Shown piece after piece: positions 1-64,000 of a DNA stretch of 64,000 nt; the first letter of the stretch is position 1, and every line of letters starts with the position of its first letter. The stretch comes from Corynebacterium halotolerans YIM 70093 = DSM 44683 (lineage in GTDB: Bacteria > Actinomycetota > Actinomycetes > Mycobacteriales > Mycobacteriaceae), in contig NC_020302.1 in the NCBI RefSeq assembly GCF_000341345.1, forward strand, positions 2,832,075-2,896,074, in the 5' to 3' direction. A program made the position numbers and the translations under genes. Below the pieces are notes generated by a model, which was not told the DNA's origin, did not search any database, and saw only the letters and a list, made by a program, of their open reading frames with translations.

Positions 1-521
1 ATGCCACGGAAGACGGTCTCGTCGTAGTCGACCAGGTCGATCTTGTTGACGGCCAGGATGACGCTGCGCACGCCCAGCAGGGCCGCGACGGTCAGGTGGC
101 GGCGGGTCTGCTCGACGACGCCGTGGCGGGCGTCGATGAGCAGCACGACGACCTGGGAGGTGGACACGCCGGTGACCGTGTTGCGGGTGTACTGCACGTG
201 ACCGGGAGTGTCGGCGAGGATGAAGGTGCGCTTGTCCGTGGCGAAGTAGCGGTAGGCCACGTCGATGGTGATGCCCTGCTCGCGCTCGGCGCGCAGGCCG
301 TCGACCAGCAGCGACAGGTCGAGGCCGTCGAAACCGCGGTCGGCGGAGGTGCGCTCGACGGAGGCGAGCTGGTCGGCGAGCACGGACTTGGTGTCGTGCA
401 GCAGGCGGCCGACGAAGGTGGACTTACCGTCGTCCACGGAGCCCGCGGTGCACAGCCGCAGGGTCTCGCGCTGGGCGAGCTTCTCGGTGGCCGAGTCGGT
501 CGGGAGGGTGGCGGTGGTCAT
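1..521 (-). CDS. cysN: Sulfate adenylyltransferase large (GTPase) subunit, 3' part missing
   Basis: GTPase subunit of ATP sulfurylase; with CysD it makes adenosine 5'-phosphosulfate from sulfate and ATP in the cytoplasm. Only the first 173 codons are present; the gene runs off the left edge. The visible part is the EF-Tu-like GTP-binding domain: Walker A GSVDDGKS at residues 27-34, switch motif DTPGH, and NKID for guanine recognition. The ATG shares one base with the cysD stop (TGATG), so translation is probably coupled to cysD. Last visible gene of the leftward cysI-cysX-cysH-cysD-cysN operon. Whether a C-terminal APS kinase (CysC) is fused cannot be seen. Confidence 0.95.
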
Positions 522-1456
522 CAGAAGTAGCCTTCCTTCTTGCGGTCTTCCATCGCGGATTCGCTCAGGCGGTCGTCGGCGCGGGTGGCGCCGCGTTCGG
601 TCAGGGTCGAGGAGGCGATCTCCTCGATGACCTGGTCGATGGTGGTGGCGTCGGAGAGCACGGCGCCGGTGCAGGACATGTCGCCGACGGTGCGGTAGCG
701 CACATGCCGGGTGACGATCTCCTCGCCCTTCTTCGGGCCACCCCACTCGCCGGGGGTCAGCCACATCCCGTCGCGCTCGAAGACCTCGCGGTCGTGGGCG
801 AAGTAGATCGGGGGCAGCTCGATGCCGCGGGCGCCGATGTACTCCCAGATGTCCGCCTCGGTCCAGTTGGAGATCGGGAAGACGCGGATGTTCTCGCCGG
901 CCAGGTGACCGCCGTTGTACAGGCTCCACAGCTCCGGGCGCTGGCGGCGCGGATCCCAGCCGCCGAAGGAGTCCCGCACGGAGAACACGCGCTCCTTGGC
1001 ACGCGCGCGCTCCTCGTCGCGGCGGGCGCCGCCGAGCACGGCGTCGTAACCCTGCTCGTTGATGGTCTCCACCAGCGGGACGGTCTGCAGCGGGTTGCGG
1101 GTGCCGTCGGGGCGCTCGGTCAGGTCACCGCGGTCGATCCAGTCCTGGACCTTGGCCACGCGCAGGCGCGCCCCGGTGCGCTCGACCAGGTCGTCGCGGA
1201 ACTTGAGGACCTCGGGGAAGTTGTGGCCGGTGTCCACGTGCAGCAGCTCGAAGGGCACGGTGGCCGGGGCGAATGCGCGGCGGGCCAGCTCGTAGACCAC
1301 GACGGAGTCCTTGCCGCCGGAGAACAGCAGCCCGACCTTGTCGAACTGTCCGGCCACCTCACGCAGGATGTGGATGGACTCGTTCTCGAGGTCCTTCAGG
1401 TGCGGGGAGAGCTCGCGGGTGTTGGTGGTGTCTGGGGTGTCGATGGAAAGGGTCAT
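521..1456 (-). CDS. cysD: Sulfate adenylyltransferase small subunit CysD
   Basis: Catalytic subunit of ATP sulfurylase (sulfate + ATP to APS + PPi), partner of CysN. 311 aa, normal for the family. The PP-loop SGGKDS is at residues 46-51, and the [15 protein letters not shown] stretch typical of CysD follows. The chosen ATG gives an N-terminus beginning MTLSID and overlaps the cysH stop by ATGA; upstream in-frame starts lie inside cysH and read as low-complexity Arg/Pro. Expected control is with the operon, through the McbR-like box upstream of cysI. Confidence 0.96.
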
Positions 1457-2247
1457 GAGTGGAGTCCGCATTCTGTCTTGGCGTTGCCGGCCCAGCGGCC
1501 GGCCCGGGGGTCGTCGCCCTCGGCGACGGGGAGAGTGCAGGTGGCGCACCCGATGGACGGGTACCCCTGGGTGGTCAGGGGGTGGACGATCAGGTCCCGA
1601 TCCGCGATGAAGGCGTCGGTGTCCTCAAGCGACCAGGTGATGATCGGGGAGATCTTCAGCCGGCCGGTGGCGTCCAGGCTCAGCGCCGGCGCGCTCGCCC
1701 GGGTGGGGCCGTCGGCCCTACGCAGGCCGGTGATCCAGCCCGCGTAGGGCGACAGGGACGCCGCCAGCGGTTCGACCTTGCGCATGCGGCAGCAGGCCGT
1801 GGGATTGTGGCGGTACAGGTTGCGCCCGTAGATCGAGTCCTGTTCGGCGCGCGGCAGGATGGGGGTCGCGGTGACCAGCTGCTGCGGGTACCGCTGGTCG
1901 ACGCGCTCGGCGACCTCCAGGGTCTCGTCGAAGTGGTAGCCGGTGTCCAGGAACAGGAAGTCCGCCTCCGGCAGGTGCCGGGCCGCGAGTTCGGCCAGCA
2001 CCGTGTTCTCCATGGACAGCGTCACAGCGATGCAGCCGGGCGCGTGCTCCCTGGTCCACTCGAGGATGGTCTGCGCGTCGGCGTCGTAGAGCTCGTCGGC
2101 GTAGCGCTCGACCAGCTCGGCGTTGCGCTTCGCGACGGCCGCGGGCAGCGGCGCGGTGGACTTCGGTCCCTCGGGGCTGAGCTCGGGGTCACGTGGTTCC
2201 GCGCGACCTTCGCCGTTGCCGCCGAGCAGATTGACGCTGGTGGTCAT
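1453..2247 (-). CDS. cysH: Adenylyl-sulfate (APS) reductase CysH, iron-sulfur type
   Basis: Reduces activated sulfate to sulfite. 264 aa. The sequence has the cysteine set of the 4Fe-4S APS reductases: CC at 152-153 (TACCRMRKVEPL) and CATC at 234-237, plus the catalytic ECGLH at the C-terminus (Cys260). That pattern predicts APS rather than PAPS as substrate, which fits actinobacterial sulfur assimilation. A variable leader of about 35 residues precedes the PP-loop-like core. The stop overlaps the cysD start by 4 nt; the start lies 1 nt after the cysX stop. Confidence 0.95.
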   Translation of the reverse strand: MTTSVNLLGGNGEGRAEPRDPELSPEGPKSTAPLPAAVAKRNAELVERYADELYDADAQTILEWTREHAPGCIAVTLSMENTVLAELAARHLPEADFLFLDTGYHFDETLEVAERVDQRYPQQLVTATPILPRAEQDSIYGRNLYRHNPTACCRMRKVEPLAASLSPYAGWITGLRRADGPTRASAPALSLDATGRLKISPIITWSLEDTDAFIADRDLIVHPLTTQGYPSIGCATCTLPVAEGDDPRAGRWAGNAKTECGLHS

Positions 2248-2248
2248 C

Positions 2249-2563
2249 TCAGCTGTTCACCTCTTTCTTCTCGGAACCCGCTCCGTGCGGGCCCACGGAC
2301 CCAGTGTCGCCCGAGTCGCGGAGAATTTCACGGTGGCCGTGGCGGGCGAGCGAGTCCTGGTAGGCCTGCGCGGTCGAGGGGACCGCCGCCGGCCGGTGTT
2401 CCGGATCGTCCTGGCCGTGGTAACGCACGGAGAAGACCCGGGTGCAGTCGCGGCAGGACCAGGCGAAGTCGTCCTGCGTGTCCGGGAACAACTCCTCGCC
2501 TGCGCAGTACGGGCAGTACAGGGGGTGGTTGCGGTTCGGATTGGGGGCGCGTCGCAGGCTCAC
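2249..2563 (-). CDS. cysX: CysX, small four-cysteine electron-transfer protein
   Basis: Small protein encoded between cysI and cysH in corynebacterial cys operons and assumed to deliver electrons to sulfite reductase. 104 aa, with two cysteine pairs, CPYC (17-20) and CRDC (37-40). This looks like a metal ribbon rather than a classical CxxCxxCxxxC ferredoxin. The C-terminal half is hydrophilic and poorly conserved-looking. The GTG start overlaps the cysI stop (GTGA). The redox role comes from family and context knowledge; the sequence shows only the metal-binding cysteines. Confidence 0.85.
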   Translation of the reverse strand: MSLRRAPNPNRNHPLYCPYCAGEELFPDTQDDFAWSCRDCTRVFSVRYHGQDDPEHRPAAVPSTAQAYQDSLARHGHREILRDSGDTGSVGPHGAGSEKKEVNS

Positions 2564-4257
2564 TTCAGTGCCTCCTCATCGGCGCGCTGGACCCACTCCC
2601 GGAACTGCTCACCGTCGTTGCGCTCCCGCTTGTAGTTGTTGACCACGCGGACCACATAGTCACCGAGTTCATCCGCGATGACCTTGTGACCCTTGAGCTT
2701 GCGACCGAAGTTGGGGTCGAGGCTCATTGAGCCGCCCAGGTGGACCTGGAAGCCCTCGACACGGTTGCCGTCGGCGTCGGTGACCGTCTGGCCCTTGAGA
2801 CCGATGTCGGAGACCTGGGTACGCGCGCAGGCGTTCGGGCAGCCGTTCAGCGCGATCTTCAGCGGCACATCGAGGTCGCCGAGACGGTCCTCGAGATCAT
2901 CAACCAGCTCGATGGCCCGGGCCTTGGTGGTCACGTGCGCGAGCTTGCAGAACTCCAGGCCGGTGCAGGAGATGATGCCGCGGCGGAACTCACTCGGATT
3001 CGAGTACAGGCCAACTTCGTCGAGCGCCGCTGCCAGCGGGCCCAGCTGCTCCCGCTCGACGTCGAGGAAGATCAGCTCCTTGTCTGCGGTGGTGCGGATC
3101 CGCTCGATGCCGAAGCGCTCCGCGACGTCGGCGATCGCGATGAGCTGCTCGCCCGTGGTGTGGCCGACGGTCGGCTTGACGCCGAGGTAGAAGCGCCCGT
3201 CGCGCTGCGGGTGGATGCCGATGTGATCCCGGTTTCCGGGGTTGATCGGCTGACGCGGGCCGTCCTCGAGCTGGTAGCCCAGGTACTCGCCCTCGAGCAC
3301 CTGACGGAACTTCTCGACGCCCCACTCGGCGACGAGGAACTTCAGGCGCGCCCGGTTACGCAGGCGGCGGTATCCGTAGTCACGGAAGATCGACACGACG
3401 CCGTACCAGACCTCGGGCACCTTCTCGAGCGGGACCCAGGCACCGAGCGACTGCGCCAGCATCGGGTTGGTGGACAGGCCACCGCCGACGAGCACCTCGA
3501 ATCCGGGACCGTGCTCCGGGTGCTCGCTGCCGATAAAGGCGACATCCTGCACCTCGTGGGTGACGTCCTGCCGGGAGTTGCCGGAGATGGCGGTCTTGAA
3601 CTTGCGGGGCAGGTTCTTGATGTCCTCGCGCGGCAGGTAATCGCGCTGGATCTCCTCGATCGCGGGGGTGGCGTCGATGACCTCGTCGACCGCCACGCCG
3701 GCGACCGGGGAGCCGAGGATCACGCGCGGCACGTCGCCGCAGCCCATCAGAGTGGTCAGGCCGACGGACTCGAGCTTCTCCCAGATGGTGGGCACGTCCT
3801 CGATGCGGATCCAGTGGAGCTGGATGTTCTGCCGGTCGGTGAAGTCGGCGGTGGAACGGGCGTAGTCCCGGGAGATCTCGCCGACGGCGCGCAGCCTGGC
3901 GGGCGAGGCCAGGCCACCGTCAAAACGCACACGCATCATGAAGTAATGGTCCGAGAGCTCGTAGTTCTCGAGCTGGCCGGTCAGTTCACCGCCGAGGTCC
4001 TGGCGTCGCTGGGTGTAGATGCCGAGCCACTTGAAACGCTTGAGGACATCGTCCTCCGGAATGGCGGCGAAGCCCTGCTTGGAGTAGACGTCGATGACCC
4101 GCCGCCTGACGTCCATGGCCGGATCCTCCTGCTTGACCTCCTCGTCACGGTTGAGCGGGGTCGTGCCGTCGATCTTCCACTGGCCTTCCGGCTTCTTCGC
4201 GCGCGCCGGCCGGGCCTTCCTGGCGGGACGCGCCTCTGTCGCCGTGGTCGGTGCCAT
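2560..4257 (-). CDS. cysI: Ferredoxin-dependent sulfite reductase CysI
   Basis: Six-electron reduction of sulfite to sulfide. 565 aa from the ATG chosen here, which is preceded by AAGAGGAG at 6-8 nt; a longer upstream frame lacks a ribosome site. The duplicated ferrodoxin-like and 4Fe-4S/siroheme domains are visible. Siroheme-cluster cysteines lie in CTGLEFCK (about residues 428-434) and NGCPNAC (about 470-477). The N-terminal 45 residues are basic and low in complexity (ARPARKARPARAKK). First gene of the leftward operon; it shares a 368-bp control region with divergent fpr2, the likely reductase feeding it. Confidence 0.95.
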   Translation of the reverse strand: MAPTTATEARPARKARPARAKKPEGQWKIDGTTPLNRDEEVKQEDPAMDVRRRVIDVYSKQGFAAIPEDDVLKRFKWLGIYTQRRQDLGGELTGQLENYELSDHYFMMRVRFDGGLASPARLRAVGEISRDYARSTADFTDRQNIQLHWIRIEDVPTIWEKLESVGLTTLMGCGDVPRVILGSPVAGVAVDEVIDATPAIEEIQRDYLPREDIKNLPRKFKTAISGNSRQDVTHEVQDVAFIGSEHPEHGPGFEVLVGGGLSTNPMLAQSLGAWVPLEKVPEVWYGVVSIFRDYGYRRLRNRARLKFLVAEWGVEKFRQVLEGEYLGYQLEDGPRQPINPGNRDHIGIHPQRDGRFYLGVKPTVGHTTGEQLIAIADVAERFGIERIRTTADKELIFLDVEREQLGPLAAALDEVGLYSNPSEFRRGIISCTGLEFCKLAHVTTKARAIELVDDLEDRLGDLDVPLKIALNGCPNACARTQVSDIGLKGQTVTDADGNRVEGFQVHLGGSMSLDPNFGRKLKGHKVIADELGDYVVRVVNNYKRERNDGEQFREWVQRADEEALK

Positions 4258-4349
4258 GTCTGCTCCTCTTGCTGAACTGCTCTGTCTGCTCGGGATCGGG
4301 CGCAGAATCAACCTGAAGGCGTTCCGCGCAGTACGGCACCGAACCTATC

Positions 4350-4365
4350 CGGACCACTCTGTCTA
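4350..4365. promoter_or_regulatory. McbR-like operator on the cysI side
   Basis: CGGAC-CACTCT-GTCTA matches 8 of the 10 fixed positions of the corynebacterial McbR box TAGAC-N6-GTCTA. It sits 93 bp upstream of the cysI ATG, where a repressor of the cys operon would be expected. McbR represses sulfur genes in response to S-adenosylhomocysteine in C. glutamicum; binding here is inferred. Confidence 0.5.
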
Positions 4366-4551
4366 CGACAACCCTTAATTTCAGAATGCGCCGCCATTTC
4401 GCCCGGCAAATCCTTCATCGGCAGCGGTTACCTGCATAAATTAGGATCCCCACACGATGAATAAATTAATTGACACACTCCATTGGTTATCTCATTGGAT
4501 GAATTTAAAGGCGAGGAACCTTGGCATCGCCGCCCAAGGGTGCTACTTTTA

Positions 4552-4567
4552 CAGACCAAGTGGTCTA
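4552..4567. promoter_or_regulatory. McbR-like operator at the fpr2 promoter
   Basis: CAGAC-CAAGTG-GTCTA matches 9 of 10 fixed positions of TAGAC-N6-GTCTA and includes a perfect AGACCA/TGGTCT inverted repeat. A -10-like TAGAAT at 4566-4571 overlaps its right end, so bound repressor would block the promoter. It lies 58 bp upstream of the fpr2 ATG. The rest of the 4258-4625 spacer is AT-rich and otherwise without a gene. Confidence 0.65.
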
Positions 4568-4625
4568 GAATAACCGCACCAGATTGACTGACATCTCCCC
4601 CTCCGAGCCTGAAAGGTCCCCAGTC

Positions 4626-6038
4626 ATGACTGAACCGAATCAGCCGACCGAGCAGGCCGCGCAGGACGCTGCGCCGCTGCGCGTCGCCGTCATCGGTGCC
4701 GGCCCCGCCGGCATCTACGCCTCCGATCTCCTCATCCGCAACGAGGAGCGCGAGGTCCACGTCGACCTCTTCGAGCAGATGCCCGCCCCGTTCGGCCTGA
4801 TCCGCTACGGCGTAGCCCCCGACCATCCGCGCATCAAGGGCATCGTCAAGTCCCTGCACAAGGTGCTCGACAAGCCGCGCCTGCGCCTGCTCGGCAACAT
4901 CGAGGTCGGCAAGGACATCCACGTCGACGAACTGCGCGAGTACTACGACGCCATCGTCTTCTCCACCGGAGCCGTCCGCGACCGCGAGCTGAACATCCCG
5001 GGCGCCGACCTGCCCGAGTCCTACGGCGCCGCCGATTTCGTCGGCTTCTACGACGGCAACCCGCGTTTCGACCGTGACTGGGATCTGTCCGCCAAGTCCG
5101 TCGCAGTAATCGGCGTGGGCAACGTCGGCCTGGACGTTGCCCGCATCCTGGCCAAGACCGGCGAGGAGCTCAAGGTCACCGAGATCCCGGACAACGTCTA
5201 CGAGTCCCTGAAGGACAACCAGGCCACCGAGGTCCACGTCTTCGGACGCCGCGGACCCGCCCAGGCCAAGTTCACGCCGCAGGAACTCAAGGAGCTCGAC
5301 CACTCCGACACCATCAACGTGGTCGTCGATCCGGAGGACATCGACTACGACGCCGCCTCCGAGGAGGCCCGCCGCAACTCCAAGTCCCAGGACCTGGTCT
5401 GCCAGATCCTCGAGCAGTACGCCATCCGGGAGCCGAAGGACGCCCCGCACACCCTGCAGATCCACCTCTTCGAGTCCCCGGTGGAGATCCTGGAGAAGGA
5501 CGGCCACGTGGTCGGCCTGCGCACCGAGCGCACCGAACTCGACGGCAACGGCGGCGTCAACGGCACCGGCAAGTTCACCGACTGGCCCGTCCAGGCCGTC
5601 TACCGCGCCGTCGGCTACCGCTCCGAGGGAGTGCCCGGCGTACCCTTCGACGAGGGTTCCGCGGTCATCCCGAACGACGGCGGCCACGTGCTCACCGAGG
5701 CCGGCGCCGAGACGCTGCCGGGCCTCTACGCCACCGGCTGGATCAAGCGCGGCCCCATCGGCCTGATCGGCAACACCAAGTCGGACGCCAAGCAGACCAC
5801 CGACATGCTCATCGCCGACGCCGTCGCCGGCAAGCTCGCCCCGCGCAAGCACGAGGGCGAGGACGCCATCATCGAGCTGCTCACCGAACGCGGCATCGCC
5901 TACACCACCTGGGAGGGCTGGTACCGCCTCGACGCCGAGGAGCGATCCCTGGGCGAGGCAGAGGGCCGCGAGCGCAAGAAGATCGTCGACTGGGAGGAAA
6001 TGGTCAAGCACGCCCGTGAGGTGCCGGTGTGCATCTGA
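4626..6038 (+). CDS. fpr2: Ferredoxin-NADP+ reductase, adrenodoxin-reductase type
   Basis: FAD flavoprotein that passes NADPH electrons to ferredoxin, here most likely for CysI. 470 aa. FAD-binding GAGPAGIY begins at residue 24 and the NADP-binding VIGVGNVGLD at about 160. The FprA/adrenodoxin signatures FGLIRYGVAPDHP and GWIKRGPIGLIGNTK are present. The ATG at 4626 has a GAAAGG ribosome site; an in-frame TTG 42 nt upstream is less likely. Divergent from cysI, with a McbR-like box over its promoter, so it should be co-regulated with sulfate assimilation. Confidence 0.93.
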   Translation: MTEPNQPTEQAAQDAAPLRVAVIGAGPAGIYASDLLIRNEEREVHVDLFEQMPAPFGLIRYGVAPDHPRIKGIVKSLHKVLDKPRLRLLGNIEVGKDIHVDELREYYDAIVFSTGAVRDRELNIPGADLPESYGAADFVGFYDGNPRFDRDWDLSAKSVAVIGVGNVGLDVARILAKTGEELKVTEIPDNVYESLKDNQATEVHVFGRRGPAQAKFTPQELKELDHSDTINVVVDPEDIDYDAASEEARRNSKSQDLVCQILEQYAIREPKDAPHTLQIHLFESPVEILEKDGHVVGLRTERTELDGNGGVNGTGKFTDWPVQAVYRAVGYRSEGVPGVPFDEGSAVIPNDGGHVLTEAGAETLPGLYATGWIKRGPIGLIGNTKSDAKQTTDMLIADAVAGKLAPRKHEGEDAIIELLTERGIAYTTWEGWYRLDAEERSLGEAEGRERKKIVDWEEMVKHAREVPVCI

Positions 6039-6049
6039 TGCCGGCAGAA

Positions 6050-6095
6050 AGGCAGGACCCCTGCCTCTGAGTCTGAATCCATCGATGGGATTCAG
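6050..6095. terminator. Two hairpins between convergent fpr2 and SNF2 genes
   Basis: A 7-bp stem (AGGCAGG/CCTGCCT, 6050-6066) is followed by an 8-bp stem (CTGAATCC/GGATTCAG, 6073-6095). No T-tract follows. Position directly after fpr2 supports a terminator; the remaining spacer to 6318 shows nothing recognisable. Confidence 0.45.
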
Positions 6096-6318
6096 CTGCC
6101 AGGTCAGGTGCCGGGCTGGCCCCCTTTTCTGGGCAGGTGCGGTTCCCGACCTCTGCCCGCCGCTGATTGTTCGATAAATTGTTGTCCCTGCGTGCCGACG
6201 AATTGACCGGATGCCCGGGCCACCACCGAATGACGTTGCGGCCGCGTGGCCGAGCTCATGCCTGAACGGTCACTTCTGGTTCTGACGGTGGTGGCGGACC
6301 AGACCCGAGCTGCCCCGG

Positions 6319-9123
6319 CTATTCCACCAGGGCGCGGATGTCGTCCATGCCCAGGCCATCCGCCTCGACGGTACCGCCGCCCTCGAGCACGCGGTCGAAC
6401 AAGGCGGCCTTGGACTTCTTGAGTTCCATGACCTTGGATTCGATGGTGTCCCGGGCCACCAACCGGTAGACCATCACCTGTCGCGTTTGACCGATTCGGT
6501 GGGCGCGGTCCACCGCTTGCGCCTCCGTCGCCGGGTTCCACCACGGATCCAGCAGGACAACATAATCTGCTTCGGTGAGGTTCAGCCCGAAGCCTCCCGC
6601 CTTCAGGGAGATGAAGAACACCGCAGCCTTACCCTCGCGGAACTCGTCGATGAGTTTCTGGCGTCCCCGGGTTTTCCCGTCCAGGTAGAGACTGTCGATC
6701 CCGGCCTCGACCGCCGCGTCGCGAGCCTTGGTGAGGAAACGCGTGAACTGGCTGAGCACCAGTACCCGGTGTCCCTCCGCCGCCGCCGAGGAGAGCAGTT
6801 CCGCCAGAGTGTCGAGTTTCGCCGAGGGAGCGGTGCCCTCCGCCGCCAGTTCGCAGTCCAGCGCGAGCTGACGCAGCAGGGTCAGGGAGCGGAAGACCTC
6901 GAAGCGGTTGGCGTTGAGGTCATCCACCAGACCGAGTACCTTCTGCCGCTCGCGCTGTAGGCGGCGGTCGTAGATTCTCCGGTGCTTCGGGTAAAGGTCG
7001 ACCTCCATGACGTTCTCGGTCTTCTCTGGCAGATCCGCCGCCACCAGTTCCTTGGTGCGGCGCAACAGGAACGGGCGTAGCCTGCGCTGCAGTAGCTTGA
7101 GGCGCTCGGTGTCCTTCTCCTTTTCGACGGGCGACCGGTAGAACTCAGTGAAGTGCGTTTTCCCGCCGAGTAGTCCCGGGCTGGTCAGGGACACCAGCGA
7201 CCACAGCTCCAGGAGGTTGTTCTCCAGCGGTGTGCCGGTGACCGCGATCTTGACTGGGACGTCGAGAAGCCGGGCGTTCTTGTAGGCCTTGGAGGTGTGG
7301 TTCTTGATCATCTGCGCCTCATCGAAGATCGCTGCGGACCAGGCCAGCGCAGCGTAGTCTTCGAACTCGAGGCGGAAGAGGGTGTAGCTGGTCACCACCA
7401 CCTGCGCCCCTCCGATCACTTCGGCCAGTGGCCTACCCCGCTTCTTCGCGGTGCCCTCGATCGCCACCGCAGCAAGTCCCGGCGCGAACTTCTCCACCTC
7501 GCGCACCCAGTTGCCCACCACACTGGTCGGGGCGACGACCAGGAAGGGGGCACCATCCGGATCCTCCTCGAATGCGGCGCTGATCATGGTGATCACCTGC
7601 AGGGTCTTTCCCAGCCCCATGTCATCGGCGAGCACGCCACCGAGGTTGTTCCGGCGTAGTGTCTCCAGCCAGCGGTAGCCGATCTTCTGGTAATCACGCA
7701 GGTCGGCATTGAGGGATTCCGGGACCTCGAACGTTGAATCGGCATCCGTCTGATCCGAGGCCGCGGCAAGGGAGTGGATCTTTTCCCACCAGTCGTGTTC
7801 CTGGGCATCCACGATGCCGGTCTCGACGAGTTCCTCCCACAGATCCACCTGATAGCGGCTGACCTTCAGATTCTCCACTGACGTGTCATTGAGGGTCTTG
7901 GCTTCCTCAATGATCCGCCGCAGCTGGTCGAGCTCCGGGGTGTCCAGGTTGAAGTAGGTGCCCGATGGCAGCACGAAGATCTCCTCGTTCCGGCTCAGGG
8001 CGGTGAACAGCGCCGCGAAGCTCACCTGCTCCCCGCCGACCGTGACCTCAACTTGCAGGTCAAACCAGTCCTGTTCCCCGGCGCTCATGCCGACAGTGAC
8101 CTGTGGGGCGTGAGTGGCCTGGCGGAACTCCGGTACCTCGTCAGTCATGCTGATGTGCACGTGATCGAGCTCCTGCAGGTGCGGCAGAGTCTTAGCGAGG
8201 AAGGGTACGGCCCGTTCCCTGGGCAGGGTCTGATCTACCACGGAAGCACCGGTGTCCTTCACCGCGGCCACCACCGCGGATTCGTGGTCCCGGTCCACCC
8301 GCCCCAGCGGTCCGCGGTTCCAGGACCACCTCAGATGCAGGCGCACCAGTTCGTCCTTTTCCCCGGTCACCGGCGTGACCTCCAGATTGAGCACGGCGGG
8401 CCGCGGAGCCGGGGGCTGGTAGGAATTGTCCGGTGATTCCACCGGCACCAGCTGCTGCAGCCTGGGCAGGTACTGGTTCTCGAAATCCTCCCGCTCCTCG
8501 GCTCCCACACGCAGGGTCTCCTGATTGCGGAACAGTCTCAGCAACTCGTCGCGCGGCGGCTCGGCAAAGGGACGGAGCCGGATGTCCTGGCTGCTGGCCG
8601 AGGTCTGTTCAATCTCCGCGAGCACCGTCGACGGCTTTCCGAGGAATACCAGGGTGACGCCGGGCCTGGTGGACGCGGGCGAATCTCCGAAGCACAGTTC
8701 CGGCAGCAGTTCAAGACCGCCCTCCTTCTCCTTCCGGCGGGCGGCGATCCGCAGGCGGGCCGGTTCCGCCGACAGGTCCACCGGGCGTCGGCCGTCCCAC
8801 GCGATGAACACCACGCCAGCCTCCCGTAGTTCAGTGAAGATGTCCCACAACTGTGGCAACGCCAGGGTGTCCAGGGGCAGCCAGTCCCCCTGGTGGCCGT
8901 ATCCCCAGCCGTAGCGGTACCGGTTGGTGCTACCGAGCCAGGTGTTGTACAGCTCCTTCAACAACCGAAGGACGTTCGCACCGCACTTGAGGTTGTACAG
9001 CGCGTCCCACTTGGCCTTCCCCTTGATCCAACCTGTCTTACCCCGCTGCCCCGGTCGGATTCGCAGCGAACCCGCCTCCTCGGAGAAGAACAGGCAGACA
9101 TCGTTCGTCACCTCCTCCTCCAC
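6319..9123 (-). CDS. SNF2/SWI2-family DEAD-like helicase (HelZ type)
   Basis: ATP-driven DNA translocase of the bacterial SNF2 group, related to M. tuberculosis HelZ. 934 aa. The first 450 residues are the SNF2-associated N-terminal region without clear catalytic motifs. Then come Walker A DDMGLGKT (about 500-507), DEAQ box (about 598), GTPLENN, and the C-terminal helicase motifs SLKAGGFGLNL (about 840) and QAVDRAHRIGQ. Start is uncertain: GTG at 9123 opens the frame, while a GTG four codons later directly abuts GGAGGAGG. The SWIM gene ends 33 nt upstream, so both are probably one transcript. Likely a chromosomal repair or chromatin-remodelling factor; substrate unknown. Confidence 0.9.
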   Translation of the reverse strand: MEEEVTNDVCLFFSEEAGSLRIRPGQRGKTGWIKGKAKWDALYNLKCGANVLRLLKELYNTWLGSTNRYRYGWGYGHQGDWLPLDTLALPQLWDIFTELREAGVVFIAWDGRRPVDLSAEPARLRIAARRKEKEGGLELLPELCFGDSPASTRPGVTLVFLGKPSTVLAEIEQTSASSQDIRLRPFAEPPRDELLRLFRNQETLRVGAEEREDFENQYLPRLQQLVPVESPDNSYQPPAPRPAVLNLEVTPVTGEKDELVRLHLRWSWNRGPLGRVDRDHESAVVAAVKDTGASVVDQTLPRERAVPFLAKTLPHLQELDHVHISMTDEVPEFRQATHAPQVTVGMSAGEQDWFDLQVEVTVGGEQVSFAALFTALSRNEEIFVLPSGTYFNLDTPELDQLRRIIEEAKTLNDTSVENLKVSRYQVDLWEELVETGIVDAQEHDWWEKIHSLAAASDQTDADSTFEVPESLNADLRDYQKIGYRWLETLRRNNLGGVLADDMGLGKTLQVITMISAAFEEDPDGAPFLVVAPTSVVGNWVREVEKFAPGLAAVAIEGTAKKRGRPLAEVIGGAQVVVTSYTLFRLEFEDYAALAWSAAIFDEAQMIKNHTSKAYKNARLLDVPVKIAVTGTPLENNLLELWSLVSLTSPGLLGGKTHFTEFYRSPVEKEKDTERLKLLQRRLRPFLLRRTKELVAADLPEKTENVMEVDLYPKHRRIYDRRLQRERQKVLGLVDDLNANRFEVFRSLTLLRQLALDCELAAEGTAPSAKLDTLAELLSSAAAEGHRVLVLSQFTRFLTKARDAAVEAGIDSLYLDGKTRGRQKLIDEFREGKAAVFFISLKAGGFGLNLTEADYVVLLDPWWNPATEAQAVDRAHRIGQTRQVMVYRLVARDTIESKVMELKKSKAALFDRVLEGGGTVEADGLGMDDIRALVE

Positions 9124-9156
9124 GACCGGCGGAAGAACGGAATCCAGGGTTCTACG

Positions 9157-9510
9157 CTAGGCGGGCACCGTCTTCTGCGGGGCGTCCCCGTCCGCCGCGA
9201 ATTTCACCCACCCCTTGTCGACGAGATACAGGATCGCCGCGACCTCGTGGGCACACGGCAGATCCGGGCACGTGCACTCACTGTCCACCCCGCTACCCGG
9301 CTCAATTTCGACCACAGTCTGGACCATCCCCGGTTTCCCGGGCCCATTGCGCACGAAGAAGTCGTAGACGATGCCATCTTCCACCTTCATGTGCCCGGTC
9401 AGCATCGCAGCTCGGTGGCTGTGCAGCTCAAGACCCTGCTGAAGCGTCTCCGCCGAGGTGTACTCACGGAGGACCTGAAGCGTGTATGGACTGAAAGCAG
9501 GCTGAGACAT
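9157..9510 (-). CDS. SWIM zinc-finger protein
   Basis: Small SWIM-domain protein, 117 aa. The metal site is CTCPDLPCAHEVAAI (CxC...CxH), close to the C-terminus. SWIM proteins are often encoded beside SNF2 helicases and are thought to help them engage DNA or partner proteins. Here it is the upstream gene of a leftward pair with the helicase. The ATG used (MSQPAF) is well inside a longer open frame whose upstream part reads as a shadow. Confidence 0.85.
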   Translation of the reverse strand: MSQPAFSPYTLQVLREYTSAETLQQGLELHSHRAAMLTGHMKVEDGIVYDFFVRNGPGKPGMVQTVVEIEPGSGVDSECTCPDLPCAHEVAAILYLVDKGWVKFAADGDAPQKTVPA

Positions 9511-10131
9511 ACACCAATCGTGCCACGCGCACGCGTAGGGCGCGCTATCCACATACCCGTTCGGTTCCCGCTTCCCGACGCCCCCGCCACCACCCACCCA
9601 GTCGCGAGCGAGACGTCGTCACGCAGGGGTCTCCACGCCCGGAACCTCGATGTACATCCAGTCGCCTGGGCGCGTATCATGCGGGCCGAAAGGGGCTGCA
9701 ATGCCGACACCGCCGCCCACTGAACGAGGATCAGCGGATCCCCACGATCATGATTTACCCGAGGACAATTCTCATCCTTGAAGTCTGACGACCCCAGTGG
9801 CCCCCTGGAAAGTCATCCGCCTCGACGTTTCCTTCCCCCGAAACAGCTCTCAGCCGACCTGCAGCGGTGCCGGACTGAAAATGCCCCGTTCCTCCCCTGC
9901 GCCCCCCCCGCTTCCCACCGACAGTTCCGCAATCTCCCGTGCCCCGCATGAAATCCCCCGTGCGCTTAGGGTGCTGCCCGCTCCACCCCCTAAGCTGTGA
10001 AACTGACTCCCCAGTTGGGGATGCAGGCCTCAGTTGAACCATGAAGCTCTCGGTCCGGGACCTGATCCCTGGAACGGGTCCGCACTCCCCCAACCGGTGA
10101 AGCAATCCACTGTCAACGGACGAATGGAAAT
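9511..10131. other. Gene-poor spacer upstream of the etfD-like gene
   Basis: No gene is confidently supported in 621 bp. It holds a perfect TCCCCA-GT-TGGGGA palindrome at 10008-10021, about 120 bp before the oxidoreductase start, which could be an operator. It also holds a 26-codon frame at 9701-9781 behind GAAAGGGG with a TATCAT -10-like hexamer at 9675, too weak to call as a gene. Confidence 0.5.
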
Positions 10132-13100
10132 GTGAGCTCAATGTTCCCCACAGCCGTGGCCCCGGCGATGACCAGCACAACGATCATTCTCGGCATCCTC
10201 GGCATCCTCCTGTCCCTGCCCGCGTGGTTCTACTTCCTGCGCGGCGCCTGGCGGATGTACCGGCTGATCTCCTCCGGCCAACCCGCCCCGGGCCGCGTCG
10301 ACCGTCCGGCACGCCGTTTCGGGCAGATGCTCAAGGAGATCTTCCTCCACCCCGACATGCTGCGGAAACCGGCGGTGGGAATCGCCCACTGGTTCGTGAT
10401 GGTGGGCTTCATGTTCGGTGCCGTGGTCTGGTTCGAGGCCTATATCCAGACCTTCAACCCGGCCAGCGGCTGGCCATTGCTCAGCGGCTGGTCCGTGTAC
10501 CGCTTCCTGGAGGAAATCCTCGCCCTGGGCACGATTCTGGGCATCCTCTTCCTCATCGGCGTGCGCCTGAACAAGGGGCACCGCGAACGCCTCTCCCGCT
10601 TCTACGGCTCGAACGTCAAGGCGGCCTACTTCGTCGAGGCGGTCGTGCTCATCGAGGGCCTGGGCATGCTGCTGGTCAAGGCCGGCAAGATCGCCACCTA
10701 CGGCGACGGTCACCCGGTCGCGGACTTCGTCTCCATTTACGTCGCCGAGCTGCTGCCCGCCAGCCACGTGCTCGTCAGCGTGTTCGCTCTGGTCAAACTA
10801 CTCTCCGGCATGGTGTGGCTGCTGCTCATCGGCCGTCAGCTGGACTGGGGCGTGGCCTGGCACCGTTTCCTCGCCTTCTTCAACATCTTCTTCCAGCGCC
10901 ACGCCACCGGGGAGAAGGCCCTGCGCGAGGTCAAGCCGATGATCTCCCAGGGCCGGAAGCTGACCCTGGACAACATGGAGGAGATCGAGGACGACGATTC
11001 CCTCGGCGTCGGCACCATCCGGGACGCGTCCTGGAAGATGCTGCTCGATTCGACCACCTGCACCGAGTGCGGTCGCTGCCAGGAGCAGTGCCCGGCCTGG
11101 AACACCGGCAAACCGCTGAGCCCCAAGGGGGTGGTCATCGACATCCGGGACATGGCGATGGACAAGGCCTCCTACCTCATGGACCCGTCGCTGCCGGAGG
11201 CCGACGAGTCCCACGCGGGCGTCGACGTGCTCAAGCTCGTGGGTGAGGAGCAGCCCATCCACCCGGACGTGATCTGGAGCTGCACGAGCTGCGGCGCCTG
11301 TGTAGAGCAGTGCCCGGTGGACATCGAGCACATCGACCACATCACCGACCTGCGCCGCTTCAAGGTGCTGGCGGAATCCGAGTTCCCCTCCGAGCTGACC
11401 GGCCTGTTCAAGAACCTGGAGACCAAGGGCAACCCGTGGGGCCGCAACAACTCCGAGCGCGCCTCCTGGGTCGAGGAGGCCCGCCGCGACGGCCTCGAGG
11501 TGCCCGTCTTCGGTGAGGACATCACCGATTTCGCCGACACCGAGTACCTGTTCTGGGTCGGCTGCGCTGGCGCCTTCGACGACGAGGGGCGCAAGACCAC
11601 CCGCGCCGTCATCGAGCTGCTGCAGACCGCCGGCGTGAAGTACTCCGTCCTCTCCACGGGGGAGACCTGCACGGGCGATCCCGCCCGCCGCGCGGGCAAC
11701 GAGTTCCTCTTCCAGATGCTCGCCGCCGAGAACATCGAGACCCTCAACGGCGTCTTCGACGGCGTCCCGGCGGGACAACGCAAGGTGATCACCACCTGCC
11801 CGCACTGCTTCAACACCATCCGCAACGAGTACCCGGACTTCGGCGGCAACTTCGACGTCTTCCACCACACTCAGCTGCTCAACCGCCTGGTGCGCGAGAA
11901 GCGGATCACCCCGGTCCCCCGCGGGCCGGAGAACCGCAAGCCGATCACCTACCACGACCCCTGCTTCCTCGGCCGTCACAACAAGGTCTTCGATCCGCCG
12001 CGTGAGCTGCTCGGCGTGACCGGCATGGAGCTGCGGGAAATGGATCGCAACAAGAACGAGGGCTTCTGCTGTGGTGCGGGTGGTGCGCGCATGTGGATGG
12101 AGGAGAACATCGGCACCCGCATCAACGAGAACCGCAGCGCCGAGGCCCTGGCCACCGGCGCGGAGGAGATCGCAGTCGGCTGCCCGTTCTGCAACACCAT
12201 GATCGGCAACGGTGTGAATACGCTTTCCGACGCCCCGAAGGCCGAGCAACCGAAGGTCCGCGACGTCGCGCGCATGCTGCGTGATTCTGTGCTGGTCGAC
12301 GGCGAGCTGCCGCCCGCCCACGAGAAGGCCTTCCTCGACGCCCCGGTACGCGAGTCCTTCGACCTGGGAATCACCCCGAAGAAGAAGGACAAGGCGGTCA
12401 CCGAACCGACGAAGCCTGCCCGGGAGGAGAAGCCGAGCGGTGGGGCGCCGGCCGCCCCGGGTGGTGCCCCCGCTGCGCCGGGCTCCGCTACTCCACCGGC
12501 ACCGGGTGGTGCCCCCAGCGCGCCTGGTGGGGCTCCCGCTGCGCCCGGCGGTTCCCCTGTGACACCGGGTAGTGCCGCGCCTCCGGTGCCTGGCGGGGCT
12601 CCCGCTGCGCCCGGCGGTGTCCCCGCTGCGCCCGGCGGTGTCCCCGCTGCGCCCGGCGGTGTCCCCGCTGCGCCCGGCGGTGTCCCCGCTGCGCCCGGCG
12701 GTGTCCCCGCTGCGCCCGGAAATTCTGTAATTCCAACCCTTGGCGATGCGCCCGCGGCTCCCGGTGGCGCTATTCCTCCGGCCCCGGGCGGAACTCCGGC
12801 TGCACCGGGCAGCGCTACGCCTCCGGCGCCCGGTGGAACTCCTCCTGCCCCCGGTGGCGCCACACCGCCTGCACCCGGCCATGCGGCACCGCCTGCACCC
12901 GTTGCGCCCGGGGGCACGCCCGCCCCCGGTGGCTCCGTGCCTCCCGCACCCGGTGGCACGCCCGCCGGGCAGGGCAACGCGCCTGCCGCACCAGGCAGCG
13001 CTGTGCCTCCCGCACCGGGCGGAACTCCGGCAGCTCCCGGTGGCACGCCCGCAGCCCCCGGCAGCGCAGTCCCACCGGCACCCGGAGGGGCGCCTGCAGC

Positions 13101-13173
13101 CCCAGGCTCAGCTATGCCACCTGCCCCGGGCGCTTCTTCCCCGCGGCCGGACTCCACAGATGAGGAAGACTGA
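10132..13173 (+). CDS. EtfD-like membrane Fe-S oxidoreductase with repetitive tail
   Basis: Homologous in layout to M. tuberculosis Rv0338c (EtfD), which passes electrons from electron-transfer flavoprotein to menaquinone. 1013 aa from a GTG start; ATG at 10141 is an alternative. About 5 N-terminal membrane helices (to about residue 265) resemble the nitrate-reductase gamma fold. Two 4Fe-4S motifs follow, CTECGRCQEQCP (about 307) and CTSCGACVEQCP (about 384), then two CCG-type cysteine-rich modules (CCGAGGARMW near 645, GCPFCNTM near 684). From about residue 755 the protein is almost pure Pro/Ala/Gly with many APGG units. Synteny with a downstream alaT (Rv0337c) supports the orthology. The tail is unusual for the family. 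Confidence 0.85.
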   Translation: MSSMFPTAVAPAMTSTTIILGILGILLSLPAWFYFLRGAWRMYRLISSGQPAPGRVDRPARRFGQMLKEIFLHPDMLRKPAVGIAHWFVMVGFMFGAVVWFEAYIQTFNPASGWPLLSGWSVYRFLEEILALGTILGILFLIGVRLNKGHRERLSRFYGSNVKAAYFVEAVVLIEGLGMLLVKAGKIATYGDGHPVADFVSIYVAELLPASHVLVSVFALVKLLSGMVWLLLIGRQLDWGVAWHRFLAFFNIFFQRHATGEKALREVKPMISQGRKLTLDNMEEIEDDDSLGVGTIRDASWKMLLDSTTCTECGRCQEQCPAWNTGKPLSPKGVVIDIRDMAMDKASYLMDPSLPEADESHAGVDVLKLVGEEQPIHPDVIWSCTSCGACVEQCPVDIEHIDHITDLRRFKVLAESEFPSELTGLFKNLETKGNPWGRNNSERASWVEEARRDGLEVPVFGEDITDFADTEYLFWVGCAGAFDDEGRKTTRAVIELLQTAGVKYSVLSTGETCTGDPARRAGNEFLFQMLAAENIETLNGVFDGVPAGQRKVITTCPHCFNTIRNEYPDFGGNFDVFHHTQLLNRLVREKRITPVPRGPENRKPITYHDPCFLGRHNKVFDPPRELLGVTGMELREMDRNKNEGFCCGAGGARMWMEENIGTRINENRSAEALATGAEEIAVGCPFCNTMIGNGVNTLSDAPKAEQPKVRDVARMLRDSVLVDGELPPAHEKAFLDAPVRESFDLGITPKKKDKAVTEPTKPAREEKPSGGAPAAPGGAPAAPGSATPPAPGGAPSAPGGAPAAPGGSPVTPGSAAPPVPGGAPAAPGGVPAAPGGVPAAPGGVPAAPGGVPAAPGGVPAAPGNSVIPTLGDAPAAPGGAIPPAPGGTPAAPGSATPPAPGGTPPAPGGATPPAPGHAAPPAPVAPGGTPAPGGSVPPAPGGTPAGQGNAPAAPGSAVPPAPGGTPAAPGGTPAAPGSAVPPAPGGAPAAPGSAMPPAPGASSPRPDSTDEED
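12601..12719 (+). repeat. Perfect 21-bp tandem repeat inside the oxidoreductase tail
   Basis: About 5.7 identical copies of a 21-bp unit encoding PAAPGGV, starting at 12601, 12622, 12643, 12664, 12685 and 12706 (last one partial). Degenerate relatives of the unit fill 12440-13140. Because the unit is a multiple of three, slippage would change tail length without a frameshift. Confidence 0.95.
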
Positions 13174-13335
13174 GCGTTCAACTGGCGGTTGGCGCCTGCC
13201 CACCCCGCCCTCCCCGCCGTTGTGCCGGGAGCGGGGCGTCGTCACGCAAGACGCAGCGGGCACGGGCGTCAGGCAGGAAGCCGCGTGAATTCCGCGTACT
13301 CGGCCGAAACCCCTCGACCTGGTAACTTGTAGTTC

Positions 13336-13938
13336 GTGAACTCCAATCCGAACGCAGACAATATTCGCGTCTCCGATGTGGAACGTTCTTCCACGATCTC
13401 CGCCCTGAGCCAGTTCTACGCCGAGGGCAGATTGACCGTGGACGAGTACGACGAGCGGTGCGCCCTGGCGACAGCGGCGAAGACCCAGGCGGAGCTGAAC
13501 GCCCTGTTCACGGATCTTCCCCCCGTCCCGGAGATGCAGCACGGTTCATCGGTGGAGCCCTTCTACTCCGCCGCCGAGATCGACCAGGCCCACGACCAGG
13601 GAAAGCGCCCCAAACTGGCGGTGGTGAGCCTGGCCACGATCGGTTCCGTCGCCGGATCGATCGCGTTGAGTGCCCTGGGAATGGAGTTGGCGGCCCTTCT
13701 TGTCCTGTTCATCATTCCGGTGGTCGCGATCATGCTGTACGTGGCGAAGGTCGGGCCAGCCTCCTGGCACCAGCCCAGTCAGCGGCAGCTGCACCGGGAG
13801 CGGATGCGTGAGCTGCGGGAGGCGGAGAAACTGCGTGCCGCGGAGCTGCGGGTCCAGCGCAAGGAGCGGCAGGCGGAGCTGACCACCAAGGCGATGGACT
13901 GGGCCGGGGACGCCATCAAGAAGCGCCGCGGCAAGTAG
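13336..13938 (+). CDS. DUF1707 membrane protein
   Basis: 200 aa. The N-terminus carries a DUF1707 (SHOCT-like) module, RVSDVERSSTISALSQFYAE through LTVDEYDERCALA, residues 11-60. A double hydrophobic segment follows at about 98-140, then a charged Arg/Lys/Glu-rich helix ending in KKRRGK, likely cytoplasmic. Function unknown; DUF1707 proteins are common small membrane proteins of Actinobacteria. The GTG start lies 7 nt downstream of a -10-like TAACTT (13323-13328), consistent with a leaderless transcript. Confidence 0.8.
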   Translation: MNSNPNADNIRVSDVERSSTISALSQFYAEGRLTVDEYDERCALATAAKTQAELNALFTDLPPVPEMQHGSSVEPFYSAAEIDQAHDQGKRPKLAVVSLATIGSVAGSIALSALGMELAALLVLFIIPVVAIMLYVAKVGPASWHQPSQRQLHRERMRELREAEKLRAAELRVQRKERQAELTTKAMDWAGDAIKKRRGK

Positions 13939-13984
13939 ATCAGTCCCGCCGTCGCCGCGGGTCGGGTGGGCGTCGATAAGCACC

Positions 13985-14031
13985 GGTGTGATCAACACCT
14001 GGTTTACTCAATCGGTGCGCGAGTGGCACAA
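13985..14031 (+). promoter_or_regulatory. alaT promoter with adjacent inverted repeat
   Basis: TTTACT (14003-14008), 17 nt, CACAAT (14026-14031) gives a plausible promoter whose start point would fall at or just before the ATG at 14040, i.e. a leaderless message. Immediately upstream lies a 5-bp-arm inverted repeat GGTGT-GATCA-ACACC (13985-13999), a possible operator. The regulator is unknown. Confidence 0.35.
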
Positions 14032-14039
14032 TGCACTCC

Positions 14040-15314
14040 ATGAGCGAGATCGCCATGATTCATCAGCAGCCCGCAACCACCACCCGGCGCCGTGCGCCGA
14101 GGACGTTCGACCAGTCCGAGAAGATGAAGGACGTCCTCTACGAGATCCGCGGGCCGGTGGCGGCCGAGGCTGAGCGGCTGGAGCTCGACGGGAACACCAT
14201 CCTGAAGCTCAACACCGGCAACCCGGCGGTGTTCGGCTTCGACGCTCCCGACGTCATCATGCGCGACATGATCGCCGCCCTGCCGACCTCACAGGGCTAC
14301 TCCACCTCGAAGGGCATCATCCCGGCCCGCCGGGCGATCGTCACCCGCTACGAGGTCATCGACGACTTCCCGTACTTCGACGTCGATGACGTCTTCCTGG
14401 GCAACGGTGTGTCCGAGCTGATCACGATGACCACCCAGGCGCTGCTCAACGACGGCGACGAGGTGCTCATCCCCGCCCCCGACTACCCGCTGTGGAGCGC
14501 GGCGACGTCGTTGGCGGGCGGTCAACCGGTCCACTACCTCGCCGACGAGCAGGACAACTGGAACCCGTCGATCGAGGACATCAAGTCCAAGATCACGGAG
14601 AACACCAAGGCGATCGTGGTGATCAACCCGAACAACCCCACCGGTGCGGTGTACCCGCGGCACATCCTCCAGCAGATCGTGGACATCGCCCGCGAGCACG
14701 AGCTGCTGATCCTGGCCGACGAGATCTACGACCGGATCCTCTACGACGACGCCGAGCACATCAACATCGCCTCGCTCGCGCCGGACCTGCTGACCATCAC
14801 CTACAACGGCCTGTCCAAGGCCTACCGGGTGGCCGGCTACCGCGCCGGCTGGATGGTGCTGACGGGTCCGAAGGAGCACGCCAGGGGCTTCATTGAGGGC
14901 CTGGAACTGCTCGCCGGCACCCGCCTGTGCCCGAACGTCCCGGCCCAGCACGCCATCCAGGTCGCGCTCGGCGGTCGCCAGTCGATCTACGGCCTGACCG
15001 GTGAGAACGGCCGCCTGCTCAACCAGCGCAACATCGCCTGGGAGAAGCTCAACGAGATTCCCGGCGTCAGCTGCGTCAAGCCGATGGGTGCGCTCTACGC
15101 CTTCCCGCGACTGGACCCGAACGTCTACGAGATCCACGACGACTCCAAGCTGATGCTGGACATCCTGCGCTCCGAGAAGATCCTCATGGTGCAGGGCACC
15201 GGCTTCAACTGGCCGGATCCCGACCACTTCCGCGTGGTCACCCTGCCGTGGGCCTCCCAGCTGGAGAACGCCATCGAGCGCCTGGGCAACTTCCTGGTCA
15301 GCTACAAGCAGTAG
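14040..15314 (+). CDS. alaT: Alanine aminotransferase AlaT (aminotransferase class I/II)
   Basis: PLP-dependent aminotransferase; C. glutamicum AlaT makes alanine from pyruvate, and the sequence matches that type closely (FDQSEKMKDVLYEIRGPVAAEAER, then LKLNTGNPAVFGF). 424 aa from the ATG at 14040; an upstream ATG (14031) and a later one (14055) are possible, none with a good ribosome site. The PLP lysine is in NGLSKAYRVAGYRAGW (about residue 260). The C-terminus WASQLENAIERLGNFL is intact. The last 190 bp are repeated at 17539-17728 beyond the inserted ATPase-PIN cassette, so this 3' end may have arrived with the cassette. Confidence 0.95.
   Translation: MSEIAMIHQQPATTTRRRAPRTFDQSEKMKDVLYEIRGPVAAEAERLELDGNTILKLNTGNPAVFGFDAPDVIMRDMIAALPTSQGYSTSKGIIPARRAIVTRYEVIDDFPYFDVDDVFLGNGVSELITMTTQALLNDGDEVLIPAPDYPLWSAATSLAGGQPVHYLADEQDNWNPSIEDIKSKITENTKAIVVINPNNPTGAVYPRHILQQIVDIAREHELLILADEIYDRILYDDAEHINIASLAPDLLTITYNGLSKAYRVAGYRAGWMVLTGPKEHARGFIEGLELLAGTRLCPNVPAQHAIQVALGGRQSIYGLTGENGRLLNQRNIAWEKLNEIPGVSCVKPMGALYAFPRLDPNVYEIHDDSKLMLDILRSEKILMVQGTGFNWPDPDHFRVVTLPWASQLENAIERLGNFLVSYKQ
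15124..15313 (+). repeat. Left copy of the 190-bp direct repeat (alaT 3' end)
   Basis: Identical to 17539-17728 at 187 of 190 positions; differences are at 15193 (A/G), 15213 (C/T) and 15293 (C/T). Copies are offset by 2415 bp. This copy carries the residues conserved in AlaT homologues (VQGTGFNWP). Confidence 0.97.
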
Positions 15315-15329
15315 ATTGCGGTGCCCTCA

Positions 15330-15366
15330 AAGCCTCAGGTCCCAAGGATCTGAGGCTTCTTGCTTA
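15330..15366 (+). terminator. alaT terminator
   Basis: A 9-bp perfect stem AAGCCTCAG/CTGAGGCTT (15330-15338 and 15350-15358), extendable inward through GTCC/GGAT pairing, is followed by CTTGCTT. It lies 16 bp after the alaT stop and is absent after the second alaT 3' copy. Confidence 0.8.
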
Positions 15367-15525
15367 TCGACATTCGTGTGAGTCCGGCGATCAGGCTTCG
15401 ACAGGTGCATTTTCCGTCCGGCTGCCGCTGATCTTATCGATTCCAGGCCCAGCACTGGTTTAGTTCCCAGCCGGTATTGTGAACCTCTAGTTGCCCCATT
15501 CCTCTATCCTCGGAGGTTATCTGCC

Positions 15526-16902
15526 ATGATCACCGCACGGCTTGTTGAACTGAGGCTCACCGACTTCAAGTCCTTCCACGGTTCGATCCTCCCGCTCAAA
15601 GACATCACTCTACTGACGGGACGCAACAGCTCGGGCAAGTCTAATGCGCTTGATGGCCTCGAGGTTCTGTCGCGGCTTGCTGGCGGAGAAGACCTCGCGG
15701 ACGCGCTCGACGGACGACGGCGCGAAGGTGGCGCAGTCAGAGGCGGCTCCCGCGGCTGTGCTCCCCACGGCTCAGATCACTTCTCGCTCGGTTGCACGGT
15801 CGTAAGCGGAAAAGACTCCTACACTTATGATGTCGCGATCCAGGTGTCACCGGATCTCAGGGTGATCTCCGAAAGTCTTCGGGGCCCGACAATCACGACA
15901 AAGAGCGGTACCCGAAATAACGACACCGTCATCTTTCAAACCAAGCCCACCCACAATGCGCTTCCGGGCATCGAGACGGAGGTATACAGCGGCAAACGAG
16001 GAGTGAATCCGACACAGGTTTTCCGTGACAGTCGCCTGGTTCTCACTCAAATTCCACTCGCACTTCCAGGTTTAAATAGGACTGAGAAATCGATTCTCCA
16101 GGGGGCCGAGGCAGTGGCTCTCGCGCTTCGCGGCACCTTCCATGTCGATCCCTTGCCTCATCTAATGAGGAGCTTCGTGCCTGGGCAGGATGTCGCTCTC
16201 CGCCGCACCGGTGAGAACCTCTCGGCAGCACTTCGAAGCCTCGAAGCAAATGACCCGTCTGCTTTCGCTGAGATCGTTGAGCTCACCAGGAAAGTAGCTG
16301 ATGACCAGATCTCAGGTATTTCATTCGCCACCTCATCCCTTCAGGACGTGATGCTGCAGTTGGAGGAAACGCGAGGTGGAACCAAGAACACCAGCACTGA
16401 ATTGACGCCTGCCCGGGAAATGAGCGATGGGCTTCTGCGAATTCTCGGTATCGCCACCACTCTCAAGTCAGCCCGATCTGGTCTGGACATCGATAGCGGA
16501 CTCAGCGTCTCAACCACCGGATTAGAAGTGTCCGGTTCCGATAGTGGTGTTCTCATCGTCATTGAGGAACTCGAGAACGGCCTTCATCCCTCCCAGGCGC
16601 ACCGAGTGCTTGATTTGATCCGGAACAGCCACTCGGAGACGGGCGCCCGTGTCCTCGCCACGACGCATAGTCCAGCTTTGCTCGATGCTGCGGAGGGAAC
16701 CTTGAATGACAGCATCATCGTGTGCCACCGCAACCCCACCACTGGATACAGCCAATTGACCGCGCTCACCGAATTGCCTGGGTACGCACGCGCGTTGGCA
16801 GAAGGAACCCTGGGTGATGCCGTTACAGCGGGTAAACTCGTCGACGATGTCGTCGCCGAGCCGGATTATTCCGATTTCCAGAAGTTTCTCGGTGTAAGCT
16901 GA
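15526..16902 (+). CDS. SMC/RecF-like AAA ATPase of a two-gene ATPase-PIN module
   Basis: 458 aa, ABC/SMC-class ATPase of the AAA_15/AAA_21 type. Walker A GRNSSGKS is at 32-39, an ABC-signature-like MSDG at 299-302, Walker B VLIVIEE at 342-348 with two acidic residues, and an H-loop TTHSPALLD with His381. The middle, about 80-290, is a divergent insert without recognised motifs. No TOPRIM domain follows, which separates it from OLD nucleases. A good GGAGG ribosome site at 15512-15516 and a -10-like TATTGT (15474-15479) suggest its own promoter. Its stop shares a base with the PIN gene start. Similar ATPases act as sensors in Septu, PARIS and Gabija; a comparable role here is inferred. Confidence 0.85.
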   Translation: MITARLVELRLTDFKSFHGSILPLKDITLLTGRNSSGKSNALDGLEVLSRLAGGEDLADALDGRRREGGAVRGGSRGCAPHGSDHFSLGCTVVSGKDSYTYDVAIQVSPDLRVISESLRGPTITTKSGTRNNDTVIFQTKPTHNALPGIETEVYSGKRGVNPTQVFRDSRLVLTQIPLALPGLNRTEKSILQGAEAVALALRGTFHVDPLPHLMRSFVPGQDVALRRTGENLSAALRSLEANDPSAFAEIVELTRKVADDQISGISFATSSLQDVMLQLEETRGGTKNTSTELTPAREMSDGLLRILGIATTLKSARSGLDIDSGLSVSTTGLEVSGSDSGVLIVIEELENGLHPSQAHRVLDLIRNSHSETGARVLATTHSPALLDAAEGTLNDSIIVCHRNPTTGYSQLTALTELPGYARALAEGTLGDAVTAGKLVDDVVAEPDYSDFQKFLGVS

Positions 16903-17369
16903 TGCGCAACGTCATCTTTCTTGACACCAGCGTGGTGTGCAACATCATTCCGGTCCCCGGCTTGGACCAGAACTCTGAGGAAATCAAACTGGAGATGGCG
17001 AACCAGATGAAGTCAGGCACCGACTTCATCCTTCCCATCACCACAGTCATCGAGACCGGCAACCACATTGCCCAGGTACCCAACGGGGATCTGCGCCGTA
17101 CAACTGCAGAACGGTTTCGCAGTACGCTCCAGATGGTAATCGAGGGCAAAGCCCCGTGGATTCTCCACGACATCCCCTGGGACAAAGATTTCCTGATGCG
17201 TTTTCTTGCTGGTGCCGGTACCGGGAGCACGTACGTGGAGCACGCCACAAGCCAGGTTGGCGCAGGTGACCTCTGTATCCTGACGGAGCGCGAACAGTAT
17301 GCGGACCGCACCGGCATCAACGCCGGGATCTGGACTCTTGACCGGGGGCTCGACGCCTACAACCTGTAG
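16902..17369 (+). CDS. PIN-domain nuclease, partner of the upstream ATPase
   Basis: 155 aa, full-length PIN fold by pattern. Predicted metal-binding acids are Asp8 (FLDTS), Glu51 (TVIETGNHI), Asp123 (GAGDLCIL) and Asp147 (IWTLDRGL), in the order and spacing of PIN RNases. The ATG overlaps the ATPase stop (TGATG), so the two are translationally coupled and probably made in fixed ratio. VapC toxins share the fold but usually pair with a small VapB antitoxin; none is visible here, and the ATPase takes the partner position. A plausible job is RNA or DNA cleavage licensed by the ATPase during phage infection; this is inference. Confidence 0.8.
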   Translation: MRNVIFLDTSVVCNIIPVPGLDQNSEEIKLEMANQMKSGTDFILPITTVIETGNHIAQVPNGDLRRTTAERFRSTLQMVIEGKAPWILHDIPWDKDFLMRFLAGAGTGSTYVEHATSQVGAGDLCILTEREQYADRTGINAGIWTLDRGLDAYNL

Positions 17370-17538
17370 CACCGCGCCCCTATGAAGTGGAAGCTTGTCG
17401 AGCCATTTCTCGAGAGGAACGGCCCTGCTGCGGTTTTCCTTTAATGCGCCACAATTTTGGCCCTCAGGATGAAAGCAAATGGGCTGAGCGTTTCCACAGC
17501 GGGTGGTCTCGTCAGCGCTTATCTCGGGCGCTCCCACC

Positions 17539-17729
17539 TCTACGAGATCCACGACGACTCCAAGCTGATGCTGGACATCCTGCGCTCCGAGAAGATCCTC
17601 ATGGTGCGGGGCACCGGCTTCAACTGGTCGGATCCCGACCACTTCCGCGTGGTCACCCTGCCGTGGGCCTCCCAGCTGGAGAACGCCATCGAGCGCCTGG
17701 GCAACTTTCTGGTCAGCTACAAGCAGTAA
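17539..17729 (+). pseudogene. alaT': Orphan alaT 3' fragment (right copy of the repeat)
   Basis: Last 63 codons of an alaT copy, ending in TAA instead of TAG. Against the intact gene it has Gln to Arg (17608) and Pro to Ser (17628) changes and one silent change, as expected once selection is lost. It could still be read from ATG 17469 as an 86-aa fusion of cassette and AlaT sequence. It ends 14 nt before the next ATPase gene, so it probably marks the original alaT 3' end. Confidence 0.9.
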
Positions 17730-17743
17730 GTAGTCTGGCGGGC

Positions 17744-19456
17744 ATGACGACGCTCGCGCAGGAACTGGACAAGCTCGACGGCGCCGGCTACGGCGCCTAC
17801 AAATCCCTGCGCGGCTCCCACGATCTGGGCCGGGGGCTGACCCTGGACATCGACCGGGTCCAGTCGGACCCGTTCGCCCCGCCCTCTCTGGTGCGGGTGA
17901 CCGTTCCCCGCTCCGCCCTGCCCGTCGACGCCGGACTGCTCGATGCCTCCCCCGTCGCCGCCGCCGATCATCTGACCCGGCGGGTCGCGTCAGCAATCCG
18001 CGGACTCGGCGTCCGGGGCGGCAAGGAGCAGGGTTCGCTGGGCATCGACGTCCCCGGCCAGCAGGTCCTCGAGCGCTCCAGCGTGCGTATCGACGACCGC
18101 GAGGTCTCCGTCCGGCTGGACGCCGCCCTGCCCGCCCGGGGTCGGCGCATCCGGGGCCAGGCCGCCCGCCGACTGTTGTGCGACGTCCTGCCCCAGGTCA
18201 TCGACGACGCCCTGTTCCGCGTGGACGCCGCGGCGCTGCGGGAGGCCGTGGTCCTGCACCTCGACCAGGCGGACCTGCGCGGCAAGCTCGTGGAGCACGA
18301 TCTGCTCGCCTTCGTCTCCGACGGCGCGGTGCTGGCGCGGGCCTCCGGCGACAGTGACCTGCCCCTGGGATCCGCGGTGATGTTCTCCTCCCCGGACAGC
18401 CTGCGCCGCACGTTCACCCTGCGCTCCGGCCGTGAGGTCACCGGCATGGCGCTGCCCCGCGGGGTCACCCTGATTGTCGGCGGCGGCTACCACGGCAAGT
18501 CCACCCTGCTGAAGGCCCTCGAGCGCGGGGTCTACGACCACATCGGAGGCGACGGCCGCGAGTTCGCCGTCGCGGTCGGTGACGCCATGGCACTGCGCGC
18601 GGAGGACGGCCGCTCGGTCACGGACGTGGACATCTCGCAGTTCATCGGCGACCTGCCCTCCGGCACGGACACGACGCGCTTCACCACTCCCAATGCCTCC
18701 GGCTCGACCTCCCAGGCCGCGGGCCTCGTCGAGGCCCTGGAGGCCGGTGCGACAACACTGCTGATCGACGAGGACACCTCCGCGACCAACTTCATGATCC
18801 GCGACGAGCGCATGCGCGCCCTGGTCCCGCACGAGCCCATCACCCCGCTGCTCGACCGGGTGCGCGCCCTGTGGGAGTCACTCGGGGTCTCGACGGTGCT
18901 GGTGGCCGGTGGTTCCGGGGCGTTCCTCGACGTGGCGGATCGTGTCATTCTGCTCGACTCGTACCGCCCGCTCGATGTGACGGACCGGGCACGGGAACTG
19001 GCCGGGGCACGTGAGGCCCAGGCACCGTTCCCCACAGCAGACGCCCGGGTGCCGGAACGGGGCTCGCCCACCCCGGAATCGCGGGGTGCACGCGGAGGTC
19101 ACGGAAGTCACGGCGGTCGTGGCGGGCCGCGGGGCCCGAAGCCACCGCGGGCGAAGGGCCTGTCATCCATCCAGCTCGGCGAGGAGTTCATCGACTTGTC
19201 CGCGGTGTCCCAGCTGGTCGACGACTCACAGACCCGGGCGATCGCCGCGGTGCTCGCCCGACTCGGTGAGCTGTCGGACGGGCGCCGGTCGTTGGGTGAA
19301 CTCGTCGACGACGTGCTTGCCCGGGTGGATGCCGACGGGATCGACACCGTGTCGGGACAGCGGCGCAACTTCCATCCGGGACGCCTGGCCCGGCCGCGCA
19401 AACAGGAGATCATGGCGGCGGTCAACCGGTACCGACGCCTGCGGTGCTCACACTGA
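17744..19456 (+). CDS. ABC-class ATPase (DUF2791/COG3044-like)
   Basis: 570 aa, member of the predicted ABC-class ATPases (Pfam ABC_ATPase) that are sometimes misnamed isopentenyl-diphosphate isomerase. The P-loop region GGGYHGKSTLLKALE is at about 245-259 and LLIDEDTSATNFMIRDERM at about 343-361. A Gly/Arg/His-rich linker (RGARGGHGSHGGRGGPRG) near 450 suggests nucleic-acid contact, and a helical C-terminal domain follows. Biochemical role unknown. It starts 14 nt after the orphan alaT tail, so before the cassette arrived it was probably co-transcribed with alaT. Confidence 0.8.
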   Translation: MTTLAQELDKLDGAGYGAYKSLRGSHDLGRGLTLDIDRVQSDPFAPPSLVRVTVPRSALPVDAGLLDASPVAAADHLTRRVASAIRGLGVRGGKEQGSLGIDVPGQQVLERSSVRIDDREVSVRLDAALPARGRRIRGQAARRLLCDVLPQVIDDALFRVDAAALREAVVLHLDQADLRGKLVEHDLLAFVSDGAVLARASGDSDLPLGSAVMFSSPDSLRRTFTLRSGREVTGMALPRGVTLIVGGGYHGKSTLLKALERGVYDHIGGDGREFAVAVGDAMALRAEDGRSVTDVDISQFIGDLPSGTDTTRFTTPNASGSTSQAAGLVEALEAGATTLLIDEDTSATNFMIRDERMRALVPHEPITPLLDRVRALWESLGVSTVLVAGGSGAFLDVADRVILLDSYRPLDVTDRARELAGAREAQAPFPTADARVPERGSPTPESRGARGGHGSHGGRGGPRGPKPPRAKGLSSIQLGEEFIDLSAVSQLVDDSQTRAIAAVLARLGELSDGRRSLGELVDDVLARVDADGIDTVSGQRRNFHPGRLARPRKQEIMAAVNRYRRLRCSH

Positions 19457-19606
19457 TTCTTGTCGTTCACCCTCCCGACTCGGGCGCCGGGAGACGCAGG
19501 ACGGACTCGGCGCAGTCGGTGACCAGGGGCCGTCGCCACGAGGGGGACGCCGTGGACGGTTGAACAGAGACAGGACGCGGAGCGCGGGCACCCTGCCAGT
19601 CGAATA

Positions 19607-19635
19607 TTATTCACTGCTTCTTAATCTATTAGTAT
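19607..19635 (+). promoter_or_regulatory. Candidate glpQ promoter
   Basis: TTATTC (19607-19612), 17-nt spacer, TAGTAT (19630-19635), in a short AT-rich island inside GC-rich DNA, 75 bp before the glpQ start. No operator was recognised. Confidence 0.45.
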
Positions 19636-19709
19636 CCTCGTGTTAGTCCTGCCTCTCCACAATGGAATGCGCGTTTATCGATCATTTTTCCGTTTTCCAA
19701 GGAGTCGCA

Positions 19710-20777
19710 GTGAAGCACATCCGTTCGGTCCTGGCCGGTGTCGTGGCCATCCCCCTCGCCCTGTCGCTGGGTGCCTGGACCATTCCCGGTTCCTCATCCT
19801 CGTCGGCCGATCTCAGCAGCAGCGGTGAGTCCCCGCAGGCCGTCGATCCGGCCGACAACCTGCCGGAGACCTTCGATCTGCAGTCACACCGCTTCGGCCG
19901 CGGGGAGTGGACCGAGGAGTCCGAGCTCGGCGTGATCGAGTCGCAGAAGCTGGATGTGACCACCCTCGAGTTCGACATCGTCATCTCCGAGGACGGCGTC
20001 CCGGTCGTCTGGCACGATCCCACCATCCAGGCCGACAAGTGCACCGACGTCCAAACCCCGCTCATCCAGGGCGACCCGGATTACCCTTATGTGGGCAAGC
20101 TCGTCAACGACCTGACCTGGGAACAGCTCCAGACGCTGAACTGCAACCTCCCGCTGGACGCCTACCCGGATGCCGAGCACCCCGAGACCAACCGCCTGCT
20201 CCAGCTGCGTGACGTCTTCGAATTGACCAAGGACGACATCGGGGTCCACTACAACATCGAGACCAAGGTCGAGGCCGACAACCCCGACGCCTCCGCCACC
20301 CCGCAGGAGTTCGTCGACGCCATTCTGCCCGTCATCGAGGAGTACGACGTGGCCGACCGCACCATGATCCAGTCCTTCGACTGGCGCACCCTGCCGCTGG
20401 TCCGCGAGCAGGCCCCGGAGATCCCGCTGGTCATGCTGTGGAGCAACGGAACCTGGCAGTCCGGTTCCGCTTTCACCGGTGAGGTCGACTACGACGAGGT
20501 GAACGGTGACATCTTCGCCGCCGCCGACCAGATCGGCGTCGAGGTCCTCTCCCCGGGCCACACCTCCTACGGCCGCGACGACAACGGCGACTTCGATCTC
20601 GAGGCCGCCCGGCAGTTCAACACCGAGGCCAACGAACGCGGCTACCGCGTGGTGCCGTGGACCGTCAATGACGGGTCCGAGATGCGCGAGCAGCTCGAGG
20701 CCGGTGTCGACGGCATCATCACGGACTATCCGTCCCGTCTGAAGGCCATTCTGGACGAGCAGGGCATCGACTTCTGA
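19710..20777 (+). CDS. glpQ: Secreted glycerophosphodiester phosphodiesterase
   Basis: Hydrolyses glycerophosphodiesters to glycerol-3-phosphate and an alcohol outside the cytoplasm. 355 aa from GTG, which has AAGGAG 5 nt upstream. The N-terminus is a Sec signal peptide (KHIRSVLAGVVAIPLALSL). The GDPD motifs are HRFGRGEWTEES (second glycine of the usual HRGG replaced by Phe), LEFDIVISEDGVPVVWHD, and the C-terminal VPWTVND and GIITDYP. A Ser-rich stretch follows the signal and no lipobox is seen, so it is probably released. Stands alone between terminators. Confidence 0.9.
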   Translation: MKHIRSVLAGVVAIPLALSLGAWTIPGSSSSSADLSSSGESPQAVDPADNLPETFDLQSHRFGRGEWTEESELGVIESQKLDVTTLEFDIVISEDGVPVVWHDPTIQADKCTDVQTPLIQGDPDYPYVGKLVNDLTWEQLQTLNCNLPLDAYPDAEHPETNRLLQLRDVFELTKDDIGVHYNIETKVEADNPDASATPQEFVDAILPVIEEYDVADRTMIQSFDWRTLPLVREQAPEIPLVMLWSNGTWQSGSAFTGEVDYDEVNGDIFAAADQIGVEVLSPGHTSYGRDDNGDFDLEAARQFNTEANERGYRVVPWTVNDGSEMREQLEAGVDGIITDYPSRLKAILDEQGIDF

Positions 20778-20805
20778 CCTCGTTCCCACCCCAGCTGTCT
20801 CATGC

Positions 20806-20835
20806 ACGTCCCGTCGGCCCGCGCCGGCGGGACGT
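20806..20835. terminator. Bidirectional terminator between glpQ and marR
   Basis: An 8-bp stem ACGTCCCG/CGGGACGT is extended inward by TCGG/CCGG. It lies in the 98-bp gap between convergent genes and has no T-tract on either side. Confidence 0.6.
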
Positions 20836-20875
20836 ACCGATTTCCGGGAACCGGTGCGGGCGTGACCCGGGTTCC

Positions 20876-21334
20876 TCAGTCGCGGCGTGGCCAGGGTTTG
20901 CCCCGTACCGACTCGACCCCCTCGTTGAATCGCCGCAGGAGCGCGACGAAGGTGTCCAGGTCCTCGTCCGTCCAGTCCGCAACCACCCGCTCGGCTGAGG
21001 TCCGGCGCGCATTGAGTTCGGCGGCGAGGCGACGGGTGCCGTCCCCTGTCGCACGGTGCCTGCGCGCCACGCCGCCGGCCGGATCGTTGATGCGTTCCAC
21101 GAGTCCTTTCTTCATCGCCGCCGCGACCTGCCGGTGCACCGTCGAGATGTCCAGGTCGAAGACATCGGCCAGTTCCGCCACCGTCATCGGCCCCTCGGCC
21201 GCCAGCCGCGAGAGCAGGACGGTCGCGCTGCGGTCGAGCGGGGTCTCGCGGTCATAGGGCCGCGCCCCCTGCAGTGCGTGCCGTGACAGCAGCATGTGTT
21301 CGTACACCAGGCCCGCGGTGCTTCTGTGGTCCAT
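20876..21334 (-). CDS. MarR-family transcriptional regulator
   Basis: 152 aa winged-helix regulator. The DNA-recognition region is MTVAELADVFDLDISTVHRQVAAAMKKGLVER at about 64-95, and a wing with DPAGGVARRHRATGDGTRR follows. The ATG used has GGGAAGGAAG upstream. It is divergent from an MFS transporter with a near-perfect palindrome in the 90-bp gap, the usual layout for a MarR repressor of an efflux pump. The ligand is unknown. Confidence 0.88.
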   Translation of the reverse strand: MDHRSTAGLVYEHMLLSRHALQGARPYDRETPLDRSATVLLSRLAAEGPMTVAELADVFDLDISTVHRQVAAAMKKGLVERINDPAGGVARRHRATGDGTRRLAAELNARRTSAERVVADWTDEDLDTFVALLRRFNEGVESVRGKPWPRRD

Positions 21335-21381
21335 GGCTTCCTTCCCCTCGTGTGCCCTTACCCCAGCTGTGGGGCGTACGG

Positions 21382-21396
21382 TTTGCATCATACAAA
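21382..21396. promoter_or_regulatory. Probable MarR operator
   Basis: TTTGCATCATACAAA is symmetric at 12 of 14 paired positions and resembles the TTGCATCATGCAA-like sites of MarR/EmrR regulators. It is the only palindrome between marR and the MFS gene and lies where both promoters must be. Confidence 0.6.
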
Positions 21397-21424
21397 TCAC
21401 TCTCAAGATTCCAGGAGGACCACG

Positions 21425-22729
21425 GTGACGGCTCACACCGACGCGGATCAACCCCACTCCACCAGGCCCGGCACAGGAGCCGCGATGCCACCGTCCCCGG
21501 ATCCGGGCAACCCGCCGCTGGTCACCCCCACCTTCTTGCTGTCCTGGCTGGTCAACTTCGTCCAGTTCCTCCTCTTCTACCTGTTGGTGACCACGGTGGC
21601 CCTGTACGCGGTCAAGGAATTCGCCGCCTCGGAGGCCGCCAGTGGCTTCGCCGCCAGCTCCTTCGTCGTCGGCGCCACCGTGGCCCGGATCTTCGCCGGC
21701 TACCTCATCGATGTCCTCGGACGGCGCCGGATCATGCTGGCCGCCATCGTCGTGGTGACCATCGCCTGCGCCCTCTACATTCCGGCCGGCACTCTGCCGC
21801 TGCTGATCGTCGTGCGCTTCGTCCACGGCTTCGGCTACGCCTTCGCCAGCACCGCCCTGATGGCCATCGCGCAGTCCGCGATCCCGTCCCGGCGTCGCGC
21901 CGAGGGCACCGGCTACTTCGCGCTCGGTTCCACCCTGGCCACCGCGGTCGGACCGGCCCTGGGCCTGTTCCTGGTCGGTTCCTTCAGCTACGACGCCCTG
22001 TTCCTGGTCACGCTGGCGACGGCGGCCGTCGGCCTGCTCCTCGGGTTGTTCCTGCGCAGGCCCGCCGAACAGCGGGAGGCCGAGGCCGCCGCCGAGAAGG
22101 CCGCGCGGGAAGCAGGCGAGACGCCGAAGCACCCTCGTTTCTCACTCAGCGACATCGCGCATCCGGCGGTGATCCCGATCGGCGCCTTCATGCTGTTCGT
22201 GGGCCTGTGCTATGCGGGCGTGATCACCTACCTGAACGCGTACGCGGAACAACGCGACGTGGTCACCGGTGCGGGACTGTTCTTCCTCGCCTACGCGGCG
22301 ACCATGCTGGTGATGCGCTTCGTGCTCGGTAGGGTGCAGGACCGGCACGGCGACAATGTGGTGATCTACCTGGGTCTGGTCTGCTTCGCGCTCGCTCTGG
22401 GGCTGCTGGCCGTCGCGACCGCCGACTGGCAGATCATCATCGCGGGCGCGTTGACCGGACTGGGCTACGGCACCCTGATGCCGGCGTGCCAGGCCATCGC
22501 CGTCAGCGCGGTGCCCGCGGACAAACTCGGCACCGGCATCTCCACGATGTTTCTGTTCATGGACGTGGGGCTCGGGCTGGGACCAATCGCCCTGGGGGTG
22601 CTGGTGTCCGCGACCAGCTACGGCACCATGTACGCCGTCCTGGCCGGCGTGGCGGTGCTGGCCGCTGTCTTCTACCATGCCGTGCACGGGCGTCACGACG
22701 TCGCGCAGAGGGGACCCGCGGCACTCTGA
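21425..22729 (+). CDS. MFS transporter (multidrug-efflux type)
   Basis: 434 aa, 12 predicted membrane helices, inner membrane. The GTG start has AGGAGG 6 nt upstream. The MFS motif A-like loop DVLGRRR is between helices 2 and 3, and a charged central loop EAEAAAEKAAREAGET separates the halves. The divergent MarR gene suggests drug or small-molecule efflux, but no substrate can be read from the sequence. Confidence 0.85.
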   Translation: MTAHTDADQPHSTRPGTGAAMPPSPDPGNPPLVTPTFLLSWLVNFVQFLLFYLLVTTVALYAVKEFAASEAASGFAASSFVVGATVARIFAGYLIDVLGRRRIMLAAIVVVTIACALYIPAGTLPLLIVVRFVHGFGYAFASTALMAIAQSAIPSRRRAEGTGYFALGSTLATAVGPALGLFLVGSFSYDALFLVTLATAAVGLLLGLFLRRPAEQREAEAAAEKAAREAGETPKHPRFSLSDIAHPAVIPIGAFMLFVGLCYAGVITYLNAYAEQRDVVTGAGLFFLAYAATMLVMRFVLGRVQDRHGDNVVIYLGLVCFALALGLLAVATADWQIIIAGALTGLGYGTLMPACQAIAVSAVPADKLGTGISTMFLFMDVGLGLGPIALGVLVSATSYGTMYAVLAGVAVLAAVFYHAVHGRHDVAQRGPAAL

Positions 22730-22789
22730 CCGGAGGTGGCCGGGCATGACAGACAACCTTCATGTCGCCCCCGTTCGCGTGAACTGTCT

Positions 22790-23197
22790 CTAGACCATCG
22801 TGCCATCGGGGAAGAACACGTTCGGCCCCTGCGGATCATAGAGACCCAGGCCCAGCCGCTCGGCGACCGCCGGGATCGTCTGGGCCACCTTCTCCGCCTT
22901 GCCCCACGGGAACGCCAGATAAATGTGGTCCACGCCGATCTCGTAGTCGGCCAGCCGGTCCTCCAGCCCCGGAACCTCGGCGAGCTCGTTCCCCGAGGGG
23001 GCGTCGGGACCGTTCACCGGCGGAAAGTCCACGCGCAGCTCGTCGTAGAAGGCCACCAGCTCCGGTGACGTCCCGTCGGGCGAGGTGACATCCCACCCGT
23101 CGGGATGCCCGGGGTTACGGCACCAGGCGAGCAGCTCGTCCGTGGGGGTATCGGCCGGGACGGCGTCCAGGGTGAAGACCATCAGGTCGTAGCTCAC
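22790..23197 (-). CDS. Conserved hypothetical protein next to ugd
   Basis: 135 aa, soluble, acidic. It is not recognised. It begins SYDLMVFTLDAVPAD, has a DHIYLAFPWGKAEKVAQTIP segment and ends NVFFPDGTMV. The GTG start overlaps the ugd stop by 4 nt (GTGA), so it is expressed with ugd. No membrane segment, signal or catalytic motif is visible. Confidence 0.75.
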   Translation of the reverse strand: MSYDLMVFTLDAVPADTPTDELLAWCRNPGHPDGWDVTSPDGTSPELVAFYDELRVDFPPVNGPDAPSGNELAEVPGLEDRLADYEIGVDHIYLAFPWGKAEKVAQTIPAVAERLGLGLYDPQGPNVFFPDGTMV

Positions 23198-24540
23198 GCG
23201 CTCGCCTTGTCCAGGCTGCGGCCGAGGGCGTGGATGGTCCAGCCGGCGTCCCGCCAGGTGACCGGGTCGAGGACGTTGCGGCCGTCGATGATGATCTTCG
23301 TGTCGACGAGTTCGCCGACGGCCACGGGGTCGAGTTCCTTGAACTGGCGCCACTCGGTGGCCAGCACCACCACGTCCGCACCACGCAGCGCCTCCTCGAC
23401 CGAATCGGCGTAGCCGAGGGTGGGGAAGACCTTCTTCGCGTTGTCCATCGCCTGCGGGTCATAGACGGACACGTCCGCACCCGCCAGCGACAACGACCCG
23501 GCCACCGACAGGGCCGGGGAATCGCGCACGTCATCGGAGTTCGGCTTGAACGCCGCCCCGAGCACCGCCACCCGGTGGCCGAGCAGGTTACCGTCGCAGA
23601 CCTGCTTGGTCAGCTGCACCATCCGGTCGCGGCGGCGCATGTTGATCGCGTCCACCTCGCGCAGGAAGGTCAAGGCCTGATCGGCGCCGAGTTCACCGGC
23701 CCGGGCCATGAACGCGCGGATGTCCTTGGGCAGGCAACCGCCACCGAAGCCGAGACCGGCGCCGAGGAACTTGCGCCCGATGCGCTCATCCAGACCGATG
23801 GCGTCCGCCAGGGCGGTGACGTCCCCGCCGGCGATCTCGCAGATCTCGGAGATGGCGTTGATGAAGGAGATCTTGGTGGCCAAAAACGCGTTCGCGGAGA
23901 CCTTCACCAGCTCGGAGGTGGCCAGGTCCATCACCCGAAACGGGGTGCCCTGCTCCAGGGGGGTGGCGTAGACCTCGCGGGCGATCCCCTCGGCGCGGGT
24001 GCTGCCCTCCCGCACGCCCAGGACGATGCGGTCGGGACTGATGGTGTCCTTGACCGCGTAGCCCTCGCGCAGGAACTCCGGATTCCAGGCGATCTCCACA
24101 CTCGTGCCCGGCCGGGCCAGGGAATCGGCCAGGGCCTGCATCTCCTCCGCCGTGCCCACCGGAACGGTCGACTTGCCGAAGATGACGTGCTCGCCCTCGA
24201 GCAGCGGCACCAGGTTCTCGATGACCGCGCGCACATACGTCATGTCCGCGGCATAGGAGCCGCGCTGCTGCGGGGTGCCCACCCCCAGGAAGTGCACGTG
24301 GGCGAACGCCGCGGCCTGCTCATAGGAGGTGGTGAAACCCAGGCGCCCGGCCTCGAGGTTGCGGGTGAGCACCTCGGGCAGCCCGGGCTCGAAGAAGGGG
24401 ACCTCACCGGCCTGCAGCGAGTCGATCTTGGCCTCGTCCACGTCCACACCCAGCACGTCATGGCCCAGCTCCGCCATGCACGCCGCATGGGTCGCACCGA
24501 GGTACCCGGTGCCGATCACAGTCATGCGCATAAGGGACAT
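23194..24540 (-). CDS. ugd: UDP-glucose 6-dehydrogenase
   Basis: Oxidises UDP-glucose to UDP-glucuronate with two NAD+, feeding acidic polysaccharide synthesis. 448 aa. The N-terminal Rossmann motif is VIGTGYLGATHAACMAELGH, the central dimer domain follows, and catalytic Cys (about 265) sits in GGGCLPKDIRAF. The first ATG is preferred because AGGTAACA precedes it; an ATG three codons later (MTVIG) is also possible. A downstream hypothetical gene is coupled to it. Relevant to the exopolysaccharide genes at the right end of the window. Confidence 0.93.
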   Translation of the reverse strand: MSLMRMTVIGTGYLGATHAACMAELGHDVLGVDVDEAKIDSLQAGEVPFFEPGLPEVLTRNLEAGRLGFTTSYEQAAAFAHVHFLGVGTPQQRGSYAADMTYVRAVIENLVPLLEGEHVIFGKSTVPVGTAEEMQALADSLARPGTSVEIAWNPEFLREGYAVKDTISPDRIVLGVREGSTRAEGIAREVYATPLEQGTPFRVMDLATSELVKVSANAFLATKISFINAISEICEIAGGDVTALADAIGLDERIGRKFLGAGLGFGGGCLPKDIRAFMARAGELGADQALTFLREVDAINMRRRDRMVQLTKQVCDGNLLGHRVAVLGAAFKPNSDDVRDSPALSVAGSLSLAGADVSVYDPQAMDNAKKVFPTLGYADSVEEALRGADVVVLATEWRQFKELDPVAVGELVDTKIIIDGRNVLDPVTWRDAGWTIHALGRSLDKASA

Positions 24541-24661
24541 TGTTACCTGTTTGACGTGAACGGTGGTTGAACTCGCATGTGAATGGCACCGACCGGCCCG
24601 CTTCCCCGCCCCCTTCGGGGGCACGTGCCGACGACGTGCCGCCGCGGGCGTCGAGAAGCGG

Positions 24662-25225
24662 TCAACGAAAGTTGAGGTAGTACCGCGACGGGGTCGGCCC
24701 GCGCTGGTCCTGGTACTTCGAGCCGAGCTTGCCGGTGCCGTAGGGGAACTCGGCGGGTGAGGACATCCGGAAGATCGCCATCTGCCCGACCTTCATGCCC
24801 GGCCACAGGGTGATCGGCAGGTTCGCCACGTTCGACAGCTCGAGGGTGATGTGCCCCGAGAAACCCGGGTCGATGAAGCCCGCGGTGGAGTGGGTGAGCA
24901 GACCCAGGCGACCGAGCGAGGACTTGCCCTCGAGGCGGCCGGCGAGGTGGGTCGGCAGGGAGAACTTCTCCAGGGTGGAGGCGAGCACGAACTCACCGGG
25001 GTGGAGAACGAAGGACTCCCCGTCGGGAACCTCGACGAGGGTGGTCAGATCCTCCATCGCCTGCTTCGGGTCGATGTGCGTGTACTTCGAGTTGTTGAAC
25101 ACCCGGAAGAACTTGTCGATGCGCACATCCACACTCGACGGCTGGACGAGTTCAGGGTCGTAGGGCTCGACGCCCAGGTCACCGGAATCGATGGCGGCAC
25201 GGATGTCACGGTCGGAAAGCAGCAC
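24662..25225 (-). CDS. dcd: dCTP deaminase (probably bifunctional dCTP deaminase/dUTPase)
   Basis: Converts dCTP to dUTP, and in the actinobacterial form on to dUMP, for thymidylate synthesis. 187 aa, normal. Trimeric dUTPase-like core with [32 protein letters not shown] (catalytic Glu) and the C-terminal [15 protein letters not shown] start. Faces away from the tRNA-Gly gene. Confidence 0.95.
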
Positions 25226-25271
25226 GTCGCCAAGTGTACGTCAGACGGTGTGGTGGCCGACACGGGGCCAT

Positions 25272-25323
25272 TTGCGGCGCCGGCGAGGGCGGGTGCTACA
25301 CTAGCCGGTAGCTCACGTGAGCT
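25272..25323 (+). promoter_or_regulatory. tRNA-Gly promoter and leader palindrome
   Basis: TTGCGG (25272-25277), 19-nt spacer, TACACT (25297-25302). Between this -10 and the tRNA lies a perfect 14-bp palindrome AGCTCACGTGAGCT (25310-25323), which would fold in the 5' leader or bind a protein. Confidence 0.5.
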
Positions 25324-25335
25324 GCAGTTATCACT

Positions 25336-25406
25336 GCCGGTGTAGTTTAGTGGTAGAACATCAGCTTCCCAAGCTGAGAGTGCGGGTTCGATTCCCGTCA
25401 CCGGCT
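25336..25406 (+). tRNA. tRNA-Gly (anticodon CCC)
   Basis: 71 nt, complete cloverleaf: acceptor GCCGGTG/CACCGGC, D-loop TAGTTTAGTGGTAGAA, anticodon stem TCAGC/GCTGA with loop TTCCCAA (anticodon CCC), T-arm GCGGGTTCGATTCCCGT, discriminator T. CCA is not encoded. A strong hairpin terminator follows. Confidence 0.96.
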
Positions 25407-25412
25407 CTCATC

Positions 25413-25445
25413 AGGCCCGGTCCGCCCTCGTGGTGGACCGGGCCT
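25413..25445 (+). terminator. tRNA-Gly terminator
   Basis: Perfect 11-bp stem AGGCCCGGTCC/GGACCGGGCCT with an 11-nt loop, 7 nt after the tRNA 3' end. Confidence 0.85.
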
Positions 25446-25499
25446 TCCGCGTGTCCCCTTGTCGGCTCCGGCCCGCGGGGGCTACGCCGGCGCGTTCCC

Positions 25500-25563
25500 A
25501 AAGGGGCGGTTTACCCGGAGAAGATGCCGGATCAGCGGTTTTTCGCCGGTGAACCGCCCCTTT
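25500..25563. repeat. Long inverted repeat of unknown role
   Basis: Arms AAAGGGGCGGTT (25500-25511) and AACCGCCCCTTT (25552-25563) are perfect over 12 bp and continue inward with ACC/GGT pairing. About 40 bp of loop contains further CCGG/CCGG pairing and a TTTTT run. It lies between two ordinary terminators, so it is not needed as one. Confidence 0.7.
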
Positions 25564-25584
25564 ACAACGCATGACGACCGGGAC

Positions 25585-25632
25585 GACAGAAGGCCGGTGC
25601 ATCCTCTCCAGAGGGTGCACCGGCCTTCTGTC
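25585..25632 (-). terminator. Terminator of the VanW-family gene
   Basis: 23-bp stem with a single G.T mismatch: it starts GACAGAAGGCCGGTGC, turns at CC (25608-25609), and ends GCACCGGCCTTCTGTC. It lies 19 bp beyond the stop of the leftward gene; it could work in both directions. Confidence 0.85.
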
Positions 25633-25650
25633 TGCCCGCGGACTACCGTC

Positions 25651-27354
25651 CTAACTGCAGCGCACGATCGGCTGCGGGTCGTAGACGGTGGTCTGGGTCT
25701 CGCGGGAGATCTCGTTGCCGTTGAGGTCGCGGATGATGCGGGTGTCCGAGGTGGTGAATCCGGGCGCACCGCCGGAGGGGATGCAGTCGTCCCCGGAGAT
25801 CACCCGGGTCTCCGGCTGCGTGTGGGCCCAGCGTCCGCCCGAGACAGACTCGACGTCGGTGGTGTCGACACCCATCAGCCGGACCGTGACGTTGCCGCCG
25901 CCGACAGCGGTGTCGATCCGCACCGGGTACTCGGTGTTGTTCCGGAACTGCAGATCAATGGCGCCCTCGTAGACGGTGGCCTCGCGGCCGGCCGGGTAGC
26001 GGGAGATGTAGTAGCTGTGCGGGGTGTGCGCCACGTCCTCCAAGCCCGCGAAATACGCGGCGTTGTAGAGGGTGGTGGCGAACTGGCTGATGCCGCCGCC
26101 GACGGCCTCCCCGGCGCGGCCGTTGATGATGATGCCGCCCTCGACGTAGCCCTGGGCGGTGCCGCGGGGTCCGGTGTAGCCGTTGAGGGAGAAGGTTTCG
26201 CCCGGCGCGACGATCGCCCCGTCCACCTCGGCGGCGGTCAGCGCGATGTTGATGCCGGAGGTCTCCGAGTAGCCGGAGGTGGTGAACTCGCCGACGACCT
26301 CGTCGAAGGTCGCGGTCTGGGCCATCTCGGTGGTGAAGGCGGCCGGGTCGTCCTCGTAGGCGGCCTCCCAGGTGCGGTCGTCCTCGTTGCCGGAGGTCAC
26401 CCGCTCGGGGAAGTCGGCCAAGGTGGCCTCCCAGTTGATCTGCACGCCGTCGACGTGCGGGGTGATCTGCCGGCCGCCGTCGGTGAAGGTGATCTGGGCG
26501 TTCTGCCGCTGGCTCTCGGTGGTGCCGAGCGTCTCGGCGAGGATGCCCTGCGCGACCTCGACGTTGATGTCGGTGCGCAGCTGATCGCCCTCGGGGACGA
26601 AGGTGACGACCTCGCCCATCCGGGCCGGTTCGATCACGCCGTCGACCTCGTCGCGGCCGTGGACCACCAGCGGGGTGGACACGACGGTGGTGGCGGTGTC
26701 CTCGGCGGCCTCGACGGCGTCGGTGCCGATGGCCGGTTCGGTGATCTCGGCGTCGACCTCGACGCCGGTGGGGTCGAGCCAGCGGCTGGTCACGTCCTCC
26801 TCCAGCGCGGCGGGGTCCACGTTCTGCCCGTTGACGGGCTGGGTGACCTCGACCGCGCCGTCGACCAGCGTCACCGCGCCGTCGGCGGGCTCGGGCGTCA
26901 GCTCGCCGTGCATGCGCTCGAGCTCGGGTGTCAGCAGGGCCTGGTCCACGCCCGTGGCGACCTCGGCCTCCGTGGTGCGCACCAGGTTGGCCAGCCGGGT
27001 GAACGGGTTCGCCGGCTGCGTGCCGACGGCCGCGACGGCCTGCTCGAAGTCCAGTGTGAGGCCGGCGGCAGCGGGGACGAACTCGGTGCTGAGCTCACCG
27101 GCGCGCACGGTCACGGGCTCGTCGACGACGCCGCCGAGCTCACGCTCGAGGGCGGACACGGCCTCGTCGGGGCTCATGCCGCCGATGTCCACGCCGCCGA
27201 TGCTCGTGCCGCGGGGCACGTTGTCCTTGTTCAGGGCGTAGTCGACGCCCCACGCGATTCCCGCGAGGGCGAGCAGACCGACGATCACCCCGAGAGCAAC
27301 CTTCAGTCCCCGGCCACCCGCGGGCTGGTTGTTTGACTGATTCACGGTTCTCAC
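25651..27354 (-). CDS. VanW-family protein with peptidoglycan-binding-like domains
   Basis: 567 aa, single N-terminal membrane anchor (VALGVIVGLLALAGIAWGV), rest outside the membrane. The first half contains two PG_binding_4-like segments (TSIGGVDIGGMSPDEAVSAL and related); the second half is the VanW domain with NGYTGPRGTAQGYVEGGIIING and GGGISQFATTLYNAAYFAGL. VanW proteins accompany some vancomycin-resistance clusters but most are chromosomal cell-wall proteins of unknown activity. No resistance genes lie nearby. A GTG three codons downstream is an alternative start. Confidence 0.87.
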   Translation of the reverse strand: MRTVNQSNNQPAGGRGLKVALGVIVGLLALAGIAWGVDYALNKDNVPRGTSIGGVDIGGMSPDEAVSALERELGGVVDEPVTVRAGELSTEFVPAAAGLTLDFEQAVAAVGTQPANPFTRLANLVRTTEAEVATGVDQALLTPELERMHGELTPEPADGAVTLVDGAVEVTQPVNGQNVDPAALEEDVTSRWLDPTGVEVDAEITEPAIGTDAVEAAEDTATTVVSTPLVVHGRDEVDGVIEPARMGEVVTFVPEGDQLRTDINVEVAQGILAETLGTTESQRQNAQITFTDGGRQITPHVDGVQINWEATLADFPERVTSGNEDDRTWEAAYEDDPAAFTTEMAQTATFDEVVGEFTTSGYSETSGINIALTAAEVDGAIVAPGETFSLNGYTGPRGTAQGYVEGGIIINGRAGEAVGGGISQFATTLYNAAYFAGLEDVAHTPHSYYISRYPAGREATVYEGAIDLQFRNNTEYPVRIDTAVGGGNVTVRLMGVDTTDVESVSGGRWAHTQPETRVISGDDCIPSGGAPGFTTSDTRIIRDLNGNEISRETQTTVYDPQPIVRCS

Positions 27355-27488
27355 AGTAATGGTCGCCGGAGTAAATACCTACTTAATCGCGCTTCCACCC
27401 GGATTCCCCCGAGATCATTCCCCGGGGGCGAAAGGCCGGGGCAGCGGGTCATCCCGGACCACCGTGCGCATCCCCCGGCGGAGGTGCC

Positions 27489-27516
27489 GGGAGACTCCGT
27501 CCGGGCCCGGTCTCCC
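27489..27516 (-). terminator. qsu operon terminator
   Basis: 7-bp stem GGGAGAC/GTCTCCC with CCGGGCCCGG in the loop, and a neighbouring CCCGGC/GCCGGG stem at 27474-27491. It is immediately downstream of the qsuD stop in the leftward direction, before the VanW-family gene. Confidence 0.5.
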
Positions 27517-27538
27517 CCGTCGTCGTAGGTGCGGGAGG

Positions 27539-28396
27539 TCAGCCCAGGGAGAGGAAGGTCGCGCGCATCCGCCCCGCATCAGGCTCGAGGCCGGTGAACA
27601 GGCGGAAGGCGTCGACGGCCTGGTGAATGGCCATGCCGGTGCCGTCGAGTGTGCGGCATCCCAGCGCCTTGGCCTCGGCCAGCAGTTGAGTCTCGATGGG
27701 CATGTACACCACGTCGCCCACCCAGTGCCGGGGCGTCAGGCAGGAGGTGTCGAAGGCGGTGCCGGGGTGGGCGGGCATGCCCATCGGGGTGGCGTTGACC
27801 ACGCCGTCAGCGGCCGCGATGACGTCCTCGATACCCCGCGCGTCAACACCCGTGACGGCCTCCCGGCCGACGGCTGCGTTGATCGACTCCGCCAGCGCCT
27901 GCGCGCGGGTGGGATCCAGATCGGCGACGTACAGCCGCTCCACTCCGTGGGTGACCAGGGAGTAGGCCACCGCGTTGCCCACTCCCCCGGCACCGACCTG
28001 GACGACCTCGGTCATGCCGGCATCGGGAAGCCCCTCCTCCAGCCCCCGGGAGAAGCCGGTGACATCGGTGTTGTGGCCGGTGAGTTTTCCATCGGGCGAG
28101 ATGACGACCGTGTTGACCGACCCTAACCCGGCGGCCTGCTCCGAGAGCTCGTCGAGCAGGGGCAGGACCGCCTGCTTGTATGGGTGGGTGATGTTGAGGC
28201 CGTTGAATCCGGTGGCGCGTGCGGCGTCGAGGAGCCCGGTCAGGGATCTGCCCTTCAGCCGGTCGGTGAGGGTGTCCAGGCGGCGGTACACCGTCGCCGC
28301 CCCCTGGGCCAGCCCCTCGGCCTCGTGCATGGCCGGGGTGCGGGACAGGGAGATGCCCTCGCCGATCAGGCCGAGGAGAATGCTGTCGTGGTTCAT
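27539..28396 (-). CDS. qsuD: Quinate/shikimate dehydrogenase QsuD
   Basis: Oxidises quinate and shikimate to 3-dehydroquinate and 3-dehydroshikimate with NAD(P)+. 285 aa. The substrate site is SLSRTPAMHEAEG and the catalytic Lys is in NITHPYKQAVLP. The Rossmann motif is VGAGGVGNAVAYSL, followed by ATPMGM. In the catabolic C. glutamicum-type enzyme SLSRTP replaces the SxSxSP of biosynthetic AroE, and that is what is seen here. Last gene of qsuABCD; ATG 8 nt after the qsuC stop. Confidence 0.9.
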   Translation of the reverse strand: MNHDSILLGLIGEGISLSRTPAMHEAEGLAQGAATVYRRLDTLTDRLKGRSLTGLLDAARATGFNGLNITHPYKQAVLPLLDELSEQAAGLGSVNTVVISPDGKLTGHNTDVTGFSRGLEEGLPDAGMTEVVQVGAGGVGNAVAYSLVTHGVERLYVADLDPTRAQALAESINAAVGREAVTGVDARGIEDVIAAADGVVNATPMGMPAHPGTAFDTSCLTPRHWVGDVVYMPIETQLLAEAKALGCRTLDGTGMAIHQAVDAFRLFTGLEPDAGRMRATFLSLG

Positions 28397-28404
28397 GATC
28401 TTCG

Positions 28405-28851
28405 TCAGTGTCCTTCATTGTGGTGGGTGGCCAGGATGTCCACGGCGAATCCGTACCCGGGGACGCCGGCGCCGGCGATGACGGCTTTCGCGGCCGGGGA
28501 GAGGTAGGAGTGGCGGCGGAATTCCTCGCGGGCGTGCGGATTGCTGATGTGCACCTCGACCGTGGGCAGCTCCGCCGCCTTCACCGCGTCGAGGAGCGCC
28601 ACCGAAGTGTGCGTCAGGCCGCCGGGATTGAGCACGCAGCCGAGGTGGGTGCCGCGGGCGCGGTGCAGCGCGTCGATGAGATCGCCCTCATGGTTGCTCT
28701 GCACTGCGTCGACCTTGAGGCCGTGGTCCGTGGCCCGTTTCCGCACGAGCGTGACGACGTCGTCGAGCGTCTCGTGGCCGTAGATCTCCGGCTCCCGCTG
28801 ACCGAGCATGTTCAGGTTGGGGCCGTTCAGCAGCAGAATCCGTTCTGCCAT
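28405..28851 (-). CDS. qsuC: 3-Dehydroquinate dehydratase, type II, QsuC
   Basis: Interconverts 3-dehydroquinate and 3-dehydroshikimate. 148 aa dodecameric type II dehydroquinase: NGPNLNMLGQREPEIYG at the N-terminus with the catalytic Tyr, NHEGDLID, NPGGLTHTSVAL and EVHISNPHAREEFRRHS. In a qsu operon this is the catabolic isoenzyme. 41 nt after qsuB. Confidence 0.93.
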   Translation of the reverse strand: MAERILLLNGPNLNMLGQREPEIYGHETLDDVVTLVRKRATDHGLKVDAVQSNHEGDLIDALHRARGTHLGCVLNPGGLTHTSVALLDAVKAAELPTVEVHISNPHAREEFRRHSYLSPAAKAVIAGAGVPGYGFAVDILATHHNEGH

Positions 28852-28892
28852 GGTTGATTCCTTTCCGGGGCCTCCGGGGCGGGGCCCGGGGT

Positions 28893-30767
28893 CTACTGCG
28901 GAATGCCGCGTTCGGCGTCGCGCACGTTGCGGTACTGGGCGGCGAGTCGGACCGGGGCGTTGTTCTCGCCCCAGCCGGAGAAACCGCCGCGGCGCTCGAC
29001 GACCTCGATGAACATCGTGCCCAGGGTGCCGGTGTAGAAGTGCAGGAATTCGCCGTCGGCGTCGCGGTCGTAGAGCAGGTCGTTCTCGCGCAGTTCGGCG
29101 AGGAAGGCCGGGGTCAGGTCGAATCTCGCCTGCAGGTCGTCGTAGTAGTTCTCGGGGACCGGCAGGAACGCCAGTCCCCGCTGTCGCGCACGACGCGCCA
29201 CTGCGACGATGTCGGTGGTGGTGATGGCGATGTGCTCCGGGTAGGCGGCGGCCAGGAAGTCACCCTGCTCACCGTCCTCGGGGGCGACGCTGAGCAGTAA
29301 CCGCACGGTGTCGTTGGCCGAACGCATGACCTTATTGCTGATCAGCCCGATGGGGCTGGGGAACTCCTCGCGGCTGTGGGTCTCCAGCGCCATGAGGGAG
29401 GTGTAGAACAGCACGGTCTCGTCATAGTGCTGCCAGGGCTGGGCCAGATTGACGTGGTCGATGCCGGTGATCAGCGGGGCGGGCTCCAGGTCGTTGTCCG
29501 TGACGCCGAATTCCGCCAGCCACGCCGGGGCGGTCTCGGGGGCCAGACCGCTGAAGAACACTTCGGTGCCGTCGGGTGCGTACACCCCGTGCAGCTCGAC
29601 CTCGCCCGCGGCCCGTTCGCGGGGGACCGGACGGGCCTGGAGCAGGTGGGCACGGGCCTGCGCGGCGGCCGGGTCCGGGGTCCGCACGCCCAGGGAGGTG
29701 ATGCCGGTGGGGGCCCCGGTCGGCCCGCGGTCGCCGATGACGACGCGCACCGGCCCCTGGGTCCACACCTGGAACTGGGGCTTGCTGCGGTGGTACCCGC
29801 CGAGGCGGAAGCCGAGCTGGTGGAGCACCTTGATGGTCTCCCCCAGTCGGCCGGTGGAGATCTCCACGAAGTCCACGCCCTCGGGGTCGGCGACCTCGGG
29901 CAGCGGGGACAGCTCCAGGGCTTCAGCGGCCTTGCCCTCCCCCGCGGCGTGCAGGGCGCGCCAGGTCTGGTCCTCCAGCCACCGCAGGGAACGCAGGCCG
30001 TCGACGGCGGTGCGTCCGACCTCGGCCTTGCGGAAGGAGTCGTTGAAGATCTCCAGCGAGACCGGACCGTCGTAGCCGGTGCGCGCGAGGTGGCGCATGA
30101 ACTTCACCAGGTCGAAGTCCCCCTCGCCGGGGAAGACGCGGTGGTGGCGCGACCAGGACAGGATGTCCATGCTCAGCTGCGGGGCGTCGGCGAGCTGGAC
30201 GAAGAAGATCTTCTCGCCCGCGATCTCCTCCACCGCGTCGGTGGACCAGCCGCGGGAGAGGATGTGGAAGGTGTCCAGGCAGGTGCCCACCCGCGGGTGG
30301 CCGGCCAGGTCGACGATGCGTCGGGCGTGCTCGAAGTCGTTGACGAAGCGGCCCCAGGCCAGCGCCTCATAGGCGATGCGCACGTCGTAACGCTCGGCCA
30401 GTTCACCGGCGCGGCGCAGCTGGGCGGCGAAGAGCCCGTCGTCGTCGATGGTGGCGGTGGCGACGTTCGAGCACAGCAGGATGGTGTCGATGCCCAGGCG
30501 GTTCATCAACGCGAACTTCGCCTCCATGCGGCGCAGGTTCGCCTCGAACTGCGCTTCCTCCACCCCCTCGAAGTCACGGAAGGGCTGGAAGAGATCGAGG
30601 GTGAGGCCCAGGTCGGCGGCGCGCCGCCGGATCTGCTCCGGAGAGTGCGGGGAGACGGTGAGATCCTGCTCGAAGATCTCCACGCCGTCGAATCCGGCGT
30701 CGGCCGCCGCCCGGAGCTTCTCCGCGAGGGTGCCGGACAAGCAGACGGTGGCGATCGAGGTACGCAT
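28893..30767 (-). CDS. qsuB: 3-Dehydroshikimate dehydratase QsuB (two-domain)
   Basis: Makes protocatechuate from 3-dehydroshikimate, joining quinate/shikimate use to the beta-ketoadipate pathway. 624 aa. Residues 1-280 form a sugar-isomerase/AP-endonuclease-like TIM barrel with metal ligands in RIAYEALAWGRFVND, GTCLDTFHILSRG and SLEIFNDSFR. Residues 290-624 are a VOC/4-hydroxyphenylpyruvate-dioxygenase-like half (GIDHVNLAQPWQHYDETVLFY, TGTLGTMFIEVVERRGG). This fused form is known from C. glutamicum QsuB. ATG overlaps the qsuA stop (TGATG). Confidence 0.92.
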   Translation of the reverse strand: MRTSIATVCLSGTLAEKLRAAADAGFDGVEIFEQDLTVSPHSPEQIRRRAADLGLTLDLFQPFRDFEGVEEAQFEANLRRMEAKFALMNRLGIDTILLCSNVATATIDDDGLFAAQLRRAGELAERYDVRIAYEALAWGRFVNDFEHARRIVDLAGHPRVGTCLDTFHILSRGWSTDAVEEIAGEKIFFVQLADAPQLSMDILSWSRHHRVFPGEGDFDLVKFMRHLARTGYDGPVSLEIFNDSFRKAEVGRTAVDGLRSLRWLEDQTWRALHAAGEGKAAEALELSPLPEVADPEGVDFVEISTGRLGETIKVLHQLGFRLGGYHRSKPQFQVWTQGPVRVVIGDRGPTGAPTGITSLGVRTPDPAAAQARAHLLQARPVPRERAAGEVELHGVYAPDGTEVFFSGLAPETAPAWLAEFGVTDNDLEPAPLITGIDHVNLAQPWQHYDETVLFYTSLMALETHSREEFPSPIGLISNKVMRSANDTVRLLLSVAPEDGEQGDFLAAAYPEHIAITTTDIVAVARRARQRGLAFLPVPENYYDDLQARFDLTPAFLAELRENDLLYDRDADGEFLHFYTGTLGTMFIEVVERRGGFSGWGENNAPVRLAAQYRNVRDAERGIPQ

Positions 30768-32245
30768 CAGAGTCGGGCCTCCTGGTGGTCGTTGTTGTTG
30801 TCTTCGGTGCGGCGGGGGTGCGGCTGGTCCGGCTCCACCACGATGGTGGTCCTGCGCTCCTTGCCGGCCTCGACGCCGGCGCGGGCCAGGTCCGTGGCCT
30901 CACCGCGGGCGGTGTGCAGGGCGTCGATCTCGTCGAGGTTGTGGTTCCTGGTCTCCTTCGCCGTCAGGCCGGCGACGGCGGCGATGACGCTGACGACGCC
31001 CACGAAGATGCCGACGCCCAGCCAGTTGTCCCCCTCGGCTCCCGCCAGTGCGGAGGCCAGGACCGGGGCGAAGCCACCGGAGACGGCGAAGCCGATCTGG
31101 GTGCCCAGCGCCAGGCCGGTCACGCGGACCGGGGTGGGGAACATCTCGGCGTAGAAGGCGGGCCAGACGGCATTCGACATGGAGTAGAACAGTCCGGACA
31201 TCACCACGCCCACGATGAAGATCGCGGTCCAGTTGGCGGAGTAGATGGCGTTCAGGTAGCCGCCCATCGCCACCGCGGATCCGATGGCACCGATGACGAA
31301 GACGGGCCGGCGTCCGAGGCGGTCGGCCAGCGCCCCCGAGAGCGGGATGGCGAGCAGGGCCACCACGTTGGCGGCCACCGGGACCAGCAGCATGGTGGAA
31401 CGGTCCAGGCCGACCACGTTGGTGGCGAAGGACAACGACCAGACGGTGAAGACCACGTTGACGGTGTTGATCATGGCGGCGACGGCGACACGGGCGACAG
31501 CGGCCTTGTGGTAACGCAGGGTCAGCGCCAGCGGGGACGGGCCGCGGACGGCCTCACCGTTGGCCTGAGACTCCTGCACCTCCCGGAATGCGGGCGGCTC
31601 CTCCAGGCCCCGGCGAATCAGGAAGGCGACGAGCACGACGACGGCGGAGAGCCAGAACGGCACGCGCCAGCCCCAGGACATCAGTGCTTCTTCGCTCAGG
31701 AAGAGGGTGAAGGGGATGAAGACGGCGGTGGCCAGCAGGGTGCCGAACTGGGTGCCGTGCAGCGTCCAGCTGGCGGTCAGCGCACGCCTGTGCTCCGTGG
31801 AGTGCTCCAGTGACACCGAGATCGCGCTGGCCTGTTCCCCGGAGGCGGACAACCCCTGGATGACGCGGCAGATCACCAGCAGTGCCGGGGCCAGGTAGCC
31901 GACCTGGTCGAAGGTGGGCAGGCAGCCCACGATGAACGTGCTCGCGCCGATCATGAACAGGCACAGCATCAGCACGAACTTGCGCCCGAAGCGGTCGGCC
32001 AGCGGCCCCATGATCAGCGCGCCCAGCGGACGGACGATGTAGGCGATACCGACGGTGGCCATCGAGGCGAGGATCGCCACGCCGGGCGCGGTGTCCTCCG
32101 GGAAGAAGAGCTGGTTGAGCACCAGCGCAGCCGCCGTGCCGTAGACGGCGAAGTCATAGTATTCAAGGGCCGAGCCGATCCAGCCGGACAGGGCGGCCTT
32201 CTTCGGGGTTTTGCGGTGCCCGGAGGCGGGGGCCTGGGTGGTCAT
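30767..32245 (-). CDS. qsuA: Shikimate/quinate transporter QsuA (MFS, MHS family)
   Basis: 492 aa, 12-helix major facilitator of the metabolite:H+ symporter group, inner membrane. Signatures include GWIGSALEYYDFAVYG in helix 1 and GPLADRFGRKFVL after helix 2. The second-half repeat is GALADRLGRRPVFV. The hydrophilic C-terminal tail of about 70 residues ends in NNNDHQEARL. First gene of the leftward qsu operon; long 5' leader (about 180 nt) from the predicted promoter. Substrate assigned from the operon. Confidence 0.87.
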   Translation of the reverse strand: MTTQAPASGHRKTPKKAALSGWIGSALEYYDFAVYGTAAALVLNQLFFPEDTAPGVAILASMATVGIAYIVRPLGALIMGPLADRFGRKFVLMLCLFMIGASTFIVGCLPTFDQVGYLAPALLVICRVIQGLSASGEQASAISVSLEHSTEHRRALTASWTLHGTQFGTLLATAVFIPFTLFLSEEALMSWGWRVPFWLSAVVVLVAFLIRRGLEEPPAFREVQESQANGEAVRGPSPLALTLRYHKAAVARVAVAAMINTVNVVFTVWSLSFATNVVGLDRSTMLLVPVAANVVALLAIPLSGALADRLGRRPVFVIGAIGSAVAMGGYLNAIYSANWTAIFIVGVVMSGLFYSMSNAVWPAFYAEMFPTPVRVTGLALGTQIGFAVSGGFAPVLASALAGAEGDNWLGVGIFVGVVSVIAAVAGLTAKETRNHNLDEIDALHTARGEATDLARAGVEAGKERRTTIVVEPDQPHPRRTEDNNNDHQEARL

Positions 32246-32414
32246 GGTCAGGTGTCCTTCCGGGTTGCGGGAACCCTGTTCGTCAACACTTGTCTCGATA
32301 CCTTCTCTGAGGGTTGCCGCGTCCTCCGCGCCGGTATCCGACTAAAACGGAGGGCGCGGCCGGCGACGGGACGGGGTCGGTGTCCCACGGTCTGGAGTGA
32401 CCCTCTCGAGGGAC

Positions 32415-32450
32415 GATATGCGAGTGTGATTTATAGTACAAATGCATATC
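32415..32450. promoter_or_regulatory. qsuA-qsuR divergent promoter with inverted repeat
   Basis: Perfect 7-bp arms GATATGC (32415-32421) and GCATATC (32444-32450) flank an AT-rich 22-bp core. The core holds TATAGT (32432-32437), a -10 for qsuR, and on the other strand TACTAT/TATAAA-like hexamers for qsuA. This is the expected place for QsuR, a LysR-type activator; binding is inferred. Confidence 0.55.
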
Positions 32451-32501
32451 CAACAACCCAGAAATACATTCCCTGCATACCGTCGCTCAAGGGGGCACCC
32501 C

Positions 32502-33392
32502 GTGAACCTGCACCAGCTGAAATCCTTTCTCGTGGTGGCCCAGCACGGGCAGATCTTCCGCGCAGCGGAGGAACTGCACCTCTCCCAACCCGCCCTCAGC
32601 CGGCAGATGGCCGCGCTCGAAGCGGATATCGGCGCCCCGCTGCTGGAGCGCCACTCGCGCGGGGTGTCCCTGACCCGGGCGGGGGAGGTCCTGCGTGATG
32701 AGGCCACGGAGATCCTGGCCCGCATGCAGTCGTTGATCGGCGAGATCCGCTCCGGCGAACATCTGATGACCAGTGTGAAGATCGGGGTGCCCCCGGGACT
32801 GCCGGGGACCTGGCTGCGGGAGCGGCTGGGCGGCATGCCCGAAAACGTCCGGGTCTCGCTCATCGAGGCCCCCACCGATGAACAACTGACTCTTCTGAAA
32901 CAACGGCAGCTGGACATCGCCCTGGCGAGGAGGCAGAGCGAGGCGTTCCCCACGCAGCTGGTGTTCCGGCAGCGTATGGGGATCGTGGTGCGGCTGGGCT
33001 CGGAGCTCCACCACGTCCTGGGTGACCGACCCTCCGCGACGCTCTACGACATGGAGGGCCTGCGGGTCCTGGCCCATTCCCGGGGTGAGATCCGGGTGCA
33101 GGAGGAGATTCTCAAGAATGCCATGCGGTCGGTCAACGTGGACGCCACCTGGATCTTCCGCAAGTTCGGCCAGTACAGCGCGTTGATCGCCGATCTGGTC
33201 GAGGCGGATGTCGCCCTGACCACCGAGGCCTCCGCACGGCGGAACTTTCCCGGTTGGGAGTGGATCCCGCTGGAGGGCCACGACGCCTCCGGCAAGGATC
33301 TCGTGGTCCGCACGTGGGCGACCTGGAACCCGAAGCCCTCCCCCGAGGTCACGGCGGCGGTCGAGCTCTTCACGCAGGACCCCACGCCCTGA
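32502..33392 (+). CDS. qsuR: LysR-type regulator QsuR
   Basis: 296 aa. The N-terminal helix-turn-helix is MNLHQLKSFLVVAQ then FRAAEELHLSQPALSRQMAALE; the effector domain follows. The GTG chosen has AAGGGGG 6-7 nt upstream and gives the canonical LysR start; a 20-codon upstream extension is unlikely. Divergent from qsuABCD, which in C. glutamicum is activated by QsuR with chorismate-pathway or quinate-derived effectors. Confidence 0.88.
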   Translation: MNLHQLKSFLVVAQHGQIFRAAEELHLSQPALSRQMAALEADIGAPLLERHSRGVSLTRAGEVLRDEATEILARMQSLIGEIRSGEHLMTSVKIGVPPGLPGTWLRERLGGMPENVRVSLIEAPTDEQLTLLKQRQLDIALARRQSEAFPTQLVFRQRMGIVVRLGSELHHVLGDRPSATLYDMEGLRVLAHSRGEIRVQEEILKNAMRSVNVDATWIFRKFGQYSALIADLVEADVALTTEASARRNFPGWEWIPLEGHDASGKDLVVRTWATWNPKPSPEVTAAVELFTQDPTP

Positions 33393-33413
33393 CCCCGGGA
33401 GCCCGGTGCCCGG

Positions 33414-34637
33414 CTAGCTGCCCGACTCCAGCAGCTGGAGCTGCACGCGCAGCGCGGAGGCGTCGATCTGCCCGATCGGGATCTCCCCGGCGGTGACGGC
33501 CGCGTCCACCAGGTCGATGGCGTGCCCCAGACCGGTGGCCGAGGACCACAGGGCCTGGTCGGCGCCGGCGGCGATCGCGGCGCGCACCGCCTCCGGGGTG
33601 GGCATCCGGTCGGTGATCGCCCGCATGCCCGACAGGTCATCGGTGTAGACGAGCCCGTCGAAGGGGACCCCGCCCGGGTAGCCGCCGGAGCGCAGCAGCC
33701 GGTAGACCGCCGGATCCAGGGTCGATGGGCTGGTCCCGTCCCCGAGGCCCGGCACCACCATGTGCCCGACCATCACCGCGCCCGGCGCCTGCCCCAGCGC
33801 CACGGCGTAGGGCGGCAGATCGTGGTGGACCATCTGCTCGTAGGGCGGGGTGTGCGCCAGGCCCAGGTGAGTGTCGCCGCTGGCCTGCCCATGGCCGGGG
33901 AAGTGCTTGTACACCGGCGTGACCCCGGCCTCCGACAGTCCGCGGGCGAAAGCGGCACCGTAGACCCCGGCGGTGTGCGGGTCCGCGGAGAAGGAGCGGT
34001 CGCCGACGATCTCGAGACCGACGGTGTCCACGTCGAGGACCGGGGCGAAGTTGACGGTGATCCCGTGGTGGCGCAGCGAGGCACCGATCTCACGGCCGAT
34101 GCCCGTGACCTGTTCGGGGCTCATGGTCAGCGCCATCTCACGCGGCGACGGCCAGGAGCCGAGCACCTGCGAGTGTCGCTGGACGCGTCCGCCCTCGAAA
34201 TCGATGGACACGGAGAACGGCCGGTCGACGATCTCGCGGAGAGCGGCGATGTCACGGCCGGGCTCCGTGAGGATCGCCGGGTCCGCCCAGCTGGTGATGA
34301 AGATGCCGCCCACACCCTGCTCCAACTTGGCCAGGGCGTCGTCGAAGTCGGTGACGCCGACGACCATCAGGGAGGCGATCTTCGCGCGCTGTTCCTCGGG
34401 CACCCGGGAGCGGGCGATCTCCCGCGGCGTGGGCTCCGGTGTAGGCGTGCCCGTCGGGCGCGGGGTGGACTCCCGCGCGCTTGTCGACGCCGCGTCGGGG
34501 GCGGCGGACGTCGTGGGCGTCGGGGACGTCGCAGTGGTTTCCGTGGTTTCCGTGGGTCCGGAATCCTGCGCGGCGGGGGCACATGCCACGAGCAGACAGG
34601 CGGCGGCCACCAGCGCGAGGGCCGGTCTGATGTCCAT
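33414..34637 (-). CDS. nagZ: Beta-N-acetylglucosaminidase lipoprotein (GH3, NagZ/LpqI type)
   Basis: Removes terminal GlcNAc from muropeptides at the cell surface. 407 aa with ATG preceded by AAGGAGG. A lipoprotein signal ends at LLVAC, followed by a Thr/Ser/Pro-rich linker of about 70 residues. The GH3 motifs SIDFEGGRVQRH and KHFPGHG with its His-Asp general acid are present, and the nucleophile region is VYTDDLSGMRAI. Its position beside the DUF2613 and aftD genes matches lpqI (Rv0237) in M. tuberculosis. Confidence 0.92.
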   Translation of the reverse strand: MDIRPALALVAAACLLVACAPAAQDSGPTETTETTATSPTPTTSAAPDAASTSARESTPRPTGTPTPEPTPREIARSRVPEEQRAKIASLMVVGVTDFDDALAKLEQGVGGIFITSWADPAILTEPGRDIAALREIVDRPFSVSIDFEGGRVQRHSQVLGSWPSPREMALTMSPEQVTGIGREIGASLRHHGITVNFAPVLDVDTVGLEIVGDRSFSADPHTAGVYGAAFARGLSEAGVTPVYKHFPGHGQASGDTHLGLAHTPPYEQMVHHDLPPYAVALGQAPGAVMVGHMVVPGLGDGTSPSTLDPAVYRLLRSGGYPGGVPFDGLVYTDDLSGMRAITDRMPTPEAVRAAIAAGADQALWSSATGLGHAIDLVDAAVTAGEIPIGQIDASALRVQLQLLESGS

Positions 34638-34797
34638 GCTCCGGCCTCCTTCCCCACCGGCGTCAACGTTGTGCAACACCCCCACAGTCTGCCCGAGGCA
34701 CACCCGCCGCGTCATCACCGGTTCCCCGTGCGCCCGCGGGGCGCTGGTTAGACTCGGTCCCGGTATCTGTTCCCCGCACCGGAATCTGGAGTTCCCC

Positions 34798-35340
34798 GTG
34801 ACCACCCCACCTGAGAACCCGACCCCGGACGAGTCCCCATCGTCCGATCAGCGCCCGCTGACCATGCTCATCGCCTACGACGGCTCGCCGCAGGCCCGCC
34901 GTGCCATGGAGTACGCGGCGCGGCTGCTGCGGCCCCGCCACGTGGAGATCCTCACCGCGTGGGAGCCGCTGCACCGCACCGCGGCCCGCGCGTCGAGCAT
35001 GTCGGGGATGCACCAGGCGGACTGGGTGGCCGGCGCCGAGGCGGACGACCCGGCCTACTCCCGGGCCCGGGACACCTGCCGCGCCGGCGTGGAGCTGGCC
35101 GAGTCGATGGGGCTGCAGGCACGTGCCCACATGGTGGAGTCCGCGACCGCCATCTGGTCCGCGATCGTCGACGCCGCGCAGGAGCTGCGTCCGGACGTCA
35201 TCGTCACCGGCACGAAGGCGGTGACGGGTATCCGTTCGCTGTGGCAGACCTCCACGGCAGACAACGTGGTCCACAACGCCGGTATCCCGGTGTTCATCGT
35301 GCCCCCGGAGATCGAGGAGGACCGGGGCACGGAGGCCTAA
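34798..35340 (+). CDS. Universal stress protein
   Basis: 180 aa single UspA domain. The start LTMLIAYDGSPQARRAMEYAA and the ATP-binding-type end VIVTGTKAVTGIRSLWQTSTADNVVHNAGIPVFIV are diagnostic, though the usual GxxGxnG(S/T) nucleotide loop is altered to GTKAVTGIRSL. GTG start with TGGAG 6 nt upstream. First in a rightward run with the DUF2613 gene and aftD. Confidence 0.88.
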   Translation: MTTPPENPTPDESPSSDQRPLTMLIAYDGSPQARRAMEYAARLLRPRHVEILTAWEPLHRTAARASSMSGMHQADWVAGAEADDPAYSRARDTCRAGVELAESMGLQARAHMVESATAIWSAIVDAAQELRPDVIVTGTKAVTGIRSLWQTSTADNVVHNAGIPVFIVPPEIEEDRGTEA

Positions 35341-35396
35341 CGGGCCTGAGCGCGGGCTTGGCCGGGGGCTGGTCTGCGCTGCTAGGATATCTGCCC

Positions 35397-35594
35397 ATGG
35401 CCTACCAATCCGACTCCCTCAACCGCCGCGCCCTGGGTCCGGCGGTGGCGAGCGCTGTCGTCGGCGTGGCCCTGGGCATCGTCGCCGTCATCGGCATCGC
35501 CTCCTTCTCGGGGCAGGACTCCGTGCCGCAGGGCAACGCGGTGCCCGCCCAGGACGCCCTGCTCGGCGGCCCGGAGTACGGCACCCGCGGCTGA
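35397..35594 (+). CDS. DUF2613 small membrane/secreted protein
   Basis: 65 aa. One hydrophobic helix (ALGPAVASAVVGVALGIVAVIGIASF), then SGQDSVPQGNAVPAQDALLGGPEYG, the conserved DUF2613 block. Orthologous in position to Rv0236A. It ends 1 nt before aftD, so it is likely made with it and may assist or be exported near the arabinosyltransferase. Function unknown. Confidence 0.85.
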   Translation: MAYQSDSLNRRALGPAVASAVVGVALGIVAVIGIASFSGQDSVPQGNAVPAQDALLGGPEYGTRG

Positions 35595-35595
35595 C

Positions 35596-38500
35596 GTGAG
35601 GGGCACCGGCCGCCGCCCGCTGCGCCCGCTCCACGCCCACCTGGCGGGCTGGCTACTGCTGGCCGCCGTCATGTTCCTCCAGCCCTGGGGGCTGACCGCC
35701 GCCGACACCAAGCACGACCTCACCGCCGATCCGGCCGGCTTCCTCGCCGGCGCCCTGCACGCCTGGACCGACACGTTCACCCTCGGTCAGCTGCAGAACC
35801 AGGCCTACGGCTACCTGTTCCCCCACGGCCTGTTCTTCCTGTTGGCCGATCCCCTGCCCGACTGGATCGCCCAGCGCCTGTGGTGGACCCTCGTCACGGG
35901 CGTGGGCTACTCGGGTTTCCTGGTGCTGGCCCGCCGCCTGCAGGTGGGCACCCCGGCCTTCCGGGTGCTGGCCGCCGGGCTCTTCGCCCTGTCCCCGCGC
36001 ACCCTGTCGACCCTGACGACGATCTCCTCCGAGACCTGGCCGGTGATGCTGGCCCCCTGGGTGATGGTGCCGCTGCTGGGACGCCTGTCGACGCGCGCGG
36101 TGGCCGCCGCCGTGCTGCCCGTCGCAGCGATGGGCGCGGTCAACGCCACCGCCACCCTGGCCGCCTGCCTGCCCGCCGGGATCGTGCTGGTCTGGCGGAT
36201 GCTGCGCCGCGACGGGCGCGCGGTCCGCGCCACCGCCGGGTGGCTGGCCGGCTGCCTGGCGGTCTCGCTGTGGTGGATCGGCCCACTGCTGGTGCTCGGC
36301 CGGTATTCCGCGCCCTTCACCGACTACATCGAGTCCTCCTTCGTGACCACCCGCTGGCTCAACCTGCCGGAGATACTGCGCGGGACCACCAGCTGGTCAC
36401 CGTTCGTGGACACCGAGCGGGTCGCCGGCAACCTGCTGGTCTCCGAGCCGGTGTTCGTGCTGGTCACCGCGGCGGTCGCGGCGCTCGGCCTGGCCGGGCT
36501 GGCGCTACAGGACACCCCCCACCGCGGCCTGTGGACCGGGATGCTGCTGGTCGGGGTGGCGATTCTGGGGATGGCCCACGGACCTTTCGGCCAGGCCTGG
36601 CTGGACTTCCTCGACGGTGCCGGCGCTCCGCTGCGTAACCTGCACAAATTCGATCCCCTCGTGCGGCTCCCGCTGCTCATCGGCCTGGCCGCGCTGGGTT
36701 CGCACCTGCCGCTGCCGGCGTCGAGGACGCAGCTGGCGCACCCGGGGCGCCGGCACGCGGCGGCCGTGCTCGTCGTGTGCGTCGCCGTGGCCGCCCTGGC
36801 CCCGGCCTGGTCGGCGCGCCTGCTGCCGCGCGGGGCCTACGAGCAGGTGCCCGGGTACTGGCACGAGGCCACCGCCTTCCTCAACGAGCACGCCGCCGGC
36901 ACCCGCACGCTCATCGCCCCGGAGGCCTCCTTCGCCCGCCAGGACTGGGGCTGGACCCGCGACGAGCCCGCCCAGCCGCTGCTGGAGGTGCCGTGGGCGG
37001 TGCGCGACGCGGTGCCGCTGATCCACCCGGAGGCGATCCGCGGCCTCGACGGGGTGATGACGGCCCTGCACTCCGGCAACGAGGCCGCCACACGGGCACT
37101 GTCGCGGCTGGGCATCGGCGCGGTGCTGCTGCGCCACGACCTCGCCGAGGGGGTGGGCGGCGAGCCGATCGACGCCACCGACCTGACGGACGATCCGGAC
37201 CGGGTGCACGCCTTCGGCGGGAACGGCGAGATCGAGATCGTCCTGCTCGACCCGGACGCCGGCATGACCCTGACCAGCACGGAGCCGGTGCGGGTGGCCG
37301 GCGGCGGGGAGATCCTCGCCCTACTCGACACCCTGCACGGGCCCGCCACCCGCCAGCTGGTGTCCGGGGACGCCGAGATCGTCACCGACACCCCGATGCT
37401 CGTGGCCCGCAACTACGGCACGCTGCAGGATCCGGTCTCCGCTCCCCTGGCCGACCGCGCCGAGGGCTCGGACGTGCGCAACGCCGTGCCCGACTACCCC
37501 TCCGTGGGCCCGTACACACGGGTCGACGAGCGCGGCGGGCAGGTCGCCGCCTCCAGCTCGGCGGCGGACGCCACGAGCTTCGGCGGGGCGGACCCGGCGC
37601 GCTCGGTCACCGCGGCCGTCGACGATGACCCCGACACCGCCTGGTGGCCCACCCCGGGCACGGCGACGGGCGAGTGGATCGAGCTGCGCGGGCACTTCCC
37701 CGATCCCGTCCTGGAGATCACCGTCACCGGTGACACCACCGTCACCGTCTCCTCCGGGCCGGCGGGCACGGCCTCGGTGGAGCGTGAGCTGGTCGGCGGT
37801 GAACCGGCCGAGATCGTCGTCCCCGGCGGGGCCACCGACTCGGTGCGCGTGACCCTGCACGGTCCGGCCCCCGTGGGCGTCAGCGAGTTCGGCATCCAGG
37901 GGGTCCCGGTCGAGCGGGTGGTGAAGGTCCCCGACACCTCGCCGGAGGTGCGCCAGTTCCTCTTCCAGCACCTGGCGGTGGACACCGGGGTGCTCAACCG
38001 CGAGTTCACCGCACCCCGGGACATGACCGTCGAGGTCGACACCGCCGACGGGGAGCCGGTGACCATCGACGGCGTGGAGCACCGGCCCGGCGACACCGTC
38101 GAGCTGGCGGAAGGCGACCACCGGCTGCGCACCCACGCCCGGTGGGTCAGCCTCACCGTACCGGGCTTCACCCCGGGCCCCGCCCCCGTCCCCACCGACG
38201 CCGACATCGCCGCCGCCGAGACCGACCGCCTGCTGGTCACCGGGCGGGCGGCCAACCCGGGGCTGCGCGCGCAGATCGACGGTGTGCGGCTCGAGCCCGT
38301 GACCGTCGACGCCGCGACCCAGGCCTTCCGTGTGCCCGCCGGGGTATCGGGCCGCGTGGAGTTCTCCTTCGCCGGCGACGCCCCCTACCGCGCCTTCCTC
38401 TTCGGCGGTGGCGTGCTCGCCCTGCTCACCGTGGCCGGGTGCGTCCTGCTGCTGCTCCGGGGGCGCGACCGTCGCGAAGCGTGGTCACCGGCCGTCCTCT

Positions 38501-38856
38501 CCCGCGGGGGCTCCGGGGCGGGACTGCTCACCCTGGGAGCGGTCACGCTGGTCCTGGTCGCGGGATGGCCCGGGCTGCTGGCCGGGGCACTGATGTTCCT
38601 GGTGCGCCGCTACACGGTCTTCCCCGCCCCGGTGCTGGCCGGGGTGCTCACGGGCATCGCGGGTGCGTGGCTGGCGCGCGCGCCCTGGCCGAGCGCGGAC
38701 TACGCCGGTGACGCCGGATTCGTCTCACTGGTCTGTGCCGCGGCACTGGCCTGCCTGCTGCCCGCGCCGCCCGGGTTCCCCGCTCGTCGGGCCGCCTCCC
38801 GCGGGCCCCGCAGGCGGCGCACCGCCCACCGCGCCGGATCCTCGACCAGGACATAG
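35596..38856 (+). CDS. aftD: Alpha-(1->3)-arabinofuranosyltransferase AftD
   Basis: GT-C membrane glycosyltransferase that adds alpha-1,3-arabinose branches to arabinogalactan or lipoarabinomannan using decaprenyl-phospho-arabinose. 1086 aa. About 10 N-terminal helices include the external loop TLGQLQNQAYGYLFPHGLFF with the DUF3367 signature. A large periplasmic part (about 400-930) contains a discoidin/F5-8-like carbohydrate-binding stretch (VDDDPDTAWWPTPGTATGEWIEL). Several C-terminal helices follow. GTG start 1 nt after the DUF2613 stop. The 3' end overlaps the convergent acyltransferase gene by 157 bp. Confidence 0.93.
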   Translation: MRGTGRRPLRPLHAHLAGWLLLAAVMFLQPWGLTAADTKHDLTADPAGFLAGALHAWTDTFTLGQLQNQAYGYLFPHGLFFLLADPLPDWIAQRLWWTLVTGVGYSGFLVLARRLQVGTPAFRVLAAGLFALSPRTLSTLTTISSETWPVMLAPWVMVPLLGRLSTRAVAAAVLPVAAMGAVNATATLAACLPAGIVLVWRMLRRDGRAVRATAGWLAGCLAVSLWWIGPLLVLGRYSAPFTDYIESSFVTTRWLNLPEILRGTTSWSPFVDTERVAGNLLVSEPVFVLVTAAVAALGLAGLALQDTPHRGLWTGMLLVGVAILGMAHGPFGQAWLDFLDGAGAPLRNLHKFDPLVRLPLLIGLAALGSHLPLPASRTQLAHPGRRHAAAVLVVCVAVAALAPAWSARLLPRGAYEQVPGYWHEATAFLNEHAAGTRTLIAPEASFARQDWGWTRDEPAQPLLEVPWAVRDAVPLIHPEAIRGLDGVMTALHSGNEAATRALSRLGIGAVLLRHDLAEGVGGEPIDATDLTDDPDRVHAFGGNGEIEIVLLDPDAGMTLTSTEPVRVAGGGEILALLDTLHGPATRQLVSGDAEIVTDTPMLVARNYGTLQDPVSAPLADRAEGSDVRNAVPDYPSVGPYTRVDERGGQVAASSSAADATSFGGADPARSVTAAVDDDPDTAWWPTPGTATGEWIELRGHFPDPVLEITVTGDTTVTVSSGPAGTASVERELVGGEPAEIVVPGGATDSVRVTLHGPAPVGVSEFGIQGVPVERVVKVPDTSPEVRQFLFQHLAVDTGVLNREFTAPRDMTVEVDTADGEPVTIDGVEHRPGDTVELAEGDHRLRTHARWVSLTVPGFTPGPAPVPTDADIAAAETDRLLVTGRAANPGLRAQIDGVRLEPVTVDAATQAFRVPAGVSGRVEFSFAGDAPYRAFLFGGGVLALLTVAGCVLLLLRGRDRREAWSPAVLSRGGSGAGLLTLGAVTLVLVAGWPGLLAGALMFLVRRYTVFPAPVLAGVLTGIAGAWLARAPWPSADYAGDAGFVSLVCAAALACLLPAPPGFPARRAASRGPRRRRTAHRAGSSTRT

Positions 38857-39959
38857 CTGGCCGCGGCCACGGGGACGGTGCCCACCGCTGTCAAAGCGAG
38901 CACGAGCCAGAAACCGCCCTGGAACAGGCCCTGCCCCGCCAGGGGGAAGACGACCGCCAACACCGCCAGGTGCCACAGGAAGATGGAGTAGGACCACCGG
39001 CCGAGCGCCTGCATGACCCCACTGGTCAGCAGCCCCGGGCCGGGGGCCAGGGCGTAGGGCACGACCAGCAGGGCGGCGAAGGCGGTGCCGGCCAGCACGC
39101 GGGCGGTGAACTCGCCCGGGGAGGGGTGGACCAGCCCGAGCGGGCCGAACCACTCCTGCCCGGCCACCCAGGCGACCACCAGGGCCAGCACCCACCATAG
39201 CGGCCGGACCCGGAAGACCCGCTCGCACCAGGCGGGCACGCGCCCCTCGGCCTCGGCGGCAAGCAACCCGACGGCGAACCAGCAGACGTACGCCGGCGGC
39301 CAGATCTGCCGGTTGGCCACCCCCGGCGCCGGGGTGGACTCCACGAACGGCAGCCACGCCCAGCCCAGGCTGACCACCGCGGCCGCGAGGAACACCCCGA
39401 CACGCGCCCGGCGGGACAGGCGCCCGACCGTCAGCGCCAGGACGGGCAGCACCAGGTAGAAGGCCACCTCCACGCTCAGGGACCACAGGTGCGTCAGCCC
39501 CGGCGCCAGGCCGTCGGCCACGTAGATCTGCGTCAGCGTCAGGTTCGCGGCGATCTGGGTGCCGGACATGCCGGCGGCGTCGGGAAGCAGCAGGATAACG
39601 GCCGCCACACAGACGAGGTAGGCGGGCAGGATGCGCCCGGCGCGGTTGACGTAGTAGCGGCCCGCTCGGGCGAGGGTGCGGTCGGTGCGGTGGCGGCGCC
39701 ACAGCAGGAACGCCGACAGGGCGAAGAAGACGGCGACGAAGAAATCGAAGCGGGCGGAGAGGGAACCGAGGAAGGTGGCCGGGTCCGCGCCGGTCTGGAA
39801 GGCGACGTGCGTGACGACGACCCCGAGCGCCGCTACGGCCCGCAGCCCCTCCAGCGAGAAGATGTAGGAACCTTTGTAAGATGGGGCGGTGCCTGATGCG
39901 GGTGCCGTCGGCCCTGCCGCCGCATTGGTCGGGGCGGTGCCGGGTGTCTCTCCCGTCAC
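38700..39959 (-). CDS. tmaT: Acyltransferase-3 family protein, TmaT-like
   Basis: 419 aa, about 10 membrane helices, AT3 family. Family motifs: FSLEGLRAVAALGVVVTHV with the catalytic His, FFVAVFFALSAFLLWRR, and the C-terminal LWHLAVLAVV and YVLVEDPARW. Its place beside the DUF3068 and AftD genes matches C. glutamicum TmaT and M. tuberculosis Rv0228. TmaT acetylates trehalose monomycolate before MmpL-dependent export. GTG start preceded by AAAGGGGG. The last 52 codons lie antisense to aftD. Confidence 0.87.
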   Translation of the reverse strand: MTGETPGTAPTNAAAGPTAPASGTAPSYKGSYIFSLEGLRAVAALGVVVTHVAFQTGADPATFLGSLSARFDFFVAVFFALSAFLLWRRHRTDRTLARAGRYYVNRAGRILPAYLVCVAAVILLLPDAAGMSGTQIAANLTLTQIYVADGLAPGLTHLWSLSVEVAFYLVLPVLALTVGRLSRRARVGVFLAAAVVSLGWAWLPFVESTPAPGVANRQIWPPAYVCWFAVGLLAAEAEGRVPAWCERVFRVRPLWWVLALVVAWVAGQEWFGPLGLVHPSPGEFTARVLAGTAFAALLVVPYALAPGPGLLTSGVMQALGRWSYSIFLWHLAVLAVVFPLAGQGLFQGGFWLVLALTAVGTVPVAAASYVLVEDPARWAVRRLRGPREAARRAGNPGGAGSRQASAAAQTSETNPASPA

Positions 39960-40015
39960 GGGTCGTCACCCCCTTTCTCCGGGTTACTGCCGGAGATGTT
40001 ACTGGAAGGAAGACG

Positions 40016-41230
40016 TTGGCCGAGTTGCGGAACCCCAGTCGCGCCGGACGACGGCTCCTGGTGGTGATCACCCTCGCGGTGATCGCGATCATCCTCGGCA
40101 ACTTCGTCGCCCCGCCCATCATCAACCTGATGAAGCCGTTGTCCACCGACATCTCGGCGACCTACACCACCGAACCCGCGCCCACGCTGGTCCTCGACGC
40201 GGTCGCCCTGCGCGAGGGACGTGTCCCGGACGCCAACGCCGACGACGGCGGCTGCGCCGGGCAGGATCCGGCGGAGCTGCCGCTGTCCTGCTTCATCGTG
40301 GAGACCGAATCCCACCTGCACCGCGAGACCACCACCAGCCCGGCCGACGACCGTCGCGAGGCGGACGTCGACACGCGTCTGGAGGTGCGCGCCGGTGACC
40401 GGCTGCTCGCCGGGATCACCGACCACCTGCGTGTGACCCGGCAGTCCACCTACCCCGTCGCCGACCCGGTGGCCCGCATGAGCGTGGACCTCCCCGGCGC
40501 GGACCTCGGGCTCGACACCGGCGAGGCCGTACGCCGGGGCCTGCAGTACTTCTTCCCCTTCACGACCGAACGCCGCTCCTACGCCTACTTCGACCCGATC
40601 GCCCAGCGCACCATCCCCCTCGACTATGTGGCGGAGGAACCCCACCACGGCCTGGAGACCTACCGCTTCCACCACGAGGTCACCGCCCTTCCCCTGACCG
40701 AGGCCATCGCCCGCGGCTGGGCCCAGCCGGAGGAACCGCAGCCGGCCGGCCAACAGCTGCTCAACCTCCTCAGCGACGAACAGCGCGCCCTGCTCGACGG
40801 GCTCCAGGTCGTCGGCCGGGCGGGGGACTACTACAGCGACGCCGAACTCGCCCGCCTCGACCGCGACGCGGAGACCACCGTGGTCCTCGAGCCCTACTAC
40901 GCCGTCGCCCGCACCCTGTGGACCGAGCCGGAGTCCGGCGTGATCGTCGACTCCGAGCGGGAGTTCCACATCTACCTCGCCGCCGATCCCCGCGAGGCCC
41001 AGGCGTTGGCCGCCGAGCCCTCCCCGGACCGCGCCATCTTCCACACCGTGGCCCACTGGGATGAGCGCACGCAGGCCGCCCAACACGAGAAGGCCCAGCC
41101 CGTCGTCGACCGGCTGCGGGCCCTGCAGGTCCTGGCCACCGTGTGCAAGGCGCTCGCCTTCGTGCTCATCGCCGTCGCCGCCGTCATGATCGTGCGGCGC
41201 CGGCTGGAACAGCGGGGGCGAGTGTCCTGA
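40016..41230 (+). CDS. DUF3068 (PorA-family-like) membrane-anchored protein
   Basis: 404 aa. N-terminal helix LLVVITLAVIAIILGNFVAP, a long external domain with YFFPFTTERRSYAYFDP and Tyr-rich segments, and a C-terminal helix before VRRRLEQRG. This is the DUF3068 layout (Rv0227c). The frame has no ATG or GTG near the N-terminus; TTG at 40016 follows GGAAGGA at good spacing and is the best start. Divergent from tmaT by 56 bp. Orthologues sit in mycolate-transport loci; precise role unknown. Confidence 0.82.
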   Translation: MAELRNPSRAGRRLLVVITLAVIAIILGNFVAPPIINLMKPLSTDISATYTTEPAPTLVLDAVALREGRVPDANADDGGCAGQDPAELPLSCFIVETESHLHRETTTSPADDRREADVDTRLEVRAGDRLLAGITDHLRVTRQSTYPVADPVARMSVDLPGADLGLDTGEAVRRGLQYFFPFTTERRSYAYFDPIAQRTIPLDYVAEEPHHGLETYRFHHEVTALPLTEAIARGWAQPEEPQPAGQQLLNLLSDEQRALLDGLQVVGRAGDYYSDAELARLDRDAETTVVLEPYYAVARTLWTEPESGVIVDSEREFHIYLAADPREAQALAAEPSPDRAIFHTVAHWDERTQAAQHEKAQPVVDRLRALQVLATVCKALAFVLIAVAAVMIVRRRLEQRGRVS

Positions 41231-42846
41231 GCACCGCGCGCCGGTTCCTGCCGACCGCCTGGGCCACCCTGCTCATCGGCCTGCTGCTCTGGCCACTGTT
41301 TAGCCCGGGGCAGCTGGCGCTGCGCGACATGCTCGTCCTCGACCACCCGGCCCTGTCCCCCTCGGCGCTCGGCTTCGGGAACCTGGCGGCGCGCAACGTG
41401 CCGCAGGACGGAGTGCTCGCGGTGCTCGGCACGTTCGCCCCGGCCTCCTGGGTGGCGCGCGGGCTGATCGTCGCCGCCGCGGCCGCCGGGGCCGGGGGCG
41501 CGGCGTGGCTGGCGCGCCGGGCCCGCGGGGGCGGGTGGGCGACGGCCGCGGCGATGACGGTGGTGCTGTGGAACCCCTTCGTGGTCGAACGCCTGCTGCA
41601 GGGACACTGGTCGCTGGTCATAGCCGCCTGGCTGCTGCCCCTGATCGCCGCGGCGGGGCTGTCGGGGCGGGCGTGGGTGGCGTGGCTGGCGATGTGGCTG
41701 GCCGCGCTCACCCCCACCGGCGGACTGTTCGCGCTGTTCACCGGCGTGGCGACGGCGCGCCGGCACCGCTGGTGGACGGCCGGCGTCGGCGTGGTCGCCT
41801 GCCTGCCGTGGATCATCCCGGGGCTGGCGTCGGCGTCGTCCGCGCTGTCGACGCCCGAGTCCGTCGCCGCCTTCGCCCCGCGCGCGGAGGGCCTCGTGGG
41901 CACCCTCGGCTCCCTGCTGGGGCTCGGTGGAATCTGGAATGCCGACGCCGTGCCCGCCTCCCGGGAGGTCGGCTTCGCGGTCGCGGGCGTGGCGCTGTTC
42001 GCCGTGCTGCTGCTGGGGGTGCGCCGCTGTCCTCCGGTGCTGCTGGTCCTCGGGCTGGTGGGCCTGGGCGGGGCGGTCGCCGCGTGGCTGCTGCCCGAGG
42101 CCCTGGCCTGGGCGGTGTCCACCATCCCCGGTGCGGGCCTGCTGCGCGATTCCCAGAAGCTCGTCATGCTGGCCCTGCCCGCCTACGCCGCACTCGCCGG
42201 CGGACTGCGGCCCCGCTGGCTGGCGGGTGGGGCGCTGGTGCTCGCACTGCTGCAGGTCCCCGACGCCCCGCGTGCCCTGCAGCAGCTCACCCCGGTGGAG
42301 GTCCAGGTCAACGAGGAGCTGGTGGCCTTCGCCGACGGGCGCGACGTGCTCTTCGTCGACCGGCCCGCCCTGATCACGCTCGCCGACGGCCGCGTGGTCA
42401 CCGATCCCTACGCCAAGGCACTGTCAATGGTCGAATCAGGGGCACTCACCGTGGACGGGGTGCTGGTGGACCCTCCCTCGGAGCGCTGGGTGGCCGCGCA
42501 GGAGGCGTGGGCGTGGCGGGACATGGACACGCTCGAGGAACTCGGCGTCGGGGTGATCGTCGACGACGACGGCCGCGTGGTGGGGACCGACGCGCAGCGA
42601 CGCGTCGCACCCCTGGGTGTGGCCCTGCTGGGGCTGTGGCTGCTCATTCCCGTGGGGGTGCTGGTTCTGCGCCTGGCCGGGCGGGGTGGTCGACGAGGTG
42701 CTCGACCGCGGCCGGCGGGTCGACGCGCGGGTGGCCCGCGCGGTAGGCAGGGCGGCAAACAGAGCGGTAAGTCGGCCGGCAAGCGGGATGCCCGCCCCGC
42801 CGCCTCCCCGCGCAAACGCACCGGGAAGGACGCGGCGGAAGACTAG
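41227..42846 (+). CDS. Polytopic membrane protein of the mycolate/arabinan locus
   Basis: About 539 aa with 11-12 helices; corresponds in position to Rv0226c. Helices alternate with short loops, for example TAWATLLIGLLLWPLF and MTVVLWNPFVVERLLQGHW, a GT-C-like feature. A soluble segment about 350-470 follows and a Lys/Arg-rich tail ends the protein. Start unresolved: in frame near the DUF3068 stop there is only CTG at 41227, overlapping that stop (CTGA); a GTG exists 84 nt upstream inside the preceding gene. Function unknown. Confidence 0.75.
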   Translation: MSTARRFLPTAWATLLIGLLLWPLFSPGQLALRDMLVLDHPALSPSALGFGNLAARNVPQDGVLAVLGTFAPASWVARGLIVAAAAAGAGGAAWLARRARGGGWATAAAMTVVLWNPFVVERLLQGHWSLVIAAWLLPLIAAAGLSGRAWVAWLAMWLAALTPTGGLFALFTGVATARRHRWWTAGVGVVACLPWIIPGLASASSALSTPESVAAFAPRAEGLVGTLGSLLGLGGIWNADAVPASREVGFAVAGVALFAVLLLGVRRCPPVLLVLGLVGLGGAVAAWLLPEALAWAVSTIPGAGLLRDSQKLVMLALPAYAALAGGLRPRWLAGGALVLALLQVPDAPRALQQLTPVEVQVNEELVAFADGRDVLFVDRPALITLADGRVVTDPYAKALSMVESGALTVDGVLVDPPSERWVAAQEAWAWRDMDTLEELGVGVIVDDDGRVVGTDAQRRVAPLGVALLGLWLLIPVGVLVLRLAGRGGRRGARPRPAGRRAGGPRGRQGGKQSGKSAGKRDARPAASPRKRTGKDAAED

Positions 42847-42963
42847 TACCGCGTCAAGACCAGCTGAATCAGGGGCATTAAGGTATACCCTATTGAATCG
42901 CCCATCACTGTGGAGCGACCTGATTGAGAGCGAACTACGACTGCGACCCCCTGAGTCCGTCCG

Positions 42964-44073
42964 CTACCGCCCCAGCCCCTCCAGCAGTTCCGCGAACTGT
43001 CGTCCGGTGCGCTCCCAGGAGAAGGTCTGGGCGCGCACGTAGGCTGCCAGGCCGAGGTCGTGGCGGGATTCGGGGGCGTCGAGAAGCGCCTGCGTCAACC
43101 GGATGAGCTCGTCGCGGTCCTCGGCGAGCATGCCGGTCTGCCCGTTGAGCACGGAGTCCCGCAGGCCGCCGGAGCTGCGGTAACCGAGGGTGGGCACGCG
43201 GTGCTGGGCGGCCTCGATGACGGCCAGCCCCCACCCCTCCTTCCGCGAGGGCATCAGGTGCAGGCAGGCGCGGTCGAGCAGGGCGTGCTTGTGCTCCTCG
43301 GCGACCTGGCCGTGGAAGGTCACCCGGTCGGCCACCCCGGTGCGCTGCGCATAGACGCGCAGCTCGTCCTCCCACCAGCCGGAACCGATGACGTCGAGCA
43401 CCACGTCGTGGGATTCGCCGAGTGCGGCGACAACGTCCATCGCGTGCTCGATCTGCTTGTGCGGCACCAGCCTCGACAGGGTGACCAGGTGGTGCCGGCC
43501 GGTCCGTTCCGCCCGCGGGTGGTGCTCCGGCACCGGATCCACGCCGTTGCGGATGATGTGGATGCGGTCGGCGTCGACCCCGAGTCCGACCAGCTCGTCG
43601 GCGCTCGGTCCGGAGACGGTCACGTACGGGCTGCGGCGGTAGACCAGTGGGGCGACGCGTCGTTCCAGGAACCAGCCCAGCCGCGCGATGGCGGGTCCGG
43701 CGACCGGCCACTGCTCCCGGTGGCAGTGGTGGGTCAGCAACACGGTCGGAGCGCCGGTGACGAGCCGGGCGAAGAAGGGGATGCCGTTCTGCGTGTCGAC
43801 GACCGCGTCGAGGCGGCCGAGCGTGCCGATGCCCAACCGGCCCAGCAGGATACCGGCCAGCGCCTTCGGGTAAACGGTGAACTTGCCGCCGCTGCGGGAG
43901 TAGCGCACCCCGTTGCGGTAGGACCGGCGCGGGGCGTCGGTGTGGCCGGCGGTGCGGTAGACGACCTCGTGCCCGCGGGAGGCGAGGTACTCGCCGACGC
44001 GCTCGAGGTAGCGCTCCGAGCCGCCACCCTGCGGGTGGGTGGAGTCGCGCCAGCACAGCAGAAGAATCTTCAT
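42964..44073 (-). CDS. GT4-family glycosyltransferase
   Basis: 369 aa GT-B fold, matching Rv0225 in position. N-terminal KILLLCWRDSTHPQGGGSERYLERVGEYLA, acceptor domain LLTHHCHREQWP, and donor site RLVPHKQIEHAMDVV with PSRKEGWGLAVIEAA (E-x7-E). The nucleotide-sugar donor is unknown. The 117 bp beyond its stop (42847-42963) are AT-richer and hold no gene. Probably transfers a sugar to an envelope lipid or acceptor made by the neighbouring genes. Confidence 0.87.
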   Translation of the reverse strand: MKILLLCWRDSTHPQGGGSERYLERVGEYLASRGHEVVYRTAGHTDAPRRSYRNGVRYSRSGGKFTVYPKALAGILLGRLGIGTLGRLDAVVDTQNGIPFFARLVTGAPTVLLTHHCHREQWPVAGPAIARLGWFLERRVAPLVYRRSPYVTVSGPSADELVGLGVDADRIHIIRNGVDPVPEHHPRAERTGRHHLVTLSRLVPHKQIEHAMDVVAALGESHDVVLDVIGSGWWEDELRVYAQRTGVADRVTFHGQVAEEHKHALLDRACLHLMPSRKEGWGLAVIEAAQHRVPTLGYRSSGGLRDSVLNGQTGMLAEDRDELIRLTQALLDAPESRHDLGLAAYVRAQTFSWERTGRQFAELLEGLGR

Positions 44074-44223
44074 GACCTCGCCCAGCCTATCGGTATCCCC
44101 TTTTGCGGTGCACCGCCGTCTCCGCCGCCGCGGTGACGGCGGGTGGCCCGGCCCGGGATCCGGTCTGGCATTCTGTGGGACGACACCTCCCCTCCCCGCA
44201 CCCTCCGGAAGAACTACTCCACC

Positions 44224-44994
44224 ATGATCTTTCCCCGCACCCGCGCACTGGCCACCCTGGCCCGCTCGCTGCGCCTGCTCACCTCGGTGCGTCAGGAGCA
44301 GACCCGGCCCGACCTGTTCTACGGCGAGCTCGCCGAGGACACCGCCGGGCTGCTCGCCGCGCTGCGCCACGACATCACGGGCGAGTCGTTGTCCGGGGAC
44401 GCGGTGCTCGACGTCGGCGGCGGCCCCGGCTACTTCGCCACCGCCTTCGAGCGCCGCGGGGCGAGCTATGTGGCAGTGGAACCGGACGTGGGCGAGATGT
44501 CGGCGGCCGGCATCGAGGTCGCGGCGTCGGTACGCGGCTCCGGGACGGCGCTGCCCTTCCGCGACGCGGCCTTCGACGTGGTGTACTCCTCCAATGTCGC
44601 CGAACACGTGGACCGGCCCTGGGACATGGGCCGGGAGATGCTGCGGGTCACCCGCCCCGGCGGGCTGGTCGTGCTGAGTTACACGGTCTGGCTCGGCCCG
44701 TTCGGCGGGCACGAGACCGGGCTGTGGGAGCACTACGTGGGCGGCGGCTTCGCCCGCGACCGCTACACGCGCCGACACGGGCACCCGCCGAAGAACGTCT
44801 TCGGCGAGTCACTGTTCGACGTCTCGTGCTCCGAGGGGCTGCGCTGGGCGCGGGGGCTCGAGGAGCAGGGCCTGGCCGACGTCGAGCTGCTCTTCCCCCG
44901 CTATCACCCGTCCTGGGCGTGGTGGCTGGTGCGGGTGCCGCTGGTGCGGGAATTCCTGGTGAGCAACCTGGTCGTCGTGGTGCGCAGGCGCTGA
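44224..44994 (+). CDS. mtrP: SAM-dependent methyltransferase, MtrP-like
   Basis: 256 aa class I methyltransferase: SAM loop VLDVGGGPGYFATAFERRG (about 60-78), acidic residue in VAVEPD, and SSNVAEHVDRPWDMGREMLRVTRPGG. A hydrophobic C-terminal end suggests membrane association. The position next to the GT4 gene matches Rv0224c and C. glutamicum MtrP, which is needed for efficient trehalose-mycolate transport. Substrate not established from sequence. Confidence 0.83.
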   Translation: MIFPRTRALATLARSLRLLTSVRQEQTRPDLFYGELAEDTAGLLAALRHDITGESLSGDAVLDVGGGPGYFATAFERRGASYVAVEPDVGEMSAAGIEVAASVRGSGTALPFRDAAFDVVYSSNVAEHVDRPWDMGREMLRVTRPGGLVVLSYTVWLGPFGGHETGLWEHYVGGGFARDRYTRRHGHPPKNVFGESLFDVSCSEGLRWARGLEEQGLADVELLFPRYHPSWAWWLVRVPLVREFLVSNLVVVVRRR

Positions 44995-45004
44995 GAGCCG
45001 GCGG

Positions 45005-45676
45005 CTACCTGCCCGAGGCGTTTCCCCGGGCGTAGAGGTGCTCGGGGCGGCCCGAGGTGCCGTAGCGCAGGCGGACCTCCAGAATGCCCCGACCCGCCAT
45101 CGCGGCCAGGCGGCGCTGCGCGGTCGCCCGGGAGACCCCGGCGAGCCGGGCGACCTCGCTGGCGGAGAGCACGCCATCCCCGAGGGCGTCCAGCATCAGC
45201 TGCTCCGTCGCCGAGGCGGACGGGCTCGCCGGTTCCTCGGAACCGTGCATGATCGACAGGGCCTGGTCGACCTTCTCCTGTCCGAGTCTGCGGGTTCCGG
45301 AGACCACCCTGCGGAACCGGGCGTAGCGGTCGAGTCGTTCCGCCAGCACCCGTTGGGAGAACGGTTTGACCAGGTAGGCCAGGGTCCCGGCATGTAGGGC
45401 GCGGCGGACCGTGGCGGGTTCGTCGGCGGCGCTGAGCACGAAGGCGTCCACATCTGCCGCACGGACCAGTTCGATCCCGTCCCCGTCGGGCAGGTAGACA
45501 TCGGCCAGCAGCAGGTCCGGGGCGTCCCGGGCGATCACGTCCCTGGCCTCGGCGATCGTCCGTACCGAGTCCAGCACGGTGAAACCCGCCGTGCCCCGTA
45601 CGACGTCCGCGTGGATGCCCGCGACTCGGAAGTCGTCGTCGATCACCAGCACCCGCCAGTCCCTGTTCATTGTCAT
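45005..45676 (-). CDS. citB: Response regulator CitB
   Basis: 223 aa CitB/DcuR-type regulator. Receiver with acidic pocket DDD (13-15), phospho-acceptor Asp59 in LLADVYLPDGDG, and Lys in YLVKPFSQR. The C-terminal helix-turn-helix is LSASEVARLAGVSRATAQRRLAAM. The ATG overlaps the citA stop (ATGA). In C. glutamicum CitAB activates citH and tctCBA when citrate is present; citH is divergent here. Confidence 0.9.
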   Translation of the reverse strand: MTMNRDWRVLVIDDDFRVAGIHADVVRGTAGFTVLDSVRTIAEARDVIARDAPDLLLADVYLPDGDGIELVRAADVDAFVLSAADEPATVRRALHAGTLAYLVKPFSQRVLAERLDRYARFRRVVSGTRRLGQEKVDQALSIMHGSEEPASPSASATEQLMLDALGDGVLSASEVARLAGVSRATAQRRLAAMAGRGILEVRLRYGTSGRPEHLYARGNASGR

Positions 45677-47334
45677 CTACTCCCATCCTCTTCCCGGTCG
45701 CGCCGCCGATCCGCAGTCACTCCCGGTTCCATCACACCCGGCAGCCGGGCGCCGAACACCGCCCCGCGGCCGCTCGGCTGCCGGCCGCGGTCGATGATCC
45801 ACAGATCCCCGCCGCGGCGGCGCACCAGCTCCCGGCACAGCTTGAGTCCGATGCCGTGCCCGTGGACCGCGTCGCCGCCGGCGGACCCGGCCGCGAACAC
45901 ATCGGTGCCGGGGGCAATCCCCGCGCCGGTGTCGGCGACGACCAGCACCAAGTCACCGCCCTCGTCCAGGAGAGTGATGTCGACCTCCCGCGGCGTCTCG
46001 CTTGTCTCCGGTGCTTCCGCAGCCGCCCTGACCGCATTGTCCACGAGGTTACCCAGCACCGTGGCGGTGTCCTCCACCCCGGAGACCGTCCCCAACACGA
46101 GGGTCTCCTCCCCGAGCCTGAGATCCACGCCCCGTTCGGCGGCCTCCATGGATTTCGCCCCGAGGAAGGACTGGAGGAAAGGCTCCGCGAGCAGCTCACC
46201 GTCCGCCAGGGGGTAGTCCACCGGCCCGCGGTCGCGCATCTCCCGCAGGAACTCCCCGGCCTCCCCGATCCGGCCGGCGTCCAGCAGGCCGGTGGCCACG
46301 TGCATGCGGTTGGCGAACTCGTGGCGCTGGACCCGCAACGCCGAGGTCATCGCGCGGACGGAACCGAGCCGCTCGCTCAGCCCCACGATGTCCGTGCGGT
46401 CCCGGACGATGATCACGGAACCCAGCCGGCGCCCGGCCCGTTCGACCGACCGCGAGTCCAGGTAGAGCACCCGGTCGCCGATGGCCACCGCGTCCCGGGC
46501 CTCACCGTTGCGCAGCGCGACCAGCACATCCGCCGGCAGGTCGAGTTCGGCGAACGCGCGCCCCTCGGGAGCTTCGATCCCGAGCATCCGGGCGGCCGGC
46601 TCGTTGCACACGCGGACGATCCCGTCCAGGTCGAGGGAGATGACGCCGTCGTCGACGCCGTCGAGGACCGCCGCCTGGTTCTGCACCAGCGAGACGAGTT
46701 CCTCCGGCTGCAGCCCCAGGGTCAGCTGTTCCCAGCGGCGCCGCATCAGCAGCAGCGCGCCGATTCCGACGGCGAGCGCCACCACCGCTGCCGCGGACAC
46801 CCCGAGCAGCAGCCGCGGCAGCTCATCGAAGACGCTCGCCCGCTCGAAACCCACGCTGACCTCGCCGACCGGTTCCCTCGTGCCGGGGGCGTACACGGGC
46901 ACCTTCGCCCGCGCGGACTCCCCCAATGTCCCGGTCTCCCAGGCGATGATCTCCTGCCCACGCAACGCCGCCTCGTGGCTGGTGCTCACCTGCTCCCCCA
47001 GGCGTTCCTCCTCGGGGTGCGCCAGCCGGATGCCCTCGGCATCCGCGATGACCACGAACAACGCGCCGGTGCGTGCGGTGATGTCCGTGGCGTAGTCCTG
47101 CAGAATTCCCGAGGCCAGCTCCACCTCCGATGCCTCCGGGGCAGCCACCCGTCGGGCGACCTCGCTCCGGACCTCCGGTTCCGCGGCGACGGTGCGGGCG
47201 ATCGACAGCGCCGAGGACTCGGCCTCGGCCTTGAGCTGATTGACGGCCAGCCAGGCGAAGATCACGGCGCACACCGCGACAACGGTCACGACCGTGAGCA
47301 GTTGCAGCAGCAGCACCCTGGTGGCGAAGCGCAT
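45673..47334 (-). CDS. citA: Citrate sensor histidine kinase CitA
   Basis: 553 aa. Helix 1 (VLLLQLLTVVTVVAVCAVIFAWL), then an extracytoplasmic PAS-type citrate domain of about 130 residues including GALFVVIADAEGIRLAHPEEERLG. Helix 2 near 180-200 is followed by a cytoplasmic PAS, then the phospho-acceptor His in RVQRHEFANRMH (about 337). The ATPase domain has NLVDNAV, DTGAGI and GHGIGLKLC. Coupled to citB and divergent from citH. Confidence 0.92.
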   Translation of the reverse strand: MRFATRVLLLQLLTVVTVVAVCAVIFAWLAVNQLKAEAESSALSIARTVAAEPEVRSEVARRVAAPEASEVELASGILQDYATDITARTGALFVVIADAEGIRLAHPEEERLGEQVSTSHEAALRGQEIIAWETGTLGESARAKVPVYAPGTREPVGEVSVGFERASVFDELPRLLLGVSAAAVVALAVGIGALLLMRRRWEQLTLGLQPEELVSLVQNQAAVLDGVDDGVISLDLDGIVRVCNEPAARMLGIEAPEGRAFAELDLPADVLVALRNGEARDAVAIGDRVLYLDSRSVERAGRRLGSVIIVRDRTDIVGLSERLGSVRAMTSALRVQRHEFANRMHVATGLLDAGRIGEAGEFLREMRDRGPVDYPLADGELLAEPFLQSFLGAKSMEAAERGVDLRLGEETLVLGTVSGVEDTATVLGNLVDNAVRAAAEAPETSETPREVDITLLDEGGDLVLVVADTGAGIAPGTDVFAAGSAGGDAVHGHGIGLKLCRELVRRRGGDLWIIDRGRQPSGRGAVFGARLPGVMEPGVTADRRRDREEDGSR

Positions 47335-47479
47335 GATCTTCCCCTCATCTCCTCATCCCGGTCCGGCACGGCGCGGGACAATGCGGAATCCGTCCCGCCG
47401 TCCGTCCCTCATGATCTCAGCCCGCCCGGTGCCGGCGAAAAGAGGCGGCACCTCCGGGGTTGCCGCATCCCCTGAGCAA

Positions 47480-47523
47480 AATGCACAGAAATCTTTAAAT
47501 GCACTTTAGGTGGGCCAATGCAC
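47480..47523 (+). promoter_or_regulatory. Three AATGCAC repeats upstream of citH, candidate CitB sites
   Basis: AATGCAC occurs at 47480-47486, 47498-47504 and 47517-47523, with starts 18 and 19 bp apart, inside an AT-rich stretch of the citA-citH spacer. A weak CRP/GlxR-type match, TGTG-N8-CACT, follows at 47537-47552. Regular spacing on one strand suggests cooperative activator binding. Confidence 0.5.
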
Positions 47524-47610
47524 TCAAGCACGACTATGTGGCGCAGAACACTTAATCTTTCGTGGACGTCAGACCCCACGAACTATTCCCGCCTCTCTGA
47601 AGGACTGTCG

Positions 47611-49152
47611 ATGAATACCCCCGCCACCGTTACGCTCGCCGCGGAATACGCGATGAGCTACACCCTCTCAGACGGAGTCCTCGTCGCCCTCGGCTTCACC
47701 ATGATCCTCACGTTCATGACGCTGATCATGACGGGTCGCCTGACTCCCCTGGTCGCCCTCATCCTCGTTCCCACGATCTTCGGACTCATCGCCGGTGCCG
47801 GCTTCGGCCTCGGTGACATGGTCCTCGACGCCATCGGCGACATGGCCCCCACAGCAGCACTGCTGATGTTCGCGATCATGTACTTCGGCATCATGATCGA
47901 CGTCGGGCTCTTCGACCCGCTGATCCGGGGGATCACCCGGGTGCTGGACAACGACCCGGCGAAGGTCGTCGTCGCCACCGCCGTCCTGGCGGGCGTCGTC
48001 TCGCTCGACGGTGACGGCTCGACCACCTTCATCATCACCACCTCCGCGATGCTGCCGATCTACCTGCGCCTGGGCATGAGCCCCGTCATCCTCACCTGCA
48101 CCGCCGGCCTGATCAACGGCACCATGAATATCGTGCCCTGGGGCGGCCCGACCGCCCGCGCGTCCGCCGCGCTCGGCGTGGACGCCACCGACATCTTCGT
48201 CCCGATGCTGCCCTCCCTGGCCGTCGGCGTCATCATCTGCCTCGCCTTCGCCTGGTGGATGGGCCTGGCCGAGCGCAAGCGCCTCGGCGGCGTCATCGAC
48301 ACCTCCCGCTTCGGCGGCGACGGTGGCCGCGGCGGCGGGACCGTCGGTGGTTCCGGATCCTCCCGTGACGACGGCTTCGGCGGCGGCTCCGGACACGGGC
48401 CCTCCGGCGGCGGGGGCGGAGTGGACACCGACACCCGCGTCGAGGTCGAGGAACACTCCACCGCCGGCCTGGTCGACGACGACGATCCCACGATGGCCGA
48501 CACCGCGCTCGACCCGCACCGTGCGACCCTGCGCCCGAAGCTGATCTGGTTCAACCTGATCCTGACCATCGCCGTGATGGTGCTGCTGGTTCTCAACATC
48601 TTCCCGCTGGCCTTCGTGTTCATGGTCGGCACCGGCCTGGCCCTGGTAGTGAACTTCCCGCAGATCAAGGCTCAGACCAGTGAAATCGTCTCCCATGCCC
48701 CCAGCATCGTCAGCGTGGTCTCCATGGTCCTGGCGGCCGGAGTGCTGGTCGGTGTCCTCGACGGCACCGGCATGGTCACCGCGATGGCGGACTGGATCAC
48801 CACCGTCATCCCGAACTCCATGGGCCCGTACCTGGCCGTGATCACCGGCGTGCTGTCCATCCCGATGACGTTCTTCATGTCCAACGACGCCTTCTACTTC
48901 GGCATCCTCCCGGTCCTGGCGGAGAGCGCCGCGAACTTCGGCATCAACCCGGCCGAGATGGCACGCGCCTCCATCACCGGCCAGCCGGTCCACATGCAGA
49001 GCCCGCTGGTCCCGGCCATCCTCCTGCTGGTCTCCCTGGCCAACGTCAATCTCGGTGACCACCACAAGAAGGTGCTCTGGCGCGCCGTGATCGTCTCCCT
49101 GGCCATGCTGGTCATCGGCGTCCTCGTCGGCGCCATCCCCTTCGCCGTCTGA
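47611..49152 (+). CDS. citH: Citrate transporter CitH (CitMHS family)
   Basis: 513 aa, about 12 helices; imports citrate as a divalent-metal complex with protons. The ATG follows GAAGGA at 6 nt. Family features are SLDGDGSTTFIITTSAMLPIY and NIVPWGGPTARASAAL in the first half and FFMSNDAFYFGILPVL in the second. A Gly/Ser-rich, then acidic, cytoplasmic linker (about 230-305) joins the halves. Divergent from citAB, its regulator. Confidence 0.92.
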   Translation: MNTPATVTLAAEYAMSYTLSDGVLVALGFTMILTFMTLIMTGRLTPLVALILVPTIFGLIAGAGFGLGDMVLDAIGDMAPTAALLMFAIMYFGIMIDVGLFDPLIRGITRVLDNDPAKVVVATAVLAGVVSLDGDGSTTFIITTSAMLPIYLRLGMSPVILTCTAGLINGTMNIVPWGGPTARASAALGVDATDIFVPMLPSLAVGVIICLAFAWWMGLAERKRLGGVIDTSRFGGDGGRGGGTVGGSGSSRDDGFGGGSGHGPSGGGGGVDTDTRVEVEEHSTAGLVDDDDPTMADTALDPHRATLRPKLIWFNLILTIAVMVLLVLNIFPLAFVFMVGTGLALVVNFPQIKAQTSEIVSHAPSIVSVVSMVLAAGVLVGVLDGTGMVTAMADWITTVIPNSMGPYLAVITGVLSIPMTFFMSNDAFYFGILPVLAESAANFGINPAEMARASITGQPVHMQSPLVPAILLLVSLANVNLGDHHKKVLWRAVIVSLAMLVIGVLVGAIPFAV

Positions 49153-49174
49153 CGGCAGTCCCCACTTCCCTGGG

Positions 49175-49214
49175 CCGCTCCCGGACTCCCACCACGATGG
49201 GAGATCGGGAGCGG
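49175..49214 (+). terminator. citH terminator
   Basis: Stem CCGCTCCCG/CGGGAGCGG (9 bp) continues with ACTCCCA/TGGGAG inside; 23 bp after the citH stop. No T-tract. Confidence 0.65.
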
Positions 49215-49860
49215 TCGACCTCGGGGAGCCACAGCTTCCCGGGCAACCCCCTCCATCCCGTCATCGTCGGACCATGAGACTGCGCCACGGACTACCTGCG
49301 GGAACGTTGGGGTCAGGGGACATCAGCCACCGGGATGGCGGCCCTGCGACTCCCTCCTGCGGAGGCGGAGATCTGGACCGGCTTCGACGACTCGACAAAG
49401 GGGAACCCCTTCCACCAGTGGCTGGGCGCCCGAGCCGGGCATCCGGGAAGGTGCCGCCATCCTTATCGGATTACCGACGAGACCCCTCCTTCCGAATCAG
49501 ACTGTCAGCCCCCTTATTCCGTGGAACCGGGGTATCCGGCGAGTCAGATTGGCGAGAGACCGTCCCCGACAGGGCGGCCTCCAGACGTCAGGCGCCGTGG
49601 TCGACGCCCTGATCAGGGAACCACTCCAGGTGATTCCGTACACAAGCCCCCTTTTCGAGACAATTTGAGCAGGTTTAAACATGCCCAGATTCACAGAAGA
49701 GGGGCAGAGTGCGCTTATCGCCTCGAATTCAGAGTGGGAGTTCCGCAGTCATTGTTATTCCCGGAGGTTAGACGGGAAGAATCCTTAAAACCTTGAGCCC
49801 GCCCGGCGCTTCAGGCCGTGACTGACCCCCTGAGGTTCACAGTCACGTCCCTTCAGAAAC
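49215..49860. other. Unexplained low-coding spacer
   Basis: About 650 bp between the citH and pck terminators. Open frames on both strands (e.g. 49335-49796 plus, 49497-49694 minus) show no recognisable domain or ribosome site. It is less GC-rich than the flanks from 49620 on, and holds an 8-bp-arm hairpin CGTGACTG/CAGTCACG at 49817-49847. It may be decayed coding or insertion-element DNA; no transposase motif is seen. Confidence 0.5.
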
Positions 49861-49864
49861 GCCG

Positions 49865-49903
49865 GACCCCGCCGCCACCGGAAGAACCGGCGGGGGCGGG
49901 GTC
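49865..49903 (-). terminator. pck terminator
   Basis: Stem GACCCCGCC/GGCGGGGTC with further CCGG/CCGG pairing inside, 34 bp beyond the pck stop in the leftward direction. Confidence 0.75.
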
Positions 49904-49936
49904 TCAGCGCGGCGTGGTCACGCAGCGCACAGCGGG

Positions 49937-51766
49937 CTACTTCTGGGCGGCCTCGACACGCTCGCGCAGCTTGGCCAGCTGGCCGAAGATCTCCTGCGGG
50001 ATGCGGTCGCCGAGGTTCTTGAGGTACTCCTCGTTGTCCTCGAGGTCGCGGGTCCAGTCCGCGGCCGGGGCGGACAGCGACTCGCGGATGTCCTCCATCG
50101 GGGTGTCCAGGCCGGTGAGGTCCAGGTCCTCGGCACGGGCGGTGTGGCCGACGACGGTGTCCTCGGCGCCCACGCGGCCCTCGATGCGGTCGACGATCCA
50201 CTTCAGGACGCGGGAGTTCTCGCCGAAGCCCGGCCACAGGAAGCGCTTGTCCTCGCCGCGGCGGAACCAGTTGACCAGGAAGATCGAGGGCATGCGGTCG
50301 CCGCCCTTGTTGCCCATGTCAATCCAGTGCTGCAGGTAGTCACCGATGTTGTAGCCGGCGAAGGGCAGCATGGCCATCGGGTCATGGCGCAGGGAGCCGA
50401 CCTTGGCCTCGGCGGAGGCGGCGGTCTGGCCGGAGGCCAGGGTCGCGCCCAGCATGGTGCCGTGCTCCCAGTCGAAGGACTGGGTGACCAGCGGCACGGT
50501 GTCGGGGCGGCGACCACCGAAGAGGATGGCGTCGAGCTTGACGCCCTTCCAGTCGTTGAACTCCGGGGCGGCGACCGGGCACTGCTCGATGGCCACGCAG
50601 TAGCGGGAGTTCGGGTGGGCGGCTGGCCGGTCGGCGTCCGGGGTCCATTCATTGCCCTGCCAGTCGATGAGGTGGGCCGGCTTCTCGCCGTCCATGCCCT
50701 CCCACCAGACGTCGCCGTCGTCGGTGAGCGCGACATTGGTGAACAGGGTGTTGCCCGGCTCCATGGTGCGCATGGCGATCGGGTTGGAGGCGTAGTTGGT
50801 GCCCGGGGCGACGCCGAAGAAACCGTTCTCCGGGTTGACGGCGTAGAGGCCGTCCTCGCGCAGGCGCAGCCACGCGATGTCATCGCCGACGACCTCGGCG
50901 GACCAGCCCTCGAGGGTCGGGGTGATCATGGCGAGGTTGGTCTTGCCGCAGGCCGACGGGAACGCCGCGGCGATGTGGTAGGCCTCGCCCTCCGGGGAGG
51001 TCAGCTTCAGGATGAGCATGTGCTCGGCCATCCAGCCCTCCTCCTTGGCCATGACGGAGGCGATGCGCAGGGCGTAGCACTTCTTGGCCAGGATGGCGTT
51101 GCCGCCGTAGCCGGAACCGTAGGACCAGATCTCCTTGGTCTCCGGGAAGTGGGTGATGTACTTCGTGTCGTTGCACGGCCACGGCACATCCTCCTGGCCC
51201 GGCTCCAGCGGCGCGCCGACGGAGTGCAGGCAGGGGACGAAATCGCCGTCGGTGCCGATCTTGTCCAGCGCCTCCTGGCCCATGCGGGTCATGATGCGCA
51301 TGGACATGACGACGTAGGCGGAATCGGTCAGCTGCACGCCCAGCTTCGGGTCCGGATCGGTGATCGGGCCCATGCAGAACGGCACGACGTACATCGTGCG
51401 GCCCCGCATCGCCCCACGGAAGTGCTCGCGCATCTCCGCCTTCATCTCGGACGGATCGGCCCAGTTGTTGGTCGGGCCGGCGTCCTCCTCCTTCTCGGAG
51501 CAGATGTAGGTGCGGGACTCGACGCGGGCGACGTCGGACGGGTTGGAGCGGGCGAGGTAGCTGTTCGGACGCTTTTCCTCATTGAGCTTGATGAGGGTGC
51601 CTGCCTCAACGAGCTCGGCTGCGAGACGGTCCCACTCTTCCTGGGAGCCATCGGCGAAGACGACGGAGTCGGGTTGGAACAACTCCACTGCCTCGGCAAT
51701 CCAGGTGAGAAGATTCTCATTATCGGTGGGAGCAGGGCCCACGAGGCCCTTAATCGCAGTGGTCAT
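49937..51766 (-). CDS. pck: Phosphoenolpyruvate carboxykinase (GTP)
   Basis: Converts oxaloacetate and GTP to PEP, CO2 and GDP; first step of gluconeogenesis on citrate, acetate and aromatics. 609 aa, family-typical. The P-loop with its reactive Cys is [12 protein letters not shown], metal and GTP sites GDDIAWLR and [13 protein letters not shown], and PEP-binding [13 protein letters not shown]. The ATG has AGGAG 6 nt upstream; the 8-codon upstream extension is not supported. Synteny with trmB and MmpL3 genes matches Rv0211. Confidence 0.97.
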
Positions 51767-51871
51767 GTGTTCTCCTGACATATAAGTCACTCGGCAGAGT
51801 TCTCACCCCACAGGGTATCTACTCGACAACCGGTGCGGGCGATTCGTGACCTTTTCCTCATGTGTCACTGG

Positions 51872-52345
51872 TCATGACCGGCCCGTTTCCTCCCGTTCTA
51901 TCCTCCACCACCCCCGATTTTGTTGATGTGAACAACGATCCACCTGCCCTATTTCGGGGGTGCGCTCGGGAGGCAATCCCCACGCTTCACTCGGGCCGGA
52001 AGCCCCATTTCCGGAACCCTCCTCCGGTAGCCCCCACTCGGCCGCGTGGGGGTCGGAGGACCAGACCTCGAAGTCTCCAGCGGCGTGGACGGTGGTGATG
52101 TGGTCAACCTCCCCGTCGGCGTCCAGATCAGCGTAAATGGTCATCCCATTGGCGTCCGCGAGCGTCACGGAATCCCCCGCCGAACCGTCCAGCCGCCAGT
52201 CTTCCCCGCCGAGCGAGAGTCGCAACGAGTCCTCCCCCGCCACCACCTCCCCTGCGCTTCCGACCTCCGTCGTCTCCCCCTCGGGCCCGTCCAGCCCGTC
52301 CAGCCCATGGAAGACCTGCCACCACCCGTCGGACAACGTCCTCAC
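51872..52345 (-). CDS. Hypothetical acidic protein upstream of pck
   Basis: Up to 157 aa, very acidic, no membrane segment. Not recognised beyond similarity in style to small corynebacterial proteins found near pck. The middle, SVTLADANGMTIYADLDADGEVDHITTV, looks like a beta-rich repeat with Asp-rich turns and may bind metal. The GTG at 52345 abuts GGGGA; TTG at 52336 has better spacing and may be the real start. 7 nt after the upstream gene, so co-transcribed with it. Confidence 0.65.
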   Translation of the reverse strand: MRTLSDGWWQVFHGLDGLDGPEGETTEVGSAGEVVAGEDSLRLSLGGEDWRLDGSAGDSVTLADANGMTIYADLDADGEVDHITTVHAAGDFEVWSSDPHAAEWGLPEEGSGNGASGPSEAWGLPPERTPEIGQVDRCSHQQNRGWWRIEREETGRS

Positions 52346-52352
52346 TCCCCTC

Positions 52353-53651
52353 TCAGTCGTGCGCGCGGGTCAGTGCCCGCCGCAGCCAGGCCTGCGGGCC
52401 AGCCGGCGCACCCCCGGCCCCACCCGCCTGCAGGTACCCTCGCCGCAGCCGTCCGGCCTGCTCCCCGGCCCAGGCCGTCCACCGCTGCCGGTGCGCCCGG
52501 CGCCACCGCAGCCAGCCGACGAGCGCGCCGACGGCGATCCCCGCGCCCGCCCCGGTCACCGGATCGAGCGCCCAGACCAGGCGCCCGACGGCCGCACCGG
52601 CGAGGACGGCGAGCAGACCCGCCTGCGCCAGCGGTTCCAGCAGCACCTCCCTGCCCGGTTCGGTCACCTCGCCCCCGCCCAGCTGCCGGGCGAGGCGGCG
52701 GAAACTGGCCAGGGCCGCGCGGTTGTCATCACCAGCCAGTGCGACGGCCTCCTGCAGGCGCAGTTCGAGTGTGCGGCGGCGCCGGCGTTCCAGGTGGTCC
52801 GCCGCCCGCGACCACGCGCCGGGCCGTGGCTCCGGCAACTCGACGGTCCGTGGCCGGTCGAGGACGGCGGTGAGCACCGCCGCGAGTTCCCCCTCGACGG
52901 TGTGGTGACCGGCAACCCCCGCGGGCAGCGGCGCGGTGGAGACGAGCCGACCGACCCGGCGCGCGGCATCGGCGAGCGTGGGGGCGTCGGTGGCGCCCCA
53001 GCCGCGGGCGGGCGCGACCGCCACGACGGCCTCGACGTCCCCGTGGTCCACGATCTCCACGTCCGGCAGCGCGTGGCTCAGCTCGTGGGTGACGGCGCCG
53101 CGGCGCGCTTCCTCGGGCCCGATCACCGCGACACGGACGGCCGGCATCATGACCGGGTCGGCCAGCACCGCGATGGATTCGAGTCCGGGGGCCAGCCCGG
53201 GGTGGCGGGCGGCCAGGGCGTGCAGCTCCCCGGCCAGCAGGTGGGTACGCGCGCCGAGGACGGCCGCCGGGGTCAGGGCGGCGATGACCTGCCGCGCGGC
53301 GTCCTCGCCGAGGTCGGGCACCCGCACGAACAGCGCGGGCCCGGCGAGCATGCGGGAGCGCACCCGGGGTGGGACGGTGCCGGCATGGACGAACACGACG
53401 GCGTCGACGCCCGGGGTGGTCACCGGCCAGTTGACGGCGACCTCGCGGGCGCCGAGCGTGGTGAGCCAGTCCTCCGGCAGGGGCACCGCGGCGTCGAGAC
53501 CGCAGGCGCCGATGCGCGGCGGCCCGGTCAGTTCGATCAGCGTGCGCCGCAGGTCCTCGCCGGCCCGGCAGCCGAAGGGGCGGCCGTGCGCCCAGTCCGC
53601 GGCGCGGGTGAAGATCACGGGCGTCGGTACCGCCGTGGTGTCCCCGGTCAT
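52353..53651 (-). CDS. Hypothetical protein with C-terminal membrane segments
   Basis: 432 aa, not recognised. Soluble N-terminal part to about 240, with alternating hydrophobic strands and helices (VDAVVFVHAGTVPP, PAVRVAVIGPEEARRG), resembling a degenerate nucleotide-binding or Rossmann layout without a P-loop. An Arg-rich helix follows (ADHLERRRRRTLELRLQEA), then hydrophobic helices at about 335-390 and a basic tail. ATG at 53651. Divergent from trmB across a spacer with a strong palindrome. Confidence 0.65.
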   Translation of the reverse strand: MTGDTTAVPTPVIFTRAADWAHGRPFGCRAGEDLRRTLIELTGPPRIGACGLDAAVPLPEDWLTTLGAREVAVNWPVTTPGVDAVVFVHAGTVPPRVRSRMLAGPALFVRVPDLGEDAARQVIAALTPAAVLGARTHLLAGELHALAARHPGLAPGLESIAVLADPVMMPAVRVAVIGPEEARRGAVTHELSHALPDVEIVDHGDVEAVVAVAPARGWGATDAPTLADAARRVGRLVSTAPLPAGVAGHHTVEGELAAVLTAVLDRPRTVELPEPRPGAWSRAADHLERRRRRTLELRLQEAVALAGDDNRAALASFRRLARQLGGGEVTEPGREVLLEPLAQAGLLAVLAGAAVGRLVWALDPVTGAGAGIAVGALVGWLRWRRAHRQRWTAWAGEQAGRLRRGYLQAGGAGGAPAGPQAWLRRALTRAHD

Positions 53652-53811
53652 GACTGTCCATCCCCCGAACTGTCAGTGGTTGCGGGGGCGCCCAGCGTCG
53701 GTGGCGCCCTCCCCACGGCCATGGTGGCCGACGGGCGCGGGCACCGCAACCGGAGCAGTGCCGGCACCACCACTCCAGGCCCATCATTCACACCTGACCC
53801 CATCTCAGGGG

Positions 53812-53842
53812 CCGGAAACCACCGGTTTTCCGGGCCGGAAAA
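53812..53842. promoter_or_regulatory. Palindromic operator-like site before trmB
   Basis: TTTTCCGG-G-CCGGAAAA (53826-53842) is a perfect 17-bp palindrome, with a third half-site CCGGAAA at 53812-53818. It lies just upstream of the rightward trmB-NYN-mmpL3 run and may control it or the divergent hypothetical gene. No known corynebacterial regulator site was matched. Confidence 0.5.
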
Positions 53843-53878
53843 TTGAAGTTCACCCACGGCAAGGGAACAATAGGCACG

Positions 53879-54685
53879 GTGACTAGTCCTGATTTTTCCC
53901 AGAGTTCCCCCGGCCCCTCCTCCGCGGATCGCCCCCTCGGCGATCTGCCGGCCGGCCGACCCCCGCAGACCGAGTTCGATGACGGCCTCGACTACCCGCG
54001 CCTGGGCGCGGTCAGCTTCCGCCGCGGCACACTGACGGACAACCAGGAAAAGCTGTGGGAGGAGAACTGGCCGCGCCTGGGCCGGGTGCTCTCCGACGAG
54101 ACCATCGACGTCGACGCCTGGTTCGGCCGCGCCGGTGCCCCCACCGTCCTGGAGATCGGTTCCGGCACCGGCACCTCGACGGCCGCGATGGCGCCGCTGG
54201 AGGCCGACACCAACGTCATCGCCGTGGAGCTGTACAAGCCGGGCCTGGCGAAACTGCTGGGCGCGGTCGTGCGCGGCGGCATCGACAACATCCGCATGGT
54301 CCGCGGCGACGGCATCGAGGTGCTCGCCCGCATGATCGCCCCGGCCAGTCTCGACGGGGTGCGGATCTTCTTCCCGGATCCCTGGCCGAAGGCGCGCCAC
54401 CACAAGCGCCGCATCATCCAGTCCGGGCCGCTGCACCTGATCGCCACCCGGCTCAAGCCGGGCGGGGTGCTGCACGTGGCCACCGACCACGCCGACTACG
54501 CCGAATGGATCTCCGAGCTGGTGGACGTTGAGCCGTTGCTCGAGTACCGGGGCTGGCCGTGGGACGAGGCCCCGCTACTGACGGACCGGCAGGTGATCAC
54601 CAAGTTCGAGGGCAAGGGCCTGGACAAGGACCACACCATCAACGAATTCCTGTGGCAGCGCACCGAGGCGCCGGCCGAGGACTGA
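53879..54685 (+). CDS. trmB: tRNA (guanine-N7-)-methyltransferase TrmB
   Basis: Methylates G46 of tRNAs with SAM. 268 aa from GTG at 53879; TTG at 53843 is an upstream alternative. Motifs: [30 protein letters not shown] (SAM site), [12 protein letters not shown], and [16 protein letters not shown], diagnostic of TrmB. In Corynebacteriales it is linked to the NYN and MmpL3 genes (Rv0208c-Rv0206c), and the same order is seen here. Confidence 0.92.
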
Positions 54686-54725
54686 TTCCCTTTTTTTGAT
54701 TCCTTAATTACTGAAATGAGCCACC

Positions 54726-55403
54726 GTGAACGACATCCACGAGTCCACTCACCACTACCGTGAGAACGCCAGCCCCGGGCCGCAGAATCTGCTGCTGGTC
54801 TGGGACGCCCCCAACCTGGACATGGGGCTCGGCGCCATCCTCGGTGGCCGCCCGACGGCCGCCTACCGGCCGCGTTTCGACGCCATCGGCCGCTGGCTGC
54901 TGGGCGAGGCCGCCGAGCTCTCCCGGGAGACCGGGGCACGCGTCGAGCCGGAGGCCACCGTGTTCACCAACGTCACCCCGGGTGGTGCGGACGTCGTCCG
55001 CCCCTGGGTCGAGGCGCTGCGCAACGTCGGTTTCGCCGTGTTCGCCAAGCCGAAGATCGACGAGGACTCCGACGTCGACCCGGACATGCTCGCCCACATC
55101 CGCCGCCGGCACGCCGAGGGCGTGCTGCAGGGCGTGGTCGTCGCCTCCGCCGACGGGCAGAACTTCCGGGAGACCATCGACGAGCTGATCGACGAGGGCC
55201 TGCCGGTCACCGTCATCGGCTTCCACGAGCACGCCTCCTGGGCCGTGTCCTCGGACACGATCGACTTCATCGACCTCGAGGACATCCCCGGGGTGTTCCG
55301 TGAGCCGCTGCCGCGGATCAGCCTGGACCAGCTGCCCGACGAGGGCGCCTGGCTGCAGCCGTTCCGTCCCCTCTCCGCGCTCCTCAACAGCCGACAGCAC
55401 TAG
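54726..55403 (+). CDS. NYN-domain (PIN-like) protein, Rv0207c type
   Basis: 225 aa. LLLVWDAPNLDMGLGAILGG at the N-terminus supplies the first acidic residues of the NYN nuclease fold; VVVASADGQNFRETIDELIDEG supplies the second set, and SDTIDFIDLEDI the third. Predicted RNase-like; target unknown. GTG start, 40 nt after trmB across a T-rich spacer (T7 run), and 14 nt before mmpL3. Confidence 0.83.
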   Translation: MNDIHESTHHYRENASPGPQNLLLVWDAPNLDMGLGAILGGRPTAAYRPRFDAIGRWLLGEAAELSRETGARVEPEATVFTNVTPGGADVVRPWVEALRNVGFAVFAKPKIDEDSDVDPDMLAHIRRRHAEGVLQGVVVASADGQNFRETIDELIDEGLPVTVIGFHEHASWAVSSDTIDFIDLEDIPGVFREPLPRISLDQLPDEGAWLQPFRPLSALLNSRQH

Positions 55404-55417
55404 GAAGGCCACCCACC

Positions 55418-57952
55418 GTGTTCCTGAAATGGGGTCACTTCTCCTACCGACACCGCCGGATCGTGCCGCTGATCGTCGTCGCGGCGATCCTGCTGGTGTA
55501 CCTGATCTTCGGTCTGCGGCTGGGGGAGCGGATGAGCCAGGAGGGCTGGGACGATCCGGGCTCCGACTCCACCGCCGCCGCCCAGATCGAGCTCGAGGCC
55601 TTCGGGCGCGACAACAGCGGCGACGTCATCCTGTTGTTCACCGCTAGGGAGAACCAGAGCCTCAACGATCCGGCCACCTTCGGGGCGATCGCCTCCCACC
55701 TGCAGGAGCTCCAGGCCGCCCACCCGGACCAGATCTCGCACGTCACCAGCTACTTCGACACCCGTAACTCGCAGCTGATCTCGGAGGACGGTTCCACCGC
55801 CTTCGCCGCCATCGGCCTCGAGGGCGACGACGAACAGACCCTGAAGGACTTCCGGGCCATCGAGGACTCGCTGGTCCCCGACGACCTGCCCGGGGACGTG
55901 ACCACCCAGGTAGCCGGCGCGACCGCCGTGGCCGACGCCCTCGACGACGGCATGGCCGGCGACATCCTCCGCGCCGAGGTCGTCGCGCTGCCTGTCGTCG
56001 CGATCCTGCTGCTGGTCATCTTTGGCTCCGTCGTCGCCGCCGCGATGCCGCTGGTGGTGGGTGTCCTGTCGATCCTGGGTTCGCTGGGCATCCTGTCGAT
56101 GATCGCGGGCCTGGTGCAGGTCAACGTCTTCGCCCAGTCCGTGGTCACCCTGCTGGGCCTGGGCCTGGCCATCGACTACGGCCTGTTCATGGTCTCCCGC
56201 TTCCGGGAGGAGCTGGACAAGGGCTCAGCTGTCGAGGAGGCGGTGGCCACCACCACCGCCACGGCCGGCAAGACGGTGGTGTTCTCCGCGCTCATGGTCG
56301 CCGTGGCGCTGTCGGGCCTGCTGGTCTTCCCGCAGGCCTTCCTCAAGTCCGTCTCCTACGGCGCGATCTCGGCCGTCGGGCTGGCGGCCCTGCTGTCGGT
56401 GACGGTGCTGCCGGCGCTGTTCGGCATGCTGGGCCACAACATCGACAAATGGTCGGTGCGCCGCACGAGCCGCACCGGCCGCCGCCTGGAGGACACCATC
56501 TGGTTCCGCGTCCCGGCGTGGGCGATGAAGCACTCCAAGGTGATCACGGTGGCCGTCGCCGGGGGCCTCCTGCTGCTGACCCTGCCGATCGCGGGCATCA
56601 AATTCGGCGGCATCAACGAGACCTACCTGCCGCCGGACCACGAGACCCGCGTCGCCCAGGACACCTTCAACGAAACCTTCCCGACCTTCCGCACCGAGCC
56701 GATCAAGCTGGTGGTCACGAACGCCACCAATGAACAGCTCGTGGACGTGGTCCTGCAGGCCCGCGAGGTCGACGGACTGACCGCCCCCCTGAGCCCGGCG
56801 ACCGCCACGCAGGACGGCACCACGGTGCTCTCGGCGGGCATCACCGACCGCGAGCTCAACGAGTCCGTCATCGACCAGCTGCGCCAGATCGAGGCCCCCG
56901 AGGGGGTGGGGCTCTACATCGGCGGCACCCCGGCGATGGAGGTCGAGTCCATCGAGGCGTTGTTCGAGAAGCTGCCGTGGATGGCGCTCTACATCGTGCT
57001 CGCCACGTTCATCCTCATGGCGCTGGTCTTCGGCTCGCTCATTCTGCCGGCCAAGGCGATCATCATGACGGTCCTCGGCCTGGGCGCGACCCTGGGCATC
57101 CTGACCCTGATGTTCGTCGACGGCGTGGGCGCGGGCCTGTTCAACTTCACCCCGGGCCCGCTGATGTCCCCGATCGTGGTGCTGATCATCGCGATCATCT
57201 ACGGCCTGTCCACCGACTACGAGGTCTTCCTGGTCTCCCGAATGGTCGAGGCGAGGGACAAGGGCGCCACCACCGACGAGGCCATCAAGTACGGCACCGC
57301 GCACACCGGCAGCATCATCACTGCCGCGGCGCTGATCATGATCGTGGTCGCCGGCGCGTTCGGGTTCTCCGAGATCGTGATGATGAAGTACATCGCCTTC
57401 GGCATGATCGCGGCCCTGGCCCTCGACGCCACCGTCATCCGCATGATGCTCGTGCCCGCCGTCATGCACCTGCTGCGCGACGACAACTGGTGGGCGCCCG
57501 GCTGGGTCAGGCGCGCCTACGAGAAGCTCGGGCACGGCGGCGACGCCGCACCCGCCACCGAACCCGCTGCCGAACCCGCTGCCACGCGCGTGTCGACGCC
57601 CGCCCCGGTCCCGGCCACGGCCACCGCCACCCCGAGCACCGCCGACACGGTGGTCACCCCGGTCGTGCCGGACGAGCCGGTGGCACCGGCCGCCGCCGAG
57701 GAGGCCGTGCAGCGCGGCGTCGACAAGCGCGACGCCACGACGCCCGAGCCGGAACCGGGGACTGAGGCCGGGGCTGACGCCGCGACTGACCGCGAGGAGT
57801 ACGTGTCCGTGGACGAGGCCGTGGTCGTCGACGAGACCGAGGCCGTGCGCGGCGGCAGGTCGACGGCCCAGGATGAAGAGCTCGTGCCCTTCTCCGAGCT
57901 GATGAAGCGTCTGCGGTCGGACAAGGACAACCCGCCCCACCGGGACCGGTGA
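55418..57952 (+). CDS. mmpL3: MmpL3/CmpL-family trehalose monomycolate transporter
   Basis: 844 aa RND-type flippase, 12 helices with two large periplasmic loops. It exports acetylated trehalose monomycolate for outer-membrane assembly. The proton-relay Asp-Tyr pairs are in LGLAIDYGLFMVSRFREE (about 253) and YGLSTDYEVFLVSRM (about 599). The C-terminal about 135 residues are Ala/Pro/Thr-rich and acidic, likely cytoplasmic. GTG start with AGGAAGG upstream. Order trmB-NYN-mmpL matches M. tuberculosis mmpL3; C. glutamicum has redundant CmpL1 and CmpL4, and this locus corresponds by context to the one near pck. Confidence 0.9.
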   Translation: MFLKWGHFSYRHRRIVPLIVVAAILLVYLIFGLRLGERMSQEGWDDPGSDSTAAAQIELEAFGRDNSGDVILLFTARENQSLNDPATFGAIASHLQELQAAHPDQISHVTSYFDTRNSQLISEDGSTAFAAIGLEGDDEQTLKDFRAIEDSLVPDDLPGDVTTQVAGATAVADALDDGMAGDILRAEVVALPVVAILLLVIFGSVVAAAMPLVVGVLSILGSLGILSMIAGLVQVNVFAQSVVTLLGLGLAIDYGLFMVSRFREELDKGSAVEEAVATTTATAGKTVVFSALMVAVALSGLLVFPQAFLKSVSYGAISAVGLAALLSVTVLPALFGMLGHNIDKWSVRRTSRTGRRLEDTIWFRVPAWAMKHSKVITVAVAGGLLLLTLPIAGIKFGGINETYLPPDHETRVAQDTFNETFPTFRTEPIKLVVTNATNEQLVDVVLQAREVDGLTAPLSPATATQDGTTVLSAGITDRELNESVIDQLRQIEAPEGVGLYIGGTPAMEVESIEALFEKLPWMALYIVLATFILMALVFGSLILPAKAIIMTVLGLGATLGILTLMFVDGVGAGLFNFTPGPLMSPIVVLIIAIIYGLSTDYEVFLVSRMVEARDKGATTDEAIKYGTAHTGSIITAAALIMIVVAGAFGFSEIVMMKYIAFGMIAALALDATVIRMMLVPAVMHLLRDDNWWAPGWVRRAYEKLGHGGDAAPATEPAAEPAATRVSTPAPVPATATATPSTADTVVTPVVPDEPVAPAAAEEAVQRGVDKRDATTPEPEPGTEAGADAATDREEYVSVDEAVVVDETEAVRGGRSTAQDEELVPFSELMKRLRSDKDNPPHRDR

Positions 57953-57956
57953 GTTG

Positions 57957-59141
57957 ATGGCCGGACTACGGCGGTTCCTCTCCAACCCGTGGGTGCGGTG
58001 GCTCGCGCCCCTGGCGGTGCTGGCCGTCGCCCTGTTCCTCTTCCGTGACCAGCTGCCGTTCCTCGGCGAGGGGTTCCACCGCCTGCTGGAGGCCCACCCG
58101 GCCGGCCTGCTCGTCGCGCTGGTGTCCGCGCTGCTGTCGTTGCTGGCGATGGCCGAGGTGATGCGTCTCCTGCTCGCCGCGGGCGGTACCCGCGTCCCGC
58201 TGATGGAGACCGGGGCGCTCACCCTGGCGTCGAATTCGTGGTCGACCACCCTGCCCGGCGGGCCGGCGTTCTCCGCGATCTTCACCTACCAGGTCCAGCG
58301 CGGCTGGGGGGCCAGCATCATCCTGTGCGGCTGGTTCTTCGTGCTGTCCTCGGCAATCTCCACCATGTGGCTGGTGGTCGTCGGCCTGGCCGCGGTGTGG
58401 TTCCTCGGCGCGCACGTCAGCATCGGCTCACTGCTGGTCACCCTGGCCGTCACCACCGTACTGTCCTGGGCGGTGTACTGGGCCGCCGAACACCCCGGTC
58501 TGCTGGAGCGCTGGGCCCGGTCCCTGCTGCCACGGCTCAACTCGCTCCTGCGTCGGGACAAGGGGGCCGGTCTCGACGGCGTGGTGGAGCAGATCCGTCA
58601 GCTGGAGACCGTGCAGCTCTCCCCGCGCCGCTTCGCGGTGGCGGGGACCTACTCACTGCTCAACCGCGTCCTCGACATCATCACCCTGTGGGCGTGCGTG
58701 TGGGCCGTGACCGGGGTGCTGCCCTGGCTGGAGCGGATGGAGGATCACACCACCCTGATGGGCGTGGTGCTCGCCTACGTCACCGCGAAACTCGCCGGCT
58801 CCGCACAGGTGACCCCCGGTGGCCTCGGCACGGTGGAGGCCGCCATCATCGCCACCCTGGTGGCCACCGGCATGACGGCCGCCGACGCCACCGCCGCGGC
58901 CCTGGTCTACCGCCTGATCTCGTTCGCGTTCATCACCGTGCTCGGCTGGGTGATCTATTTCCTGCACTATGCCCGCCGGGGCGTGTACGCCCGGGACCAC
59001 CGCCCCTCCGGGGAGCTGGAGAACGTCGGCGCGGGCAGCGGGAAGCCCCCCGCCCCTGATTCCGGGGAGGGCACCGGGAGCACGCGGATGCGCCCGATAG
59101 ACTCGGAGAGGACCGAACATCGTGAGGAAGGACAACAGTGA
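57957..59141 (+). CDS. Flippase-like membrane protein (LPG synthase TM / UPF0104 type)
   Basis: 394 aa, about 8 helices, of the YbhN/lysylphosphatidylglycerol-synthase membrane-domain family. Typical segments are SNSWSTTLPGGPAFSAIFTYQ and AYVTAKLAGSAQVTPGGLGTVEAAIIA. There is no C-terminal aminoacyl-transfer domain, so lipid handling rather than lysylation is likely. Starts 4 nt after mmpL3, consistent with a linked role in envelope lipid transport. The hydrophilic tail is Ser/Pro/Glu-rich. Confidence 0.83.
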   Translation: MAGLRRFLSNPWVRWLAPLAVLAVALFLFRDQLPFLGEGFHRLLEAHPAGLLVALVSALLSLLAMAEVMRLLLAAGGTRVPLMETGALTLASNSWSTTLPGGPAFSAIFTYQVQRGWGASIILCGWFFVLSSAISTMWLVVVGLAAVWFLGAHVSIGSLLVTLAVTTVLSWAVYWAAEHPGLLERWARSLLPRLNSLLRRDKGAGLDGVVEQIRQLETVQLSPRRFAVAGTYSLLNRVLDIITLWACVWAVTGVLPWLERMEDHTTLMGVVLAYVTAKLAGSAQVTPGGLGTVEAAIIATLVATGMTAADATAAALVYRLISFAFITVLGWVIYFLHYARRGVYARDHRPSGELENVGAGSGKPPAPDSGEGTGSTRMRPIDSERTEHREEGQQ

Positions 59142-59521
59142 GCAGGTACACCGGACTCATCGCGGACGTCATCGCCATCGCGGTTTTCGCGTTTCTCGCC
59201 CGCATGGCCCACCAGAGCGAGTCCATGCCGTTGACCTTCACCGGCTGGCTGAGCACCCTGTGGCCCTTCCTGCTGGGTGTGGCCGTGTCCTGGATCCTCA
59301 TCGTCGCCTGTAAGTGGGACGGGGCACGCCCGGCCCCGGCCGGCGTCACCGCCTGGCTCGTCACGGCCGTCGTCGGGCTGGTGATCTGGGGCCTGCGCAA
59401 CGGCTCCGTCCCCCACTGGTCCTTCATCCTCGTGGCCACGATCATGTCCGGCGTGCTGATGCTCGGCTGGCGGCTGGCCGCCCGGTTGGCGGGGCGCCGG
59501 AAGGTCGAGCAGGCGGCGTAG
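59138..59521 (+). CDS. DUF3054 membrane protein
   Basis: 127 aa, four helices: IADVIAIAVFAFLARMAHQ, WLSTLWPFLLGVAVSWILI, GVTAWLVTAVVGLVIWGLR, and FILVATIMSGVLMLGWRLAAR. The GTG overlaps the previous stop (GTGA) and has GAGGAAGGA upstream. Last gene of the trmB-to-DUF3054 run, ended by a strong hairpin. Function unknown. Confidence 0.83.
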   Translation: MSRYTGLIADVIAIAVFAFLARMAHQSESMPLTFTGWLSTLWPFLLGVAVSWILIVACKWDGARPAPAGVTAWLVTAVVGLVIWGLRNGSVPHWSFILVATIMSGVLMLGWRLAARLAGRRKVEQAA

Positions 59522-59590
59522 CCGGGATCGAGGTGCCTGCGGTGGCACCGCGGCGTCGCAAAGTTGCACGGGGACGTCCCGGAATCAGCT

Positions 59591-59626
59591 CGGCCCCGAT
59601 CCTCTCCACGGAGAGGATCGGGGCCG
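59591..59626. terminator. Strong bidirectional terminator
   Basis: 17-bp perfect stem starting CGGCCCCGATCCTCTCC at 59591 with its complement at 59610-59626, minimal loop. It separates the mmpL3 run from the leftward small-peptide gene and could end both. Confidence 0.85.
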
Positions 59627-59673
59627 AGGGCACCCGGTCGGGCCGACCACGGGGTGGGCCGGGGCGCTGTCCC

Positions 59674-59769
59674 TTAGTTTGAGGAGCCGGCTCCGTGCAT
59701 GATCATGTTGGCGATCATGATCACGTAGTTGATGATGTCCCCGGACAGGTCCAAGGCGATGCTCAGCAT
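59674..59769 (-). CDS. 31-residue hydrophobic peptide, possible outer-envelope or membrane peptide
   Basis: Short ORF with ATG, TAA and an excellent ribosome site AAAGGAG 8 nt upstream. The peptide begins MLSIALDLSGDIINY, has a Met/Ile-rich middle (VIMIANMIM) and ends HGAGSSN. There is no signal peptide and no charge except two Asp. It could form one amphipathic or membrane helix. Corynebacterial PorA, PorH and ProtX are likewise very short, leaderless, O-mycoloylated envelope peptides, and the terminal Ser-Ser could be acylated; that comparison is inference, and no sequence identity is claimed. A -10-like TATACC lies upstream near 59800. It stands alone beside the mycolate-export genes. Confidence 0.6.
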   Translation of the reverse strand: MLSIALDLSGDIINYVIMIANMIMHGAGSSN

Positions 59770-59924
59770 AAGGTGTGCTCCTTTGAGCTCGAAGGCAGTT
59801 GCAAGAGGTATATCGCCCCTCACTGATCATTCTGTTACACAGACGGCGGAGAAAGCCAATGCGCCGGTGGGATTGTCCGTCCCCACGGCAGCTGAGACAC
59901 ATCCCGCCGGGGTCGGCCCGGGAA

Positions 59925-61037
59925 TCAGGCGCCGCAGGACTCCGCCGCCTCCCGCACGGCGGTGAAGGCCGGCTTCGGCGCGCCCGGCCCGTACAGCAGC
60001 CCGAAGTAGGATTCGCGGTCATCCGCCCCGAGATCCAGGTCATACATCGTGTACAGGAAGATCGGCCCCAGCCACGACTCGGACGAGGTGATCCGCAGTG
60101 CCTCGACCACCATGTCGGCCTGCGCCCGCTCACTCACCCCGCCGTCACCGCCGGTGGGCGCACCGTACTCCGTCAACCAGATCCGCTTCGCCCCGTCGCC
60201 ATGGGAGCTCATCAGTTCCCGGTAGTCGCGCAACTGCCGGAAGCCGTTCCAGCGTGAGTTGCCGGAGGGCCGTTCCGGATAGGAGTAGGGGTGCACGGCC
60301 ACCGCGGTCAGATGGTCGTGCGCCCCGAGCTCGTACAGCCGCCCCAGAAAATCCAGTCCGGCCACGGAGTATCCGGGCATGTTCGTCGCCGGGGCCAGCC
60401 CGCCGGAGATGATCTCCGCGCCGGGATCCGCGGTCGTGATTCTGGGGGAGGACTCGGCCAGCAGCTCCGCGTAGGCGTCCGGATCCGGATCGGGCCAGAA
60501 CCTGGCCAGATTCGGCTCGTTCCAGATTTCGTAGGCGTCGACCCGGTCGCCGTAGCGGGCGGCCACCGCCTCCGCGAACTCCCCGAATTCCGCGGCCGCC
60601 CCGCCACCGACCACACCGAAATCCTCGACCCAGTCCGGATACATGTGGATCAGCATCAACGGGACCAGTCCGGCCGCCACCGCCGCGTCGACGCGTTGGT
60701 CCAGACCACTCCAGTCGTACCGCCCCCGCTCGCGTTCGATGTCCTTCCAGACAGCGGACAACCGGATCCGTGTGGCGCCCAGGGTGACCTGCTCGTCCAC
60801 CATGTCCCGGAAATCACCGACGGGCATGCGCTCCCAGGCCGCCGGCCCCGCGATCCCGAGATCCCGGCAGCCCGCCGCGGACACCTCCGGCAGCTCCGCG
60901 GGCGCCTGTTGACTCCGCCCGGAGAAGGGGACGGTGATGGCGAGCACCAGGACCACCGACAGGGCGACGGTGACGCCGGTGATGATCCAGCCCCTCCGGT
61001 TCGCCGGCCCTTTCCTCACGGTGACGGGGTCAGTCAT
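59925..61037 (-). CDS. Membrane-anchored cellulase-family glycosidase (GH5/GH39-like)
   Basis: 370 aa. N-terminal anchor (GWIITGVTVALSVVLVLAITVPF), then a TIM barrel outside the membrane. The acid/base Glu is in VDAYEIWNEPNLARFW and the probable nucleophile Glu in RIWLTEYGAPTGG. HPYSYPERPSGNSRW lies between them. The ATG overlaps the stop of the upstream glycosyltransferase by 8 bp, so it probably trims or releases the polysaccharide that enzyme helps make. The substrate is unknown. Confidence 0.82.
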   Translation of the reverse strand: MTDPVTVRKGPANRRGWIITGVTVALSVVLVLAITVPFSGRSQQAPAELPEVSAAGCRDLGIAGPAAWERMPVGDFRDMVDEQVTLGATRIRLSAVWKDIERERGRYDWSGLDQRVDAAVAAGLVPLMLIHMYPDWVEDFGVVGGGAAAEFGEFAEAVAARYGDRVDAYEIWNEPNLARFWPDPDPDAYAELLAESSPRITTADPGAEIISGGLAPATNMPGYSVAGLDFLGRLYELGAHDHLTAVAVHPYSYPERPSGNSRWNGFRQLRDYRELMSSHGDGAKRIWLTEYGAPTGGDGGVSERAQADMVVEALRITSSESWLGPIFLYTMYDLDLGADDRESYFGLLYGPGAPKPAFTAVREAAESCGA

Positions 61038-62133
61038 GGCACAACGCCTCCAGCATCTTCGGGACGGTGACGGTCACATCGTGCCGTTCCAGGATTGCGG
61101 CGCGGGCGTTGTCGCGCAGCCGGTCGGCCAGCGCACGGTCGTCGAGCAGCGTCCGGATCGCCGCCGCCAGCGCGGAAGCGTCACCCGGGGGAACCAGGAG
61201 ACCGGCTCCCCCGCGCAGGTATTCCGCGGCCCCGCCGTGATCGGTGGCGATGACCGGAACACCGCAGGCCATCGCCTCGAGAACCCCCAACGGCCCCGCC
61301 TCCGGGGAGGTGGAGGCCGAGACCATGATGTCCCAACGCGGGAAGACCCGGTGCTTGTCGACGTGGCCCAGAAAACGCACCCTGCCAGCCAGGTCGGGCC
61401 GGGCGGCCCGGGTACGCAGTTCCTGTTCGAACTGCTCGGATCCGGGGAAGGCGGCACCTGCAATGTCGAGATGGACGTCCGGAAGCTCCGCGAGCGCCTC
61501 GAGGAGGACGTCATGGCCCTTCCACCCCGTGAGCACCGCCAGGATTCCCACGACGGGCCGGCCCGGGGTGGAGCCGGTTCCGCCGCTCATCTCCGTTGGA
61601 ACCGGGACGCCGTTGGGCCGGACCACGGTTCTGCGGACCAGTCGCCGGACCGAGTCCGCCGTGACCTCGGAGACGGCGACGGCCGCCGTCAGGGCGTGGG
61701 CCCCCAGGCGCAGGACCGTGCGTTGCTTCCGTGAGTGAATCGTGTCGTGGACCAGCCAGGAGATCTTCGGGCCCCGACCGCGGCGCCGGGAGTGGAAGGG
61801 GTAGGCCATCCCCACCGCCGGCAACGCGAACGTCGAGTTGATGATCACGGCGCCGGCTCCCCGGGCAGAACGCCGGATCCGCCGTGCGGTCCGCCACCAG
61901 CCACCGGGGAGCGCGGCGATGCTCCACAGGCGCCGTGCCCCACGCACCCCTCCCAGGCGGGACAGCGGAACGGGAACGTGGATGACCTCACCGGCGAGGA
62001 GTTCAGGCAGGTCCCCGGAAGGACAGAAGAGGGTGACCCGATGGCCGTCCGCCACCGCCTGCCGGAGCAGGTCGACGAGCACCCTCTCCGCGCCGGAGAC
62101 GTCGGCGCCCGCGTTCACCGCCACGATGTGCAT
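61030..62133 (-). CDS. GT4-family glycosyltransferase
   Basis: 367 aa GT-B enzyme. MHIVAVNAGADVSGAERVLVD at the start, WLVHDTIHSRKQR acceptor-side loop, donor site VLTGWKGHDVLLEAL and STSPEAGPLGVLEAMACGVPVIATDHGG (E-x7-E). ATG preceded by GGAAGGG. Leftward pair with the glycosidase and divergent from the sugar-transferase operon, so it belongs to an exopolysaccharide locus that continues past the window. Confidence 0.87.
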   Translation of the reverse strand: MHIVAVNAGADVSGAERVLVDLLRQAVADGHRVTLFCPSGDLPELLAGEVIHVPVPLSRLGGVRGARRLWSIAALPGGWWRTARRIRRSARGAGAVIINSTFALPAVGMAYPFHSRRRGRGPKISWLVHDTIHSRKQRTVLRLGAHALTAAVAVSEVTADSVRRLVRRTVVRPNGVPVPTEMSGGTGSTPGRPVVGILAVLTGWKGHDVLLEALAELPDVHLDIAGAAFPGSEQFEQELRTRAARPDLAGRVRFLGHVDKHRVFPRWDIMVSASTSPEAGPLGVLEAMACGVPVIATDHGGAAEYLRGGAGLLVPPGDASALAAAIRTLLDDRALADRLRDNARAAILERHDVTVTVPKMLEALCHD

Positions 62134-62648
62134 GATGGACCCTTCCAGTTTCTGGGCTCGGTGGCCAGCTGCGCATCCGGGAGCTGAACCTCCGCAGAAT
62201 GCCGGTCGCGCGCCCATCCTCGGGATGCAACCGACACGCGTCCCCGAACTGAGCACCACCCTATACTGAGCCGAACCTTAAGAAAAGCAAAGCGCCATCT
62301 TGCCATGACGCATAGGCCCCGCCCGGCACCCAAGGGCCCCCACCAGCAGAACCAGGGGGATGTCACCCCTCTCCACAACGCCCGGAAACAAGCCCGCCTT
62401 CCTCATTCTAATATTCTGCTTAAATTTTGATGTGGAAAGAGTTAGACTCGGCACCGGGAGACACCCGACGGTTTCCCGACGGCAACCATCCCCGCCCTCC
62501 ATCGGGAGCGGGGACGGCCCGGCAACCACCACGCAAGGACCGATCACCATCCGGTGGCTCCACCATTTTCCGTCACCCACCCGGAATGCCGGGCACACCT
62601 CACCACCAGTCTCTGTTCCCTCAGATTTCAGGCAATCAGGAGGATCCA
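62134..62648. other. Divergent control region of the exopolysaccharide locus
   Basis: 515 bp without a confident gene. AT-rich around 62395-62440 (TAATAT, TTAAATTTT, TTGATG), a probable rightward promoter zone. A leftward -10-like TATAGG lies near 62263-62268. The rightward leader then folds: CCATCCCCGC (62486-62495) pairs with GCGGGGACGG (62508-62517) with one mismatch. The leader could carry post-transcriptional control. Confidence 0.5.
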
Positions 62649-62732
62649 GTGTTCAAGAGCGGCCCCAGGAGATCCACATCAGACCTCCATAGCGAACCGA
62701 CACGCCCTCACCAAGGGCCCGGAGCGTTCTGA
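62649..62732 (+). CDS. 27-residue leader ORF coupled to the sugar transferase
   Basis: GTG with AGGAGG 5 nt upstream, the best ribosome site in the region. The stop shares a base with the next ATG (TGATG). The peptide starts MFKSGPRRSTSDLHSE and ends PHQGPGAF; it is basic, polar, with no recognised motif. It more likely sets translation of the sugar transferase, whose own site (GGAG) is modest, than acts as a protein. The same frame is open further upstream, so a longer product is possible but less likely. Confidence 0.5.
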   Translation: MFKSGPRRSTSDLHSEPTRPHQGPGAF

Positions 62733-64000
62733 TGGTCACCAAAGTTCCCGAGACATCTCCCCACCGGGTAGTGGACGGTGACACCGCCGTAGCGGTCAGG
62801 GACCGTAGCCGCTGGCCGGGTATCCTCGGCCGTTATCTCCCCGATCCGTGGCAGCGCCTGGCTGACTGCCTCATCGTCCTTACGGTGTGCGCCGTCGCCG
62901 ACCTCACGTACCCGCTGCTGACCGCTGTCGGAATCCTCCTCATTCTGACGGTGGTTCCGCGTCTCTACCGGTTCCGGCTGGGCATATCGGTGCTCGATGA
63001 ACTGCCACGGCTGCTCGTCGTGGGCACCATCGCCCCCTACGTGGCCTCCTCCGTGCTGAATCCGGAGCTGAGCTCATTCCACGATGTGGTCTTCTCGTTG
63101 GTGACGGCCGGTGGCCTGGTGTTCTCCCGCGTGATCGTCGCGGCGCTCCTACGGGCCCGGCGCCGGCGGAATCCCGCCGTGCTGAGCCGCACGCTCATCC
63201 TCGGTTGCTGTTCGGTCGCCCGGCAGCTGTGCCGGGATCTGAAGAACACACCCACCTTCGGGCTGCTGCCGGTCGCGCTCATTGACCGCGATCCGGAACC
63301 CGGCCCCGACATCCCCGGGCTCTCCCTGGAACCACTCGAAGACAACCTTCCCGAGCTGATCAGGAAGTACAGCGCGACGACGGTGATCATCGCCTTCAGC
63401 CGTTGCCCGGACGATCATCTGTTGACCGTCCTACGCTCCTGCGTGCGCGAGGAGGCGGAGCTCTACCTCGTTCCCCGTCTCCCCGAGTACCACGCGATGG
63501 ACAATGCCACGGAGATGATCGGGGCGATTCCCCTGCGCCACGTGCCCCGGGCGGCGCACCGATCCCTCACCTGGTTCCTGAAGCGCCCCTTTGATCTCCT
63601 GGTCAGCGGTCTGGCGCTGTGGGCACTGTCACCACTCCTGCTGGTATTGGCCGTGCTGGTGAAACTCGACACCAGGACCGCTCCAGTGCTGTTCCGCCAG
63701 GAGCGAATCGGCCTGGACGGCAAGCCCTTCGAGCTGCTGAAATTCCGTACCCTGACCCCCGCGGACCCGGGGGAATCCGATTCCCGCTGGAATATCGCGG
63801 GTGATGCCCGACTCACCCCGCTGGGCGCGGCCATGAGACGCTTCTCCCTGGACGAGTTACCCCAGCTCTACAATGTTTTCCGCGGGGACATGACGTTGGT
63901 CGGCCCGCGTCCGGAGCGCCCCTATTTCGTGCACAAGTTCGGGCAGGAGCTTCCCGGCTACCACGCCCGTCACCGCGTTCCGGTGGGGTTGACCGGCTGG
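62732..64000 (+). CDS. Polyprenyl-phosphate glycosylphosphotransferase, 3' end missing
   Basis: Initiates exopolysaccharide or glycolipid synthesis by moving a sugar-1-phosphate onto polyprenyl phosphate at the inner membrane. 423 codons are visible, open to the window end. N-terminal helices (about 45-140) are followed by a CoA-binding/Rossmann-like domain (SRTLILGCCSVARQLCRDL). The catalytic WbaP-type domain has FLKRPFDLLVSGLALW, VLFRQERIGLDGKPFELLKFRT, and DELPQLYNVFRGDMTLVGPRPERPYF. The N-terminus has no signal. Confidence 0.92.
   Translation, partial: MVTKVPETSPHRVVDGDTAVAVRDRSRWPGILGRYLPDPWQRLADCLIVLTVCAVADLTYPLLTAVGILLILTVVPRLYRFRLGISVLDELPRLLVVGTIAPYVASSVLNPELSSFHDVVFSLVTAGGLVFSRVIVAALLRARRRRNPAVLSRTLILGCCSVARQLCRDLKNTPTFGLLPVALIDRDPEPGPDIPGLSLEPLEDNLPELIRKYSATTVIIAFSRCPDDHLLTVLRSCVREEAELYLVPRLPEYHAMDNATEMIGAIPLRHVPRAAHRSLTWFLKRPFDLLVSGLALWALSPLLLVLAVLVKLDTRTAPVLFRQERIGLDGKPFELLKFRTLTPADPGESDSRWNIAGDARLTPLGAAMRRFSLDELPQLYNVFRGDMTLVGPRPERPYFVHKFGQELPGYHARHRVPVGLTGW

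What the first reader, a model, noticed from the sequence alone, without database searches (positions are those of the whole stretch)
62649..62732. Leader ORF overlapping the priming sugar transferase
A 27-residue frame with the strongest ribosome site of the region ends in TGATG with the transferase start. It follows a long, foldable leader. This suggests translational coupling or attenuation of exopolysaccharide initiation.
Basis: partly seen in the sequence, partly recalled or inferred. Interest (0 to 1): 0.5.

Follow-up and report, generated by a model that had tools for sequence, protein, structure and literature searches.

The report
Out-of-frame leader ORF abutting sugar transferase
A 27-codon reading frame with a good ribosome site really does end on the start codon of a surface-polysaccharide gene and may hand ribosomes on to it, but its peptide is not conserved, only one relative examined has a similar layout, and chance could explain it.

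Summary
Observation correct: AGGAGG, 5-nt spacer, GTG 62649, 27 codons, TGA overlapping the transferase ATG 62732 by one base. The genome matches Corynebacterium halotolerans YIM 70093 in size.

The transferase start (MV...P..S) aligns with three relatives (65-68% identity). Of seven other Corynebacterium loci examined, one (G164) has a similar out-of-frame GTG leader (AGGAG, 30 codons, TAATATG); six do not. The two peptides are unlike and their codons are not gene-like.

Chance: 0.1-0.15% of shuffles of this region give as good a case, but a 464-kb sample of the genome holds 3 such cases (SD of 5 or more) among 163 genes against 3.6 expected; homologues outside the genus show 3 of 79 against 2.3.

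The leader folds no better than shuffles (z -0.7), has no terminator-like site on its strand, and no Rfam match reaches its cut-off, so attenuation is not supported. A local hairpin (62682-62737, z -3.2) covers the transferase ribosome site, but 61 of 375 sampled starts cost as much to open.

Best reading (0.42): a cis-acting leader coupled by termination-reinitiation, peptide irrelevant. A functionless chance frame (0.38) is nearly as likely.

The parts
62638..62643 (+). Shine-Dalgarno AGGAGG of the leader ORF, 5-nt spacer to GTG
62649..62732 (+). leader ORF, 27 codons, GTG start, TGA stop; no Pfam match; codon use not gene-like
62682..62737 (+). local hairpin (-23.2 kcal/mol, z -3.2) that includes the transferase GGAG and ATG; the last 16 codons and the stop of the leader lie inside it
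   Evidence: no such excess in G164 (z 0.38), G149 (-1.37) or G087 (-0.83)
62721..62724 (+). weak SD GGAG of the transferase, 7-nt spacer
62730..62734 (+). TGATG stop/start overlap, one base shared
62732..64000 (+). polyprenyl-phosphate sugar (priming) transferase, runs off the window; 471 aa in the genome
62421..62448 (+). possible promoter: AT-rich stretch with TAAATT (62421-62426) and TAGACT (62443-62448), both fitting a TANANT -10 (motif recalled); the consensus scan found none
   Evidence: read by eye; negative
61030..62133 (-). divergent glycosyltransferase group 1 gene bounding the 598-nt intergenic region

Best explanation
The 27-codon frame is a cis-acting leader cistron. Ribosomes load at AGGAGG/GTG, translate through the hairpin that covers the transferase's weak GGAG and ATG, stop at TGA, and some reinitiate on the overlapping ATG. 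The effect would be to set, probably to raise, translation of the first enzyme of a surface-polysaccharide cluster. The peptide itself would have no role. Shown: the anatomy, the conserved start of the transferase, the lack of peptide conservation, and the similar layout in G164. Inferred: that the leader is transcribed and translated, that reinitiation happens, and that it matters.
For: Strong SD at good spacing and exact TGATG overlap, 0.1-0.15% in shuffles of the region. It is the only SD-led (5 or more) start in 300 nt, and so is its counterpart in G164, where a GTG frame with AGGAG and 30 codons ends TAA-T-ATG and the transferase has no SD in the tested spacing (shuffle frequency 0.47%). 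The ATG start aligns in G000, G164, G149 and G087. The transferase start region costs more to open (17.7 kcal/mol) than the leader start (10.9), with a local hairpin of z -3.2. Precedents, read in passages: M. tuberculosis uPPE2-PPE2, where an out-of-frame uORF with AUGA overlap is needed for PPE2 expression, mainly by termination-reinitiation (PMC11260477); engineered 62-bp fore-cistrons ending in TAATG gave more EGFP than the control in 15 of 24 constructs in C. glutamicum (PMC7251831).
Against: No clear enrichment of the layout in a 464-kb sample of the genome: 3 of 163 against 3.6 expected for SD of 5 or more, 2 against 0.9 for 6 or more, 13 against 11.5 for 4 or more. Absent, even at SD of 4 or more, in G149, G087, G239, G200, G020 and G082. 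No clear excess in 79 loci outside the genus (3 against 2.3 at SD of 5 or more; 0 against 0.35 at 6 or more). The leader and G164 peptides are unlike. The hairpin has no counterpart of similar excess in G164 (z 0.38), and 61 of 375 starts cost as much or more to open; starts with an annotated neighbour ending on them are no harder to open than others. The hairpin window was chosen after seeing the fold. No RNA or ribosome data.
Confidence: 0.42

Rival explanations
1. Chance frame. The SD-led GTG frame is one of the layouts a genome of this size holds by accident; it may be translated but has no effect on the transferase, which initiates by its own GGAG.
For: Genome sample and distant homologues show the layout at about the shuffle rate. 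Leader codon score -0.48 per codon, reached or undercut by 9 of 4479 gene windows; GC3 0.67 against 0.92 in called genes; another frame of the same stretch scores better, -0.40. Six of seven relatives examined lack it. Pervasive translation of short frames, most without signs of purifying selection, is reported for M. tuberculosis (PMC9094748, abstract).
Against: For this one region the layout is a 0.1-0.7% event, and it recurs in G164 (0.47% there; the frequencies for the seven relatives sum to about 0.06).
Confidence: 0.38
2. Repressive leader: its strong SD captures ribosomes and the TGATG returns only a fraction, so that the frame lowers rather than raises transferase synthesis.
For: The anatomy allows it. 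A uORF upstream of metE in M. tuberculosis suppresses MetE (PMC11260477, passages), though that one lies inside a riboswitch aptamer. The frame holds the rare pair AGG-AGA (2.4 and 0.5 per thousand codons).
Against: Tight stop/start overlaps usually favour reinitiation (established knowledge, not tested here); the rare codons fit the non-coding composition of the stretch.
Confidence: 0.1
3. Remnant or misread N-terminus: the SD-led start belonged to a longer transferase N-terminus that a frameshift (real, programmed, or a sequencing slip) has cut off.
For: In G239 and G200 the SD-led start is in frame with the transferase; by hand count it lies 171 nt before the conserved PWQRLAD segment in G239, against 194 and 205 nt for the leader GTGs of G000 and G164. 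The genome was first read by 454 (PMC3569386, section 9).
Against: Illumina reads were used for correction. The G000 and G164 leaders lie in different frames relative to the ATG (83 and 94 nt). The sequence after ATG 62732 aligns with G164, G149 and G087. No slippery heptamer seen by eye in the 39-nt overlap.
Confidence: 0.07
4. Transcription attenuation: leader translation decides between terminator and antiterminator, as in amino-acid biosynthesis operons.
For: A leader ORF after a long 5' region; an attenuating uORF is proposed in the genus for ilvB (PMC10272879, abstract).
Against: No + strand terminator-like site in 62100-62900; fold z -0.70; no Rfam family reaches its gathering score; no run of regulatory codons; the stop lies on the start codon, leaving no room for a terminator between them.
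Confidence: 0.03

Closest known systems
uPPE2-PPE2 of Mycobacterium tuberculosis (termination-reinitiation uORF)
   Same: Same order of bacteria (for Corynebacterium; Mycobacterium recalled); short out-of-frame uORF with its own SD, and a stop/start overlap with the main gene (PMC11260477, passages)
   Different: There the overlap is AUGA, PPE2 lacks an SD and a B12 riboswitch controls it; here TGATG, the transferase has a weak SD, no riboswitch match reaches its cut-off, and there is no experiment
Bicistronic / fore-cistron expression cassettes of Corynebacterium glutamicum
   Same: Short first cistron with an AGGAGG-type SD ending on the second start (TAATG) (PMC7251831, passages)
   Different: Engineered, with a strong second SD; here natural with only GGAG
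ilvB-II uORF of Corynebacterium
   Same: Genus and a leader ORF (PMC10272879, abstract)
   Different: Those peptides are enriched in branched-chain amino acids and the motif is conserved; here neither
mgtQ upstream of mgtB in Salmonella
   Same: Short ORF that promotes translation of the next gene, in a setting of alternative stem-loops (PMC8092293, title, abstract statement and section headings)
   Different: By those headings mgtQ needs ribosome-destabilising acidic residues; the first ten residues of the peptide here hold none

Membership tests
Translationally coupled leader ORF (termination-reinitiation) | Upstream short ORF with its own ribosome site | tested here: met
   AGGAGG, 5-nt spacer, GTG; by sequence only
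Translationally coupled leader ORF (termination-reinitiation) | Stop overlapping or next to the downstream start | tested here: met
   TGATG 62730-62734
Translationally coupled leader ORF (termination-reinitiation) | Downstream ribosome site weak or masked | tested here: inconclusive
   GGAG in a hairpin with z -3.2, but opening cost reached by 61 of 375 starts
Translationally coupled leader ORF (termination-reinitiation) | Arrangement conserved in relatives | tested here: inconclusive
   1 of 7 genus relatives examined (G164); 3 of 79 outside against 2.3 expected
Translationally coupled leader ORF (termination-reinitiation) | Downstream expression depends on upstream translation | not testable with these tools
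   needs reporter mutants
Transcription attenuator with leader peptide | Terminator/antiterminator between leader and gene | tested here: not met
   no + strand terminator-like site; z -0.70
Transcription attenuator with leader peptide | Peptide rich in the regulated amino acid | tested here: not met
   VFKSGPRRSTSDLHSEPTRPHQGPGAF, no such run
Conserved small protein | Peptide conservation or gene-like codon use | tested here: not met
   unlike in G164; codon score reached or undercut by 9 of 4479 gene windows

The most novel reading that the evidence does not exclude
The start of a surface-polysaccharide pathway in Corynebacterium is gated by an obligatory, peptide-independent leader cistron that arose when the SD-led start of the transferase fell out of frame with its gene, so that reinitiation (with occasional frameshifted long forms) now replaces direct initiation, independently in C. 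halotolerans and G164.
Probability: 0.07. Interest if true: 0.45.

Novelty: new member of a known kind. Interest (0 to 1): 0.18.

Why it matters
If the coupling is real, it is one more natural case of a short leader cistron controlling a gene by termination-reinitiation in Mycobacteriales, at the first step of a surface-polysaccharide cluster, and a ready-made native fore-cistron for corynebacterial expression work. If not, it is a useful calibration: in a 68% G+C genome, SD-led frames abutting a gene occur about as often as shuffles give.

Tried and rejected
Attenuator or riboswitch: Rfam on 62100-62900 with a permissive threshold gave one sub-threshold match on the other strand, E 4.2; whole-leader fold z -0.70; the consensus fold of four genomes is scattered and partly long-range, with 30 of its 53 pairs showing a two-sided change in at least one sequence but on an unreliable alignment that holds one near-identical pair, and no control was run on it. 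Rejected.

Conserved peptide: no Pfam match; codon use not gene-like; G164 peptide unlike. Rejected.

DNA-level conservation of the leader: 667 bases against 242 genus genomes hit only itself and one 37-base stretch in G221; no plasmid match. I had no second genome of the species to compare.

A frame in G149 and G087 that starts at -91 without an SD and runs past the transferase start (ends at +211 and +34) was considered as a relic and dropped, since the ends differ.

A family-wide trend in priming transferases was tested in 79 of the 80 loci kept (480 relatives were found there; L092 dropped, too near its contig end), with starts picked by script: no clear excess. The first scan with the single protein found no relatives. 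Protein searches: 993 plasmid records matched, 13 of them over at least 80% of the query, the best listed at 39% identity; 38 phage records, all under 60% identity and none over 80% of the query.

Not examined: two weak genus matches (G134, E 5e-7; G241, E 8e-4) and the second G020 locus (L041) were not tested for leaders. The transferase start used for G020 there is a TTG picked on its SD and is uncertain.

Full report
What is there. The reported frame exists as described. AGGAGG at 62638-62643 stands 5 nt before GTG 62649; 27 codons follow to TGA 62730-62732, whose last base is the A of the transferase ATG. The downstream frame is a bacterial sugar transferase (PF02397) with a CoA_binding_3 match before it, 471 aa in the genome. 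The genome has 3,222,008 bases in two contigs, the larger 3,135,752. These are the sizes published for Corynebacterium halotolerans YIM 70093 (PMC3569386, passages); the identity of the organism rests on that size match.

Setting. The transferase is followed by a group 1 glycosyltransferase on the same strand and, on the other strand, by a further group 1 glycosyltransferase, a protein without Pfam match, a Wzy_C (O-antigen ligase) protein and a polysaccharide synthesis protein. This downstream order recurs in G164, G149, G087, G239 and G200 (simple ORF calling). The divergent group 1 glycosyltransferase upstream was matched in G164 and G239 in the same place, and elsewhere in G020, but not in G149, G087 or G200. 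The gap between it and the transferase in the window is 598 nt.

Is the transferase start right? In the alignment the residues after ATG 62732 (MVTKVPETSPHR) line up with MVTGNPGASARQ in G164 and MVPINPSASPRQ in G149 and G087. Upstream of the ATG, G000, G164 and the G149/G087 pair show little alignable DNA, while G149 and G087 are alike there. The ATG is therefore very likely the real start. In G239 and G200 the SD-led start is in frame with the transferase.

Is the leader conserved? Ten of 242 genus genomes matched the first 283 residues, the window's own included. I examined seven others (G164, G149, G087, G239, G200, G020, G082; transferase identity 45-68%) and left out two weak matches (G134, G241). 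One of the seven, G164, has a comparable frame: AGGAG, 5-nt spacer, GTG at -94, 30 codons, TAA one base before the ATG, and a transferase without SD in the tested spacing. The two peptides, VFKSGPRRSTSDLHSEPTRPHQGPGAF and VLTQLPSPHARRHPSGSPGCADHLCKGMEN, are unlike. In each of these two genomes that GTG is the only start codon with an SD of 5 or more bases in the 300 nt upstream. The shuffle frequency for G164 is 0.47%; the frequencies printed for the seven relatives sum to about 0.06, more than half of it from G239, so one hit in seven is suggestive only. The closest relatives by transferase identity, G149 and G087 (68%), lack it.

How often would chance give it? Shuffles of the region itself: 0.115% for a 6-base SD with exact TGATG, 0.73% for a 5-base SD within 5 nt. 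But a genome scan looks at many genes. In 464 kb of this genome (20 stretches plus the window; 384 genes called by a simple script), 163 genes have at least 120 nt free upstream, and 3 have an SD-led (5 or more) frame ending within 5 nt of the start, against 3.6 expected. With SD of 6 or more it is 2 against 0.9, with 4 or more 13 against 11.5, and with a wider stop range (-20 to +30) 7 against 7.25. Genes with masked bases upstream, if any, were skipped after being counted; the sample holds only 6 masked bases. The transferase itself is not in that count because its frame runs off the window. Outside the genus it is 3 of 79 against 2.3, and 0 against 0.35 at SD of 6 or more. The SD test allowed spacings of 4-10 nt, and 3-10. 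So the layout is not clearly enriched, and about one example per fifty such genes is expected by accident, fewer with so strong an SD.

Does the leader look like a gene or an RNA switch? No. GC3 is 0.67 against 0.92 in called genes (0.82 in the transferase), and its codon score is reached or undercut by 9 of 4479 gene windows of the same length. The RNA from 62455 to 62760 folds no better than shuffles (z -0.70, 27 of 100 shuffles as good). There is no terminator-like site on the + strand and no Rfam match near its cut-off. A consensus fold of four genomes gives scattered pairs on a poor alignment; I do not count it as evidence either way beyond not showing an attenuator.

What favours coupling. 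A hairpin at 62682-62737 (-23.2 kcal/mol, z -3.2, 1 of 200 shuffles as good) holds the transferase GGAG and ATG, and the last 16 codons and the stop of the leader lie inside it, so a ribosome on the leader would open it. Of 36 sliding 70-nt windows, the two that hold this hairpin and one at 62450 have z below -2.9. Against this, the hairpin was picked after seeing the fold; the same stretch has z 0.38 in G164, -1.37 in G149 and -0.83 in G087; and 61 of 375 starts in the sample cost at least as much to open, 10 of 80 with a neighbouring gene ending on them and 51 of 295 without. The precedent is close: in M. tuberculosis the out-of-frame uPPE2 frame, with an AUGA overlap, is needed for PPE2 expression, mainly by termination-reinitiation (PMC11260477, passages), and engineered short first cistrons ending in TAATG gave more product than the control in 15 of 24 constructs in C. 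glutamicum (PMC7251831, passages).

Verdict. Observation confirmed. Coupling 0.42, chance 0.38, repressive leader 0.10, frame remnant or slip 0.07, attenuation 0.03. If functional, it is a new member of a known kind. A paper search on priming glycosyltransferase, exopolysaccharide, leader peptide, translational coupling and uORF (any three) found 14 papers and listed 10; by title and abstract start none of the ten concerns a leader frame at a priming transferase. One of them (PMC10294631, listing only) deals with the hmsE mRNA and biofilm production in another bacterium and often uses the word uORF, so uORFs near polysaccharide regulation are not new as an idea.

Noticed in passing
62292-62311 (- strand): Terminator-like hairpin with a T-rich tail about 160 nt upstream of the divergent glycosyltransferase, so in its possible 5' leader; 0.6 expected by chance in the region. 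The G164 and G149 intergenic regions also show such sites on that strand (2 against 1.1 expected; 9 against 1.4, of which 7 are one overlapping set), though G149 lacks that glycosyltransferase.
   Followed up: partly
62455-62516: Two strong G+C-rich hairpins just after the possible promoter, 70-nt window z -3.0; function unknown.
   Followed up: no
L043:5228-7823 (G164): Two adjacent paralogues (about 62% and 57% identity) of the cellulase-like gene at window 59925-61037, where the window has one.
   Followed up: no
window, whole: AGGAGG-N4-8-RTG occurs 14 times against 6.3 expected, 1 of 100 shuffles as many; how many lie inside genes was not counted.
   Followed up: no
62667-62672: Tandem rare arginine codons AGG-AGA as codons 7 and 8 of the leader (2.4 and 0.5 per thousand).
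   Followed up: partly
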